Positions 1 through 50,853 of a stretch of 50,853 nt of DNA are shown here, piece after piece. Positions within the stretch are counted from its first letter, which is position 1. Every line of letters starts with the position of its first letter. Position numbers and translations under genes: made by a program. This DNA is from Nitratireductor aquimarinus (GTDB lineage: Bacteria; Pseudomonadota; Alphaproteobacteria; Rhizobiales; Rhizobiaceae), in the NCBI RefSeq assembly GCF_017255295.1, contig NZ_JAFKDE010000001.1:1-50853 (forward strand), read 5' to 3'. The notes under the pieces are model-generated. The model saw only the letters and a program-made list of their open reading frames with translations, had not been told where the DNA came from and searched no databases.

Positions 1-54
1 ATGCTCCTTCAAGATGCCAATGATCTGTTCTTCTGAGAACCGTGACCGTTTCAT
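1..54 (-). CDS. IS3-family transposase OrfA, N-terminal fragment (runs off window)
   Basis: The minus strand from 54 to 1 encodes 18 residues, MKRSRFSEEQIIGILKEH, the hallmark start of the helix-turn-helix OrfA protein of IS3-family elements. OrfA binds the terminal repeats and, by programmed frameshifting with OrfB, forms the DDE transposase. The ATG at 54 is preceded by a purine-rich AAGGAGA stretch at suitable spacing. The remainder of OrfA and all of OrfB lie to the left of the window, so integrity and activity of the element cannot be judged. Confidence 0.85.
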   Translation of the reverse strand, partial: MKRSRFSEEQIIGILKEH

Positions 55-119
55 TGCCTGTCTCCTTCGTTGAGGAACAGGCTAACCCAAAATCGGGAAC
101 ATCTCAGGGGAGCAGGTCA
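1..119 (-). mobile_element. End of an IS3-family insertion sequence
   Basis: Read on the minus strand from position 119, the DNA begins TGACCTGCTCCCCTGAGAT (119-101), which resembles the terminal inverted repeat of many IS3-family elements. About 65 bases further in, the first codons of an OrfA transposase appear. Only this end lies in the window; the rest continues past position 1, so the other inverted repeat and the target duplication cannot be seen. The right boundary is placed at 119 because the lipoprotein reading frame begins exactly there. Subgroup (IS51 or IS407 type) is a guess. Confidence 0.8.
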
Positions 120-406
120 TGGCATCTGCATTGATTGTTAGCGGGTGCGTTTCACCGCTCAAGCAAGCGCGGCATGAGCGAGAAGCGAAGCAATGCGAAG
201 CATTTGGATACAAGCTTGGCACTGACGCATACGCGAATTGTCGGATGCAATTCGAAATGCAGCACAAACGAAAGATGTCAGATATTGGTAATTCAATCGC
301 ACAAGCCAGCCAGCCGCGCCCCGCGGTCTATACGCCGGCAGCGCCGACTAATTGTACTTCTCGGCAAAGCTATCCGGGTGCGCCGGTCTATACGAACTGC
401 TTTTGA
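119..406 (+). pseudogene. Small lipoprotein, 5' end removed by the IS insertion
   Basis: This 95-residue frame starts MASALIVSGCVSP, the tail of a lipoprotein signal peptide with lipobox V-S-G-C and predicted lipidated Cys10. The hydrophobic part is too short for export and the positively charged n-region is missing. The ATG at 119-121 is formed from the last base of the IS plus two host bases, so the true start was almost certainly lost. The body has the pattern C-x-x-F-G-Y-x-x-G-T-D-A-Y-A-x-C (residues about 26-41), which I recognise from small alphaproteobacterial lipoproteins of unknown function. The C-terminus is Pro/Tyr-rich and ends at a Cys. Probably a broken gene. Confidence 0.65.
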
Positions 407-576
407 GCAAGTCCGGTATCTGCAATTAGTCTGTCGGTACGGGCGACTTCTCCCAACCATGGTGTATTAATTTTCCGTCGGTAGGTCGGAATTTGGGCGG
501 AGTGTCTTCAAAATCTGGGCTAGGCATACTGCGTAGCAGACTTTCTAAATGTCATAATGAAAAGAATAGAAGCTCA

Positions 577-1143
577 ATGGCTTTTCGATTTGTACGTTTT
601 CTTGACATGACGAGAGCCTCAGTCCTCCTCGCTGGGGTTGTTGTATTCTCCGTCGTTCCCTCTCTGTTGGATCGGAAAGATGACGTCCCGATCACCACAC
701 TTTCGTACACTGCATGGGCTCAAGATGAAGCGAGTGCTGGCGACGTTCCAGACCTGGGTTGGAGGTCAGACGCCAGGGGCTGCCCGCGCGGCGAGCAGCT
801 CGATCCTTATGAAATCTGGCGTGAGGCTGGAGTTCACTCTCCCGCTGAAGGAGAGCGCTTCCTCCTGCTGAAGTACCGTGAAAAAGGCTTGATGTCGTTC
901 GTCGATTGGTTGCGGTGTCAGGGCTTTAGCGTAAGAGTTCTAACCGAGGCAACTGTCGGTGTGCCGCCGGGCCAGTTGAGCGTAGCAATCTCCTTCGGGG
1001 TAGCCTCACGGAATCGTAGACCGCTTTGGGAGATCAAGGTTCCTTGGCTTCGCAGTGGAACCGTAAGCGGACAGGGATTCCAGATGAGACTCACGCTTGA
1101 GAGAGAGGTCATATCAATAACCTACAGCGAGTCTCTTTGGTGA
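577..1143 (+). CDS. Hypothetical exported or membrane-anchored protein
   Basis: No family recognised. The open frame reaches back to 493, but the ATG at 577 (MAFRFVRFLDM) or at 607 (MTRASVLLAG) is more natural, because either places a hydrophobic segment (ASVLLAGVVVFSVVPSLL) at the N-terminus as a signal sequence or anchor. The rest is soluble, with Cys residues in RGCPRGEQ and RCQGF that might pair in the periplasm. Base composition is less GC-rich than the core genes to the right, which suggests acquired DNA. The frame ends at 1143, while a second open frame overlaps it from 1121 in +1 phase, so this could be the front part of a frameshifted gene. Confidence 0.45.
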   Translation: MAFRFVRFLDMTRASVLLAGVVVFSVVPSLLDRKDDVPITTLSYTAWAQDEASAGDVPDLGWRSDARGCPRGEQLDPYEIWREAGVHSPAEGERFLLLKYREKGLMSFVDWLRCQGFSVRVLTEATVGVPPGQLSVAISFGVASRNRRPLWEIKVPWLRSGTVSGQGFQMRLTLEREVISITYSESLW

Positions 1144-1510
1144 AGGCTCGGACCTGCATGCCGGTGAGGTTCCGGATGCCCCTCTGCTAGCGCACTACGC
1201 GCTTGTCAAAGCGAGATATTTCAATAACTGCGGAGCACCGGTCTCGAGCATCGACTACACGGTGACGAGGAGCAGGACCTATTCCAGCACGTTCGGTGTA
1301 GACTGGACACAGGTGCTCTCACAGGAGGCAAAGAGCGTCGAGGTGGATGCCCGGTTTGCATCTTACGTTCGTGAGGCAGAGTGGGTCTATCCGCGCGCTG
1401 GCTGGACCGGGAGCTTCCGCAACTTCATTGAAAAGGCCGGTGGCTGCGGCAGTCCGATGCTTCAGGCGCTTGAAGACAACATGCTTCGATATCAGTCCCA
1501 CGGTTCTTGA
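1121..1510 (+). pseudogene. Open frame without a good start; possible frameshifted continuation of the preceding gene
   Basis: The frame is open from just after a TAA at 1118-1120 to the TGA at 1508-1510, about 129 codons. It has no ATG before the middle; the first conventional start is a GTG at 1262, giving 82 residues. The untranslated-looking part 1121-1261 reads as ordinary protein (for example LLAHYALVKARYFNNCGAP), which argues that it was once translated. It overlaps the end of the previous frame by 23 bases, so one base lost or gained near the CTTTGG run around 1135 would join the two into one protein of about 310 residues. Alternatives are programmed frameshifting, or a real short gene starting at 1262. 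Function unknown. Confidence 0.4.
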
Positions 1511-1728
1511 TATAGGTGATCTCCGGGGCGCAGCTGATTTCGGTTCTAACGGCTGCGCTCCCCCTCCGGTCGACTGGCGTCTACTGGCATGAAGCGCGGC
1601 TTCCGAGAGTTTGTCGAGCACTCCGACAATCAGCAGACCCGCCCGCCCCAGAAACCGGCAACAACCGCACTGCCTTCTCACAAACCCGCTTGACGCCGGG
1701 CCGCGGGTCGCGGATTAATGCGCGCTGC

Positions 1729-1802
1729 GCGGGTATGATGTAATGGTAGCCTGTCAGCTTCCCAAGCTGAACGCGCGGGTTCGATTCCCGCTACCCGCTC
1801 CA
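1729..1802 (+). tRNA. tRNA-Gly (anticodon CCC)
   Basis: A full cloverleaf can be read by eye. The acceptor stem GCGGGTA (1729-1735) pairs with TACCCGC (1792-1798). The anticodon stem TCAGC/GCTGA encloses the loop TTCCCAA, giving anticodon CCC. The T-arm contains GGTTCGATTCC. The terminal CCA is encoded at 1800-1802. It marks the boundary between AT-richer accessory DNA on its 5' side and core genes on its 3' side. Confidence 0.95.
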
Positions 1803-1900
1803 GTCCCGCTCAGCCGGTATTTCCTTTTTCGCAGCGCGCAAGCTTGCGCCCGCGCCAGCGGGTGCGTATCTCTTTGCGGTCAAGATCAAGGAGCATTCCG

Positions 1901-2164
1901 GTGTCGGCACTGACCAGATTTCTGGGCGACAGCCCGCTGCGCGTCATCATCAAACTGCTGATCGTGTCGCTCATCGTCGGCTTCGTCATGAGCGCCTTCA
2001 ACTGGTCGCCGTTCGATATCTTCTATGCGCTGCGCGACACGGTCGTGCATCTGTGGAACATGGGCTTTGATGCACTCGGCCGCTTTGCAAGCTACATCCT
2101 TCTGGGTGCAGCCATCGTCGTGCCGGCGTTCCTGATCCTGCGTCTTCTCAGCTATCGCCGCTAG
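1901..2164 (+). CDS. Small integral membrane protein (DUF6460-like)
   Basis: An 87-residue protein, taking the GTG at 1901 as start because AAGGAG lies just upstream; the frame extends to 1844, but those codons encode an implausible Arg/Ser-rich stretch. Two hydrophobic helices are visible: about residues 15-32 (IIKLLIVSLIVGFVMSAF) and about 63-80 (ILLGAAIVVPAFLILRLL). Between them lies FNWSPFDIFYALRDTV. I recall this layout from short Hyphomicrobiales membrane proteins labelled DUF6460; the number is from memory. Function is unknown. It ends 10 bases before the MATE exporter gene and is probably co-transcribed with it. Confidence 0.7.
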   Translation: MSALTRFLGDSPLRVIIKLLIVSLIVGFVMSAFNWSPFDIFYALRDTVVHLWNMGFDALGRFASYILLGAAIVVPAFLILRLLSYRR

Positions 2165-2174
2165 GCCGGCGGGA

Positions 2175-3518
2175 ATGGACGTTTCCACGCCGACGCGGGC
2201 CGCGCGCCCGTTCGAGGTCACCAACCGGCTGGTCCTGTCGATCGCCGTGCCGATGACGCTCGCCTATCTGACCACGCCGCTGCTCGGCATCACCGACACG
2301 GCCGTCATCGGGCAATATGGCGACGCCGCCCTTCTGGGCGGGCTGGCGGCGGGCGCCATCGTCTTCGACGTGGTGTTCACCACGTTCAACTTCCTGCGTT
2401 CGGGAACCACCGGGCTGGTTGCGCAGGCGTTCGGCCGCGACGATGTGCTGGAAGAGCAGGCGGTGTTGTGGCGCGCTCTGGCGATTGCGCTCGTCTGCGG
2501 GCTTCTGGTCGTCGCGCTCGGGCCGCTGGTCAATGCCGCCGGCGTCCGGTTCATGAACCCCGATCCGCGCGTTGCCGAGGCCATGCATGCCTATGTGGCG
2601 ATCCGCATTCTTGGCGCGCCCCTGTCGCTGATCAACTACGCCATCCTTGGCTATGTGCTGGGGCGCGGGGAAGGGGGGCTTGGCCTTGGCCTTCAGGTGA
2701 TCCTCAACGGCGCAAACATCGCGTTATCGGTCTTTCTCGGTCTTTCGCTGGGCTGGGGCATCGAGGGCGTGGCCTGGGGCACGGTGGGCGGTGAGGCGCT
2801 GGGTGCGCTGGCGGGCTTTGGTCTTCTGGCATGGCGGTTCAGAAACGGCCCGCGCGTTTCATTGGCGCGGGTGTTCGATTTCCCGGAAATCATGCGCATG
2901 GTGGCGATGAACCGCGACATCATGATCCGCTCCTTCTCGCTTCTGGCAGCCTTTGCGCTGTTCACGCGGCAGGGCGCACAGTTCGGAACGGTCACGCTGG
3001 CGGCCAATGCGGTGCTGATGAATTTCTTCCTGATCGCCGGCTATTTCCTCGATGGCATGGCGACTGCGGCCGAGCAGCTTGCCGGGCGGGCGGTGGGCGC
3101 GCGCTATCGGCCGGCGTTCCGGCAGGCCGTGAGGCTCACCATCGTCTGGGGCTTTGGTCTCGCACTGGCGCTGGCCGGTGTTTTCGTGCTGTTCGGCGAC
3201 GATCTCGTCGCTTTCATTGCGAAAGCCGAGGATGTGCGCGAGATCGCCAGCGTGTTCCTGCCATGGGCGGCGCTGATTGCGGTCTCCGGCGTGCTGGCAT
3301 TTCAGATGGATGGGGTGTTCATCGGCGCGACCTGGTCGCGCGACATGCGCAACATGATGCTGCTGTCGCTCGCCGTCTATCTCGTCTGCCTGTTCTTCCT
3401 GACGCGCGCTTTCGGAAATTACGGCCTCTGGGCGACGCTGCACATCTTCCTGATCGTGCGCGGCATCAGTCTGGCAGCCATCCTGCCAGCGCGCGCACGG
3501 CAGACCTTCGGGAGTTAA
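2175..3518 (+). CDS. MATE family efflux transporter (DinF-like)
   Basis: A 447-residue polytopic membrane protein with about twelve hydrophobic segments and the two-fold MATE layout. The N-terminal half opens with NRLVLSIAVPMTLAYLTTPLLGITDTAVIGQYG, the usual MATE TM1-TM2 region with its conserved Pro and Asp. Length matches the DinF branch (about 440-460). MATE proteins export cationic or amphipathic compounds in exchange for H+ or Na+; the substrate cannot be inferred. A MATE gene beside pyrD and a DUF952 gene is an arrangement I know from Brucella and relatives, so this looks like core backbone. It converges on pyrD, with a palindromic repeat between them. Confidence 0.9.
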   Translation: MDVSTPTRAARPFEVTNRLVLSIAVPMTLAYLTTPLLGITDTAVIGQYGDAALLGGLAAGAIVFDVVFTTFNFLRSGTTGLVAQAFGRDDVLEEQAVLWRALAIALVCGLLVVALGPLVNAAGVRFMNPDPRVAEAMHAYVAIRILGAPLSLINYAILGYVLGRGEGGLGLGLQVILNGANIALSVFLGLSLGWGIEGVAWGTVGGEALGALAGFGLLAWRFRNGPRVSLARVFDFPEIMRMVAMNRDIMIRSFSLLAAFALFTRQGAQFGTVTLAANAVLMNFFLIAGYFLDGMATAAEQLAGRAVGARYRPAFRQAVRLTIVWGFGLALALAGVFVLFGDDLVAFIAKAEDVREIASVFLPWAALIAVSGVLAFQMDGVFIGATWSRDMRNMMLLSLAVYLVCLFFLTRAFGNYGLWATLHIFLIVRGISLAAILPARARQTFGS

Positions 3519-3519
3519 A

Positions 3520-3563
3520 GCAGTTCCGGGAAAAGCGGGAACCGGTTTTCCGTCCGGAACTGC
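3520..3563 (+). repeat. Palindromic intergenic repeat of Rhizobiales type
   Basis: Outer arms GCAGTTCCGG (3520-3529) and CCGGAACTGC (3554-3563) are a perfect 10-bp inverted repeat. Inner arms GGAAAA (3529-3534) and TTTTCC (3546-3551) form a second stem, followed by GAAAAACAA. Sequences of this form, with an AGCGGGAACCGG centre, recur in intergenic regions of many rhizobial genomes. Lying between the convergent MATE and pyrD genes, it probably also acts as an mRNA 3'-end structure for both. Confidence 0.7.
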
Positions 3564-3643
3564 GAAAAACAATGCGCCGGGGCGTTCTCGCGGTTCAGCG
3601 AAAATGCCGTAGCGTCTTTTGCCGTCAGGTTTGCGGGCGCGCG

Positions 3644-4735
3644 TCAGTTCAGGGCGCGCGCGGCCCACTTATCCACCCGCGTATCGCGGATCTGGCGCAG
3701 CGAGGCGAGGTTCTCGCGCTGGGCATAGGCGCTCATCTCTTCGAGGATCTTTCCGGGCAGGCAGGTGCCGCCGAAGATCATGCCGCTATACATCTGCACA
3801 AGGTCGGCACCGGCGCGGATCTTTTCGAGCGCCGTTTCGGCCGAGTCCACCCCGCCAACGCCGATCAGCGGCATGGCCGGGCCCACCAGAAGGCGCATGC
3901 GCGCAAGCACGATGGTCGAGCGCTCAAACAGCGGCTGGCCCGAAAGGCCACCCTTCTCATGCGCAAGCCGGCTGGTTGCGCCGGTTCTGGAAAGCGTGGT
4001 GTTGCTGACGATCAGGCCATCAATGCGCTTGTCGAGCACCTCGTCCGCAATGTCGGACATAGCCTCTTCCGTCAGGTCGGGAGCGATCTTGAGGAACAGC
4101 GGCACCGGCGAGCGGCGGCGCTTGGCCACCTCGTCGCGTGTCGCCAGAACGCGGGCCAGAAGCTCGGAGAGGTTTTCCCGGTCCTGCAGCGCGCGCAGGC
4201 CGGCGGTGTTGGGCGAGGAGATGTTGACGGTGAGGTAGGAGGCGATGTCGCCAAAGGCGCGCACGCCCGTCTCATAGTCGGCGATGCGGTCTTCGCTGTC
4301 CCTGTTGGCGCCGATGTTGACGCCAACGATGCCGCCACGCCCGGCGCGCTCTTTGATGCGCTCGCGCACGGCCACGAGGCCGTCATTGTTGAAACCGAGC
4401 CGGTTGATCAGCGCGGCGTCCTCTTCAAGCCGGAAGAGGCGGGGCTTCGGATTGCCGGCCTGCGGCTTCGGGGTCACGGTGCCGCATTCGACAAAGCCGA
4501 AACCAAGGCGCAGCAGCCCGTCTGCCGCCTCTGCGTTCTTGTCGAAGCCGGCCGCCATGCCGAGCGGATTGGGAAACACCATGCCGCCGACAATCGTCTT
4601 GAGGCGTTTGCTGATCTGCGGAGGACGGGCGAGGGGCATGCCGCTCTTCAGGGCCATGATTGCAAGGTTGTGAGCGCGCTCGGAATCCATCCGGAAGAGG
4701 GCCTGGCGCGCAATCTTGTCGAGCAGGGACTTCAT
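3644..4735 (-). CDS. pyrD: Dihydroorotate dehydrogenase (quinone), class 2
   Basis: A 363-residue flavoenzyme oxidising dihydroorotate to orotate in pyrimidine synthesis and passing electrons to the membrane quinone pool. The N-terminal amphipathic extension (about residues 1-40) is the membrane-associating helix pair of class 2 enzymes. Visible family motifs are GMAAGFDKNAE (FMN binding), FGFVECGTVTPKPQ, NRLGFNNDG, VNISSPNTAGLR (with the catalytic Ser region), SNTT and GVGGVDS near the C-terminus. Length is normal. Its ATG overlaps the stop of the upstream DUF952 gene by four bases (ATGA, 4732-4735), so the two are translationally coupled. Confidence 0.97.
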   Translation of the reverse strand: MKSLLDKIARQALFRMDSERAHNLAIMALKSGMPLARPPQISKRLKTIVGGMVFPNPLGMAAGFDKNAEAADGLLRLGFGFVECGTVTPKPQAGNPKPRLFRLEEDAALINRLGFNNDGLVAVRERIKERAGRGGIVGVNIGANRDSEDRIADYETGVRAFGDIASYLTVNISSPNTAGLRALQDRENLSELLARVLATRDEVAKRRRSPVPLFLKIAPDLTEEAMSDIADEVLDKRIDGLIVSNTTLSRTGATSRLAHEKGGLSGQPLFERSTIVLARMRLLVGPAMPLIGVGGVDSAETALEKIRAGADLVQMYSGMIFGGTCLPGKILEEMSAYAQRENLASLRQIRDTRVDKWAARALN

Positions 4736-5079
4736 TTGGCAAGCTCTGGAAAGACGTGGGCTCCATCCGCGCCAAGCGGCAGCGGGCGAACCCAGGAAAC
4801 CGCATCAAGCGAAAGCGGAGCATAGAGATGCGGGAAAAGCGCCCCGCCGCGTGACACTTCAAATTTCAGGGCGTCGCCCAGCGCGTCGGCGTCGACGGCA
4901 ACGAGAAGCAAATCGTCCTGACCGGCGAAATGTTTGGCCGCCGTTTCCGCAGCCTGCCCGGCGGTCGAGAAGTGAATATACCCATCGGCAAGATCGACAG
5001 GTGCGCCATGAAACACCCCCGCCTCTTCGGCTTCCTGCCAGAGCGTGCGGGGTGCGATTTTATAGATCATGTCAGCCAT
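4732..5079 (-). CDS. DUF952 family protein
   Basis: A 115-residue soluble protein with the DUF952 pattern: an N-terminal IYKI and W, then GYIHFSTAGQ, a central block LLLVAVDADALGDALKFE, and FPHLYAPLSLDAV near the end. The family resembles ADP-ribosyltransferase-like or glutathione-S-transferase-associated small domains, but no reaction is established. It is first in a two-gene minus-strand operon with pyrD and overlaps it by four bases. Linkage to pyrD is common in Hyphomicrobiales, but nothing here shows a role in pyrimidine synthesis. Confidence 0.9.
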   Translation of the reverse strand: MADMIYKIAPRTLWQEAEEAGVFHGAPVDLADGYIHFSTAGQAAETAAKHFAGQDDLLLVAVDADALGDALKFEVSRGGALFPHLYAPLSLDAVSWVRPLPLGADGAHVFPELAK

Positions 5080-5215
5080 GCCTGCGGCTATACTTGTAAT
5101 GCGGGTTCAGCGAAAGGGTCGAAAAGGTGTTTTCGGGGGATTGCGCGCGATCCCATTTATGGCGCATTCCTTGCTCATGATCCCATCACCAATTGCATGA
5201 AAGCGGAGCGGACCA

Positions 5216-5653
5216 ATGCGCAAGACCATTGCGGCCACCGGGGCGCTGATCGTCCTGTCCATGACATCGGGCGCCATGGCGCAGGATGCCGAGCGGTTCC
5301 GGCTGGAGCGCACGGAAGAAGGCTATGTGCGGATGGACACCCGCACCGGCTCCATGTCGATCTGCCGCGAGCGTTCCGGCCAGCTGGTCTGCTCTCCGGC
5401 CGCCGACGAGCGCACGGCCTATGAGGAAGACATCACGGCTCTGCAGGACCGGCTCGATGCGCTGGAAGAGCGCCTTGCCGCGCTTGAAAATGCAAATCCG
5501 CAGGCCGCTTCCGAATTGCCGTCGGAAGAGGAATTCGAGCAGACGCTCGGGCTCATGGAACGCTTTTTCCGTCGCTTCATGGGCATCGTGAAGGACTTCG
5601 AGGAAGAAGAGACCACGACCACGCCGAACACACCGGCGCCTGATCGCACCTGA
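5216..5653 (+). CDS. Periplasmic coiled-coil protein of unknown function
   Basis: A 145-residue protein with a clear Sec signal peptide (MRKTIAATGALIVLSMTSGAMAQDAE, likely cleaved after AMA at residue 22). A short globular part follows: RMDTRTGSMSICRERSGQLVCSPAADER, with two Cys that could form a disulphide. A coiled coil comes next (about residues 70-95, ALQDRLDALEERLAALENA), then an acidic tail with EEEETTTTP. I have seen similar 'MDTxTGxMSxCxxxxxxxxC' proteins across Rhizobiales, where they remain hypothetical. It is transcribed divergently from DUF952-pyrD and converges on the next membrane protein gene. Confidence 0.75.
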   Translation: MRKTIAATGALIVLSMTSGAMAQDAERFRLERTEEGYVRMDTRTGSMSICRERSGQLVCSPAADERTAYEEDITALQDRLDALEERLAALENANPQAASELPSEEEFEQTLGLMERFFRRFMGIVKDFEEEETTTTPNTPAPDRT

Positions 5654-5664
5654 TCGCATCTGAG

Positions 5665-5685
5665 CAGGGGCTGCAAACGCCCCTG
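5665..5685 (+). terminator. Hairpin between convergent genes
   Basis: CAGGGGC (5665-5671) pairs perfectly with GCCCCTG (5679-5685) around a 7-base loop, 12 bases past the stop of the coiled-coil gene and 9 bases before the stop of the gene on the other strand. There is only a weak T run, so it may be a processing or stability hairpin rather than a strong intrinsic terminator. Confidence 0.55.
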
Positions 5686-5693
5686 ACCGTGTT

Positions 5694-6071
5694 TCAGACC
5701 GCGGCTGCGCGCATGAGGCGCAGCATCATCGAGAATATGAAGAAGCCGCAGCCGACCTTGAGGCTCAAGGCGGCGAAACGCAGATAGATGTCCTTCAATA
5801 TCGAAATGAACACCCTGGCTCCCGACCGCCCCGCCGGTCGGGCGTCGGGGCTGAGATAGAGCCAGGTCTCGGTTTTCCGGGGGTTCTGCCGCGCGGTTGC
5901 GTAGGCCTTCAGGGTCAGAATTTCCGACATGATCAGGGTCATCAGCGCGCCGGCGCTGAAGGCAACGACCAGATCAAACGAAAAGCTGAGCATCACCAGA
6001 CCAATGGCGAGCGCACCGAACATGACCGCTCGTCCGATGCAGAATCTCGCTACCCTGTGGATTTTCTCCAT
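5694..6071 (-). CDS. Conserved hypothetical membrane protein
   Basis: A 125-residue protein with a two-helix N-terminal hairpin (about residues 15-30, AVMFGALAIGLVMLSFSF; and 32-50, VVAFSAGALMTLIMSEILTL). A basic cytoplasmic loop follows (KAYATARQNPRKTETWLYLSPDARP) and then a C-terminal hydrophobic helix (about 100-118). No enzymatic motif is visible. The style is that of unnamed Hyphomicrobiales inner-membrane proteins. It is a single gene, divergent from the response regulator to its right. Confidence 0.7.
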   Translation of the reverse strand: MEKIHRVARFCIGRAVMFGALAIGLVMLSFSFDLVVAFSAGALMTLIMSEILTLKAYATARQNPRKTETWLYLSPDARPAGRSGARVFISILKDIYLRFAALSLKVGCGFFIFSMMLRLMRAAAV

Positions 6072-6275
6072 GATCAGCCTGCGGGGTTGTCACCCCTTTA
6101 CCAGTCTGTGGCATAGGTTATGGGCAGACAAGTAAAACTTCTGCGAGTTCCGGCCCCGTGGCGGCAGCCCTTTGCCACCGTCGAGCTTGAAAATGCGGCT
6201 ATTCCCCGCATAATCGCGGTGGAGGAGCCGTAGCGGAAGAACACGACAATAATGCTGCGGGCGCGGGAGGGATAT

Positions 6276-6929
6276 TTGGTATCTGGCTATAGATTTCTGG
6301 TCGCCGACGACCATCCTCTGTTCAGGGGAGCGCTGAAAGGCGCACTTTCTGGATTGGACAGTGCATGCGAGATACTGGAAGCGGGCGATTTCGAGGGGGC
6401 GAAGGCGCTTGTCGATGACAGCGTCGATCTGGTCCTTCTCGACCTCACCATGCCGGGCGTAAGTGGTCTTTCAGGGCTGATTGCGCTGCGCGGCATGAAC
6501 CCCGCCCTGCCCATTGTCGTCGTTTCCGCCCATGACAGCCCCGAGACCATCCGGCGCGCTCTGGAACTTGGCGCATCGGGTTTCATCTCCAAATCCTCTG
6601 GCATGGACGAGATTCGCACGGCGGTTCAGGCCGTGCTCAATGGCGATATCTACACGCCGGCGGACATCGATCTGGGTGCCGAGGGCGATCCGGAGGTCGC
6701 CGATCTCATCCAGCGCCTCCAGACGCTCACACCCCAGCAGACGCGGGTTTTGAGCATGCTGGCCGAAGGGCTTCTGAACAAGCAGATCGCCTATGAGCTG
6801 AACGTCTCCGAAGCGACGATCAAGGCGCATGTCTCGGCGGTTCTGCAGAAGCTGGATGTCGACAGCCGCACGCAGGCGGTGATCCGCCTTTCGAAGATCG
6901 GCGCAGACACGATCGCAACCGAGGACTGA
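6276..6929 (+). CDS. LuxR/FixJ-type response regulator (CrbR / ErdR-like)
   Basis: A DNA-binding response regulator of 217 residues, taking the TTG at 6276, which has GGGAGGG directly upstream; an ATG at 6252 adds eight unlikely residues. The receiver domain (about 5-125) has the acidic pair D11-D12, phospho-acceptor D56 in LVLLDLTMPG, and a lysine in FISKSSG. The C-terminal LuxR helix-turn-helix (about 148-210) reads LTPQQTRVLSMLAEGLLNKQIAYELNVSEATIKAHVSAVLQKL. The opening FLVADDHPLFRGAL and the kinase next door fit the CrbR/ErdR (ActK in Sinorhizobium) branch, which controls acetyl-CoA synthetase and acetate use. That function is inferred, as no acs gene is in view. Confidence 0.88.
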   Translation: MVSGYRFLVADDHPLFRGALKGALSGLDSACEILEAGDFEGAKALVDDSVDLVLLDLTMPGVSGLSGLIALRGMNPALPIVVVSAHDSPETIRRALELGASGFISKSSGMDEIRTAVQAVLNGDIYTPADIDLGAEGDPEVADLIQRLQTLTPQQTRVLSMLAEGLLNKQIAYELNVSEATIKAHVSAVLQKLDVDSRTQAVIRLSKIGADTIATED

Positions 6930-6940
6930 GGCATTGCTGC

Positions 6941-9900
6941 CTATTCGGCGGCGGCAAGCATCTGACGGCAGCGCGTGAGCAGTGTGCGCAGCGATGCGGG
7001 ACGTAACGGCTTGCTCAGCACCATGGCGGTCAGCGCTTCGGCCTGCGCGCGCACCTCGTTCGAGCGGTCGGCGGTGATCAGGATCGCCGGTATCGCATCG
7101 CCGTAACGCGCCCGCAGGGCTGCGATCACGTCGAGCCCGACTTCATTGTCCAGATGGTAATCGGCGAGGATGATGTTGGGCTGTGTGTGCGAAAGGTCGG
7201 GCAGGGTGGCCGATCCGGTCGCCGTCAGCACGGTGCAGCCCCAGCCCTCAAGAAGCCTGCGCATGCCATCCAGAATGCGCGGGTCATTGTCGATGCACAG
7301 AACGCGCAGGCCCTCCAGCATTGCCTGCGGCACGGCAGCCGACGGTTTTGGCTGTTCGGCGGGTTTGGCCGGCGTCGCGCTCACGGGGATGATGACCGAG
7401 AAGCGGGTGCCCTGCTGGCTCTCCGAATCCAGCCGGATTTCCAGATTGAGCACGCGCGCGATGCGGTCGACGATGGAGAGGCCAAGTCCCAGCCCCTGCG
7501 CCTGCCGCACGCCTTCCTCCAGCCGCGTGAATTCGCGGAACACGGTGTTCAGCTTGTCGGTGGCGATGCCGATGCCGGTGTCGATCACCTGTAGCTCAAG
7601 CAGGCTGCCGCGCCGGCGCACCCCCACCAGAACACGGCCGCTCGGCGTGTATTTGATCGCATTGGAAACGAGGTTCTGCACCAGTCGGCGCAGCAGGTTG
7701 CGGTCCGTGTTCACCGTCAGTGTTGAGGGCACAATGGTCAGGTCCAGCCCTTTCTCATCGGCCAGTGGCATGAAGTCTGTGCTGATCTGGCGCAGGAGGC
7801 CATCCAGCTGGAAAACGCTCGGAGCAGGCTTCAGCGCGCCCGTGTCCAGCCGCGAGATGTCCAGCACTGCGCCGAGGATCGCCTCCACGGAATCGAGCGA
7901 GGATTCAATGTTGCTGACATATTCCCGCGTCTCGCCGGCCTTTGCGCGCTCCAGAAGCGACGAGCAGTAAAGCCGCGCGGCATTGAGCGGTTGCAGAATG
8001 TCGTGGCCGGCGGCTGCCAGAAAACGCGTCTTTCCGAGATTGGCTTCCTCGGCGATCACCTGCGCCTGCGCCAGCTCTTCATTCAACCGGATCAGCTCCG
8101 CCGTGCGGTCGGCCACCCGCTGCTCCAGTGTTTCGTTCACGCGTTTCAGCGCCACATCGGCCTCCACGCGCGGCGTGATGTCGGTGTAGGTGGCGACGAT
8201 GCCGCCATCGGGCATCGGGTTGGTGCGCATCTCGATGATGCGTCCGCTCTTGCGCAGGCGGATCTCCCACGGCATGCCGAAATCGGTAAACCGGTTGAGT
8301 GTCATCGTGTAGGCGTCGACGGGCAGCTCGCCACGCACCACCAGCAGATTGACGAACCGGTCGAGCGAAACACCGACCTGACCCATCTCGTCGGGCAGAT
8401 TGAAGAGCAGGCGGTATTGCCTGTTCCAGCAGATCAGCTGGAAATCCCGGTCGAAAACGGTGACGCCTTCCTCCATCTGGTCGAGCGCGGTCTGCAGCAG
8501 GTCGCGATTGTGCTGGAGCGCCATGGAGGCGTCATCGAGCAGCCTCAGCGCGTCACGGGGCGAGCGGTCGTTGCGCTGAAACAGGAGCGACAGGATAAGC
8601 CGCGAGGAGGAGGAGCCGACGGCGCTGGCCAGAAGCTGCTCGGAAAAGCGCACGAGCGCGATCCCGGTCTGGTCGTTGCCGTTGAGCCGCACGCCATGGG
8701 TCGCCTCGAAGGTGGCGAAGGAGCGCTCGGTGCGTTCGGCTCCCAGATAGCGCGAGATCGTGTCCTTGAGATCGTTGACGGTGACCACCGTGCGGAAGCG
8801 GCGCAGGGTCGGTATCGGCCCCGTGTCGCGTGGCACGAAGATGGCGGCCTGAATGCGCTCTAGCGGCTGGGCGGCGCGCGAGAGCGAGCCCAGCACGAAG
8901 AACAGCGTGTTGACCGCGAGGCTCCACAGGACGCCGTGATTGAGGGGCTCGGCCACGGTGCCGAAAAGCGCCTGCGGCCTCAGCGCCGGCAGGCCGAAGA
9001 GCCCGTCGATGATGATGCCGGTGTCCTGCGGCGCGAGCGACGGGAAAAGCAGCGTGTAAGCCCAGATCGTGAAGCCTGCGCCCATGCCGAGCAGTGCACC
9101 GCGCGCATTTGCGCCGCGCCAGATCAGCCCGCCGAAGAAGGCCGGTGCGAACTGCGCGATGGCCGCAAACGAGATCAGGCCAATGGCGGCGAGCCGCGTG
9201 TTGTGGGTGGTTTCCCGATAATAGAGAAAGGCCACAAACAGGATGATGAAGATGGCCGCACGGCGGATGTTCAGAATGATGGTCGACCAGTCATCCTTCT
9301 CGCGATGGTCGGTTCTGAGCAGCCGGCGCAGGAAGAGCGGGATCACCAGATCGTTGGAGATCATGATCGACAGCGCCACACTCGCCACGATGACCATCGC
9401 CGTGGCGGCGGAAAGACCGCCGATGAAGGCGATCAGCGCCAGGGCATCGTGCCCGGCAAGAAGCGGCAGCGCCAGCACGTAGAGGTCGGAATTCGCCGCA
9501 TCACCGACCATCGCCAGCCCCGCAAATGCGATGGGCAGCACGAAGAGATTGATGAGGATGAGATAGAGCGGAAAGAGCCAGCTCGCCGTTTCCAGTTCGG
9601 CCGTGCTGCGGTTTTCCACGATGGTCACGTAGAACTGGCGCGGCAGCATGATGATCGCAAATGCGCTCAGCGTGGTCATCACGATCCAGGTGGCGAGCGA
9701 GGTCGGATAGGTATAGGCCTCCTGCACCTGGGGCAGGGTGCTGACCGTGCGCGCCAGTTCCACCGGCCCTTCAAAGAAGAAGAAGGTGATGGCCACACCG
9801 ACCGCCAGAAAGGCGGCGAGCTTCACCACCGTCTCCACGGCCACGGCCAGGATCAGCCCTTCCTGATGCTCGGTCGCGTCCGCATGGCGCGTGCCGAACA

Positions 9901-10429
9901 GAACGGCGAAGATCGCCAGAAGGAAGGTCACGATCAGCGCCATGTCGCCGACGAAGAAGTCCATGGTCGGTGGCGCGCCATCGTAATGCGTTACCATGAG
10001 GCTGACGGAATCCGAGATCGCCTTCAACTGCAGGGCGATATAGGGAACCGTGCCGAAGGTGGCGATCAGCGTGGCGACGGAGGCTACGGCAAAGCTCTTG
10101 CCGTAGCGGGCTGCCAGAAAGTCGGCGATGGAGGTGATCTTCTCGGACTTCGCCAGCCGGATGATGCGTTTCAGGATCGGGAAGCCGAACAGGAAAACCA
10201 GAACCGGACCGATATAGATCGCCAGGAACTCCAGCCCGCGCTCCGACGCAAGGCCAACGGAGCCGAAAAAGGTCCAGGACGTGCAATAGATCGCCAGGCT
10301 CAGCGCGTAGATGAAGGGGCGCGAGCCAAGTCCGGCCTTTCGCGAGGCGCGATTGTCGCCGACGCTTGCGATGAAGAAGAGCAGCGTCACATAGGCGACG
10401 GCGATGATGGCGATAACCCAGCCCTGCAC
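6941..10429 (-). CDS. SSS-type transporter / PAS / hybrid histidine kinase (CrbS / MxtR / ActJ-like)
   Basis: A 1162-residue fusion. The N-terminal half (about 1-520) is a sodium:solute symporter-type membrane domain of about 13 helices. A PAS domain follows (about 620-740, with FDRDFQLICWNRQYRLLFNLP), then a short coiled coil, a HisKA domain with His809 in AAGHDILQPLNAARLY, an HATPase domain (NAIKYTPSGR, DTGIGI, GLGLGLS), and a C-terminal receiver with Asp1090 in IILADYH. I chose the GTG at 10429 because AGAGGAGGAG lies upstream and the first helix then starts cleanly; the frame extends to 10480. It converges on the LuxR-type regulator, with 11 bases between stops. In Vibrio, Pseudomonas and Sinorhizobium this pairing forms the acetate-switch system. 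Whether the symporter domain still transports is unknown. Confidence 0.92.
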   Translation of the reverse strand: MQGWVIAIIAVAYVTLLFFIASVGDNRASRKAGLGSRPFIYALSLAIYCTSWTFFGSVGLASERGLEFLAIYIGPVLVFLFGFPILKRIIRLAKSEKITSIADFLAARYGKSFAVASVATLIATFGTVPYIALQLKAISDSVSLMVTHYDGAPPTMDFFVGDMALIVTFLLAIFAVLFGTRHADATEHQEGLILAVAVETVVKLAAFLAVGVAITFFFFEGPVELARTVSTLPQVQEAYTYPTSLATWIVMTTLSAFAIIMLPRQFYVTIVENRSTAELETASWLFPLYLILINLFVLPIAFAGLAMVGDAANSDLYVLALPLLAGHDALALIAFIGGLSAATAMVIVASVALSIMISNDLVIPLFLRRLLRTDHREKDDWSTIILNIRRAAIFIILFVAFLYYRETTHNTRLAAIGLISFAAIAQFAPAFFGGLIWRGANARGALLGMGAGFTIWAYTLLFPSLAPQDTGIIIDGLFGLPALRPQALFGTVAEPLNHGVLWSLAVNTLFFVLGSLSRAAQPLERIQAAIFVPRDTGPIPTLRRFRTVVTVNDLKDTISRYLGAERTERSFATFEATHGVRLNGNDQTGIALVRFSEQLLASAVGSSSSRLILSLLFQRNDRSPRDALRLLDDASMALQHNRDLLQTALDQMEEGVTVFDRDFQLICWNRQYRLLFNLPDEMGQVGVSLDRFVNLLVVRGELPVDAYTMTLNRFTDFGMPWEIRLRKSGRIIEMRTNPMPDGGIVATYTDITPRVEADVALKRVNETLEQRVADRTAELIRLNEELAQAQVIAEEANLGKTRFLAAAGHDILQPLNAARLYCSSLLERAKAGETREYVSNIESSLDSVEAILGAVLDISRLDTGALKPAPSVFQLDGLLRQISTDFMPLADEKGLDLTIVPSTLTVNTDRNLLRRLVQNLVSNAIKYTPSGRVLVGVRRRGSLLELQVIDTGIGIATDKLNTVFREFTRLEEGVRQAQGLGLGLSIVDRIARVLNLEIRLDSESQQGTRFSVIIPVSATPAKPAEQPKPSAAVPQAMLEGLRVLCIDNDPRILDGMRRLLEGWGCTVLTATGSATLPDLSHTQPNIILADYHLDNEVGLDVIAALRARYGDAIPAILITADRSNEVRAQAEALTAMVLSKPLRPASLRTLLTRCRQMLAAAE

Positions 10430-10538
10430 TTGTGTGCCAACTCCTCCTCTGAAGGCCACCCGGAAGGCAAACACAGCCACGGGAACCTGTCCAATGCTTC
10501 TTTCGGCGAATGGTACTGTCTCATAGCCGAAAATGCAG

Positions 10539-10562
10539 TTTTTGTTGCACTTTTTGCTTGCA
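10539..10562 (-). promoter_or_regulatory. Tandem direct repeat upstream of the SSS-kinase gene
   Basis: TTTTTGTTGCA (10539-10549) and TTTTTGCTTGCA (10551-10562) are near-identical units 12 bases apart, in the 200-base gap between the kinase and mscL starts. The AT-richness suggests a promoter/operator region, possibly for autoregulation by the LuxR-type partner. This is inferred from position only. Confidence 0.3.
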
Positions 10563-10633
10563 TCATTGTTATGTAGCCGGAGCTGGCGGCGTTTGAGTCG
10601 CCGGGGGTGCAGCTAGATTGGGGAGAAGCCCTT

Positions 10634-11053
10634 ATGATGAAGGAATTTCGGGAATTCATTGCGCGCGGCAATGTGATGGACCTTGCGGTCGGTGTGATCA
10701 TCGGCGGGGCCTTCGGTCTGATCGTCAGGTCGCTCACCGATGACATCATCATGCCGATTGTTGGCGCAATCTTCGGCGGGTTCGATTTTTCGGATTACTT
10801 CGTGCCGCTCTCGTCCGCCGTCACGGCGACGACGCTGGATGCGGCGCGCGAACAGGGCGCTGTGTTTGCCTATGGCAACTTCCTCACCGTGGTCGTGAAC
10901 TTCCTGATCCTCGCCTGGATCATTTTCCTCATGGTCAAGGGCGTGAATTCGATGCGCCGCAAGGAAGCTGAAAAGCCGGCCGAGCCTGCCGCGCCGCCTG
11001 CCGATGTTCAGCTGCTCACGGAAATCCGTGACCTTCTGTCCAAGCAGAAATAA
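10634..11053 (+). CDS. mscL: Large-conductance mechanosensitive channel MscL
   Basis: A 139-residue channel that opens under membrane tension to release solutes during hypo-osmotic shock. The start is the first of two adjacent ATGs (10634 and 10637), with GGGGAG about nine bases upstream. The N-terminal [30 protein letters not shown] is the S1 amphipathic helix and pore-lining TM1 of the family. TM2 is [24 protein letters not shown], and the cytoplasmic coiled coil [15 protein letters not shown] closes the protein. The loop is slightly longer than in E. coli MscL. A gene for a compatible-solute pathway (NAGGN) lies 2 kb to the right, but no link is shown. Confidence 0.97.
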
Positions 11054-11093
11054 TCAGCTTCCGCTTTCTTCAAGGGAAGCGGTGGCCATCCAC

Positions 11094-11130
11094 GAAAAAC
11101 GCCGCCGGAAGCAATTCCGGCGGCGTTTTC
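11094..11130 (+). terminator. Bidirectional intrinsic terminator between mscL and hemA
   Basis: A perfect 10-bp stem, GCCGCCGGAA (11101-11110) with TTCCGGCGGC (11115-11124), has a 4-base GCAA loop. It is preceded by GAAAAAC and followed by GTTTTC, so a U tract exists on both strands. It serves mscL on the plus strand and hemA on the minus strand. Confidence 0.9.
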
Positions 11131-11152
11131 ATTTTCGGATTTTCGGGCTGGG

Positions 11153-12430
11153 TCAGCCGCCGGACTTTGGCACCAGAAGCGACACCACGCGGTCGGACTT
11201 TGCCTGCTGCGGCTGGTCGGCTTCGTTGAAGGGGATGCCGAGCGCTTCCCAGGTTTCCAGAAGCGCGTCGCGCAGCGTGTCGATCAGCGCATCGTCATGG
11301 AACGGCGTCGGCGTGATGCGCAGACGCTCCGTGCCGCGCGGCACGGTCGGATAGTTGATCGGCTGGATGTAGATGCCGTGCTTCTCGAGCAGCCGGTCGG
11401 TTGCCTGCTTGCACAGTTCCGGGTCGCCCACGAGAAGCGGCACGATGTGCGTCTGCGACGGCATGACCGGCAGGCCGGCCGCCGAGAGCTTGTCCTTGGT
11501 CTGCTGCGCCTGGCGCTGCTGCGCGTCGCGCTCGACCGAAGACGCCTTGAGGTGGCGGATCGAGGCGGTGGCCGCTGCGGCGATTGCCGGCGGCAGCGCG
11601 GTGGTGAAAATGAAGCCGGAAGCGTAGGAGCGCACGGCGTCAATCACGGCGGTGGAGCCGGTGATGTAGCCGCCGATCACGCCAAAGCCCTTGGCGAGCG
11701 TGCCTTCGATGATGTCGATGCGGTGGGCAAGGCCGTCACGCTCGGTGATGCCGCCGCCACGCGCACCATACATGCCAACGGCGTGAACCTCATCGATATA
11801 GGTCATGGCGTTGTACTTGTCGGCCAGATCGGCAATCGCCTCGATCGGCGCAATGTCGCCATCCATGGAGTAGACGGATTCGAACACGATCAGCTTGGCG
11901 CGTTCCGGGCCGGCTGCCTTGAGCAGGCTTTCCAGATGCTCGACGTCGTTGTGGCGGAAAATCTTCTTCTCTGCGCCCGAGCGGCGCACGCCCTCGATCA
12001 TCGAGGCATGGTTTAACTCGTCCGAAAGCACCAGGCAGTTCGGCAGCAGGCGGGCGATGGTGGAGATGGACGCTTCGTTGGAGATGAAGCCGGAGGTGAA
12101 GACCAGACCGGCCTGCTTGCCATGCAGATCGGCAAGCTCGGCTTCGAGTTCCACCAGCGGATGGTTGTTGCCGGAGATGTTGCGCGTGCCGCCGGCACCC
12201 GCGCCCATGGCGCCGGCTGCGTCCTGCATGGCGGAGATCACGCTCTCATGCTGGCCCATGCCCAGATAGTCGTTCGAGCACCACACGGTGATCTCGCGCG
12301 CTTCTTCATCAGAGCGCCAGAGCGCGCGCGGAAACGCGCCGACGATCCGCTCGAGATCGGCGAAAACGCGGTAGCGGCGCTCGGCGTGCAGTTGATCGAT
12401 CGCTTCGGAGAAAAAACGCTGGTAATTCAT
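11153..12430 (-). CDS. hemA: 5-aminolevulinate synthase
   Basis: A 425-residue PLP enzyme condensing glycine with succinyl-CoA to give 5-aminolevulinate, the first step of the C4 heme pathway used by alphaproteobacteria. The start at 12430 ([14 protein letters not shown]) has AGGAAGG upstream; the frame extends to 12508. Motifs are [61 protein letters not shown], and the PLP lysine K247 in [13 protein letters not shown]. The C-terminal domain carries [13 protein letters not shown] and RLRITPTP. Length is normal. It is monocistronic and ends at the terminator shared with mscL. No FNR or Irr box was convincing upstream. Confidence 0.97.
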
Positions 12431-12593
12431 TGGACCTTCCTGCTGTGCGGCGCGATCATAGTGTCCGACCTTTCCCGCGTCCATTGTGCGTTGCGGGCAA
12501 ATTGACACGTTTGCCTGCCGTCGCCTTGCGCTCGATCAAATCGCGGTCGAATGCGCATGATCTCTCAGGATTTACTGCGCGTTAGCGTGTATT

Positions 12594-13127
12594 TCAATGC
12601 GACAGAGTGGTCTTCGCGCGACCGGCCGAAGCGGGCGCGCCGCCGGGCGGCGCCATCATGTCGGCAATGGTGGCCAGCGCTGCGATCAACTGGTTGCGTC
12701 GTTCTTCATCGAGTGCGGCCAGACGATGCGCGAAGGCGTCTCCCATGGGTTCGGGCGCGCGCCGCACCAGCGCCTCGCCCTCGGGCGTGAGCCGCGTGTG
12801 CACCACACGGCGGTCATGGCGCGAGCGATAGCGCTCCACCAGATGGCGGCTTTCCAGATTGTCGAGAATGGTGATGACGGTTGCCGGGCTCAGGTCCACA
12901 TGTGCCGAAAGCACGGTGGTGGTGACCTCGCCAAGGGCGGCGGTGGCCTTCAGGATCACAAGCTGCGCTGCGGTCAGCCCGATCTGCTTGGCGAGCGCCT
13001 TGGATTGCACATCGTTTGCGCGAACGATGCGGCGAATGGATTTTTCGACCGCGCGTAACTCTTCATTGCGGAACCAGTCGGCGGCTTTGTCAGTTGTCTT
13101 GTCGGAACTCATGCGGACGCCATTCAT
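12594..13127 (-). CDS. MarR family transcriptional regulator
   Basis: About 177 residues with a winged helix-turn-helix spanning roughly 40-140. Recognition elements are LTAAQLVILKATAAL, VDLSPATVITILDNLESRHLVERYRSRHDRRVVHTRLTPEGEALV, with the DxR wing signature D-R-R typical of MarR proteins. The start is uncertain: ATG at 13127 (MNGVRMSSD), ATG at 13112 (MSSDKTTD), or further upstream to 13184. It is divergent from the NAGGN operon across an AT-rich gap of under 100 bases, the usual layout for a local repressor controlling itself and the neighbour. Any ligand (an osmolyte precursor or ion) is unknown. Confidence 0.88.
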   Translation of the reverse strand: MNGVRMSSDKTTDKAADWFRNEELRAVEKSIRRIVRANDVQSKALAKQIGLTAAQLVILKATAALGEVTTTVLSAHVDLSPATVITILDNLESRHLVERYRSRHDRRVVHTRLTPEGEALVRRAPEPMGDAFAHRLAALDEERRNQLIAALATIADMMAPPGGAPASAGRAKTTLSH

Positions 13128-13162
13128 TTGACATCTAATAATCATAACTATAACTAAAGTGC
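13128..13162 (+). promoter_or_regulatory. AT-rich divergent promoter/operator for marR and the NAGGN operon
   Basis: TTGACA at 13128-13133 could be a -35 for the rightward operon. The following AT-rich DNA includes the tandem unit ATAACTATAACTA (about 13143-13155), with TATAAC as a possible -10 at a short 15-base spacer. Repeated AT units in a divergent gap are typical MarR sites. Spacing is not ideal, so the exact -10 is uncertain. Confidence 0.4.
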
Positions 13163-13202
13163 GCTCCGAAGCAATGACAAACAAAGGATCAGATCTCTAT
13201 CC

Positions 13203-14978
13203 ATGTGCGGAATCTGCGGAGAACTGCGGCTCGACGGCCGCCCTGCCTCACCTGTCGCTCTTTCGAAAATGATGGACTGCCTGGCCCCGCGCGGCCCTGA
13301 TGGCGCGGGCGCGGTCGTGCACGGCAACGCCGCCCTCGGGCATCGCCGGCTGAAGATCATCGACCTGTCGGAAAAGGCGCGCCAGCCGATGGAAGACCCG
13401 GAGCTGGGTCTCACCATCGCGTTCAATGGCTGCATCTACAATTATCCGGAGCTGCGCGCCGAGCTGGAGGGCAAGGGCTACCGCTTCTTCTCCACCGGCG
13501 ACACGGAAGTCATCCTCAAGGCCTGGCATGCCTGGGGCGAGGAATGCGTGAACCGGTTTCACGGCATGTTCGCCTTCGTGCTGCGTGAGCGCGACACGGG
13601 CCGCGTCGCCATGGCGCGCGACCGGTTCGGCATCAAGCCGCTTTATCTGGCCGAGACGCCGGGCCGCATCCGCTTCGCGTCCACCCTGCCGGCGCTGCTG
13701 GCGGCGGGCGATGTCGACACATCCATCGACCGCCATGCGCTGCACAATTACATGACGTTCCACGCTGTGGTGCCGCCGCCGCGCACCATTCTGAACGGCG
13801 TGAAGAAGCTCCCGCCCGCAACGATCCGCGTGATCGAGCCGGATGGCAGCCAGCGCGACCGGGTCTACTGGGACCCGCCGTTTGCGCGCGATCCCGAAAC
13901 GGCAATGCTGTCACCCGACGAATGGCGCGACCGCACGCTGGAGGCGCTGCGCCTTGCCGTCAAACGCCGCATGGTGGCCGATGTGCCGGTCGGCGTCCTT
14001 CTGTCGGGCGGTGTCGATTCCAGCCTGATCGTCGGCCTGCTCGCCGAGGCGGGACAGAAGGATCTGATGTCCTTCTCCGTCGGCTTTGAAGAGGCCAATG
14101 GCGAGAAGGGCGACGAGTTCGTCTATTCCGATCTGATCGCGAAAGAATTCGGTACCGATCATCACAAGATCTTCGTGCCGTCAGCCGATCTGATGGACGC
14201 GCTCCCCGGCACGTTCGCCGCCATGTCGGAGCCGATGGTCTCCTACGACAATGTGGGCTTCTACCTTCTCTCCAAGGAGGTTTCGAAACACATCAAGGTC
14301 GTGCAGTCGGGGCAGGGCGCAGACGAAATTTTCGGCGGTTATCACTGGTATCCTCCGCTGATGAACTCAAACGATGTGGTGGGTGATTATGCAAACGTGT
14401 TCTTCGACCGCTCGCACGCGGTTCTGAAAGAGCAGCTTTCGCCCGACTGGATCGCCGATACGGATGCAAGCCGCGATCTGGTCGCGGCCCATCTGACGCG
14501 GGCTGGCGCAGACACGCCGGTGGATGCGGCGCTGCGGCTCGATTCCACCGTCATGCTGGTCGATGACCCGGTGAAGCGGGTCGACAACATGACCATGGCC
14601 TGGGGGCTGGAGGCGCGCGTGCCGTTCCTCGATCACGAACTGGTCGAACTGGCCGCCCGCATTCCGCCGGAGGAAAAGCTCAAACAGGGCGGCAAGGGCG
14701 TGTTGAAGGAAGTCGCCCGGCAGGTGGTCCCGCATGAGGTGATCGACCGCAAGAAGGGTTATTTCCCTGTACCACAGCTCAAATATGTCGATGGCCCCTA
14801 TCTCGACATGGTGCGCGATGCGCTGTCTTCGCAGCCTGCGCGCGAACGCGGACTGTTTCGACAGGACTATCTGGACAGGCTTTACGCCGCGCCCGCCGAC
14901 CACATCACGCCGCTGCGCGGGTCGGAACTCTGGCAGGTCGGGCTGCTCGAACTCTGGCTGCAAACCCACGGGGTGTGA
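13203..14978 (+). CDS. asnO: N-acetylglutaminylglutamine amidotransferase (asparagine synthetase-like)
   Basis: A 591-residue class II glutamine amidotransferase. After Met1 removal, Cys2 of MCGICGE is the glutaminase nucleophile. The glutaminase domain (to about 200) includes APRGPDGAG, FNGCIYNYPELR and the GDTE motif. The synthetase domain has the PP-loop SGGVDSS in VGVLLSGGVDSSLIVGLL, then GQGADEIFGGY and VKRVDNMTMAWGLEARVPFLDHELVE. Its position directly before a GNAT/ATP-grasp fusion and an M42 hydrolase identifies the NAGGN osmolyte trio rather than plain asnB. It would amidate the C-terminal carboxylate of N-acetylglutaminylglutamine. The next gene starts three bases after its stop. Confidence 0.93.
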   Translation: MCGICGELRLDGRPASPVALSKMMDCLAPRGPDGAGAVVHGNAALGHRRLKIIDLSEKARQPMEDPELGLTIAFNGCIYNYPELRAELEGKGYRFFSTGDTEVILKAWHAWGEECVNRFHGMFAFVLRERDTGRVAMARDRFGIKPLYLAETPGRIRFASTLPALLAAGDVDTSIDRHALHNYMTFHAVVPPPRTILNGVKKLPPATIRVIEPDGSQRDRVYWDPPFARDPETAMLSPDEWRDRTLEALRLAVKRRMVADVPVGVLLSGGVDSSLIVGLLAEAGQKDLMSFSVGFEEANGEKGDEFVYSDLIAKEFGTDHHKIFVPSADLMDALPGTFAAMSEPMVSYDNVGFYLLSKEVSKHIKVVQSGQGADEIFGGYHWYPPLMNSNDVVGDYANVFFDRSHAVLKEQLSPDWIADTDASRDLVAAHLTRAGADTPVDAALRLDSTVMLVDDPVKRVDNMTMAWGLEARVPFLDHELVELAARIPPEEKLKQGGKGVLKEVARQVVPHEVIDRKKGYFPVPQLKYVDGPYLDMVRDALSSQPARERGLFRQDYLDRLYAAPADHITPLRGSELWQVGLLELWLQTHGV

Positions 14979-14981
14979 CCG

Positions 14982-16796
14982 ATGGCCAAGAAAGAGGACG
15001 TGGCTTTGCGCGCTTCACGCGGGCGCAGCGACAAGGCGCTCGGCTACCGCCTGAAGCGCCTGCGAAGCGAGACGATGAAGCCGACCCACGCGCCGCCGGA
15101 CGAAGAAGCCGCGCGGCAGGAAAAGCACGTCTCGCTCGAACTTGGCTGGGGCAGGCTTCTGTTTGCCCAGACGTTTGAGACCAATGATGAGCTGGCCGCC
15201 GCATTGCGCGACGAAGGCCCCGCCCGCCGCGACATCGCCTTCTACATTCGCGACCCGCATGTGCTCCTGTCCATGGCGCCGCAGGAACTTTTCCTCGATC
15301 CCTCGCACACCTATCGGCTTGATCTGGCCACCTATCGCCCGAGCCGGCGGCAGCCGCGCGGCTTCTTCATCCGGCGGCTGACATCCGAGGCGGACGCCAA
15401 CGCCGTCAACGCGATCTATCAGAGCCGGGGCATGGTCACCGTGCGCCCGGACTTTTTCTGGACCAATCGCGACAGCCGCGCCGTCACCTATTTCGTCGCC
15501 GAGGATGACCAGACCGGCGACATTCTGGGCACGGTCACGGGCGTTGATCATCGCCGCGTGTTTCAGGATGCCGAGAACGGAACGTCTCTCTGGTGCCTCG
15601 CCGTCGATCCGCAGTGCCGGCATGCCGGGGTTGGCGAGATGCTGGTGCGGCGGCTGGCGGAGCATTTCGCCGCGCGCGGGGCAAGCTTCATGGACCTGTC
15701 CGTGATGCACGACAACGAACAGGCCATCGCGCTTTACGAGAAGCTCGGCTTTCACCGGGTTCCGGTGTTTGCGGTCAAGCGCAAGAACCCGATCAACGAG
15801 AAACTGTTCACCCATCCGCCGGAAGAGTTCGACCGGCTCAATCCCTATGCGCGTCTGATCGTGGATGAGGCGCACCGGCGCGGCGTTGCGGTGGATGTGA
15901 CCGATGCCGAGGGCGGCTTCTTCCGCCTGTCCTTCGGCGGCCGTTCGATCCAGTGCCGCGAGAGCCTTTCGGAGCTCACATCTGCCGTCGCCATGTCGAT
16001 CTGCGACGACAAGGCTGTCACGCGCCGCGTGGTGGAGCGCGCAGGGCTGACCGTGCCCGAGCAGAGGGAGGCGGGCGATGACGACACGGCGCTCAGCGCC
16101 TTCATCGAGAAGCATGGCCGCGTGGTGGTAAAGCCTGCGCGGGGCGAGCAGGGCAAGGGCGTTGCCGTCGGTCTTGAAACGCTGGACGAGACGAAAAACG
16201 CCATCCGCGCCGCCCGCGAGATTTCCGACCGGGTTCTGGTCGAAGCCTGTTTCGAGGGCGAGGATCTGCGTCTGGTCGTCATCGACTATCGCCTGGTTGC
16301 CGCCGCCGTGCGCCGTGCGCCGCGCGTGGTGGGAGACGGGCAGCGGACCATCGAAGAGCTGATCGAGCATCAGTCGCGCCGCCGGGCGGCCGCCACGGGC
16401 GGTGAGAGCCGCATCCCCGTCGATGACGAGACGCGCCGCTGCATTGCCGGTCTTGGCTATGCGCTTTCCAGCATCCTGCCCAAGGGCGAGGAAGTGGAGG
16501 TGCGCAAGACGGCCAATCTGCACACGGGCGGTTCCATTCACGATGTGACGGAAAACGTGCATCCGGATCTGGTTGAAGCGGCCTGCGCCGCCGCGCGCGC
16601 CATTGACATCCCGGTTGTCGGCATCGACCTTATGATCAAGTCGCCCGACCAGCCGGACTATGTCTTCATTGAAGCCAATGAACGGCCGGGGCTGGCGAAC
16701 CATGAACCGCAACCGACCGCCGAGCGCTTCGTCGACCTGCTCTTTCCGCGCTCCGGTGCAAAATCCGCTGAACGTGCGCTGACGCCCAAAGCCTGA
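14982..16796 (+). CDS. ngg: N-acetylglutaminylglutamine synthetase (GNAT / ATP-grasp fusion)
   Basis: A 604-residue bifunctional enzyme. A GNAT acetyltransferase domain (about 120-265) has the acetyl-CoA loop VDPQCRHAGVGEMLVRRLAEHF and NEQAIALYEKLGFHRVPVFAVKRKNPINEKLF. An ATP-grasp ligase domain (about 300-590) has VVKPARGEQGKGVAVGLE, RVLVEACFEGEDLRLVVIDY and VVGIDLMIKSPDQPDYVFIEANERPGL. It is expected to acetylate glutamine and join it to a second glutamine, giving the dipeptide that the amidotransferase finishes. Length and domain order match the NAGGN family. It is the middle gene of the operon, three bases after asnO. Confidence 0.94.
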   Translation: MAKKEDVALRASRGRSDKALGYRLKRLRSETMKPTHAPPDEEAARQEKHVSLELGWGRLLFAQTFETNDELAAALRDEGPARRDIAFYIRDPHVLLSMAPQELFLDPSHTYRLDLATYRPSRRQPRGFFIRRLTSEADANAVNAIYQSRGMVTVRPDFFWTNRDSRAVTYFVAEDDQTGDILGTVTGVDHRRVFQDAENGTSLWCLAVDPQCRHAGVGEMLVRRLAEHFAARGASFMDLSVMHDNEQAIALYEKLGFHRVPVFAVKRKNPINEKLFTHPPEEFDRLNPYARLIVDEAHRRGVAVDVTDAEGGFFRLSFGGRSIQCRESLSELTSAVAMSICDDKAVTRRVVERAGLTVPEQREAGDDDTALSAFIEKHGRVVVKPARGEQGKGVAVGLETLDETKNAIRAAREISDRVLVEACFEGEDLRLVVIDYRLVAAAVRRAPRVVGDGQRTIEELIEHQSRRRAAATGGESRIPVDDETRRCIAGLGYALSSILPKGEEVEVRKTANLHTGGSIHDVTENVHPDLVEAACAAARAIDIPVVGIDLMIKSPDQPDYVFIEANERPGLANHEPQPTAERFVDLLFPRSGAKSAERALTPKA

Positions 16797-16853
16797 TCCG
16801 TGGCCGACGGCACAAGCTGAAATGACGAGGCCCGCTGAAATGACGAGAATTGC

Positions 16854-18011
16854 ATGTCGCGACTGAAAATCGACGTTTCCTATCTTGTCGCGCAGCTCAA
16901 GGCGCTTCTGTCGATTGACAGTCCGACGGGCTACACCGACACCATCGTCCGCCATGTCACGGCAGAGCTGGAGCGGCTTGGCCTCGAGCCGGAGCTGACG
17001 CGGCGCGGCGCGATCCGCGCGGTGGTGCGCGGCGGCCGGCGTCAGGGCGCGCGCGCCATCATCACCCATCTCGACACGCTCGGCGCGCAGGTCAAATACA
17101 TCAAGGACAATGGCCGTTTCGAGATGGTGCCAATCGGTCACTGGTCCGCGCGGTTTGCCGAAGGCGCGCGGGTGACGATCTACACCGAGAAGGGTAGCTA
17201 TCGCGGCACCATCCTGCCGCTCAAGGCTTCGGGCCACACCTATAATGACGGCGTGGACGAGATGCCCGTCGGCTGGGATTACGTGGAGCTGCGCATCGAC
17301 GCCATGTGCTGGAGCCGCAGCGACGCGCACAATCTTGGCATCGATGTGGGCGACTTCGTCGCCATCGACCCGCAGCCGGAATTCCTGGAAAACGGCTTCA
17401 TCGTTTCACGCCATCTGGATGACAAGGCGGGCGTCGCCATCGCCCTTGCCGCGCTGGAATCGCTGCTGCGCCACGAGGTGACGCTGCCGGTCGACACGCA
17501 CTGGCTCTTCACCATCGCGGAAGAGGTGGGGGTGGGCGCGGCGTCCATCGTCACGCCCGAGATTGCCTCCATGGTCACCATCGACAATGGCACCACCGCG
17601 CCGGGGCAGAATTCGGCAGAGTTCGGCGTCACCATCGCCATGGCGGACCAGGCGGGGCCGTTCGACTATCACCTGACGAAGAAGATGGTGGATCTGTGCC
17701 GCGAGGAGGACATTCGCTACCAGAAGGATGTTTTCCGTTACTACCGCTCCGATTCCGCATCGGCCATCGAGGCCGGGCATGACGTTCGCACGGCGCTGAT
17801 CGCCTTCGGTGTGGATGCCTCTCACGGCTATGAGCGCATCCATGTGCATGCGCTGCGTTCGGTGGCCGAGCTGGCCACCGCCTATGTGGCAAGCCCGCTG
17901 GCAATCGAGCGGGATGTGGAAGAGGTGTCCGACATCGAGGGCTTCACCGAGCAGCCCACCAATGAAGCCGAGATGGCGCGGCGCGCCAACAACCTGCCGA
18001 AGCAGGAGTAG
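16854..18011 (+). CDS. NAGGN-associated M42 family peptidase
   Basis: A 385-residue metallohydrolase of the M42 (glutamyl aminopeptidase/endoglucanase) family. Metal ligands are visible as H in AIITHLDTLGAQV, D in SRHLDDKAGVAIALAALE, the Glu pair in FTIAEEVGVGAAS, D in MVTIDNGTT, and a late H in DASHGYERIHVHAL. It sits 57 bases after ngg and completes the trio found with NAGGN synthesis genes in rhizobia and pseudomonads. Its role is not settled; degradation or trimming of the dipeptide when osmotic stress ends is the usual suggestion. Confidence 0.92.
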   Translation: MSRLKIDVSYLVAQLKALLSIDSPTGYTDTIVRHVTAELERLGLEPELTRRGAIRAVVRGGRRQGARAIITHLDTLGAQVKYIKDNGRFEMVPIGHWSARFAEGARVTIYTEKGSYRGTILPLKASGHTYNDGVDEMPVGWDYVELRIDAMCWSRSDAHNLGIDVGDFVAIDPQPEFLENGFIVSRHLDDKAGVAIALAALESLLRHEVTLPVDTHWLFTIAEEVGVGAASIVTPEIASMVTIDNGTTAPGQNSAEFGVTIAMADQAGPFDYHLTKKMVDLCREEDIRYQKDVFRYYRSDSASAIEAGHDVRTALIAFGVDASHGYERIHVHALRSVAELATAYVASPLAIERDVEEVSDIEGFTEQPTNEAEMARRANNLPKQE

Positions 18012-18050
18012 GGCGCACCACCGTGCAGGATGGGGCATTGCATTAAGGCG

Positions 18051-18192
18051 GTGCGTGGTTAGCCCTATGACAGGCTCAGGGGCTCGCCATGAGAGGAGCA
18101 ATCCCCTCCTGGCGGAGAACCTTGGCCAAAGGCGTAGTGACGGCTTTGGTAGCCAAAGCCCTCCCTCATGGTGAGCTTGTCGAACCACGCAC
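18051..18192. repeat. Intergenic mosaic repeat with perfect inverted ends and internal hairpins
   Basis: The element is bounded by GTGCGTGGTT (18051-18060) and its exact complement AACCACGCAC (18183-18192). Inside are GGCTTTGG (18142-18149) / TAG / CCAAAGCC (18153-18160), a perfect 8-bp hairpin; an AGGAG...CTCCT stem near 18095-18110; and the phrases CTCAGGGGCTCGCCATGAG and CTCATGGTGAGCTTGTCG, two related arms. TTCGACAAGCTCACCATGAG-type phrases are dispersed repeats in many alphaproteobacteria. It lies between the convergent M42 and class-V enzyme genes. Confidence 0.65.
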
Positions 18193-18218
18193 TACGCCGA
18201 CCCTCACGGGTTGATGCT

Positions 18219-19676
18219 CTAACCGGCCATGGCCAGCGTCTTGTGGCGGAAGCGGGCCGTGCGCGGATCGAAGTCGTAAGCGCCTGCATGCCGCTGCGCC
18301 TCGCGCGCCAGCCGGTCGACGGTCTCGATGATGAAGTCCGCTTTCTCGTCCGTCATCAGATAGCTCAGATTGAGCCGCACCCAGCCCGGCTTTTCCATCT
18401 CCTGCCCGTCGCGAATGCTCTGCAAGAGCGCATTCGAGGTGGGCTCGTCGATCTCCAGAAGCTGGTGCGCATAGGGGCCGGCGCAGGCGCAGCCGCCGCG
18501 CACCTGAATGCCGTGCAGATCGCTCAGCATGCGGGTGAAAAGCTGGTGGTGCACCGTGCCGTTCTCCGGGCACAGAATGCGGAAGGAGTAGATCGGCAGA
18601 CGCCGGGCAGCCGGATTGCCGAGCATCTGCAGGCACGGGTTCTTCGACCACACGGCGATTGCGCGCTGATGCAGCTCTTCATGCCGCCGGTCGATGAAGT
18701 CCTGTCCAAGCGCTTCCTTGATGATGAGCACGAGGGCCGCGCGGATGTCGCCCAGAACATCGGGTGTGCCGGCTTCTTCGCGCGCTGAAAGCGAGGTCGA
18801 GTATTCGTGGCCCCAGGGCGAAACGAAACTCACCGAGCCGCCGCCGGGCATGGAGGGGCAGGCGGTGCGGGCGATTTCGTTGCGCAGGACCAGAAGACCC
18901 GATGCGCCCGGTCCGCCGGGGAATTTGTGGGGCGAAAGCACCACTGCATCCTTGGCGCAGTCCGTGCCGGGCTTCATGTCGATTTCCAGATAGGGCGCAC
19001 CACCGGCATAGTCCCAGATGGCGAGCGCGCCATGGGTCTTCAGAAGCCGGGTCGCCGCGTCCGTGTCGGTGGTGATGCCGGTCACGTTGGAGGCGGCGGA
19101 AAACGTGCCGACCTTCAGCGCCGCGTCGGCATTTGCTTCAAGGGCCGTGGCAAGCGCGCCCAGGTCCGGGCCGCCGGTCGCTGCTTCGGGAATGGCGATG
19201 ATCTCCGCGCCGCTTTCACGCCAGGGCAGAATGTTGGAGTGATGCTCGTAAGGCCCGGTGAAAACCACGACGCGCGCCCCTGCGGCCACGGCCTCGGATA
19301 TCTGCAAAAGCCGCACCAGCCGGTTGATGCCGGCGGTCGCGCCAGCGCCTGAAAAGACGACGCTGGTCTTGTCGTCGGCGTTGACGATCCGGTGAATTTC
19401 CGCGCGCGCCGCCTGACGCAGGCGGGTGCAGAAGGAACCGCAATAGGAGGCTTCCGTATGGCTGTTCGCATAATAGGGAAGCACTTCATCACGGATGAAA
19501 TCCTCCACCTGCGCCAGCGCCCGGCCTGACGCCACATAGTCGGCATAGACCAGCGTCTTCTTGCCGAAAGGACCGTCGATTACGGCATTCTCGCCGATCA
19601 GCCCGTCACGCAGATAGGCGTCGAGGTCTGTGCGCTTGAGATTGTCGGCAAAGGCTTTGAGAAGGTCACTGGGCAT
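18219..19676 (-). CDS. Class-V PLP-dependent aminotransferase / cysteine desulfurase-like enzyme
   Basis: A 485-residue PLP enzyme of fold type I. The PLP lysine is in VLSPHKFPGGPGASG; other class-V features are YADYVASGRAL, VVFSGAGATAGINRLVRLL, GPYEHHSNILPW (the aromatic-H-H stacking motif), and AIWDYAGGAPYLEIDM with the Asp that binds the pyridine nitrogen. Near the C-terminus VRGGCACAGPYAH carries Cys residues where desulfurases have their catalytic Cys, but the context differs from IscS/SufS and the protein is longer. No Isc or Suf partner lies nearby. The divergent Lrp-type regulator suggests an amino-acid substrate. The reaction remains unassigned. Confidence 0.85.
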   Translation of the reverse strand: MPSDLLKAFADNLKRTDLDAYLRDGLIGENAVIDGPFGKKTLVYADYVASGRALAQVEDFIRDEVLPYYANSHTEASYCGSFCTRLRQAARAEIHRIVNADDKTSVVFSGAGATAGINRLVRLLQISEAVAAGARVVVFTGPYEHHSNILPWRESGAEIIAIPEAATGGPDLGALATALEANADAALKVGTFSAASNVTGITTDTDAATRLLKTHGALAIWDYAGGAPYLEIDMKPGTDCAKDAVVLSPHKFPGGPGASGLLVLRNEIARTACPSMPGGGSVSFVSPWGHEYSTSLSAREEAGTPDVLGDIRAALVLIIKEALGQDFIDRRHEELHQRAIAVWSKNPCLQMLGNPAARRLPIYSFRILCPENGTVHHQLFTRMLSDLHGIQVRGGCACAGPYAHQLLEIDEPTSNALLQSIRDGQEMEKPGWVRLNLSYLMTDEKADFIIETVDRLAREAQRHAGAYDFDPRTARFRHKTLAMAG

Positions 19677-19709
19677 GGCGGCGGTCCGGGAAGTTGATCA
19701 ATGCGCAAA

Positions 19710-19731
19710 GATCGCACAATGATGAGCGATC
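19710..19731. promoter_or_regulatory. Inverted repeat in the aminotransferase / Lrp intergenic region
   Basis: GATCGC (19710-19715) and GCGATC (19726-19731) form a 6-bp inverted repeat within the 108-base AT-rich divergent gap; GATCA and TCATATGATCGA lie nearby. It is a plausible site for the adjacent Lrp/AsnC protein, but it does not match a specific known consensus. Confidence 0.3.
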
Positions 19732-19784
19732 ATTTCCACACAAAGTGATGGCAAAACTCTCAAAATTAGGTCATATGATCGAAT

Positions 19785-20246
19785 ATGAGTGAAAAAATCG
19801 ATCAGTTTGATAGAAGAATATTACGCGAGCTGCAGCGTGACGCCGGCCTGTCGCAACGCGACCTGGCGGAGAAGGTCGGGCTGTCGCAGAATGCCTGCTG
19901 GCGCCGGTTGAAATCGCTGGAGGAGCGCGGCGTCATTCGCGGGCGCACGCTCAATGTCGACCGCAACAGGCTGGGGCTCGGGCTGGTGGTTTTCGTGATG
20001 GTCAAGACGCGACATCACTCGACAACCTGGCTGCAGACCTTCCGCCAGCACGTGTCCAGCATTCCGGAAGTGGTCGACTTCTTTCGTATTGGCGGCGATT
20101 ACGATTACATGCTGCGCATCGTGACAACGGACATGCAGAGCTTCGATTCCGTCTACCAGCGCCTGATCCAGAAGGTGGAGCTGGAATCGGTCACCTCCTA
20201 TTTCGCCATGGAGGCCATCGAGGAACGGCGTCCCCTTCCAATCTGA
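19785..20246 (+). CDS. Lrp/AsnC family transcriptional regulator
   Basis: A 153-residue protein. The N-terminal helix-turn-helix (about 5-65) reads IDQFDRRILRELQRDAGLSQRDLAEKVGLSQNACWRRLKSLEERGVI. The C-terminal RAM ligand-binding domain (about 70-150) includes VVDFFRIGGDYDYMLRIVTTDMQSFDSVYQRL. Length and layout are typical. It is divergent from the class-V PLP enzyme and probably its regulator, sensing the amino acid that enzyme uses. The MFS gene follows 32 bases later in the same direction and may be co-transcribed. Confidence 0.92.
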   Translation: MSEKIDQFDRRILRELQRDAGLSQRDLAEKVGLSQNACWRRLKSLEERGVIRGRTLNVDRNRLGLGLVVFVMVKTRHHSTTWLQTFRQHVSSIPEVVDFFRIGGDYDYMLRIVTTDMQSFDSVYQRLIQKVELESVTSYFAMEAIEERRPLPI

Positions 20247-20278
20247 TACGCCCCTGCCAATCTGATAAACATGAGCCG

Positions 20279-21502
20279 ATGGAAAAACGGACAATCTCCT
20301 TCGAGCGCATCGCGCTTTATGCGTTCCTCACATCGCTGACTGCGCTCAGCATCGACGCAGTGCTTCCGGCGCTGCGCCTGATCGAGAGCGATCTGCATGT
20401 GGAACCGCCCCTGTCCACGCAGCACATCGTGTCGCTGTTCATCTTCGGCATGGTGTTTGGCGAACTCGTGATTGGCCCCATTGCCGACGCCATCGGCCGC
20501 AAGCGGGCGCTGGTCGGTGGTCTCGCGCTCTACATGGCCGGAACCGTGGTGGCGATGCTCTCCACCTCGGTGGAAATGATCGTGCTCGGCCGCATCCTGC
20601 AGGGAATCGGCGTCGCCGGCCCCAAGATCGCGACGCGCGCGCTGGTCCGCGACCAGTTCGAGGGTGAGGCCATGGCGCGGATCATGTCCTTCATGTTCGT
20701 GCTGTTCATTCTGGTGCCGATGATCGCGCCCGCCATGGGGCAGGCGGTGCTGGCATTCGCCGGCTGGCGCGCCATTTTCGCGGTCTATCTGGCGCTCTCG
20801 ATCCTGCTCTGCATCTGGCTTGTCATGCGCCAACCCGAGACGCTGGCCCCGCAAAACCGCATCCGCTTTCACCCGGTCACGCTCCTGCAAAACGGTTCGC
20901 GCGTTCTGCGCAACCGGCGCGTTTCGCTTCTGATCGTGGCCACGGGCTTCGTGTTCGGCGCGCATCTGCAATATCTGAGCACCGCAGCCGATATCTTCTT
21001 CGATGTTTACGGGATCGGCAGTCTGTTCCCGGCCTATTTCGCAGCCTTCGCCGCCAGCATCGGTCTGGCCTCCATGGTCAACGCACAGGTGGTGCGTCGC
21101 TTCGGCATGCAGGCCATGTGCGAATATGCGCTTTGCGGTCTCGTGGCGTTCGGGCTTTGCCTGCTTGCCCTTTCCCTTGTGTGGGAAGGGCATCCGCCAC
21201 TGCCCGCCTTCATGGCGCTGGGCTTTGCCATCTTCTTCTGCATCGGATTTCTGTTTGGCAATCTGAATGCCATGGCGATGCAGTCTCTCGGCCAGTTGGC
21301 CGGGCTCGGCGCATCGCTGATCGCATCGGGGTCGAGCCTTGTGGCGGTGGTCTTCGCCGTGGCCTTCGGCGCATTCTACAACGAGACGACCATCCCGCTT
21401 GCATCAGGCTTTCTCGTCACGGGCATTGTGGGCCTGATGCTGGTCCGGCTCGCCGCGCGGGCGAGCCGGGAACCGGTGGTACCGGTCAAGCGCGGGGCCT
21501 GA
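20279..21502 (+). CDS. MFS multidrug exporter, Bcr/CflA type
   Basis: A 407-residue, twelve-helix major facilitator protein. TM1 has LTALSIDAVLPALRLI, the acidic-residue signature of Bcr/CflA exporters. The loop 2-3 motif is GPIADAIGRKRALVGG, and TM4-TM5 contain LGRILQGIGVAGPKIATRALVRD. These are drug/H+ antiporters; in E. coli Bcr also exports cysteine and dipeptides, which would suit a neighbour resembling a cysteine desulfurase, but that is speculation. It ends one base before the stop of ridA on the other strand. Confidence 0.9.
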   Translation: MEKRTISFERIALYAFLTSLTALSIDAVLPALRLIESDLHVEPPLSTQHIVSLFIFGMVFGELVIGPIADAIGRKRALVGGLALYMAGTVVAMLSTSVEMIVLGRILQGIGVAGPKIATRALVRDQFEGEAMARIMSFMFVLFILVPMIAPAMGQAVLAFAGWRAIFAVYLALSILLCIWLVMRQPETLAPQNRIRFHPVTLLQNGSRVLRNRRVSLLIVATGFVFGAHLQYLSTAADIFFDVYGIGSLFPAYFAAFAASIGLASMVNAQVVRRFGMQAMCEYALCGLVAFGLCLLALSLVWEGHPPLPAFMALGFAIFFCIGFLFGNLNAMAMQSLGQLAGLGASLIASGSSLVAVVFAVAFGAFYNETTIPLASGFLVTGIVGLMLVRLAARASREPVVPVKRGA

Positions 21503-21853
21503 TCAGCCAGCCGCCGCGACGACGATGATCTCGACCGTGTATTCGGGCGTTGCCAGTGCGGACTCGCCGCAGGCGCGCGCCGGTGCGTGGCCGGGAGCCA
21601 CCCATGCGTCCCACACGTCGTTCATCTCGGCAAAGTCGTTCATCGAAGCGAGCCAGATGGTCGCCTGCAGGATGCGCGACTTGTCGGAGCCGTTCTGCTC
21701 GAGAAGGGCGTCGATCTTGGCCAGAATGTCCTTGGTCTGCGTGGCGACGCTTGCGCCCGGCGTGCCGACCTGGCCAGCCAGGTAGATGGTGCCGTTGTGA
21801 ATGACGGCCTGGCTCATGCGGGTGCCGGTGTCGACGCGTTTGATATCGGACAT
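21503..21853 (-). CDS. RidA / YjgF / YER057c / UK114 family protein
   Basis: A 116-residue trimeric-fold protein of the Rid superfamily. It shows VDTGTRMSQAVIHNGTIYLAGQVG and the C-terminal R-x-C-x-E-S-A-L-A pattern (ARACGESALATPEYTVEIIVVAA). In RidA proteins the Arg hydrolyses reactive enamine/imine intermediates from amino-acid deamination. The upstream gene encodes a FAD amino-acid oxidoreductase that would produce such imines, so this is probably a dedicated detoxifying partner in a two-gene operon. The gap between the two genes is only 11 bases. Confidence 0.9.
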   Translation of the reverse strand: MSDIKRVDTGTRMSQAVIHNGTIYLAGQVGTPGASVATQTKDILAKIDALLEQNGSDKSRILQATIWLASMNDFAEMNDVWDAWVAPGHAPARACGESALATPEYTVEIIVVAAAG

Positions 21854-21864
21854 GTTTTTTCCTT

Positions 21865-22971
21865 TCAGGTCTTGATGAGGCGGTGTGGCGCAAGTGCCTG
21901 CACCACGGTTTCAGCGAGGCCGGACTTGCGACCGGCGCACAGGTCGGCTGCGAGCGCGGAAAGGGCAGGCGAGGTCTGTACGCCATAGCCGCCCTGGCCG
22001 GCCAGCCAGAAAAAACCCTCCGCATCCGGCGCGAAGCCGACAGCGGGGGTGCGATCGGGGAAGAAGCTGCGCAGGCCCGCCCAGCTCCGTTCAATGCGTG
22101 TCACAGGCACGGTGACGGCCTGTTCAAAGCGATGCAGGCCCTCGGCCAGCACCATGTCGTCGGGCCAGGCGTCGAACGGCTCTGACGGATCTTCGTCAGC
22201 CGGCGAAACCATCAGCTTGCCCGCATCGGGCTTGGCGTACCAGCCTTCGCCCGCGCAGGCGAAAAGCGGCCAGCGCGTGACGTCGTGCCCCTCGGGTGCG
22301 GGCAGGATCACGGCCGAGCGGCGCATCGGCGTCAGGCCGAGCGGCTGCACACCGGCAAGCTTCGCGACCTCGTCAGCCCATGCGCCTGCGGCGTTGACGA
22401 TGATGGGTGCGGAGAACGAGCCCTGCGGGGTTTCAAGCGTCCACACGCCATCCGCACGCGAAATGGCGGTGACGGGGGCCTTGTTGACGATGCGGCCGCC
22501 CTGATGGCGCAGCATCTTCGCAAAGCCCTGCAGCAGACGGTCGACATCGATGTCCTGCGCGCCTTCCTCAATGGCGGCCGCCACGATGTTTTCGCGGCGC
22601 AGAATGGGCACGCGCGCAACCGCAGCGTCCGCGTCGAGCCGCTCCATGCCCGTCGCGCCTTCGAGGATCTTGTCCAGCGCGCCGACATGTTCCTCGGTCG
22701 CCACATAAAGCAGGCCGCGCGGAGTGAGCAGGCTTTCGTCAGAAATGCCTTCCGGCTCCTTGAACACCGGTTCGGCAGCCGCATTGAGGGCGCGCAGGGT
22801 GTCGTTGCCGTAATTGCGGATGTAGATCGCAGCCGAGCGGCCGGTGGCGTGATAGCCGATGGCCTCTTCCGTCTCCAGAACGGTCACGCTGGCGTCCGCC
22901 GCCATGCGCGCGCCCGCGCCGATGCCTGCAATGCCACCGCCGATGACGATGATGTCGGATGTCTCGCTCAT
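21865..22971 (-). CDS. FAD-dependent amino-acid oxidoreductase (DadA / glycine-oxidase family)
   Basis: A 368-residue flavoprotein. The start at 22971 (MSETSDIIVIGGG) has GAGGGGAAGC upstream; the frame extends to 23079. The Rossmann FAD site is IIVIGGGIAGIGAGARMA with the ribose Glu in VTVLETEEAIGYHATGRSA. The substrate-side segment APIIVNAAGAWADEVAKLAG and the C-terminal FFWLAGQGGYGVQTSPALS are typical of the DAO/DadA family. It should oxidise an amino acid or N-alkyl amino acid to an imino acid. The RidA protein encoded next supports an imine product. The exact substrate is unknown. Confidence 0.88.
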   Translation of the reverse strand: MSETSDIIVIGGGIAGIGAGARMAADASVTVLETEEAIGYHATGRSAAIYIRNYGNDTLRALNAAAEPVFKEPEGISDESLLTPRGLLYVATEEHVGALDKILEGATGMERLDADAAVARVPILRRENIVAAAIEEGAQDIDVDRLLQGFAKMLRHQGGRIVNKAPVTAISRADGVWTLETPQGSFSAPIIVNAAGAWADEVAKLAGVQPLGLTPMRRSAVILPAPEGHDVTRWPLFACAGEGWYAKPDAGKLMVSPADEDPSEPFDAWPDDMVLAEGLHRFEQAVTVPVTRIERSWAGLRSFFPDRTPAVGFAPDAEGFFWLAGQGGYGVQTSPALSALAADLCAGRKSGLAETVVQALAPHRLIKT

Positions 22972-23363
22972 GCTTCCCCTCAAGCTGTTTTGCCGCCGCT
23001 CGCGACGTCCGAATGTGCCTGTGCCTCTGCGGGCACATGATTGCCCCGTGCGTCTGCGGGCGCGGGGAGATTTTGTCAACTCAAACGCTGCCGGTTGGGC
23101 GATTTAGCGACGGCACACAGATAACGGGCATGAAGCGAAAGCAATAGGCTCAACGCGGTCGGCGCATTATGGCACTGCGCCGGCGCGACCCGTCTTTCAC
23201 ACACAAACCGGGTGGGGAAGAACGCCGTTCCCCCGTGCTGCGGGGACTGGTCTCGAAGCCGGCTTTGTGTGATCATTTACCGGGGAGAATGGGAGAACCT
23301 CAACAAGATGCGTAAAGCACAGGCTTCGCCTGACTGGCGGTGTGCAGGGCGGAGTGCGGGTTA
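22972..23363. other. Divergent intergenic region: twin hairpins and a short leader frame
   Basis: There is no conserved gene in this 392-base gap. Near the oxidoreductase end lie two related palindromes, described separately (23020-23067). CCCCG...CGGGG around 23232-23247 can fold. A short open frame precedes the permease-kinase gene (23308-23364). Promoters for the two divergent units must lie here, but no -35/-10 pair was convincing. Confidence 0.5.
23020..23067 (-). repeat. Two tandem hairpins sharing a GTGC-TCTGCGGGC core
   Basis: TGTGCC (23020-23025)/TCTGCG/GGCACA (23032-23037) is one hairpin. CCCCGTGC (23044-23051) with GCGCGGGG (23060-23067), one G-T pair, is the second. The units GTGCCTCTGCGGGCAC (23021-23036) and GTGCGTCTGCGGGCGC (23048-23063) differ at two positions and are 27 bases apart. 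They lie 50-96 bases upstream of the FAD oxidoreductase start and could be leader-RNA structure or operators. Confidence 0.45.
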
Positions 23364-23364
23364 G
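23308..23364 (+). CDS. Possible leader peptide upstream of the permease-kinase gene
   Basis: An 18-codon frame, MRKAQASPDWRCAGRSAG, has GGGAG 12 bases upstream. Its TAG stop (23362-23364) shares its final G with the GTG start of the permease-kinase at 23364, a stop-start overlap that allows coupling. Such frames also arise by chance in GC-rich DNA, and the peptide has no run of one residue that would suggest attenuation. Confidence 0.25.
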   Translation: MRKAQASPDWRCAGRSAG

Positions 23365-25994
23365 TGGAAACACCGCAATCGCCTGCCTTACGATCCTATC
23401 ATTCATGGATCGCCAATGAGACGCTGGAGGACTATTCGCTGCGCTATGCGGCGCGGTCGTTCCGGCGCTGGTCTCCGTTCGTCATCGCCAACACAGCGCT
23501 CGGCGGCATCTCGTTTCTGGCTCTGGAGGCAATCGGCGGGGCGATCACGCTCAGCTACGGGTTCGCCAATGCGTTTCCCGCCGTTCTGATCACCTGCCTG
23601 TTCGTCTTCGTGACGAACCTGCCCATCGCCTATTATTCCAGCCGCTACAACATCGACATGGATCTGCTCACGCGCGGAGCGGGGTTCGGCTATATCGGCT
23701 CCACCATCACGTCGCTGATCTATGCGACCTTCACCTTCATCTTTTTCGCGCTCGAAGGCGCGATCATGGCGCAGGCGCTGAAGCTGTTCGCGGATGTGCC
23801 GCTGGTGCTGGGCTACATCATCTCATCGCTCGTCATCATTCCCATCACCTTCATGGGCGTGACGATGATCAGCAAGTTGCAGATGGTCACCCAGCCCATC
23901 TGGATCGCAATGCTGCTTGCGCCTTTCATCTACATTGCGGTCGCCCATCCCGAAACGCTCGATCAGTGGATGGCGTTTGCCGGCAGCGAAACGCCGGATG
24001 GCGGGTTCGATGTGCTCGCCTTCGGTTCGGCCATCGGTGTTCTGTGCGCGCTCTCGATCCAGATCGGCGAGCAGGTGGATTATCTGCGCTTCCTGCCCGA
24101 CAAGACGCGCGAAAACCGCTGGCGCTGGTGGGCGGCGGTCATCTCCGCCGGTCCCGGCTGGATCGTGGTCGGCGGTTTCAAGATCCTGTGCGGCAGTCTT
24201 CTGGCCGTGCTTGCGGTCTCGGCCGGCCTCTCGCCATCGACGGCGCTCGAACCGATCCACATGTATATCAAGGCCTATGAATATGTGAGCGACGATCCGC
24301 GCACCGTGCTGGCGCTGGCGGCGATCTTCGTTCTCATTTCGCAGGTAAAGATCAATGTGACGAACGCCTATGCCGGCTCGCTCGCCTGGTCCAATTTCTT
24401 CTCGCGCGTCACCCATTATCACCCCGGCCGCGTGGTCTGGCTGATCTTCAACATCCTGATCTCGCTGCTTCTGATGCTGCTCGGCATCTTCCAGACGCTT
24501 GAGCTGGTGCTGGCGGTCTATTCGGTCATCGCCGCCGCCTGGATCGGCTCCATCTTCGCCGATCTCGCCATCTTGAAGCCGATGGGCGTCAGCCCGCCCT
24601 TCACCGAGTTCAAACGCGCCTATCTCTACGATTTCAATCCGGTCGGCTGCGGGTCGATGGCGTTTGCCTCGCTGTTCGCGATCATCTGCTTCATGGGCAG
24701 TTTCGGCGATCTGGCGGAAGCCTATGCCGCCCCCATCGCCTTCTTCACCGCGCTTTCGAGCGCGGTGCTGATCGGCGTGGCGACACGCGGCCGCTATTAT
24801 CTCGCCCGTCCGCGCGTGCCGCTTGCCGAGCCCGACAAGCCGGTGGTGCGCTGCGAGATCTGCGAACTGGAATATGAGCGGCCGGACATGGTGCACTGCA
24901 CTTTCTACCGGCGTCCGATCTGCTCGCTCTGCTGCAGTCTCGATTCACACTGCCACGATGCCTGCAAGGTTCCCGGCGCAAATCTGGAAGCGCCGCATTA
25001 TCTGGGCCGCGCCCTGCGCAGCAAGATCGCGCCACGCATGACGCAGCGCCTGCTCAAGGTGAGCGGCGTTCTGTTCTCGCTGGCGGTGATGACGGCTGCC
25101 GTCTTTCTGCTGACCTACCGCTTGATCGAGCCGACCGCGCTTCAGCCGCATGTGGAAAGCGGCGCGCTTCTCCTGCGGGTGTTTCTGGCGCTCCTGCCGC
25201 TGCTCGCCATCGGCGCGTGGTGGATCGTTCTTTCGCACGAAAGCCGCGAGCTTGCGGAGCGCGATCTGGTGACATCGCTTGAAAAGCTTCGGCAGGCGCA
25301 GCAGGAGCTCGCCTCCAATGAGCGTCTGGCGGCAATCGGTCAGATCACCGCCACGGTCAGCCATGAGCTGCGCAATCCGCTGGGCACGATGGTCACCTCC
25401 GCCGATATTCTGCGCCGCTCGCTCAAGAACGCGGATGAGCCCGTCACCGGCGAATTGCAGCGCCTGCAACGCAATGCCTGGCGCTGCGTGCGCATCATCG
25501 AGGATCTTCTGGACTTTTCACGCAAGCACGCGCCCGTCATGTCGCCCGTCGCCATCGACCGCTGGGTCAAACAGCAATTGAGCGAAGAGGATCAGGAGAT
25601 CGCGCATCTCATCACGCTCAGGCTTGATGCCGGGTGCGACGTGCTTGCCGATGCAGAGCGTCTGCGGCAGGCCTTCTCCAATGTTCTGCAGAATGCGGCG
25701 CAGGCCTGCGAGGAACGCGGGAAGCAAAGCGGTCAGATCATTATCTCCACGCAGCGTCTGCGCGACCGCGTCTACCTGTCGGTGTCCGATAATGGCGGCG
25801 GCATGTCTCAGGATGTGGCCGAGCGCGTGTTCGAGCCGCTGTTCAGCACCAAGGCGTTTGGCGTCGGGCTCGGCATGCCGCTCGTCAAGCGCATCATGGA
25901 GCAGCATGGCGGCGATGTGCTCATCGAAAGCCAGAAGGGTGTCGGCACCACCGTATCGCTCGTTCTGCCATGTGCGGGAGCGCGCAAGGCATGA
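23364..25994 (+). CDS. NCS1-type permease fused to a histidine kinase (putative amide/nucleobase transceptor)
   Basis: A 876-residue fusion with GTG start at 23364 preceded by GGAG at 9 bases; the frame also allows 23340. Residues about 1-490 form a twelve-helix NCS1 (cytosine/allantoin/hydantoin permease-like) domain, with FVIANTALGGISFLALEAIGG in TM1 and VNVTNAYAGSLAWSN-type sequence (INVTNAYAGSLAWSNFF) in the second half. A Cys/His-rich segment (497-534) follows: C-x2-C, C, C-x2-CC, HCHDAC. Two more helices lead to a coiled coil (about 640-655). The HisKA domain has His667 in TVSHELRNPLGTMV and the HATPase has NVLQNAAQA, DNGGGM, GVGLGMPL. The next gene overlaps its stop (ATGA). Whether it transports, senses, or both is unknown. 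Confidence 0.9.
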   Translation: METPQSPALRSYHSWIANETLEDYSLRYAARSFRRWSPFVIANTALGGISFLALEAIGGAITLSYGFANAFPAVLITCLFVFVTNLPIAYYSSRYNIDMDLLTRGAGFGYIGSTITSLIYATFTFIFFALEGAIMAQALKLFADVPLVLGYIISSLVIIPITFMGVTMISKLQMVTQPIWIAMLLAPFIYIAVAHPETLDQWMAFAGSETPDGGFDVLAFGSAIGVLCALSIQIGEQVDYLRFLPDKTRENRWRWWAAVISAGPGWIVVGGFKILCGSLLAVLAVSAGLSPSTALEPIHMYIKAYEYVSDDPRTVLALAAIFVLISQVKINVTNAYAGSLAWSNFFSRVTHYHPGRVVWLIFNILISLLLMLLGIFQTLELVLAVYSVIAAAWIGSIFADLAILKPMGVSPPFTEFKRAYLYDFNPVGCGSMAFASLFAIICFMGSFGDLAEAYAAPIAFFTALSSAVLIGVATRGRYYLARPRVPLAEPDKPVVRCEICELEYERPDMVHCTFYRRPICSLCCSLDSHCHDACKVPGANLEAPHYLGRALRSKIAPRMTQRLLKVSGVLFSLAVMTAAVFLLTYRLIEPTALQPHVESGALLLRVFLALLPLLAIGAWWIVLSHESRELAERDLVTSLEKLRQAQQELASNERLAAIGQITATVSHELRNPLGTMVTSADILRRSLKNADEPVTGELQRLQRNAWRCVRIIEDLLDFSRKHAPVMSPVAIDRWVKQQLSEEDQEIAHLITLRLDAGCDVLADAERLRQAFSNVLQNAAQACEERGKQSGQIIISTQRLRDRVYLSVSDNGGGMSQDVAERVFEPLFSTKAFGVGLGMPLVKRIMEQHGGDVLIESQKGVGTTVSLVLPCAGARKA

Positions 25995-27190
25995 CTGATC
26001 GTGAACTCGACCTCCCCGCAGAAGTCATCGGCGAACATCCGTTGCGTGAAACCACACCGGCGGAAGACCATTGCGTCCTGATTGTTGACGATGACGAGGA
26101 TTTCGCCGCCAGCCTGTCGGGCCTCCTGAAACTCGAAGGCTACAGGATCGTGGTTGCCCACGATCCGCAGGCAGCACTCGCCTTCCTTGAAGAAGCGCGG
26201 ATCGCGGTCGCCCTGGTCGATGTGCGGCTCGGCACCGGCAATGGCGTCGATCTGGTGCGCCAGATCCGCCAGCGCGAACCGGACGTGGTGTGCGTGATGG
26301 TCACCGCCTACGCTTCCATCGATACTGCCGTCGAGGCGTTGCAGGCCGGCGCCTATGACTATCTCTGCAAGCCGTTTCACAGCGAAGACCTGCTTGCCAC
26401 GCTCGCCCGCTGCTTCGAGCGCATCCGGCTTCTGGAAGAAAAGCGGCTGGCCGCCGAGCGGCTCGGGCAGAAGCAGCGCATGGAGGCGATGGGCCAGCTC
26501 ACCAGCGGCATCGCGCATGACTTCAACAACATACTCGCCGTTCTCCTGAGCAATCTGCGCTGGCTGGAAGAGCGGCTGGCCGACCAGCCGGAACTGGCCG
26601 AACTGGTCACCGATGCGCTCGAGGCCACCAGGTCGGGTTCCGAACTCACCGACCGCCTGCTGCGCTTTGGCCGCCAGCGCGCGAAAGACATTGCCGTGGT
26701 GCAGCTTGGCGAGGCGCTTCCGCCCCTGATGCGGGTTCTGGGGCGCACGCTGGGGGATACGGTGTCCGTTTCGCTCAATGTCGCAGACGGGTTGAACAGC
26801 GTGCTCATTCCCGCCGGTCAGCTGGAGCCGAGCCTCGTCAATCTGGCGCTCAATGCGCGCGATGCGATGCCGGGCGGCGGGAGCCTGCATTTCGACGCGT
26901 CGAATGTGATCGTTCGCCCGGAGGATGCGCGCGTCGCTTCGGGGCTGTTACCGGGGCGCTATGTGCTCCTGTCGGTGCGCGATACCGGTCATGGCATGCC
27001 GGTGGCGGTGCGCCGCCGCGCGCTCCAGCCCATGTTCACCACCAAGCCGCCGGGGCAGGGCAGCGGTCTTGGCCTGTCGATGGTGGATGGCTTCGTGCGG
27101 CAGGCCGGTGGCCGTCTCGGCATTCTCAGCACGCCGGGCAAGGGCACCAGCGTCAATCTGTATTTGCCGGCGCACTATTCCTCGGACTGA
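25991..27190 (+). CDS. Receiver-histidine kinase protein (REC-HisKA-HATPase)
   Basis: A 399-residue protein, reading from the ATG at 25991 that overlaps the upstream stop as ATGA. The receiver domain (about 27-140) has acidic residues in VLIVDDDED, phospho-acceptor D77 in VALVDVRLG and K127 in YLCKPFH. A short helix follows, then HisKA with H176 in GQLTSGIAHDFNNILAVL, and an HATPase domain (NLALNARDAM, DTGHGM, GQGSGLGLSMVDG). Having the receiver first and a complete kinase after it suggests an intermediate that receives phosphate from, or is tuned by, the permease-kinase. No HPt domain is present. Its 3' end overlaps the convergent OmpR-type gene by 16 bases. Confidence 0.9.
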   Translation: MTDRELDLPAEVIGEHPLRETTPAEDHCVLIVDDDEDFAASLSGLLKLEGYRIVVAHDPQAALAFLEEARIAVALVDVRLGTGNGVDLVRQIRQREPDVVCVMVTAYASIDTAVEALQAGAYDYLCKPFHSEDLLATLARCFERIRLLEEKRLAAERLGQKQRMEAMGQLTSGIAHDFNNILAVLLSNLRWLEERLADQPELAELVTDALEATRSGSELTDRLLRFGRQRAKDIAVVQLGEALPPLMRVLGRTLGDTVSVSLNVADGLNSVLIPAGQLEPSLVNLALNARDAMPGGGSLHFDASNVIVRPEDARVASGLLPGRYVLLSVRDTGHGMPVAVRRRALQPMFTTKPPGQGSGLGLSMVDGFVRQAGGRLGILSTPGKGTSVNLYLPAHYSSD

Positions 27191-27912
27191 GGCGCGAACA
27201 TGTAACCGACACCGCGAATGGTCTTGATAAACTGGGTGTCGCGGGCATTGTCGCGCAGCTTGCGGCGGATCTTGCCGATCATCACGTCGATGCTGCGGTC
27301 ATAGGGGTTCCAGTTGCGGTTGGCGACGATGTCGAGGATCTGCTCGCGCGAAAGAACACGCCCGCGCCGCTCCACCAGCGCCGCCAGAAGCTGGAATTCC
27401 TGGCTCGTCAAACGCACCGATTCTCCCCGGGGTGAGGAAAGCTGATGCCGTGCGGGATCAAGTTGCCAGCCGGCAAAGCACATGATCGGCGAGCGGCTTT
27501 TCTCCTGCGGTTCCGGCATGCTGATGCGCTTGGCGAAGCGGCGCATGACGGTGCGGATGCGGGCCAGAAGTTCGCGCGGCTCGAACGGCTTGGTCACGTA
27601 ATCGTCTGCCCCCAGCTCCAGGCAGACCACCTTGTCGATCGTGTTGTTCTTGCCTGAAAGCATGATCAGCGGCAGGTCGTGCTGGGCGCGCAGGCCACGC
27701 GCCAGCGAGACACCGTCTTCGCCGACCGGGAAGGTCAGATCGAGAATGACGAGATCGAAGTCCTCATCCGCCATTGCGCGGCGCATGGAGCGGCCATCCT
27801 CGGCGCTTGTCACGGCATAGCCTTCGCTCGTGAGGAAACGCTGAAGAAAGCGCCGAAGACGCTGATCATCATCGACAACAAGTACGCGATGTTTTTCGTC
27901 CGTGATCCCCAT
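27175..27912 (-). CDS. OmpR/PhoB-type response regulator
   Basis: A 245-residue regulator. The receiver (about 8-125) has VLVVDDDQRLRRFL, phospho-acceptor D58 in LVILDLTFPVGEDG and K in YVTKPFEPRELL. The winged-helix output domain (about 140-240) has VRLTSQEFQLLAALVERRGRVLSREQILD, the recognition helix DRSIDVMIGKIRRKL and the wing IKTIRGVGYMF. It converges on the kinase pair and faces away from formamidase, so the shared 376-base gap (27913-28288) could hold binding sites for both its own promoter and fmdA. It is the obvious output of the kinase system and the likely regulator of the amide genes, inferred from position. Confidence 0.92.
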   Translation of the reverse strand: MGITDEKHRVLVVDDDQRLRRFLQRFLTSEGYAVTSAEDGRSMRRAMADEDFDLVILDLTFPVGEDGVSLARGLRAQHDLPLIMLSGKNNTIDKVVCLELGADDYVTKPFEPRELLARIRTVMRRFAKRISMPEPQEKSRSPIMCFAGWQLDPARHQLSSPRGESVRLTSQEFQLLAALVERRGRVLSREQILDIVANRNWNPYDRSIDVMIGKIRRKLRDNARDTQFIKTIRGVGYMFAPQSEE

Positions 27913-28288
27913 GGCTCATACGATAGTCGCAAACGGTTGCATCGGTCGAGGAGGGAGTTTGCTCCGGTCTTTTGGAAAATGCGCGTTTTGTATCCGGCCA
28001 AAGGTAACCGGGGCGGGCAAGGCGCTGGCGGCTCTGGATGCGCCCATGGCAAATGACTGAAATTCAGAGCTTATTTCAGGCTGTTCAAGCGAAAACGAAT
28101 TCTCCGGAATGTCCCTGGGCGGTTACAAAAAATTACAAAGCGGGCGTTCTCCAGAGCCAATCGGCTTACAGTCCAGACCTAATCTTCTCCGGCACGGTTT
28201 CGTCCGGTCGCATCTTGCGGGCGGGCGCAAAAATGACGGGGGGCTCGACACTGGAACCTCCGACTGGCCGTTCAAGAGGAGGAGACCT
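27913..28288. other. Divergent control region between the OmpR-type regulator and fmdA
   Basis: There is no conserved gene in this 376-base gap, although frames in phase with fmdA run through part of it. The notable element is a direct repeat at 28123-28139. A possible -10 (TACAGT, 28167-28172) lies about 35 bases beyond it. The long leader before fmdA contains several Cys-poor open triplets but no recognisable riboswitch. Confidence 0.45.
28123..28139 (+). promoter_or_regulatory. Candidate OmpR-family box: TTACAAA direct repeat
   Basis: Two identical heptamers TTACAAA (28123-28129 and 28133-28139) are 10 bases apart start to start. OmpR/PhoB regulators bind tandem direct repeats of about 10-11 bp upstream of the promoters they activate. 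The site lies 150 bases before the formamidase start and on the regulator's side, so it suits control of fmdA. Inferred from spacing only. Confidence 0.4.
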
Positions 28289-29515
28289 ATGCCTAAAACA
28301 GTGTTTTCAGTCGATCTCAACAAGGCGCCCGAGGATCAAGCGATCAAGACGCACAATCGCTGGCATCCCGACATTCCGATGGTTGAGACCTTCAAGCGCG
28401 GTGAGGTGTTCCGCGTCGAGTGCTACGACTGGACCGGTGGTCAGATCGGCAACAATGACAGCGCCAACGACGTGCGCGATGTCGACCTGACCCGCGTTCA
28501 CTATCTGAGCGGTCCGTTCGGTTTCGAGGGCGCAGAGCCAGGAGATCTGCTGGTCGTCGACATTCTCGATATCGGCGCAATGCCTGAATCCGAATGGGGC
28601 TTCAACGGCCTGTTCGCCAAGGAAAATGGCGGCGGCTTCCTGACGGAGCACTATCCGAACGCAACCAAGTCGTGCTGGGATTTCCAGGGCATTTACACGA
28701 CCTCGCGCCACATTCCGGGCGTGCGCTATCCGGGCATCATTCACCCGGGCCTGATCGGCTGTCTGCCCGATCATGCGCTTCTGGCCGAAGCAAACCGCCG
28801 TGAGGAAGAGCTGGTTTCGACCGATCCGAACCGGGTGCCGCCGCTGGCCGCACTGCCTTATTCCGACACTGCGCTCATGGGCCAGATGTCGGGTGATGCA
28901 GCACGCAAGGCGGCGGAAGAAGCGTGGCGCACCGTGCCGCCGCGCGAACATGGCGGCAATTGCGACATCAAGAACCTGTCGCGTGGCTCCAAGGTCTATT
29001 TCCCTGTCTATGTGAAGGGTGGCGGTCTCTCCATGGGCGACATCCACTTCTCGCAGGGCGATGGCGAAATCACCTTCTGCGGCGCCATCGAAATGGCCGG
29101 TTGGATCGACATCAGCGTCGATGTCATCAAGGGCGGCATGGCGAAATACGGTGTCGTCAACCCGATCTTCAAGCCGAGCCCGATCGATCCGCATTTCGAT
29201 GATTACCTGATCTTCGAGGGCATCTCGGTCGATGAGCACACGGGCGAACAGTATTATCTGGACGCCCATGTGGCCTATCGCCGGGCCTGTCTCAACGCCA
29301 TCGAGTATCTGAAGAAGTTCGGTTACACGGGCGAACAGGCCTACAGTATCCTCGGCACAGCGCCGGTGGAGGGCCGAATAGCCGGCATTGTGGACATACC
29401 GAATGTGTGCGCCACGCTGGCCATTCCGACAGCGATTTTCGACTTCGACATCAATCCGAACTCGACCGGGCCGACCAAACAGGTCTCCGGCGTGGATGTC
29501 GCGCGAACAAGCTGA
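28289..29515 (+). CDS. fmdA: Formamidase
   Basis: A 408-residue enzyme of the acetamidase/formamidase (FmdA/AmdA) family, hydrolysing formamide to formate and ammonia. The ATG at 28289 has AGAGGAGGAG immediately upstream. It begins VFSVDLNKAPEDQAIKTHNRWHPDIP and has the conserved ECYDWTGGQIGNNDSANDVRDVD, FLTEHYPNATKSCWDFQGIY, REHGGNCDIKNLSRGSKVYFPVYVKGGGLSMGDIHFSQGDGE and the C-terminal DFDINPN. Length matches Methylophilus FmdA. Codon use appears strongly biased and the ribosome site is excellent, suggesting high expression. Genes for AmiS and FmdB follow on the same strand. It probably supplies nitrogen from short amides. Confidence 0.96.
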   Translation: MPKTVFSVDLNKAPEDQAIKTHNRWHPDIPMVETFKRGEVFRVECYDWTGGQIGNNDSANDVRDVDLTRVHYLSGPFGFEGAEPGDLLVVDILDIGAMPESEWGFNGLFAKENGGGFLTEHYPNATKSCWDFQGIYTTSRHIPGVRYPGIIHPGLIGCLPDHALLAEANRREEELVSTDPNRVPPLAALPYSDTALMGQMSGDAARKAAEEAWRTVPPREHGGNCDIKNLSRGSKVYFPVYVKGGGLSMGDIHFSQGDGEITFCGAIEMAGWIDISVDVIKGGMAKYGVVNPIFKPSPIDPHFDDYLIFEGISVDEHTGEQYYLDAHVAYRRACLNAIEYLKKFGYTGEQAYSILGTAPVEGRIAGIVDIPNVCATLAIPTAIFDFDINPNSTGPTKQVSGVDVARTS

Positions 29516-29598
29516 GTGGCCTGGAGCATCGGGCGGGGAGGCGCAGGCCGCCTCCCGGTTGTTCCGGTGCTCCGTCGGGCCGTTTTCAAAAGAAACGA

Positions 29599-29622
29599 GT
29601 GGGACAGCCGGGGTGGGACCCG
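29599..29622 (+). promoter_or_regulatory. Hairpin between fmdA and amiS
   Basis: AGCCGGG and CCCGGCT pair around a short GTGGGA-type loop within the 139-base gap between fmdA and the channel gene, ahead of a GGGAGGAAGAG ribosome site. No U tract follows. It is probably an mRNA-processing or partial attenuation structure lowering channel expression relative to the enzyme. Confidence 0.45.
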
Positions 29623-29654
29623 GCTGAACCCGCCTTTCGGGAGGAAGAGCTGCC

Positions 29655-30167
29655 ATGCTGCTCGGGTTTGCCTTGCTTTACGTCGGCGCCGTCCTGTTTC
29701 TCAACGGGCTGTGGCTGATGGGAAAGATCGACGACAAGGAAATTGTCGTCATCAATGTGGTGTCCGGCTTCGTCACGCTCTGCGTCGCGCTGGCTTCGGC
29801 ATTCGGCGCTGCGGCGGATGCCGCGTCGATCAAGTCTGCGGCGCTGACGCTGCTGTTCACCACCACCTATCTCTGGGTCGCCTACAACCGCGTGGTCGCG
29901 GTGGATGGCCGCGGGCTCGGCTGGTTCAGCCTGTTCGTGGCAATTACCGTCGTGCCCATCGCGATTGAAGGACTGGCCGGCGCGCAGACCTTCACCGACA
30001 CCTGGCTCGGCCTCAACTGGGCCATCTGGGCGGTGCTCTGGTTCATGTATTTCCTGCTGCTTGCCCTCAAGCGTCCGATCCTGCAGGCCACTGCGGTTGT
30101 CACGCTCCTCACGGGCATCATCACCGGCTGGCTGCCGGGGTTCCTGCTGCTTCAGGGAATGCTCTGA
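29655..30167 (+). CDS. AmiS/UreI family short-amide or urea channel
   Basis: A 170-residue protein with six hydrophobic helices, matching the AmiS/UreI family (about 170-200 residues). Family features are MLLGFALLYVGAVLFLNGLWLMG at the N-terminus, LLFTTTYLWVAYNRV in the middle (with the conserved W-x-A-x-N) and GLNWAIWAVLWFMYFLLLAL in helix five. These hexameric channels pass urea or aliphatic amides. Between formamidase and FmdB, formamide or similar is the likely solute. A GGAGGAAGAG ribosome site lies just upstream of the ATG. Confidence 0.92.
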   Translation: MLLGFALLYVGAVLFLNGLWLMGKIDDKEIVVINVVSGFVTLCVALASAFGAAADAASIKSAALTLLFTTTYLWVAYNRVVAVDGRGLGWFSLFVAITVVPIAIEGLAGAQTFTDTWLGLNWAIWAVLWFMYFLLLALKRPILQATAVVTLLTGIITGWLPGFLLLQGML

Positions 30168-30229
30168 GCTTTTTCGTGCGGCGGCGTCAGGCCGCCGCAC
30201 CATGCGAGACAGAATTTTCGGAGACCAAC

Positions 30230-30535
30230 ATGCCGCTTTACAATTATGTTTGCGAAGATTGCGGACCTTTCGACGAGTGGACGTCCATGGCTTATGCAGG
30301 CAATGCATGCGCCTGCCCGAGCTGCCAGACGCCGAGCAGTCGCGATGTGGCCGCGCCAAGCCTCAGCCTCATGAACGGCACGCTCCGGCGCGCGCTGGCG
30401 CGCTCGGAAAAAAGCGGCAGCGAGCCGCGCGTGGTCAAGAAGGAACATCTGGCCGGTTGCGGCTGTTCGCTGTGCAATATCGGCAAGAAGGGCCCGCCTT
30501 CTCCACGCAAGAAATGGATGATCGGCCACTGCTGA
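30230..30535 (+). CDS. fmdB: FmdB family zinc-ribbon protein
   Basis: A 101-residue protein. The N-terminal FmdB zinc ribbon reads MPLYNYVCEDCGPFDEW with C8 and C11, and a second Cys knuckle ACACPSCQTPS (C27, C29, C32). The middle is basic and the end carries another Cys group, AGCGCSLCNIG, followed by a Lys/Pro-rich tail. FmdB was named as a putative regulator of formamidase in Methylophilus; its molecular role is unclear. The start at 30230 gives the canonical M-P-x-Y. It is last in the plus-strand amide operon, followed by a strong terminator. Confidence 0.93.
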   Translation: MPLYNYVCEDCGPFDEWTSMAYAGNACACPSCQTPSSRDVAAPSLSLMNGTLRRALARSEKSGSEPRVVKKEHLAGCGCSLCNIGKKGPPSPRKKWMIGHC

Positions 30536-30582
30536 GTTCGCGCTCGCGTACACAGGCCTTCAGGCCGATTCAGGGTGCTTTT

Positions 30583-30635
30583 CAGGCAGACGGCGCCCCC
30601 GCATTCCGGGGGCGCCGTCCGCCTGTTTCATTTTG
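30583..30635 (+). terminator. Strong intrinsic terminator after fmdB
   Basis: A long stem, CAGGC-(A)-GACGGCGCCCCC paired with GGGGGCGCCGTC-(C)-GCCTG (30583-30625), is followed by TTTCATTTTG. It ends the formamidase operon 48 bases after the fmdB stop. Confidence 0.88.
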
Positions 30636-30731
30636 TCGCCAGATTTGTTGAAACGGTGCGCTTTATGATTTCTGCAAATTGGCGTAATTCCTTCTACAAG
30701 GGGCAAGTTATTGATATTTTAGAGTAATTTT

Positions 30732-31931
30732 ATGATTCATAAGCTTTGGCGTCGTGCGGCGTCTTTCAGCATTCTGGCGGTTGTCGCTGCACCGGTTCTT
30801 TTTGCTCTTGAGCCCCATTCGCCCGCGCGGGCTGCGGATGTCAGTCAGTTGGCAGAGCCAGTCGCGACAATCGAAGCCGAAGCGCAGCGGCTCATGCAGG
30901 ACCACGATCTTCCCGGTCTTGCAATCGCGGTCACGGTCGGGGGGGAACATCGCATCTTCAACTACGGCGTCGCTTCGCGTGAAAGCGGTGCGGCGGTGGA
31001 TGACGACACGCTGTTCGAGATCGGCTCGATCAGCAAGACCTTCACCGGTCTGCTTGCGGCCTACGCGCATGTGCAGGGAAAGCTCTCGCTTTTCGACGAG
31101 GTCAGTTCGCGCCTGCCGGCGCTTGAAGGAAGCGCTTTCGATGCCGTGCGCATTCTGGAACTGGCGACCCATACGAGCGGGCTCGAACTCTTCCTGCCTT
31201 CGGGCGTGGACAGTCAGGACGCGCTTGTCGCCTATTGCAGGGGCTGGGAGCGTCGCTATTCGCCGGGTACGGAGCGCACCTATTCCAATATCGGCATCGC
31301 GCTTCTCGGTTCCATCGCGGCCGACGCCCTGCAGCGGGACTATGACGATGCCCTCGCAAATCTGCTCCTGCCGAAGCTGGGGCTCGCAAACACCTATACG
31401 CAGGTTCCTCCTGACCGGATGAAGGACTATGCGCAGGGCTATACGACGGAGAACGAACCCGCCCGCCTGTCAGACAATGCGCTGGCCTCTGCACCCTACG
31501 GCGTCAAGACAACGGCGACAGATCTCATCCGCTATGTCGAGGCGCATATGCAAAGCGGGGATCTGGAGCCGGATATGCAAAGCGCCATCGGTCAGGCGCT
31601 CACCGGCTATTACAAGGCCGACGCCATCACGCAGGATCTGGTCTGGGAGCAATATGCCTATCCGGTCAGCCTGAAGCGTCTGCTCGATGGCAATTCCAGA
31701 AGAATGGCGCGCGACGATGTTCCTGCCATGCATCTGAAGCCGCCATTCCCGCCGCGCCGTAAGGTGCTCGTCAACAAGACCGGTTCCACGAGGGGCTTCT
31801 CGGCCTATGTGGCGTTTGTGCCGGGGCGCAGGATCGGCGTGGCCATTCTGGCCAACAGGAATGTGTCGGTGCGTGACCGGGTGCGGGCAGGGTATCGCAT
31901 TCTTGCAGCCCTGAAGCAGGCACAGCCGTGA
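30732..31931 (+). CDS. Class C (AmpC-type) beta-lactamase
   Basis: A 399-residue exported serine hydrolase. The signal peptide is MIHKLWRRAASFSILAVVAAPVLFA, with an Ala-rich cleavage region near PARAAD (residue 35). All three active-site motifs are present: S99-I-S-K102, Y184-S-N186 and K349-T-G351. Length is typical of class C enzymes, which hydrolyse cephalosporins in the periplasm. No ampR regulator is adjacent, so induction by that route is not evident. The upstream 100 bases are AT-rich. A DD-peptidase or esterase of the same fold cannot be excluded, but the motif set and size favour a true beta-lactamase. Confidence 0.9.
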   Translation: MIHKLWRRAASFSILAVVAAPVLFALEPHSPARAADVSQLAEPVATIEAEAQRLMQDHDLPGLAIAVTVGGEHRIFNYGVASRESGAAVDDDTLFEIGSISKTFTGLLAAYAHVQGKLSLFDEVSSRLPALEGSAFDAVRILELATHTSGLELFLPSGVDSQDALVAYCRGWERRYSPGTERTYSNIGIALLGSIAADALQRDYDDALANLLLPKLGLANTYTQVPPDRMKDYAQGYTTENEPARLSDNALASAPYGVKTTATDLIRYVEAHMQSGDLEPDMQSAIGQALTGYYKADAITQDLVWEQYAYPVSLKRLLDGNSRRMARDDVPAMHLKPPFPPRRKVLVNKTGSTRGFSAYVAFVPGRRIGVAILANRNVSVRDRVRAGYRILAALKQAQP

Positions 31932-31939
31932 CAGGGCCA

Positions 31940-31972
31940 TTCGCCGGCAGGCGGGAGAGGCCCGCCGGCGAA
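31940..31972. terminator. Inverted repeat between convergent genes
   Basis: TTCGCCGGC (31940-31948) pairs with GCCGGCGAA (31964-31972), with an inner GGG/CCC continuing the stem. It lies nine bases past the beta-lactamase stop and 11 bases before the end of the oxidoreductase gene on the other strand. There is no clear T run, so it is a probable 3'-end hairpin for both transcripts. Confidence 0.55.
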
Positions 31973-31983
31973 CGATTGGTGGG

Positions 31984-33222
31984 TTATCGACGCGCCACCA
32001 GAGGCACGTAGTTTTCCAGGTCCGGGTTCGGGAAACGCACCGTGTCGCCGGTCTCCGAAGACAGGTAGAGACCCATCAGAATTTCCAGAACGGCAACGCC
32101 GTCGGCAAAGGTTTCCAGCGGCTCCTCGCCCTTGCGGAAGCACTCCACCATGTGCCGGTTTTCATCCGTGTAGCCATAGATCCCGGCCTCGTCCTCCAGC
32201 ACGGGCATCAGGCCCTGTTCGGCATTCTGCTTCTCGACCAGATCCTCGCCTTCCTCGCCCTTCACTTCACGCGACATGAAGATTTTCAGGCCGGTGCCGA
32301 GCGAGTTGAACTCCATGGCGTATTCCGGCCCAAGCAGTTCCAGCTGGATGCGCAGACCCGCCCCCACATAGGCCCAGGAGGTTGTCGTCTCGATCATCAG
32401 CTCGTTGCCGTCCTCGTCCTCCAGGATCACATTGCCGCGCGCAAAGTCCTCGGAGGGGCGGTTGGCGTAATCCACTTCCGGGCCGAAGCGGTTCTTCAGG
32501 TCTTCGATATAGCGCGGGCGTGTCCATTTGAGGTTGGCCACGGTGCCATGCACGGCCTTCAGCTTCAGGGAATCCCGCTTCCTGCCGGGTTCCGTCAGAA
32601 GGTGCCGGGCCACTTCAACGCTGTGGCACATCATGTCGAGCAGAACGCCGCCGCCTTGCTTGTCGCCCTGCCAGAACCACGGCTCGTGCGGGCCGGAATG
32701 CTCTTCTGCCGCGCGCGCCAGATAGGGGCGTCCGGTGGTGGAGGCGGCACGCCGCCAGATGATCTCCTTGCCGCGCAGGACCGGCTGGGCGAAGACCTGG
32801 TTTTCCAGATAACCGTGGTTCAGCCTGGCGTCTTCCACGAGCCGCAGCATCTCACGCGCATCGGACAGCGTGCGGGCAAGCGGCTTTTCGCAGGCCACCG
32901 CAAACACTTTGCTGCGCCCGGAAACGACTTCGTCATGGATGGTGCGCATCGTCTCGAGGCGCGTGTCGTTGGGGGAGAGAATCCAGACCGCGTCCACATC
33001 TTCGGCCTGCAGCATGGATGCCAGACTGTCATGGCTCTTGCAGTCGCCCAGCCCCAGTTCCGCCACCAGCTTCACGATGCGTTCGCGGTTCTCCGCCTTG
33101 CGGCTGTAGACGCCGGTCACGTCGACATGGCGCACGCCGAGCATGGACCGCAGATGGAATTCGGCAATGAAGCCGGTGCCGACAAGGCCGATGCGCAGGC
33201 GTTTTCCGGGCTGTGCGGACAT
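31984..33222 (-). CDS. Gfo/Idh/MocA family sugar or inositol dehydrogenase
   Basis: A 412-residue NAD(P)-dependent oxidoreductase. I take the ATG at 33222 (MSAQPGKRLRIG), preceded by AAAGGGGAAA; an ATG at 33240 overlaps the lacI stop and is the alternative. The Rossmann motif is RIGLVGTGFIAEFHLRSM. The family's E-K-P active-site motif appears in VACEKPLARTLSDA. The larger domain has LLDMMCHSVEVARHLL, with the Asp/His pair common in the family. It is last in a sugar ABC operon and presumably acts on the imported sugar or polyol. The substrate cannot be read from sequence. Confidence 0.9.
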   Translation of the reverse strand: MSAQPGKRLRIGLVGTGFIAEFHLRSMLGVRHVDVTGVYSRKAENRERIVKLVAELGLGDCKSHDSLASMLQAEDVDAVWILSPNDTRLETMRTIHDEVVSGRSKVFAVACEKPLARTLSDAREMLRLVEDARLNHGYLENQVFAQPVLRGKEIIWRRAASTTGRPYLARAAEEHSGPHEPWFWQGDKQGGGVLLDMMCHSVEVARHLLTEPGRKRDSLKLKAVHGTVANLKWTRPRYIEDLKNRFGPEVDYANRPSEDFARGNVILEDEDGNELMIETTTSWAYVGAGLRIQLELLGPEYAMEFNSLGTGLKIFMSREVKGEEGEDLVEKQNAEQGLMPVLEDEAGIYGYTDENRHMVECFRKGEEPLETFADGVAVLEILMGLYLSSETGDTVRFPNPDLENYVPLVARR

Positions 33223-33236
33223 GGTTGTTTCCCCTT

Positions 33237-34256
33237 TCATTCTGTTTTCGGTGGTGCGGTGGTGCCGCGCACGCGCAGCGTGGCTGGCAGCACCACGGGT
33301 TCCCTGGGCACGGCGGCCCCTGAAAGCATTTCGAGCAGCATGCCCATGGCCTGCCGGCCGATGTCGGTGCGCGGCTGGCGCACCGTGGTCAGCGGCGGGT
33401 AGAACGCTTCGCTCAGATAGAGATCGTCGAAGCCGACGACGGACACATCGCCGGGCACGTCGCGGCCGATCTCGCGCAGGTGATGAACCGCGCCGAAGGC
33501 CATTTCGTCATTGGCCACGAAGATCGCGGTCGGCGGTTCGGCGAGTTCGAAAAGCGCCTTGCAGGCCGCAGCCCCGCCATGCAGCAGGTAGTCGCCGCGC
33601 TGCTCATAGCCTTCGGCAATCGCAAGGCCGGCATTGCGCATGGCGCGGCGATAGCCCTCCTGTCGGCGAAGGCTCATCACTTCGGGAACCGGCCCGGAAA
33701 TATGGGCGATGCGCCGGTGGCCAAGTCCGATCAGATGCTCCACCGCCTCGCAGGAGGCGGCCACATTGTCGATCTGCACATGCGGAAAGCCGGAGCCTTC
33801 AATGGTTTCCAGCGCCACCACGATGGGCGCATTGGGCGGCAGCCTGTTGCGCGCGCCCTCCTGCGCCGGCAGCTTGCCCGTCATCAGGATCATGCCGTCG
33901 GCATGACCGTCGCGCAGCATGTCGAAATACTCGATCTCGCGCTCGGGATCGTTCTCTGTATTGCCCATCAGCACCGAGTAGCCGGCGGCGCGGGCGGTGG
34001 CCTCCACGCTCTTCAGAATGTCGAGATAGAACGGGTTGCCCACATCGCGCACCACCATCAGCACCGCCATGGAGCGGGCTGTGCGCAGGCTGCGGGCGCT
34101 GGCGTTTGGCCGATAGTGCAGGGCGTCCGCTGTTTCGCGCACCCGCGCGCGCGTCTCCTCCGTCACCAGATCGCTGCCGCTCAGCGCGCGCGACACGGTG
34201 GCGGATGAAACGCCCAGCGCCTCGGCAATGTCCTTGATCTTGGGTCGACGGTTCAT
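33237..34256 (-). CDS. LacI family transcriptional regulator
   Basis: A 339-residue repressor. The N-terminal helix-turn-helix IKDIAEALGVSSATVSRALSGSDLVTEETRARV (about 7-40) and hinge helix NASARSLRTARS are standard. The periplasmic-binding-like effector domain follows, with DVGNPFYLDILKSVE, GHRRIAHISGP and AIFVANDEMAFGAVHHL. It overlaps the upstream permease gene by four bases (ATGA at 34253-34256), so the regulator is made from the same transcript it presumably controls. A pair of LacI-like operators lies at the operon promoter near 39000-39030. Confidence 0.94.
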   Translation of the reverse strand: MNRRPKIKDIAEALGVSSATVSRALSGSDLVTEETRARVRETADALHYRPNASARSLRTARSMAVLMVVRDVGNPFYLDILKSVEATARAAGYSVLMGNTENDPEREIEYFDMLRDGHADGMILMTGKLPAQEGARNRLPPNAPIVVALETIEGSGFPHVQIDNVAASCEAVEHLIGLGHRRIAHISGPVPEVMSLRRQEGYRRAMRNAGLAIAEGYEQRGDYLLHGGAAACKALFELAEPPTAIFVANDEMAFGAVHHLREIGRDVPGDVSVVGFDDLYLSEAFYPPLTTVRQPRTDIGRQAMGMLLEMLSGAAVPREPVVLPATLRVRGTTAPPKTE

Positions 34257-35209
34257 GCGCGCAGGCCCCGACCGCGGCCATAGAACAGCATCAGCACCAG
34301 AAGCGTGGCGCCAAACACCATCTGCCGTCCGGATTCATCGATGTTGATCGTGGTCAGGATGCTTTGCAGCACCACCAGCAGAACCGCGCCGGCCATGGTG
34401 CCGGTATAGCCGCCCTTGCCGCCGGAAAGCGGGGTTCCGCCAAACACCACGGCGATGATCGATGGCAACATGTATTGCTCCCCTACATTTGCGAAAGAGG
34501 AGCCGGAATAACCAAGCAGGCAGAGCCCGGCAATGGCGGCGAACACGCCCGACAGCATGAAGAGAGCGATGCGCGTGCGCCGCACGGGCACACCGGCCAT
34601 GAAGGCCGCCTGCTCGTTGGAGCCGATGGCGTAGATGCGCTGGCCGAACACGGTGCGGTGCAGGATGAAGGCCATCAGCAGGCCAACCCCGATCCACAGC
34701 CAGATGATGCCCGGCAGGCCCAGCAGGAATGGCCGGGTCACGAATTCCGAAAGGGCCGGGGCTGCGCGACCGGAGGGAATGCCCTGCCGGATCACCACCA
34801 GAAGCCCCTGAAGCACGCCCAGCATGCCAAGCGTCATCACCAGCGGGGGAATGCGCAGCAGCGTCACGCCGAGCCCGTTGAACAGGCCGAACAGCGCGCC
34901 GGTCGCCACGCAGGCCAGAATGGCTAGCGGGATGCCGCCATCCATGCCGTTCATCACATTGCCGGCCACAATGGCCGAAAGCGAAACCACGCCGCCGACG
35001 GACAGGTCGATGCCCTCGCGCCCGCCCAGAATGACGAGGTTCTGGCCGGCCGCGACAATGCCCAGCAGCGCCGCCACGATGAGGAGCCGCAGGATTTGCC
35101 CGCCCGAGGCGAAGCCCGGCGAAAGCGTGTTGCCGAGAAACAGAAGTGCTGCGATCAGCACCAGTGCGATGGTGAGCGGGTTCTTGGCAATGTCGATCAG
35201 CCGGTTCAT
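34253..35209 (-). CDS. Sugar ABC transporter permease (CUT2 / RbsC type), second subunit
   Basis: A 318-residue inner-membrane permease with about nine helices. It has the CUT2 signatures NLVILGGREGIDLSVGGVVSLSAIVAG, FNGLGVTLLRIPPLVMTLGMLGVLQGL, IGSNEQAAFMAGVPVRRTRIALFMLSG and AVVFGGTPLSGGKGGYTGTMAGAVLL. It pairs with the adjacent permease as a heterodimer. It overlaps neighbours on both sides by four bases. Two different permeases rather than one RbsC homodimer is seen in several rhizobial CUT2 systems. Confidence 0.93.
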   Translation of the reverse strand: MNRLIDIAKNPLTIALVLIAALLFLGNTLSPGFASGGQILRLLIVAALLGIVAAGQNLVILGGREGIDLSVGGVVSLSAIVAGNVMNGMDGGIPLAILACVATGALFGLFNGLGVTLLRIPPLVMTLGMLGVLQGLLVVIRQGIPSGRAAPALSEFVTRPFLLGLPGIIWLWIGVGLLMAFILHRTVFGQRIYAIGSNEQAAFMAGVPVRRTRIALFMLSGVFAAIAGLCLLGYSGSSFANVGEQYMLPSIIAVVFGGTPLSGGKGGYTGTMAGAVLLVVLQSILTTINIDESGRQMVFGATLLVLMLFYGRGRGLRA

Positions 35210-36198
35210 GCGCGCCCCCTGCGGCTGACGAGAACACCCACCATCAGCGCGGCGAGAATGGCGAGCCCCTGCACCAGGTTCTGCCAGTGCGAGGGGGTGC
35301 CCGCGAAGAAGACGAGCGAATTGATGAGCCCGATGATCAGCGCCGCGATGACGGAGCCTGCAACCGTGCCAAACCCGCCGGAAAGAGCGCTGCCCCCAAG
35401 CACCACGGCGGCAACGCTGAACAGCGTCATCTTCGCGCCGACCAGCGGGTCGCCGCTTGCCGTGTCACCGGTGATGCAGAAGGCGGCAAGGGCAGCGAAC
35501 ACGCCACACAGCGCATAGCCGCCAATGCGGATCGCGGTGACGGGAAGCCCGCTCTGGAAGGCCGCCTGCTGCCCGTCGCCCACCGCCAGAAGCTGCGTGG
35601 CAAGCCGGGTGCGGGCCAATAGATAAAGCAGGATTGCAAGCGCCACAGCGGCATAGAAGACAAAGGGAATGCCCAAGAAACTGCCGCCATAAGTGCGCCA
35701 GAAAACGGTCGGTGCGGGCATGCCGGCCACCGGCAGGATCACCAGCGCCAGCCCTGTGAAGAAGATGCTTGTGGCGAAGGTGGCGACGATGGCCTGCAGG
35801 CGCAGCGCCGCGACCACGAAACCGTTGACGAGGCCGCAGGCCAGTCCGACGAGAACACCCACGCCGAGCGCGGCCAGCACCGAGAGCCCCCCACCGCCCA
35901 TATGCTGCATCAGCACGATGATCGTCACATTGACCAGCGAGGCGATGGCGCCGACCGAAAGGTCGATGTCGGCGGCATAGACCACATAGGTCTGGGCAAC
36001 CGCCAGAAGCATCAGCGCCATATAGGTGCGCACGAGGCCCGTCAGCGAGCGAAAACTCAAACTGTTGGGCTCGAAGATGCCGTTCAGCACCAGAAGCACC
36101 GCGAAAATGAGAAGGGCAGGCAGGAACGGAAAGCGCCTCAAAAGCGTGCCGAAACCGCCGCCATCCTGTTTTGTAAGAGAAGCGTTGGTCGTCATCAT
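35206..36198 (-). CDS. Sugar ABC transporter permease (CUT2 / RbsC type), first subunit
   Basis: A 330-residue permease of the same family. It has VYAADIDLSVGAIASLVNVTIIVL, CGLVNGFVVAALRLQAIVATFATSIFFTGLAL, GLPVTAIRIGGYALCGVFAALAAF and AAVVLGGSALSGGFGTVAGSVIAALI. It overlaps the ATPase gene upstream and the second permease downstream by four bases each (ATGA-type junctions), so stoichiometric production is likely. Substrate specificity rests with the binding protein at the head of the operon. Confidence 0.93.
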   Translation of the reverse strand: MMTTNASLTKQDGGGFGTLLRRFPFLPALLIFAVLLVLNGIFEPNSLSFRSLTGLVRTYMALMLLAVAQTYVVYAADIDLSVGAIASLVNVTIIVLMQHMGGGGLSVLAALGVGVLVGLACGLVNGFVVAALRLQAIVATFATSIFFTGLALVILPVAGMPAPTVFWRTYGGSFLGIPFVFYAAVALAILLYLLARTRLATQLLAVGDGQQAAFQSGLPVTAIRIGGYALCGVFAALAAFCITGDTASGDPLVGAKMTLFSVAAVVLGGSALSGGFGTVAGSVIAALIIGLINSLVFFAGTPSHWQNLVQGLAILAALMVGVLVSRRGRA

Positions 36199-37700
36199 GC
36201 CGCCTCGTAGGCTGCCTGGTAGAGATTGTAGCGGGTGCGCTCCGCGCCGCTCAGCTCCCGGCTCACCGCGCCGCCGTTGAACACGAGAATGCGGTCGGCA
36301 TTGTTCAGGAGCTCGGCGTCTTCCGACGAATAGAGCACGATGGCGAGCCCTTCCTCGGCGAGCCTGCGGATCAGCGCGAAAAGGTCTGTCTTGGCCGAAA
36401 GATCGATGCCCTTGGTCGGGTCGTCGAGCAGCAGGATGTCGGGCTTGTCGATCAGCCAGCGGGCGATCACGATCTTCTGCTGGTTGCCGCCCGAAAGCGA
36501 GCCGATGGAATGGGAAAGCCCGGCGAATTTCGTGTTCAGCGCCTTGAGCGCCGGCAGCGCCTTTTCAGCGAGCTGCCCCGGGCGCGCCAGCACGAGCCTG
36601 TTGCGCAGCGCATGGATGGGCGTGACATTTTCGAGGATCGGACGTCCGGTGATCACCCCGTCGCGGCTCCGGTCGCCGGAAACATAGGCCACGCCCTGGG
36701 CGATGGCGCTGCGCGGGCTGTCGGTGCGAAGCCGCTCTCGTGCTATCCGCGCTTCGCCGGCACTGGGCGGCGGCGCGCCGAAAAGCGCCTTCAGGAGAGC
36801 GGACTGGCCCTGTCCGTGCAGGCCGCCGAGGCCCAGGATTTCGCCCCGTCTGACCGTAAAGCTCACATCGCGAAAGCCTGCGCCGGTGAGGTTCTCAACC
36901 GTCAGCGCCGCATCGGTGGATGCTGCCTGTGCGGGTGGCGCAGCTTGCTGTGGGGCGGCAAGCTCTTCCTGCTCGCCCACCATCATGTGGATCACGGCCT
37001 CCGGCGTCGTTTCCGCAATGGCCATCGTGTCGATGGTCTCGCCATCGCGGATCACGGTCACGCGGTCGCCGATGGCGAAGATCTCGTCCATGCGGTGTGA
37101 GATGAAGACGATGCTGCGGCCGTCATTCCTGAGGTCGCGCAGGATTTCGAAGAAGCGGTCCACCTGCGCGCGGTCGAGGGCGGAGGTGGGTTCGTCGAAG
37201 ATCAGGACCGGCGCTTCCGTCGCCAGCGCCTTCATGATCTCCACCAATTGCCGCTGGTCGGCGCGCAGATCGCCCACATTCGTGTCGGCCCTGAGTTCCG
37301 CACCGGCCACGGCCTCGAACAGCGCGATGTAGCGTTCGGCCTTTTCGCGCAATGCCGCCCGGTCGATGAAGAACCCGCTCTGCTTCGGCAGGTCGGGCAG
37401 GCAGATGTTTTCGGCCACGCTGCGATGATCGGCGAGGCTCAGTTCCTGATAGAAAATGCCGATGCCCAGCGCCTGCGCCGCACGCGGCCCGCTCACGGTC
37501 ACCGCGCGCCCGTCGAGCAGCACATCGCCGGCATCCGGGCGCACGCTGCCGGCCACGATCTTGCAAAGCGTGCTTTTGCCGGAGCCATTGGCGCCGATCA
37601 GCACATGCACTTCGCCGGTGTCCAGTTCAAGGTCGCCACGGCGTAGCGCCAGCGTGGCGCCGTAAGCCTTGCTTACACCGCTGAGCTTCAGTTTGGTCAT
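36195..37700 (-). CDS. Sugar ABC transporter ATP-binding protein (CUT2 / RbsA type)
   Basis: A 501-residue protein with two fused nucleotide-binding domains. Domain 1 has Walker A GANGSGKSTLC, a signature region reading LRADQRQLVEIMKAL (degenerate LSGGQ), and Walker B PVLIFDEPTSALD. Domain 2 has GLHGQGQSALLKALFG (degenerate Walker A), the signature SLSGGNQQKIVIARWL and DILLLDDPTKGIDLSAK. Degenerate elements in this complementary pattern are normal for RbsA-like proteins, with one functional ATP site. It is second in the operon. Confidence 0.94.
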   Translation of the reverse strand: MTKLKLSGVSKAYGATLALRRGDLELDTGEVHVLIGANGSGKSTLCKIVAGSVRPDAGDVLLDGRAVTVSGPRAAQALGIGIFYQELSLADHRSVAENICLPDLPKQSGFFIDRAALREKAERYIALFEAVAGAELRADTNVGDLRADQRQLVEIMKALATEAPVLIFDEPTSALDRAQVDRFFEILRDLRNDGRSIVFISHRMDEIFAIGDRVTVIRDGETIDTMAIAETTPEAVIHMMVGEQEELAAPQQAAPPAQAASTDAALTVENLTGAGFRDVSFTVRRGEILGLGGLHGQGQSALLKALFGAPPPSAGEARIARERLRTDSPRSAIAQGVAYVSGDRSRDGVITGRPILENVTPIHALRNRLVLARPGQLAEKALPALKALNTKFAGLSHSIGSLSGGNQQKIVIARWLIDKPDILLLDDPTKGIDLSAKTDLFALIRRLAEEGLAIVLYSSEDAELLNNADRILVFNGGAVSRELSGAERTRYNLYQAAYEAA

Positions 37701-37734
37701 GTCTACATCAATCGCTGAAAGGCCGGCGTCAGTC

Positions 37735-37842
37735 CCTCATCCGCCCGCCGCGCCTTCTCCCGTCAACGTCGCGAAGGAGAATGGCCGTGGCGTGGATGTC
37801 TCCCTCTCCCCGCATGTGGGGAGAGGGTGAGGGCGAGGGGCC
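37735..37842. repeat. REP-like palindromic element between the binding-protein and ATPase genes
   Basis: The core is CCCTCTCCCC (37802-37811)/GCATGT/GGGGAGAGGG (37818-37827), a perfect 10-bp hairpin. A second stem, TTCTCC...GGAGAA, lies to its left. The flanking phrase CCCTCATCCGCCC with TTCTCCC is that of common rhizobial intergenic repeats. Within an operon it can stabilise the upstream binding-protein mRNA and lower expression of the membrane components. Confidence 0.65.
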
Positions 37843-37857
37843 TTTTCCGGCATCGTC

Positions 37858-38880
37858 CTATTTGAACAGCGCTTCCGCGTCGTCGATGGAAAGCGAGCTC
37901 GTGTAGGAATAGTAGCCCGGCTTTCCGTCAACGGAGGCGGCCACTTCTTCCAGATTGTCCGAACTGATGAACGGGATCGGCAGATAGAGCGCGTTCTCAT
38001 ACTGCCCTGCCTTGGCCGGCTCCTTCAGTTCACGTCCCTGCAGCATCAGCACGGCCACATTGAGCGCGCTTGCCATCACGCCGGGCGGGTTCACCGAAGC
38101 GCCGGAGTTCAGCTTGTTCTCGGTCCAGATGTCGATGAAGTCCTTGCGGATTTCGCCGGTTGCGGCGATGTCGCCAGCCTTGTCGGCGTCCATGATGGAG
38201 CGCCATGCGCCGGCGGCCATGCCGTCCTGCACCCAAACGCCGTCAATGTCGGGATAGGTCGCGAGCAGGTTCTGCATGGCCTGCTGGCCCTGCGCCTGAT
38301 CCCAGTTGGCGTTCACTTCATTGACGATCTCGATACCGTCATGCTCGCCGAACACTTCGCGGTAGCCCGCAACGCGCATCTCGTTGGCCGGGTGCCCGGC
38401 AACGCCGTTGATGGCGACGACCTTGCCTTCGCCGTTCAGCGTGTCGGCCAGCCATTTGGCGCTTTCCATGGCCCAGCCCTTCTGGTCGATGCCCACGTAA
38501 AGGGCGTCGGGCGAAGAGACTTCGGCATCGGTGGCGATCACCAGAATGCCGGCTTCCTTGGCCTGCGCGAACACCGGGTCAAAGGCGGTCGGGCTGTTGG
38601 GGTTGATGATGATGGCGTCAACGCCCTGGCTGATGAAGTTGCGCACATGCGCGATCTGGCCGGGCACGTCGACATTGGCGCTCTGGGCGACCACTTCGAC
38701 ATTCACGCCCTTGTCCTTCCAGGCGGCGGCGGCTTCCTCGGCCTCCTCGATCATCTGGGTGCGCCATTCGCTGCCCACCCAGCCGTTCGACAGACCGATC
38801 TTGAAGTCCTCGGCCAAAGCCGAAAGCGCAGTGCCCGCAAGGGCAGCGGCGGTTACGGCAGCAATTGCCAGTTTTTTCAT
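37858..38880 (-). CDS. Periplasmic sugar-binding protein of a CUT2 ABC transporter
   Basis: A 340-residue exported protein. The ATG at 38880 has GGGAGGAG directly upstream, and the signal peptide MKKLAIAAVTAAALAGTALSALAEDF would be cleaved after ALA. The mature part has the peripla_BP_4 fold: FKIGLSNGWVGSEWRTQMIEEAEEAA, ISQGVDAIIINPNSPTAFDPVFAQAKEAGILVIATDAEV, and DIDGVWVQDGMAAGA. It is first in the minus-strand operon and presumably abundant. Homologues bind pentoses, inositol or similar; the ligand is not evident. Confidence 0.94.
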   Translation of the reverse strand: MKKLAIAAVTAAALAGTALSALAEDFKIGLSNGWVGSEWRTQMIEEAEEAAAAWKDKGVNVEVVAQSANVDVPGQIAHVRNFISQGVDAIIINPNSPTAFDPVFAQAKEAGILVIATDAEVSSPDALYVGIDQKGWAMESAKWLADTLNGEGKVVAINGVAGHPANEMRVAGYREVFGEHDGIEIVNEVNANWDQAQGQQAMQNLLATYPDIDGVWVQDGMAAGAWRSIMDADKAGDIAATGEIRKDFIDIWTENKLNSGASVNPPGVMASALNVAVLMLQGRELKEPAKAGQYENALYLPIPFISSDNLEEVAASVDGKPGYYSYTSSLSIDDAEALFK

Positions 38881-39259
38881 GAACTCCTCCCTGGTGAAAT
38901 GCACCAACGGCGCAGGCAGCCAAGGCCTTTTCGCCGATCGTGCGGCACTCCTCCTCCATGACGTGTCCTCCGCGAAAGGTATCTTCCGCCACGTCAATGA
39001 AATCGATTGTATGGCAAATGTAATCGATTTCAATACGTAATTTGGGGCGTAATTTTGTACGTAATTTTGTGGATTGCCGCCCTGATGCCTCAAAGAAGCT
39101 GCAAGCGCCCGATTTTACTTATGCAATCAGAAGGCGTGGCTGAGAGACGTGCTGGAGAGAAGGCGTGGTTTTTGAGGAAGTGAAATTGTTTCAAGACGAC
39201 ACAATCTGTTCACATGCCTGCGTTGCCCGCATTTCATTCACTCGGCTAACTTCTTCGAA
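38881..39259. other. Control region of the sugar ABC operon
   Basis: No gene is recognised in this 379-base AT-rich stretch. It contains the operon promoter and double operator (38999-39033), and three cgtaattt(t)tg-type direct repeats upstream of it (39036-39044, 39049-39059, 39060-39071; spacing 13 then 11). The remainder toward 39259 shows only AT-rich sequence with an imperfect palindrome around TTCTTCGAAG (39251-39260). Confidence 0.5.
38999..39033 (-). promoter_or_regulatory. Sigma-70 promoter overlapped by two LacI-like operators
   Basis: On the minus strand, TTGAAA (39033-39028) is separated by 16 bases from TACAAT (39011-39006), a good -35/-10 pair reading toward the binding-protein gene 120 bases away. 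Two identical 8-bp palindromes AATCGATT lie at 39001-39008 and 39022-39029 with centres 21 bases apart, on the same helix face. One covers the -10 edge and one the -35. Together they form the larger inverted repeat GAAATCGATT...AATCGATTTC. The CG-centred palindromes fit LacI-family operators, so binding by the operon's own LacI protein is expected. Confidence 0.65.
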
Positions 39260-39610
39260 GTGAGTAATGATTCGAGTAACATCGCCGTGCACAATGAACC
39301 GTCGCTTGAGGTTGTCCAGCTGGAGCTTCTGCTCGACCTCGCCGACCTGATCGCGCAGGGCTTCGAGGCCGCGCTTCTGTCGGTGCTGGACGATGTGGAC
39401 GGGCAGATTCTTTTCAACCACAGGCTTGATGGCGATCCGCAGTATCAGCGGGTCGCGGCCGTGATGGTCGGCGCGGACGCCGATGTGGCGCTCGTCTTCC
39501 TGGACCGTACAGGAACCACCACGCATGTGGAGGGCGCAGCCGAAAGCGACCGCGCGATTGCGCGTGAGGCCGAGAAGGCCCGCAACCGGGTGCTTGCCGC
39601 TCAGGCCTGA
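39260..39610 (+). CDS. Hypothetical protein
   Basis: A 116-residue soluble protein with a GTG start at 39260 (an internal GTG at 39287 is possible). It has an N-terminal helix EVVQLELLLDLADLIAQGFEAALLSVLDDVDG, a central block QRVAAVMVGADADVALVFLDRTGTTTHVEG, and a charged C-terminal helix. No signal peptide, membrane helix or catalytic motif is visible, and I do not recognise the family. Third-position GC is high, as in core genes, which supports it being real. Its stop is 23 bases from the stop of the next gene on the opposite strand. Confidence 0.6.
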   Translation: MSNDSSNIAVHNEPSLEVVQLELLLDLADLIAQGFEAALLSVLDDVDGQILFNHRLDGDPQYQRVAAVMVGADADVALVFLDRTGTTTHVEGAAESDRAIAREAEKARNRVLAAQA

Positions 39611-39633
39611 CGCAGCAATTTTCGCATGGCGAT

Positions 39634-39852
39634 CTAACCGTGGCGCGAGTTCTGGCCGGGTCGGGCGCGTGCCACGCGGGGGAAGCGGACCACATTGTCT
39701 GCTTCCGGCTTTGCCGAGAATTCGGCCTTGAGCGCGGCATCGAGCAACAGTCCGATGGCTTCGCGCAACTGGTGCGTCGCCGGATCGGAACCGGTCAGTT
39801 CGGCCTGTGCGTTTTCGAGGTGGGCGTGCACGGACGCAAAATCTGTCGGCAT
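39634..39852 (-). CDS. Small hypothetical protein
   Basis: A 72-residue protein. I take the ATG at 39852 (MPTDFASVHAHLENAQAEL), which has AAAAAGGAAC upstream, rather than the ATG at 39918. It is mostly helical (ASVHAHLENAQAELTGSDPATHQLREAIGLLLDAALKAEF) with a basic C-terminal tail NVVRFPRVARARPGQNSRHG. Short helical proteins ending 'NVVRFPR' occur widely in Hyphomicrobiales without assigned function. It converges on the preceding hypothetical gene. Confidence 0.65.
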   Translation of the reverse strand: MPTDFASVHAHLENAQAELTGSDPATHQLREAIGLLLDAALKAEFSAKPEADNVVRFPRVARARPGQNSRHG

Positions 39853-40226
39853 GGTGTTCCTTTTTCGGTGCCCCCGGTATGGCAGGACCATGCGCAGAAA
39901 ATTGTAACCGGCAAACAAACACGATCCATGGCATTTTAACGACCGGCGCTCTCCCGGCGCATTCTCTTTGGAAAACCCGATTTAATCTTGCACGCTGGTT
40001 GGGAAGGTCCGACCCTGAAGCTTGCCATTGCTTGTGGGGAGATTGTTTTCTTCTGCCGCGTCAGAGCCGGAATTAAGGAATAATATTCCTGTTTTTCATC
40101 GGCTTAAGCGTGTTGTGGTCGGAAGCGTCTTATGCGAATCGTTAAAAGACGAAGGGTCCCGTCAACTTTTATTAGAAGTTTGCCGGTTACCAACGGGATC
40201 AGTCACACTGGGGACGTTGAAAGCAT
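39853..40226. other. Intergenic region upstream of the GGDEF-like gene
   Basis: A 374-base divergent gap with no gene recognised. It becomes AT-rich toward the right, with an imperfect palindrome AGGAATAATATTCCT (about 40076-40090) and a weak GTCTT...AAGAC stem around 40127-40150. Promoters for both flanking genes must lie here, but none is convincing by eye. Confidence 0.45.
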
Positions 40227-41018
40227 ATGGACAAGTCGCTCTTGCAACGCAAACCGCGCTGGACATGGCTCATTGCCTTTACGCTGCTTGGCACACTGGC
40301 AGCGGTCGGGCTTTCGTTCCTTGTCCACTACCTCCTCTTCTTCGGCGAAGAGATCAATCCCTATCAGCGCAGCCTTGCTGCCGCGCTCATTCTGCCGGTG
40401 GTCATCGCCACGCCGCTGCTTCTCTATATAGGGCAGGCAAGCGAGCAGCTGCGCCGCTTCAAGCGGGACCGGAATTTCTCCGCCGCTCATGATCCCTCGA
40501 CCGAGGTGTTCAACGGCGAGATGTTCACCACGCTGGTGGAGCGCCGCCGCGCCGCGACGGTTTCCGAGGCAGGGCGCACCTTTGGCGCGCTGTTGATCCT
40601 CGAAGCCGAGAATGTGCGCGACATCGCCATCGATTACGGTTTCAGCTGGGGTGAAGAGTCGATGCGCCAGATCGCATCGGTGATCCGCGCCAATGTGCGC
40701 CGCAGCGATGTGGTCGGTCGTCTGAACGACAGCGAGTTCGGCGTCTTCCTTCCCGGCGCGACGGTTGAACAGGCCCGCGATGTGGGAGAGCGCATTCGCA
40801 CCGCCATCACCAAATCGCGCTTCCTGGCGGAAGGCGAGCCCGTGGAACTCGGCGTCGATATCGGCGGCGTGATCTTTGAAGACCAGATCGAGTTCCGCGG
40901 TCTGATGCGCATCGCGTCGGAGCAGCTCGAAATGGCGCGCCAGAGCGACAGTGACCGGTTCCGCCTCAGCGCGATCAATGCGATGGGAACGCGCGAAAAC
41001 GGCGAGAGCCACGAATAG
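40227..41018 (+). CDS. Membrane-anchored degenerate GGDEF-domain protein
   Basis: A 263-residue protein with two membrane helices (about 13-38 and 50-67), separated by only about ten periplasmic residues, then a cytoplasmic GGDEF-fold domain (about 85-250). The active-site GGDEF loop is replaced by N167-D-S-E-F171, and the usual D-x-L-T-x-L-x-N-R start reads DPSTEVFNGEMF. Diguanylate cyclase activity is therefore unlikely. The inhibitory-site motif R-x-x-D (R158-R-S-D161), five residues ahead, is intact, so it may bind c-di-GMP as a receptor. It stands alone between its promoter gap and a terminator, 1.6 kb before the adhesin secretion operon. Confidence 0.88.
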   Translation: MDKSLLQRKPRWTWLIAFTLLGTLAAVGLSFLVHYLLFFGEEINPYQRSLAAALILPVVIATPLLLYIGQASEQLRRFKRDRNFSAAHDPSTEVFNGEMFTTLVERRRAATVSEAGRTFGALLILEAENVRDIAIDYGFSWGEESMRQIASVIRANVRRSDVVGRLNDSEFGVFLPGATVEQARDVGERIRTAITKSRFLAEGEPVELGVDIGGVIFEDQIEFRGLMRIASEQLEMARQSDSDRFRLSAINAMGTRENGESHE

Positions 41019-41086
41019 AAGCGCTCCGGCCCGCCCGCTATGGGCGCTGGACTCAAAGATTGTTTAGCCTCAGAATGATCGCAAGT

Positions 41087-41128
41087 GCGCCGCCCATGCA
41101 GCAGGTTGCATGGGCGGCGCAGCTTTTG
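41087..41128 (+). terminator. Intrinsic terminator after the GGDEF-like gene
   Basis: A perfect 14-bp stem, GCGCCGCCCATGCA (41087-41100) with TGCATGGGCGGCGC (41107-41120), has a 6-base loop and is followed by AGCTTTTG. It lies 68 bases past the stop of the GGDEF-like gene. Confidence 0.85.
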
Positions 41129-41183
41129 CTGACGGCATCGGCGCTTTCCCGTCAGGGGCGCGGCGGTGCTGCAAGGGGCGGCA

Positions 41184-41690
41184 ATGAACCGTATGCGAAG
41201 TTTTCTGCTGGTCGCCGTTTTCCTGCTTGGCTGCGGGGCCGGCAGCGCGGATGAACCCGGGGCTCGGGTGTTTCAGCCGGCCATGCCCCTCGACAACGCT
41301 GCGCAAACCGACATCACCACGCTCTACAATGGCCAGCCCGGCGTTCTGGAACGCTATGCCTGGGCGATGTCCGCCAATCGACACATGCTGGTCGGCCGGA
41401 ATGGCGATGCTATCTATGGCCGTGGCTTTGACGCAGCGTCCGGGGATGGCGGTGTCTGGGCGTTTGTTGGTCCGCAGGATCAGCATGTCATCCGGCTTGC
41501 TGACGGCGCGCTTGTGATCGCGCGCGGTGCGCCACTGGCAAACCTCTATGCGGAAGTCGGTTGCAAGGTCGGGGAATGGCCGACGCTGATCTGCGCGGAT
41601 GGGCGCAAGAGATCCATCTCGGCGCCCAACGCCACCACCATCCGCATAGAAGACGAGACATTTGAACTGGCCGGGCAGGAGGCTGAATGA
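41184..41690 (+). CDS. Putative lipoprotein, partner of the L,D-transpeptidase
   Basis: A 168-residue exported protein, taking the ATG at 41184 (MNRMRSFLLVAVFLLGCGAG); the frame also allows 41166. The lipobox L-L-G-C puts the lipidated Cys at about residue 17. The mature part has YNGQPGVLERYAWAMSANRHMLVGRNGDAIYG, HVIRLADGALVIARGAPLANLYAEVGCKVGEWPTLICADGRKRS and a pair of Cys that could form a disulphide. No family recognised. It overlaps the L,D-transpeptidase gene by four bases (ATGA, 41687-41690), so a shared cell-envelope role is likely. Confidence 0.75.
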   Translation: MNRMRSFLLVAVFLLGCGAGSADEPGARVFQPAMPLDNAAQTDITTLYNGQPGVLERYAWAMSANRHMLVGRNGDAIYGRGFDAASGDGGVWAFVGPQDQHVIRLADGALVIARGAPLANLYAEVGCKVGEWPTLICADGRKRSISAPNATTIRIEDETFELAGQEAE

Positions 41691-42358
41691 GCATTTCAGG
41701 AATGGACCGCGTTCGTGACAGGACGTGGATGATGTCTGCGCTCTGTCGGCTTCTGCTCTTGCTGGCTTTCATGCTCCCGGTGTTGCCGGGGCTGATTGGT
41801 GGCGCAGTCGCCGAAGAGACGGTCACCGTGCGCCAGTTCGATCCGGCAACGGGCCGCTGGGTCCGCCGTGAGCGCACGCTCTCCTTCAAGGCGCCGTGGG
41901 GCGACGCCGCCGTCAAGCCGGCGGTCGTGCCTTATTCCGAGAACCTGCCTGCCGGCTCCATCGTCATCGATACGGGCGAGCGCCGCCTCTATCATCTGCG
42001 TGGCGACGGCACCGCGGTGCGTTACGGGATCGGCGTCGGACGCGAGGGTTTCGCCTGGCGCGGCCGTGAACGCATCACCAGAAAGGCGAAATGGCCGGAC
42101 TGGCGTCCACCCGCCGAAATGATCCGTCGTGAGGCAAATGAGGGGCGCATCCTGCCGACCCTCGTGGAAGGCGGTCCGGAAAATCCTTTGGGCGCCCGCG
42201 CGCTCTATCTGGGCTCAACCCTGTTTAGAATTCACGGAACGAACCAGCCCTGGACAATCGGGCAGGCCGTCTCTTCCGGCTGCATCCGCATGACCAATGA
42301 TGATGTTATAACCCTTTATAACAAAGTCAAAATTGGCGCTCTCGTGATCGTGAGATAG
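41687..42358 (+). CDS. L,D-transpeptidase (YkuD / ErfK family)
   Basis: A 223-residue periplasmic enzyme. The N-terminal hydrophobic stretch (about 15-42) ends in GGAVAEE, a signal-peptide-like cleavage region. The YkuD domain (about 90-223) has SIVIDTGERRLYHLRGDGTAVRYGIGVGR and the catalytic motif H183-G-T...S197-G-C199-I-R. Such enzymes make 3-3 peptidoglycan cross-links or attach proteins to peptidoglycan (in Rhizobiales, outer-membrane beta-barrels). It overlaps the lipoprotein gene upstream. The ATG at 41687 is used; internal starts at 41702 or 41729 are possible. Confidence 0.92.
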   Translation: MSISGMDRVRDRTWMMSALCRLLLLLAFMLPVLPGLIGGAVAEETVTVRQFDPATGRWVRRERTLSFKAPWGDAAVKPAVVPYSENLPAGSIVIDTGERRLYHLRGDGTAVRYGIGVGREGFAWRGRERITRKAKWPDWRPPAEMIRREANEGRILPTLVEGGPENPLGARALYLGSTLFRIHGTNQPWTIGQAVSSGCIRMTNDDVITLYNKVKIGALVIVR

Positions 42359-42382
42359 GGCAGTAAGGCTGACTGAATTCCT

Positions 42383-42402
42383 GCATTTCAGGGTTGAAAT
42401 GC
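42383..42402 (+). terminator. Hairpin after the L,D-transpeptidase gene
   Basis: GCATTTCA (42383-42390)/GGGT/TGAAATGC (42395-42402) is a perfect 8-bp stem with a 4-base loop, 25 bases past the stop. No clear T run follows, so it is a stability or Rho-type 3' structure rather than a proven terminator. Confidence 0.5.
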
Positions 42403-42420
42403 TTAACAGGAAGTGGATTT

Positions 42421-42438
42421 TGTTGCGCCGGCGCAACA
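42421..42438. promoter_or_regulatory. Perfect 18-bp palindrome upstream of the secretion operon
   Basis: TGTTGCGCCGGCGCAACA is fully self-complementary. It lies about 170 bases before the TolC-like gene and is followed by AT-rich DNA. Its size and symmetry suit a dimeric regulator's operator. Confidence 0.45.
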
Positions 42439-42542
42439 CCGCTATTTAAATGAGGCGACTAAACTACTCCAAAATGGGTAGGAGCACGACTTGGGACATA
42501 GCCAGTTGTGAATGGTTGTCCTAGCATAACATCATATTGAGA

Positions 42543-42564
42543 CCCGATGTGGGATCGGGCTTTT
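42543..42564 (+). terminator. Terminator-like hairpin in the leader of the secretion operon
   Basis: CCCGAT (42543-42548)/GTGGG/ATCGGG (42554-42559) is followed by CTTTT, 41 bases before the TolC-like start. It could stop read-through from the left or act as an attenuator if the operon promoter lies upstream of it. Confidence 0.5.
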
Positions 42565-42604
42565 CCATTTGCTGCGCAGGGAACGCGCAGTCAAAGGGGG
42601 GATA

Positions 42605-44050
42605 ATGACGCTGAAGCCACGCATTACGCGCGTTCTGGCAGCCGCTCTTATGAGTGGCGCCGTTGTGTTTTCGACTGCTGCAAACGCCCTTTCCGTGAAG
42701 GAAGCCATGGCGGTCGCTCTGGAATCCAATCCCGAGATCGGGCAGGCGATTGAAAATCGCGAAGCCATCGAGTTCGAGTTGCGGCAGGCGCGGGGCCTTT
42801 ATCTCCCGAGTGTCGATCTTGAAGCCTCGGTCGGCGCGCGTCGCCTCGACAATCCCTCGCGCCGTGGCACCGGCATTGAGGACGATCCGCTCTACCCGGC
42901 GGAGATCGGTCTCTCCATCACGCAGAAACTGTTCGACGGCGGTGGACGCCGCGCCGAGCTTGATCGTCAGGCCGCGCGTGTGGATTCCGCATCCTTCCGC
43001 GTGCTCGAGCGTTCGGAAACAATCGCCCTTCAGGTGGTGCGCGAATATCTCGAATATCTGCTTCAGGTCGAGATCGTGAATGAAGCGCGCAAGAATGTGA
43101 GCTTCCACCAGTCGATGCTGGGCGATATCGGCTCGCTGATTTCCGGCGGCGCACTCACCGAGGCTGACCGTCAGCAGGCGCAGGAGCGTTCGCTGTCCGC
43201 CAGGGCGCGTCTCAAGGAAGCCGAGGAAGAGCTGGAAGCGGCCAAGATCCGTTTCTACAAGCTCGTCGGCAAACCGCTCAGCAATCCCTCCATGCCGGGT
43301 TCCGTGGCATCGGCGCTGCCGGCCTCGCTCGACAAGGCCATCGGCATTGCGCGCGCCAACAACCCGCGCATCAAGGTCGCCAACGCCGATATCGATGCAG
43401 CCGATGCGCTGGTCGATGCCGCGCGCTCGAACATGCTGCCCGAGATCAGCGCCGAGGGCCGCGCCCGCGCCGGTTACGACATTGACGGTTCGGACGGCCG
43501 CACCAACGATCTGCAGGCGCGCGTCGTCGCCAAGTGGAACCTCTATCGCGGCGGCATCGACGTCGCCAACGAGCAGGAGCAGATCCGCCGCGCAAGCGAG
43601 CAGCGTCTGGTCCTTCATCAGGCCTATCGTGAGGTCGAGGAAGCGGTCCGCATTTCCTGGGATCGCCGCCAGCGGCAGATCGATCTGTCGCAGACCCTGC
43701 GTCAGCAGGCGCAGACGAATGCCCAGCTGGTCAGTTCCTACCGCGAGCAGCTCGTGGTTGGCCAGCGTTCGCTGCTTGATGTTCTCGGCGCGCAGAACAC
43801 ACGCTTCAGCGTGAATGTCCTGTCCAAGACCGCGCAATATGCGGCGCGCTTTGCCGAGTATCGCATTCTGGCGGCCACCGGCACGCTGCTCGACACGATG
43901 AACCTCTCCAGTGCGAAACAGTCGGAGGCCTACGCGCGGGCAGAGTTCAACGTGCCTGAAACGGCGCCGACGGAGACGTATAAGAGACTGCCATCGCGGC
44001 AGACCAACGATCTGCCGCTCGATCTTCTCGCTCCGATCCGGTCTCAATAG
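42605..44050 (+). CDS. TolC family outer-membrane channel of a type I secretion system
   Basis: A 481-residue protein, taking the ATG at 42605 with AAAGGGGGGA upstream. The signal peptide runs through VLAAALMSGAVVFSTAANALS. Two repeated outer-membrane efflux domains follow, each with a long alpha-helical hairpin and a strand pair: SVKEAMAVALESNPEIGQAIENREAIEFELRQARGLYLPSVDLEAS, and NNPRIKVANADIDAADALVDAARSNMLPEISAEGRARAGYD. The characteristic GALTEADRQQAQ and SYREQLVVGQRSLLDVLGAQNTRF are present. It forms the outer conduit for the ABC and HlyD proteins encoded downstream, 29 bases away. The likely cargo is the adhesin at 49556. Confidence 0.94.
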   Translation: MTLKPRITRVLAAALMSGAVVFSTAANALSVKEAMAVALESNPEIGQAIENREAIEFELRQARGLYLPSVDLEASVGARRLDNPSRRGTGIEDDPLYPAEIGLSITQKLFDGGGRRAELDRQAARVDSASFRVLERSETIALQVVREYLEYLLQVEIVNEARKNVSFHQSMLGDIGSLISGGALTEADRQQAQERSLSARARLKEAEEELEAAKIRFYKLVGKPLSNPSMPGSVASALPASLDKAIGIARANNPRIKVANADIDAADALVDAARSNMLPEISAEGRARAGYDIDGSDGRTNDLQARVVAKWNLYRGGIDVANEQEQIRRASEQRLVLHQAYREVEEAVRISWDRRQRQIDLSQTLRQQAQTNAQLVSSYREQLVVGQRSLLDVLGAQNTRFSVNVLSKTAQYAARFAEYRILAATGTLLDTMNLSSAKQSEAYARAEFNVPETAPTETYKRLPSRQTNDLPLDLLAPIRSQ

Positions 44051-44079
44051 CCGGTCGGGGCAGCAGGCAAGGGCGCAAG

Positions 44080-46254
44080 GTGGAACAGCTTCGCAACCCT
44101 ACAGCCGACACGCCGCTCCTGGCAGACAGTTTCAGGTTTGCCTTTCGGGAGGTCGCGCAGTTTCTCGCGCGCCCGAGTTCCGAAACCGTCCTCTTTTCCG
44201 ATACGCCCTTCGACGAGAGCAATCCGTCGCTGGAAGATATCGAGCGGCTCGCCGCGCGTATCGGTCTGGAAGTGGAGCAGCACAGCCGGCGCGATCTCGC
44301 CAGCGGATCCATCGATCTGCCGGTGCTTGTCGTCTATGCGGATGGCACGGCGCAGGCTCTTCTGGAGCCGCTCGATGGCGACCGCCTGCGCACCACGCTT
44401 CTGCCCGATCCCATCGCGGAAGAAGGCGTCACGCTCAAGGATGTCCTGTCCAGAAAAGTCGGGCTGATCGTCTCCTTCAGCATCATCTATGAGAACAAGT
44501 CCGAAAGCGCGGGTGCCGGTCTGCCTCAGCAGATGGAAAAGCGCCACTGGCTCACCACCACGCTTGCGCCGTTCTGGCGGTCCTATGCGCAGGTGGCAAT
44601 TGCCGCGCTGTTCGTGAACCTTCTGGCGCTGGCATCGCCGCTCTTCGTCATGAATGTCTACGACCGGGTGTTGCCCAACCAGGCAACCGCCACGCTCTGG
44701 GTTCTGGCGCTCGGCGTCGCCGGGGCAATCCTGTTCGACCTGCTTTTGAAAAGCGTTCGCGCAGCCCTCATCGATTACGCCGGCCGGAAAGCGGATCTGA
44801 AGCTTTCCTATCTGCTTTTCGAAAAAGTGCTGCACGCCACCATGGCGTCGCGTCCCATGTCGACCGGCGAATATGCAAGCCGCGTTACGCAGTATGAGTT
44901 CGTGCGCGAGTTCTTCACCTCGAACACGATCAGCACGCTGATCGACAGCGTCTTCGTTTTCGTCTTCCTCTTGGTCATTTACAGCGTTGCCGGCTGGCTG
45001 GCGCTGATCCCGGCAACCGCCTTCGCGCTCGCATTGATCATCGGGCTCATCGCGCAGGCGCGCATCGGCCGCCGTGTCGCCGCCGCAAACAATGAGGCAT
45101 CGCAGCGCCAGTCGCTTCTCGTGGAAACCATCGCGACAATCGAAACGGTCAAGTCGCTGCGCGCAGAGCGCACATTGCTGCGCCGGTGGAGCGAGCTTGC
45201 CAAGAACGCCTCGCGCACCTCCGAGGGCATCAAGCAGTTGTCCTCCTGGGCGTCGAACATGACGCAGTTCGTGCAGCAGCTGGTCACCGTGGCGCTTGTC
45301 GTTGCGGGCGCCTACGAGTTCTCCGAGGGCAATATCTCGACGGGCGCGATCATCGCGACGGTCATGCTGTCGGGCCGCGCTGTCGCGCCGCTCGGCCAGA
45401 TCGCCATGACCCTGTCGCGCATGCGCCAGGCGCTTCTGTCGCTGCGCATTCTGAACGCCATCATGGAGCAACCCGAAGACCGGCCGGAGAGCACGGGCTT
45501 CGTGAACCGCGAAATCCGCACCGGCGATGTTGCCTTCCGCAATGTCGGGTTCACCTATCCGGGGGCCGCGAGCCCCGCGCTCAACGATTTCAACCTCGCC
45601 ATCAAGGGTGGTGAGCGCGTCGGCATCATCGGGCGCATTGGCTCCGGCAAGACCACGGCTGGCCGTCTGCTTGCCGGGCTCTATCCGCCGTCGAGCGGCA
45701 ATCTGCTCATCGATGGGGTGGATATCCGCCAGTATCACCCGTCCGTGGTGCGTTCCGCGGTCGTCTTCGCGTCGCAGGCGGCAGACCTCTTTTCCGGGTC
45801 GGTGAAGGAAAACCTCCTGATGGCCAAGCCCGGCGCGACCGATGATGAGCTGGTCGAAGCCGCAAAGGCCGCCGGTGTCGATGCGTTCGTCGCCCGTCAT
45901 CCCAGGGGCTATGACATGCCGGTGGGTGAGCGTGGCAGTCAGCTTTCGGGCGGTCAGCGACAGGCGGTCGCGATTGCGCGCATTCTCCTGAGCGACCCGA
46001 AGATCGTGTTCATGGACGAACCGTCTGGCGCAATGGATCTGGCAAGCGAGCGCGAACTCATCGCGCGGCTCAAATCCGCCTTCCGGGATGATGTGACGCT
46101 GGTGATCTCCACGCACCGGCACAGCATGCTTCAACTCGTCGACCGGCTCGTGGTCATCGATCAGGGCCGTGTCATCGCCGACGGACCCAAGGAGAGGGTA
46201 ATCGCAGAACTGCAAAAGAACGCCGCGGGTGGGCGTTCGGGAAGGGGGCAATAG
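44080..46254 (+). CDS. Type I secretion ABC transporter (LapB / RTX type)
   Basis: A 724-residue ABC half-transporter with a GTG start at 44080. The N-terminal 130 residues look like a C39-peptidase-like domain without an obvious catalytic Cys at the expected start, as in transporters that dock RTX cargo. Membrane helices span about 165-430. The ATPase domain has Walker A IGRIGSGKTTAGRLL (about 516-530), signature LSGGQRQ (622-628) and Walker B VFMDEPSGAMD (about 643-653), with a switch His in ISTHRHSM. It exports unfolded cargo in one step across both membranes with TolC and HlyD partners. The membrane-fusion gene follows 60 bases later. Confidence 0.95.
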   Translation: MEQLRNPTADTPLLADSFRFAFREVAQFLARPSSETVLFSDTPFDESNPSLEDIERLAARIGLEVEQHSRRDLASGSIDLPVLVVYADGTAQALLEPLDGDRLRTTLLPDPIAEEGVTLKDVLSRKVGLIVSFSIIYENKSESAGAGLPQQMEKRHWLTTTLAPFWRSYAQVAIAALFVNLLALASPLFVMNVYDRVLPNQATATLWVLALGVAGAILFDLLLKSVRAALIDYAGRKADLKLSYLLFEKVLHATMASRPMSTGEYASRVTQYEFVREFFTSNTISTLIDSVFVFVFLLVIYSVAGWLALIPATAFALALIIGLIAQARIGRRVAAANNEASQRQSLLVETIATIETVKSLRAERTLLRRWSELAKNASRTSEGIKQLSSWASNMTQFVQQLVTVALVVAGAYEFSEGNISTGAIIATVMLSGRAVAPLGQIAMTLSRMRQALLSLRILNAIMEQPEDRPESTGFVNREIRTGDVAFRNVGFTYPGAASPALNDFNLAIKGGERVGIIGRIGSGKTTAGRLLAGLYPPSSGNLLIDGVDIRQYHPSVVRSAVVFASQAADLFSGSVKENLLMAKPGATDDELVEAAKAAGVDAFVARHPRGYDMPVGERGSQLSGGQRQAVAIARILLSDPKIVFMDEPSGAMDLASERELIARLKSAFRDDVTLVISTHRHSMLQLVDRLVVIDQGRVIADGPKERVIAELQKNAAGGRSGRGQ

Positions 46255-46314
46255 CTCCAGGCGTTGCCCGCGTGGCGCGCGACCTTACATAAAAAGACGA
46301 AAGGCGGATTGAAA

Positions 46315-47592
46315 ATGGACCGTCCACCACTGGCTGCGCGATTGGGGTTAGTCGTTATTGCAGCCCTCTTGATGACATTTATTGGCTGGGCGTCCATCGC
46401 CGAGGTGCAGGAAATTGCGCGCGGCGAAGGCAAGATCATTCCGATCTCGAAGACGCAGATCATTCAGTCGAGCGAAGCCGGTGTCGTGCAGGAAATCGCT
46501 GTCACGATCGGCCAGACCGTCAGCAAGGGCGACCTCATCCTTCAGCTTGATGATACGGTCACGGCGTCGTCGCTTGGCGAGTCCGCCGCCCGCGCCCGCG
46601 CGCTGCGCGCCCAGATCGCCAGACTTGAGCTGGAAGAGAAAGGCGATCTAGAAGCCGAATATATCTGCCCGGAATCCTTGCAGGAGGTTGCGCCCGGCAT
46701 CTGCCAGAACGAAGCGCGCCTGCTGCGCGCCCGCGCCGACAACATCAAGAACAAACGCTCGGTGCTGATCGAACGGCGCACGCAGCGCATGAATGAGCTC
46801 GACGAGGCGAACGCGAACATCTCCCGGCTGGAAGAAAACCTGTCGCTCGCCCAGCGTGAGGCCGATCTTCTGGAGCCCATGGTCAAGCGCAAGCTGGTGG
46901 CGCAGACCGAGCTTCTGCGGGTGCAGAAGGAACTATCCGAGACGCGGGGCCAGCTTGAATCCACGCGCGAGTCGGTCGAGCGCATCGAAGCCTCCATCAA
47001 GGAGGCGACGCTGCAGATCGAGGAGCTGGCGCTCCAGGTTCAGCAGGAAGCGCTGGTGGAAAAGACACAGGCGCTGGCGGAACTGTCGGTCATTGAAGAG
47101 ACCATTCGCGGGGCAACCGACCGGGTTGCGCGCACCGATATCCGCTCGCCGGTCGATGGCATCATCAACACGCTCGAGGTGAACACGATCGGGGCCTATG
47201 TGGAGCCCGGCACCGTGGTGGCCGGCGTGGTGCCCACATCCGACACACTGCTCGTCGAAGCGCGGATATCGCCGCGCGATGTCGCCTTCGTACGGCCGGG
47301 TCAGCCTGCGCTGATCAAGGTTTCCGCCTATGATTTTTCCATCTATGGCGGGCTTGAAGGCGAGGTGGAGAACATCTCCGCCGACAGCCTCGTGGATCAG
47401 AATACGGGCGAAACTTTCTATCAGGTGCGGGTCAAGACCGATCAGGCCGAGCTGGTTCGGGATGGCAGGAGCCACAAGATCATTCCCGGCATGATCGCGA
47501 CTGCCGACATCATGACCGGCAAGAAGACGATCCTCGCCTATCTGATGAAGCCGATTAACAAGGCGCGCACCGAAGCGCTGCGCGAGCGGTGA
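46315..47592 (+). CDS. HlyD family periplasmic adaptor (LapC-like)
   Basis: A 425-residue membrane-fusion protein. The ATG at 46315 has AAAGGCGG upstream; the frame extends back to 46264. One N-terminal helix (about 11-32, LVVIAALLMTFIGWASIAEVQE) anchors it. A lipoyl/barrel-sandwich half-motif follows, SSEAGVVQEIAVTIGQTVSKGDLILQLDD, then a long coiled coil (about 90-270), and the second half, DIRSPVDGIINTLEVNTIGAYVEPGTVVAGVVP. The C-terminal IIPGMIATADIMTGKKTILAYLMKPI is the HlyD/PrtE signature. It links the ABC transporter to TolC. Confidence 0.95.
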   Translation: MDRPPLAARLGLVVIAALLMTFIGWASIAEVQEIARGEGKIIPISKTQIIQSSEAGVVQEIAVTIGQTVSKGDLILQLDDTVTASSLGESAARARALRAQIARLELEEKGDLEAEYICPESLQEVAPGICQNEARLLRARADNIKNKRSVLIERRTQRMNELDEANANISRLEENLSLAQREADLLEPMVKRKLVAQTELLRVQKELSETRGQLESTRESVERIEASIKEATLQIEELALQVQQEALVEKTQALAELSVIEETIRGATDRVARTDIRSPVDGIINTLEVNTIGAYVEPGTVVAGVVPTSDTLLVEARISPRDVAFVRPGQPALIKVSAYDFSIYGGLEGEVENISADSLVDQNTGETFYQVRVKTDQAELVRDGRSHKIIPGMIATADIMTGKKTILAYLMKPINKARTEALRER

Positions 47593-48212
47593 CAGCCATG
47601 GACAAAGCGGTTGAAACGCACGGTGAAGAAGACTGGGCCTTCCAGCCCCGGTTTCGCGTCCTCAGGGTCGGGGCCGCGCGGCGCGGCATCCGGCTGGAAG
47701 AGATATTCTGGTCGTCCCTGCAGGAGATCGCGGATGAGAAGGACTGCAGTGTCGGCGATGTGATCGAGGCCTGCGAGAACCGGCTTGAACAGGGCTCAAA
47801 CCTCACATCGGCCCTCAGGGTGGAAACCGTCTCCCACCTGCAAGGCGAGCTCGATCTGATGCGGGCCAGAACCGGCAGACAGGCCGTGCGCAACATGGTC
47901 ATGGCCTGCCCGTCGCCCTGTTTTGCCCTTGCCGGTGACCGGCAGTTGATGGCCCACAATCCGCCTTTCATCGCCTTTGTGCAGTCGCGGCTGTCCAGCC
48001 TGCCGTCGGATGCCACGGCGCGGGGTGTGCGCCTGTCGCTCGATATCCAGTTTTCAGAGCTGATCGAGAAGCTGAAGATGAAGGGCAGCGGACCGGCAAT
48101 GGTGGGCTTTGTGATCGGTGTGGACCGTCAGCTTATCCGCGGTCGTCTCAACGCCATCCTTGCGCCGCTGGCCGGGCTTGACGCGATTGTCGGTTTCATC
48201 CTGCCGAACTGA
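47589..48212 (+). CDS. Ribbon-helix-helix protein with a PAS-like C-terminal domain
   Basis: A 207-residue cytoplasmic protein. A GTG at 47589 overlaps the previous stop (GTGA); an ATG at 47598 is the alternative. The N-terminal part (about 18-95) matches the RHH_4 pattern: strand FRVLRVGAARRGIRLEEIFW, helix SLQEIADEKDCSVGDVIEACENRL, then SNLTSALRVETVSHLQGELDLM. The C-terminal part (about 100-207), with PCFALAGDRQLMAHNPPFIAFVQ, reads like a PAS domain (N-x-x-F after a strand pair), but this is a weaker call. A DNA-binding protein as fourth gene of a type I secretion operon is unexpected; it may regulate the operon or the adhesin. Its stop lies 2 bases from the LapG-like gene end. Confidence 0.75.
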   Translation: MTAMDKAVETHGEEDWAFQPRFRVLRVGAARRGIRLEEIFWSSLQEIADEKDCSVGDVIEACENRLEQGSNLTSALRVETVSHLQGELDLMRARTGRQAVRNMVMACPSPCFALAGDRQLMAHNPPFIAFVQSRLSSLPSDATARGVRLSLDIQFSELIEKLKMKGSGPAMVGFVIGVDRQLIRGRLNAILAPLAGLDAIVGFILPN

Positions 48213-48214
48213 CC

Positions 48215-49198
48215 CTAACCGCCATTCACGCCGGTCACCCGGTTCTGGGGCGCCGCCGCATTGTCGAAGCCTTCTCCCGGAGAAAGATCCGAGGGCAGTC
48301 CTTCAAGCGTTGCGACCATGGAGCCGTCGCGCTTTCTTCCATGGATCCAGGAGCGGTCTGCGCTCAGCGAGTAAAGCGGCAGGTAGTCGCCAAAGGCGGT
48401 GTCCTTCATCACGCGGTCGTGCAGATTGTCGAGCACATAGTGCCCCTGGCTCGTGGAAACCGTGAGAACGGCGTGGAACAGGGATCGCCGCTGGTCCTGA
48501 AGCACCACGATCGACATGCTGCCGAGCGGAATGCCCGCAGCGTTGAGCGCCGCCATCTTCAGGATGGCATAGTCCTCGCAATCGCCCTTGCCGCGCTGGA
48601 GAATGTCCCGGGGTTTCGCCCAAAGATCCAGCTGGCGATAATTGTTCCGGTCCGAGACGTAGGCAATTCTGCGGTTGACCGCCCGGTTGATCTCCGCAAG
48701 CTTGCGCGAGAACGGGCCTGCTTTGACGTCACGCACAAGCTGCGCCAGGTCTTTCGCCCGTTGCGCGCAGTCTCCGGCCTCCGTACAGGCGGCGAAATCG
48801 GCGCGCGCTATGGATGGGTACACGGCTTTCCAGCTGGCGCTGGATGGCAGGGCGCGAAAGGGAATGGCCACGGAGCCGAAAACGCCCGTGGCGGCACTGC
48901 CCGCCTGCCTGCGTTCTCCGGCGGGCCTTTTGCCGGCGCCTGCCGCAAAGCGCGCATTTTGGGGAGCGGCGCGCGAAGCCGCCCGTTCCCACTGCATCTT
49001 CAGTTCGGCAAGCCCCCGGGTCGCCGCCGTCATTGTCGCGGCCGCCGACATGGCGCTCATGCTGGAGATGAAGGAAACCTGCACCGGCGATGGCGCATAA
49101 GCCCCTGCCTGCGCTTCATTCTGCATGGCAAGTGAGGCGGATGCCGAGATGGCAAGCGCAAGGCTTGCACCTATGTATAGGCCTCTGGAGTTTTTCAT
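48215..49198 (-). CDS. lapG: LapG-like periplasmic cysteine protease (transglutaminase-like, BTLCP)
   Basis: A 327-residue exported protein. The signal peptide MKNSRGLYIGASLALAISASASLAMQNEAQA precedes a low-complexity linker (about 32-105). The BTLCP domain (about 106-285) has the catalytic Cys207 in GKGDCEDYAILK, His242 in LFHAVLTV and Asp257 in VLDNLHD, in the LapG order. It also has the conserved W in LDLWAKPRDIL. In pseudomonads LapG clips the N-terminal retention module of LapA-type adhesins and releases them. The adhesin across the intergenic gap carries a matching di-alanine site. It is transcribed divergently from that adhesin and convergently with the secretion operon. Confidence 0.93.
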   Translation of the reverse strand: MKNSRGLYIGASLALAISASASLAMQNEAQAGAYAPSPVQVSFISSMSAMSAAATMTAATRGLAELKMQWERAASRAAPQNARFAAGAGKRPAGERRQAGSAATGVFGSVAIPFRALPSSASWKAVYPSIARADFAACTEAGDCAQRAKDLAQLVRDVKAGPFSRKLAEINRAVNRRIAYVSDRNNYRQLDLWAKPRDILQRGKGDCEDYAILKMAALNAAGIPLGSMSIVVLQDQRRSLFHAVLTVSTSQGHYVLDNLHDRVMKDTAFGDYLPLYSLSADRSWIHGRKRDGSMVATLEGLPSDLSPGEGFDNAAAPQNRVTGVNGG

Positions 49199-49555
49199 TT
49201 GATCGTCCCCTGATCTTGCAATGACGATAAGAGGCGCAAATGAAATGCAGATTAAGTTGTTTGGATTATTTTATACTTAGATATGTTGTTCAATTTATTT
49301 AAAATGGGATTTTGTCTATTTCATCTCTGTTTACCATTCAGGTCTCTGGGCAGAATGGCCGGCGGGAGCAGCCGGCGCAGGCTGTCAAAAAGGGATAATT
49401 ATAGGCAAATGTATAATCGCTTATATTCAAGCATTAACCAACGGGAAATTTTCGTCCGTTCGGAATATGATGATATATCAATGATGCTCAGTTCATATTG
49501 TGCCGCCTAAAACGGCGTGTCTGGCTCCCGGGAACATCTGTTTCTGGGGGTTCCC
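49199..49555. other. AT-rich control region between lapG and the adhesin
   Basis: No gene is recognised in this 357-base gap; a 75-codon frame at 49283-49510 has no ribosome site and unusual composition. It is far more AT-rich than its neighbours, with runs such as TTATTTAAAATGGG and GATAATTATAGGC. A self-complementary GCCGGC pair (49358-49363, 49371-49376) can form a hairpin. Such AT-rich upstream DNA is typical of highly regulated adhesin genes and possible H-NS/MucR/CtrA-type binding, but no specific consensus was found. Confidence 0.5.
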
Positions 49556-49558
49556 ATG
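49530..49558 (+). promoter_or_regulatory. Possible ribosome-site hairpin at the adhesin start
   Basis: GGGAAC (49530-49535) pairs with GTTCCC (49550-49555), immediately before the ATG at 49556. The G-rich Shine-Dalgarno candidate GGGGG (49546-49550) lies at the base of this stem, so folding could limit ribosome entry. Two 6-bp arms with a 14-base loop make only a modest structure. Confidence 0.35.
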
Positions 49559-50853
49559 GCCAACAATGACCGCACGAATACCACCGACGAGCGCGCAACT
49601 GCCGCTGAACAGTCTTCAACCAGCACGCGCCTGAGCCAGGCAGAGCAGAACGCTCTCCAGTTCGCGCAGAACGAGACTGCCGCCGAGCCGACGCCCGTCG
49701 ATCCGGCGACCGGTCAGCCGGTCGCGGAGCCAACCTCTCAGGCAGCCGTGCCGGATGTGCCGGAAACGATCACGCCCGATGCCGACAATGTTGTCCGCCT
49801 TCCGCAGGGGGTCTCGATCGACGAGATCAGGCTCGACGGGAACAATCTGGTTCTCGTGCAGCCCGACGGCTCCACCGTCACCATCCTCAACGCCGCTCTC
49901 AAGGTGCCCACCTTCCTGATCGGCGATGTGGAAATTCCCGAGCTCGCGCTCGCTGCCGCTCTTCAGGCCAACGGCATCGACGTCGCGGCGGGTCCCGATG
50001 GCGCGCTGACCGTGGTGTCCGCCGCGTCCCAGAGCGGCGGCGGCGGCTTCAACACCCCCAATGGCGATATCGGCGATGCCGGCCCCGTGATCGATCTGCT
50101 GCCGCCCACTGCATTGCAGTTCGGCACGCTGGAGCGGCGCGAGCTGTTCCCCTCGATCCGTGAAAACGATTTCCCCGAGCTCAGCATTGTGAGCCTCGGA
50201 GCGCCGCCCGGACAGGTCAATGAGAGCGCGCTTGCCAGCGGATCCGGCGGCGGCACCACCAGCACGCTGGGCAATATCCTTGTCGATCCGGGCGATGATG
50301 GCCTTGGCTCGCTTGTCGTCACAAATGCGTCCGGCGTCAGCGTCGACGTGACCAATGGCGGCAGCATTCAGGGTGTCTATGGCGAGCTGATCGTCACGCT
50401 GAATGGCGATGGCACTTACAGTTTCGAATATGTGCTGACCACCAACACCATCGATCACGCCAATGCCGGCCAGACCGGCGCAGACGATGTGGTCACCGAC
50501 ACGTTCGATTTCGTCGTCACCGATGGCAATGGCGACACGGCGTCCGACGAACTGACCGTCACCATCACTGATGACGGGCCCACGGCCTCGAACGACGCGA
50601 ACGGCGCGGCGGAGAACGGTGCGTCTGTCAACGGCAATGTTCTGGACAATGACGATCTCGGGGCCGACTACGGAACGGTGGGCACGGACGGCCGTGTCGA
50701 CGGTGTGGTCGCCGGGGCCGGCGGCGGTGTGACGACGGGTGGCACGAATCTGGGCGGCATTGCCGGGGCGTATGGCCAGCTTGTTCTGAACGCTGACGGC
50801 ACCTACAGCTACACGCCGACGGCGGGGATGTCGGTGCCGGCGGGCTCGACGGA
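49556..50853 (+). CDS. Giant type I-secreted adhesin (BapA/LapA-like), N-terminal part, runs off window
   Basis: Open from the ATG at 49556 (MANNDRTNTTDERATA) to the window end, at least 432 codons. There is no Sec signal peptide, as expected for type I cargo. After a disordered Thr/Gln-rich start, residues about 78-165 match the N-terminal retention module of alphaproteobacterial adhesins: VVRLPQGVSIDEIRLDGNN, VQPDGSTVTILNAALKVPTFLIGDVEIPEL. The dipeptide site V143-A-A-G146 (49982-49993) and SQSGGGGF follow. From about 235 come VCBS-type repeats (GVYGELIVTLNGDGTYSFEY...TVTITDDGPTA and YGQLVLNADGTYSYTP). The role inferred is a biofilm or surface adhesin held in the outer membrane until cut by the adjacent LapG-like protease. 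Confidence 0.92.
   Translation, partial: MANNDRTNTTDERATAAEQSSTSTRLSQAEQNALQFAQNETAAEPTPVDPATGQPVAEPTSQAAVPDVPETITPDADNVVRLPQGVSIDEIRLDGNNLVLVQPDGSTVTILNAALKVPTFLIGDVEIPELALAAALQANGIDVAAGPDGALTVVSAASQSGGGGFNTPNGDIGDAGPVIDLLPPTALQFGTLERRELFPSIRENDFPELSIVSLGAPPGQVNESALASGSGGGTTSTLGNILVDPGDDGLGSLVVTNASGVSVDVTNGGSIQGVYGELIVTLNGDGTYSFEYVLTTNTIDHANAGQTGADDVVTDTFDFVVTDGNGDTASDELTVTITDDGPTASNDANGAAENGASVNGNVLDNDDLGADYGTVGTDGRVDGVVAGAGGGVTTGGTNLGGIAGAYGQLVLNADGTYSYTPTAGMSVPAGST

Follow-up and report, generated by a model that had tools for sequence, protein, structure and literature searches.

Organization of the locus

Can a permease fused to a histidine kinase act as the sensor for the formamidase genes that lie beside it? 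The question is raised by the window, the 50,853-nucleotide stretch of Nitratireductor aquimarinus DNA analysed here (contig NZ_JAFKDE010000001.1), to which all positions refer. A sequence-only reading had described a permease-kinase, a REC-kinase and an OmpR-type regulator next to fmdA-amiS-fmdB, and open reading frames and domain searches returned the same domain content and gene order. The proposed sensor (23364..25994, + strand; 876 aa) joins an NCS1-like permease, recognized by fold and profile, to an eight-cysteine (Cys8) domain and a histidine kinase (HisKA and HATPase_c by domain search; 25338..25973, + strand). An earlier in-frame GTG occurs at 23340, and the alignment of relatives begins at about 23364. 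A single chain thus combines an N-terminal transporter fold with a C-terminal kinase that has its H, N and G boxes, the architecture of a transceptor; the strings SHELRNP, NAAQAC, DNGGGM and GVGLGMP were all found in it, and the motif strings sought in the kinases and receivers of the locus were present. The ATGA coupling reported earlier is directly visible at 25991-25994, where the start of a REC-HisKA-HATPase_c gene (25991..27190, + strand; Response_reg, HisKA and HATPase_c matches) overlaps the sensor stop codon.

Divergent from fmdA lies a response regulator gene (27175..27912, - strand) whose product contains both a receiver (Response_reg, 96.5 bits) and a winged-helix Trans_reg_C domain (90.2 bits), the OmpR/PhoB-type combination. 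FmdA, the formamidase (28289..29515, + strand), matches PF03069 and passes the NF045496 equivalog cut-off (756.9 bits vs 500). It is followed by amiS, for an AmiS/UreI-type amide/urea channel (29655..30167, + strand; PF02293, 201.2 bits, the sole match to this family in the genome), and by fmdB, for a small zinc-ribbon protein (30230..30535, + strand; PF09723 (Zn_ribbon_8) 41.9 bits, cut-off 34.4; TIGR02605 42.2, cut-off 31.3). The strong hairpin noted 3' of fmdB was recovered as a GC-rich, probable terminator (30583..30625, + strand) with a weak T run; positions 30540-30640 fold at -56 kcal/mol (z -6.5 vs shuffles). An Rfam search returned only a tRNA.

An NCS1-like transporter domain and an eight-cysteine linker

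The transporter domain (about aa 33-475; 23460..24788, + strand) had been called NCS1, a label that held for fold and profile and failed as a Pfam or NCBIfam assignment. In its AlphaFold2 model most ten-residue blocks exceed 80 pLDDT, with weaker values near aa 340-380, and a Foldseek search against the PDB placed Mhp1/CodB at ranks 1-5 (E down to 2.7e-9), a LeuT fold nearest to these NCS1 proteins. Profile comparison agreed: hhalign gave 98.4% over 384 columns against NCS1, vs 0.16% for a control of eight SSF (SLC5) members, so that the profile similarity is specific to NCS1 rather than to another LeuT-fold family; a six-member CodB-like subgroup reached only 48.6%. By contrast, the N-terminal 640 aa had no match in Pfam or NCBIfam even at E 10. 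PF02133 was found neither in the window protein (E 10) nor elsewhere in its genome, and was not among the 25 (of 28) families examined for 70 sensor members (the other three families: at most one member each). The sensor thus resembles Mhp1/CodB in fold, profile match and seven of nine columns invariant in 16 NCS1 proteins, and differs from them in being only 18-20% identical, lacking a PF02133 match, being fused to a kinase and carrying an invariant Glu (E131) in the column that is Asn in the NCS1 template. NCS1 transporters whose substrates are known move nucleobases and hydantoins, not amides.

SLC5 proteins also have the LeuT fold. We asked whether the domain derives from an SLC5/Dur3-type urea transporter, since Dur3 appeared at rank 21 of the fold search, and rejected this because NCS1 came first in that search and the SLC5 profile control failed. 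PF00474 (SSF) likewise had no match in the window protein, nor in the 25 of 28 families examined for the 70 members, and the sensor therefore lacks the SLC5/SSF transporter domain of the SLC5-STAC class. A PDB search with the window sequence found nothing, and one with the sensor profile gave chance-level zinc-finger matches only (E 1.3 and 3.4). A viral structure library yielded generic permease folds only, and in PHROGs the kinase part alone was matched.

Two further elements precede the kinase and add to the first reading: an eight-cysteine domain (about aa 497-535; 24852..24968, + strand) and two extra hydrophobic helices (aa 566-584 and 606-624; 25059..25235, + strand), the latter seen in hydropathy and as long helices in the model. 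The cysteines (C497, C500, C512, C520, C523, C524, C530 and C534) are invariant across the 70-member alignment, and the domain is probably a metal-binding finger. Folded alone it gave a modest model, and a RING/PHD-type finger stays a guess because matches to RING/PHD/FYVE-type folds were non-significant (best E 0.44). Zinc-finger matches of low E were discounted, as they span one CxxC piece only.

A candidate operator before fmdA and the proposed switch

Facing fmdA, the sequence-only reading had pointed to an operator-like repeat, and conservation across loci places it above chance. The candidate operator TTACAAAAAATTACA (28123..28137, + strand), a TTACA direct repeat, starts 166 bases before fmdA. 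The form TTACAAAANNTTACA precedes fmdA both in the window and in all 29 loci that share the window-type arrangement (arrangement I), and in none of the remaining 51 of the best 80 loci (of at least 582). Three Paracoccus loci of other gene order retain TTACA-N5-TTACA before fmdA. Across 26 ungapped regions, a third TTACA (28166..28170, + strand; 43 bases after the first) is conserved at 84-96% per position and a CCTA (28178..28181, + strand) at 88-92%; the latter is perhaps part of a promoter -10 element. A scan of 22500-31500 for sigma-70 consensus promoters gave none, against 1.9 in shuffles. The TTACA repeats have a 10-base period, and OmpR/PhoB regulators bind direct repeats of about 10-11 bases. 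The candidate operator is strictly conserved and goes together with fmdA. Repeats are also present upstream of the sensor gene.

We consider it likely that the genes here make up a self-contained switch for using the nitrogen of formamide (short-chain amides). Its sensor would be an NCS1-like permease of LeuT fold put to a new use, and the binding state of this permease would pass through the eight-cysteine, probably metal-binding, coupling domain and the two transmembrane helices to the HisKA kinase. Judging from gene order and domains, the co-translated REC-kinase would then accept the signal at its receiver and hand it on to the OmpR-type regulator, which once phosphorylated would bind TTACA-N5-TTACA upstream of fmdA and turn on fmdA-amiS-fmdB. 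By the known functions of their families, in which AmiS passes amides and FmdA yields formate and ammonia, the former would admit the amide and the latter would split it. The most probable ligand is a short-chain amide, urea or both, and the signal may be urea or a small-amide class.

Distribution and gene context of the sensor

With partial matches included, the sensor occurs in 27 of 385 class genomes and 55 of 398 phylum genomes, and at least 582 related stretches were found in one genome collection. The closest loci, the best 80 of these at least 582, are biased to near relatives, and several come from the same genomes as the congeners set; the class sample of 26 neighbourhoods is less biased, and arrangement I is represented there by the window alone. 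Stretches covered about 8-10 kb on each side (shorter at contig ends and for loci L140 and L149), and genes were scored by tblastn with cut-offs that missed diverged regulators (arrangement II). The linkage check counted in favour of the earlier reading, as sensor homologues are not mostly unlinked to amide genes: among the best 80 of at least 582 loci, fmdA lies near the sensor in 69 and fmdA, amiS or a urt gene in 72, and 20 of the 26 class-sample loci have fmdA and/or a urt-type transporter. Of the 28 further kinase matches in the window's genome, 20 served as a control; none has fmdA or amiS nearby, and one has a UrtB-like permease. Sensor-bearing congeners (n = 8) have fmdA-amiS-fmdB in six cases and urt in one, and among 14 plasmid records examined, 11 of the 12 annotated carry urtABCDE, formamidase or a urease cluster near the sensor. 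Of the 21 class-sample genomes with an FmdA match of at least 580 bits, 17 have the sensor, vs 10 of the 364 others (Fisher test; relatedness not removed).

Simple clustering of nitrogen-metabolism genes would be another way to account for these neighbourhoods: the permease-kinase would be a working transporter whose kinase controls some other target, and the OmpR-type regulator would answer another kinase. We regard this as very improbable. It draws on N. pacificus (G003), where the sensor and REC-kinase are on one contig and OmpR-fmdA on another, and on four genomes that lack the sensor among the 21 with FmdA matches of at least 580 bits. However, sensor, REC-kinase, OmpR, fmdA and amiS occur together in 29 of the best 80 loci (of at least 582), and the same five genes are together again in the rearranged Paracoccus loci. 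In the comparison of sensor and FmdA proposed earlier, distances are also correlated (r 0.68, n 79, 0 of 999 permutations; shared species ancestry not removed). That set comprised 104 sensors, 79 of them with FmdA, after exclusion of congeners, L153, L154 and any sensor interrupted by a stop or shorter than 800 aa; branches of the sensor tree divide by gene context. The idea of an amide-sensing system that switches on fmdA-amiS-fmdB is supported by sequence comparison.

Wider sampling shows a broader context. In the class sample fmdA lies near the sensor in 11 of 26 loci and 15 have no fmdA in the fetched stretch; amiS and the window-type arrangement were found in none of the 26 within that stretch. 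Because fmdA falls below half and the window-type arrangement with amiS is absent from this sample, the tie of the sensor family to urea/short-amide transport appears at least as strong as its tie to formamidase. In nine class-sample loci urt is present and fmdA absent; two of these contigs stop within urtC or shortly past it, and two more stretches are shortened. Neither urea nor amide genes are in range in three Tistrella-type loci and one other full-length locus, L148; the three Tistrella-type genomes have fmdA on another contig than the sensor. In arrangement III, TACGTCANNTGACGTA was found with at most three mismatches in 26 of 38 sensor-urtA regions, the consensus being drawn from the same regions, and a good palindrome is missing in the other 12. 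A sister clade pairs the same sensor module with a LuxR-type regulator, with the palindrome before urtA in many regions. Some of the arrangement-III 'urt' genes may encode a related amide or amino-acid transporter, since some UrtA matches share just 39-42% identity with the query sequence.

These neighbours bear on a second alternative, in which the sensor responds to a related signal instead of the amide: ammonium or overall nitrogen status, urea alone, or an NCS1 substrate of nucleobase/hydantoin type. The formamide genes would then be one output of several. The frequent urt neighbours, one urease cluster near a sensor, the NCS1 fold of the sensor domain and, according to the available text of PMC10781810, the repression of Methylophilus methylotrophus fmd genes by ammonia are all in keeping with it. 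We nevertheless think it rather unlikely. Arrangements I and II (best 80 of at least 582 loci) have formamidase and AmiS without a recognizable urtABCDE cluster. The exact operator occurs once in the 4.57 Mb genome of the window, before fmdA, with four one-mismatch sites elsewhere; eight of 10 Nitratireductor genomes have one copy each, and the two without it lack the window-type arrangement. The output therefore appears to be a dedicated one. For urtBC of Bradyrhizobium, which lie next to a PF03069 gene and AmiE, the accessible part of PMC3098086 argues that the compound carried is an amide and not urea.

Comparison with known systems

Few transporter-fused histidine kinases have been studied, and only two SLC5/STAC members had been characterized earlier, as stated in the available text of PMC9100948. 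The SLC5-STAC kinases CbrA, CrbS and RpuS, as presented in the accessible parts of PMC13022988, PMC9100948 and PMC5715377, likewise have a transporter domain joined through a small domain to a histidine kinase, and control nutrient uptake or use. In contrast, the sensor here is NCS1-like rather than SLC5, its linker is the eight-cysteine domain with two hydrophobic helices, and its target is likely amide/urea nitrogen. Ks-Amt5 is also a nitrogen-source transporter turned sensor for a fused kinase, but its domain is a trimeric Amt that handles ammonium (PMC5764959, available sections). The fmdCABDEF genes of M. methylotrophus, compared by description, similarly link formamidase to short-amide/urea uptake and are induced by formamide and urea; they differ in that uptake depends on a binding protein and a porin takes the place of AmiS, and the available portion of PMC10781810 names just a 'putative positive regulator'. 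A literature search of titles and abstract openings found no description of an NCS1-like permease-kinase sensor, and the available portions of PMC5424462 and PMC5333837 hold nothing on a locus of this kind.

A permease-kinase beside formamidase genes that carry a strictly conserved candidate operator points to a widespread system with which bacteria would sense small amides or urea, and which seems not to have been described. We infer the ligand, phosphotransfer and induction of this sensor, which would be a new variant among transporter-fused kinases ('transceptors'). Our confidence is evenly balanced on a wider joint reading, namely a large undescribed class of urea/short-amide transceptor-kinases, common in Pseudomonadota and present in cyanobacteria, with an NCS1-like sensor whose substrate-site amide residue became an invariant Glu, a binuclear RING-like metal-finger coupler, and outputs that can replace one another (an OmpR regulator acting on direct repeats, a LuxR regulator on a palindrome, or REC-EAL). 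If true, this class would supply the regulator that is still missing for fmd/urt operons inducible by formamide and urea, and would add NCS1 as a transporter family, small amides/urea as substrates and a metal-finger-like coupler to the transporter-fused kinases. A short pathway with a single exact operator in each genome would be a clean setting for studying signalling from a transporter fold to a kinase, and the fmdA locus is a possible source of a formamide- or urea-inducible promoter. In Ectopseudomonas, the accessible part of PMC13296017 lists, by annotation only, a second urtABCDE operon together with a hybrid kinase and a regulator of LuxR type, at locus tags near fmdA.

Gene set and operator before fmdA

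We recovered in the window annotation the domain content, translational coupling and gene order claimed in the sequence-only reading, namely a permease-histidine kinase (hereafter the sensor; 23364-25994, + strand), a REC-kinase whose start overlaps the stop codon of the sensor gene, an OmpR-type regulator, fmdA-amiS-fmdB and a hairpin, together spanning 23364-30625 with the regulator on the opposite strand to the rest. All kinase-box and receiver strings searched were detected, and a GC-rich hairpin lies 3' of fmdB, where a terminator was claimed. The sensor stretch of N. aquibiodomus is 99% identical to that of the window. Next after the hairpin lies a class C beta-lactamase-type serine hydrolase gene (30732-31928, + strand; NF033085, 450.9 bits against a cut-off of 415), and genes for an FAD-dependent DAO-type oxidoreductase and a RidA-like protein (21503-23079, - strand) adjoin the sensor gene.

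The operator-like repeat proposed before fmdA, TTACA-N5-TTACA (28123-28137), proved conserved: exact TTACAAAANNTTACA occurs once in each of the 29 loci of arrangement I (the gene order of the window, OmpR-type) and in none of the 51 remaining loci of the best 80 (of at least 582). TTACA-N5-TTACA falls within the last 420 bases in 27 of 30 regions, the window among them, and lies farther upstream, adjoining the OmpR gene, in L072, L073 and L112. A LuxR-type (GerE) gene stands between operator and fmdA in two of these loci (L072:13666-14820, L073:7132-8289), where the operator keeps its place at the head of the lengthened unit. Across 26 ungapped regions the 13 fixed positions are 100% conserved and most flanking columns 26-60%, while two further elements, another TTACA (+43) and CCTA (+55), are 84-96% conserved. 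The window's own genome (GCF_017255295.1) holds one exact site; four one-mismatch sites elsewhere (contig positions C6:109460, C6:253456, C6:259957 and C7:167580) are possible further targets or chance matches, and the reversed control gave none. With one extra free position, the pattern gave exactly one site in 8 of 10 Nitratireductor genomes, the two without it being an arrangement-III genome (urt, i.e. urea-type transporter genes; LuxR-type) and a sensor-less genome, and reversed controls over all ten gave 2 matches in total. At three Paracoccus loci, where fmdA is divergent from the sensor gene, TTACAAAGAATTACA occurs singly 5' of fmdA and is oriented toward it; the OmpR gene starts about 4.5 kb away, so the site is distinct from the regulator's own promoter.

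Distribution and neighbourhood of the sensor

The sensor was found in 27 of 385 class genomes (own genome included, with one partial match, G335, and one weak kinase-less match, G147, in the count). The phylum sample gave 55 of 398 genomes, again with partial matches in the count. In the proposed tabulation of linkage, any of fmdA, amiS, fmdB or urt lay near the sensor in 72 of the 80 closest loci (best 80 of at least 582), and fmdA did so in 11/26 loci of the class sample (own genome excluded). The 80 closest loci, which include cyanobacterial records (L086, L097, L100, L106 and L108), comprised fmdA, amiS and fmdB (46), fmdA, fmdB and urt (18), fmdA and urt (3), urt alone (3), all four (2) and none of these genes (8). 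In the two loci with all four, urt is represented by a UrtB-like permease (32%) that is probably unrelated. In seven of the eight loci with none, a nearby contig end limits the locus to ≤15 kb; the remaining one belongs to N. pacificus (G003; L284, L285), with sensor and REC-kinase on one contig, OmpR-fmdA-amiS-fmdB on another, and the operator still 5' of fmdA.

The class-sample loci carried fmdA, fmdB and urt (11/26), urt only (9/26) or none (6/26: three Tistrella-type loci, the full-length L148, the partial G335 and the G147 match), with amiS at 0/26. Viewed in reverse, 12 of 22 class-sample FmdA matches (≥580 bits) lay ≤10 kb from the sensor; these matches came from 21 genomes, of which 17 have the sensor. 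Eight congeners have the sensor (six with the full set, one with urt, and N. pacificus); a ninth, G009, has none. The neighbourhoods of 20 of the 28 other kinase matches in the own genome were checked out to about 10 kb: none contained fmdA or amiS, and one contained a UrtB-like permease. In L047 (a MAG, = G006) an in-frame stop codon at about residue 598 breaks the sensor gene, which may be an assembly error; the other set genes are present.

Transporter and cysteine domains of the sensor

The N-terminal 640 residues had no Pfam or NCBIfam match at E 10, and 70 family members gave weak, scattered Pfam matches to 28 families; among the 25 shown, the most frequent reached ≤6 members, with E 0.1 at best, and the smallest E value of all, 0.004, came from one member. 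A PDB fold search with an AlphaFold2 model (59 homologues, mean pLDDT 79) returned Mhp1 first (E 2.7e-9), CodB (4.3e-9) and then other LeuT-fold proteins, and profile comparison scored 98.4% over 384 columns against 16 NCS1 proteins, 48.6% against six CodB-like ones and 0.16% against eight SLC5 controls. The claimed NCS1 identity thus stands as fold and remote homology, not as a Pfam assignment. As we read the alignments, 7 of 9 NCS1-invariant columns are retained (window R104, G109, G112, G165, D239, R242 and D400) and G68 and P368 (NCS1 numbering) are lost. E131, invariant in the 70-member alignment, pairs with template Asn102, which we take to be the position of substrate Gln121 of Mhp1.

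A cysteine domain sits where SLC5 kinases have STAC (PMC13022988). The 70-member alignment shows no variation at its eight cysteines (C497, C500, C512, C520, C523, C524, C530, C534) or at D508, D532 and K535. The 60-residue model of this domain was modest (pLDDT 73.5, pTM 0.54) and matched no treble-clef, PHD, RING or FYVE finger significantly (best E 0.44); a binuclear metal finger is our guess.

Proposed mechanism and published context

Transporter-fused kinases are known (CbrA, CrbS, RpuS, Ks-Amt5). Among the papers found in open-licence literature, titles and abstract openings named no such kinase with an NCS1-like domain or in this gene context. FmdA hydrolyses formamide, and small amides or urea pass through AmiS/UreI proteins. 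Alongside the observed gene content, coupling, operator conservation and linkage, we propose that the sensor would detect a small amide or urea, that phosphate would pass from it through the REC-kinase to the OmpR-type regulator, and that fmdA-amiS-fmdB would be activated. Two published cases are compatible with such a sensor: the Methylophilus methylotrophus fmd operon, induced by formamide and urea (PMC10781810), and Bradyrhizobium urtBC beside acetamidase/formamidase and AmiE, for which an amide, not urea, was argued to be the cargo (PMC3098086).

Alternative wirings and plasmid loci

Arrangements I, II and III form separate groups in a midpoint-rooted tree of 104 sensors, over all of which the loci without fmdA, amiS, fmdB or urt are spread. 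The suggested comparison of kinase and fmdA phylogenies showed correlated distances (r 0.68, n=79, 0/999 permutations as high), a value that leaves in kinship between species. Arrangement I combines REC-kinase and OmpR with amiS-fmdA; arrangement II has amiS-fmdA, in mostly betaproteobacterial records. In L077, the sole arrangement-II locus scanned, a receiver-EAL gene (c-di-GMP phosphodiesterase type; L077:12727-14004) follows the sensor and a LuxR-type gene (L077:8634-9857) lies between sensor and amiS; a link from amide sensing to c-di-GMP is therefore possible at this locus. In arrangement III, with urt, the scanned Chelatococcus member has a hybrid kinase with a C-terminal receiver and a REC-LuxR regulator. 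This arrangement has a different site, TACGTCANNTGACGTA, a consensus derived from the same sensor-urtA regions in which it was counted. It matched 26 of 38 of them (≤3 mismatches), with 12 matches elsewhere in these loci, which total 739,895 bases; 23/38 regions contained the best dyad, versus 3 of the shuffled ones.

Four Tistrella-type loci (L141, L144, L145, L163) carry the sensor and a LuxR-type regulator with no urea or amide genes nearby, and in the named record the locus is on a large plasmid. Of 14 plasmid records examined, 12 were annotated: no urt, amide or urease gene was near the sensor on the Tistrella plasmid, and elsewhere the sensor neighboured urtABCDE (S. meliloti, Roseomonas), urtABCDE-fmdA-fmdB (Chelatococcus, Methylobacterium, Peteryoungia, Paracoccus liaowanqingii, SC52), fmdA-fmdB (Methylovirgula), fmdA-amiS-fmdB (Paracoccus TOH, P. 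kondratievae) or a urease cluster (Mitsuaria).
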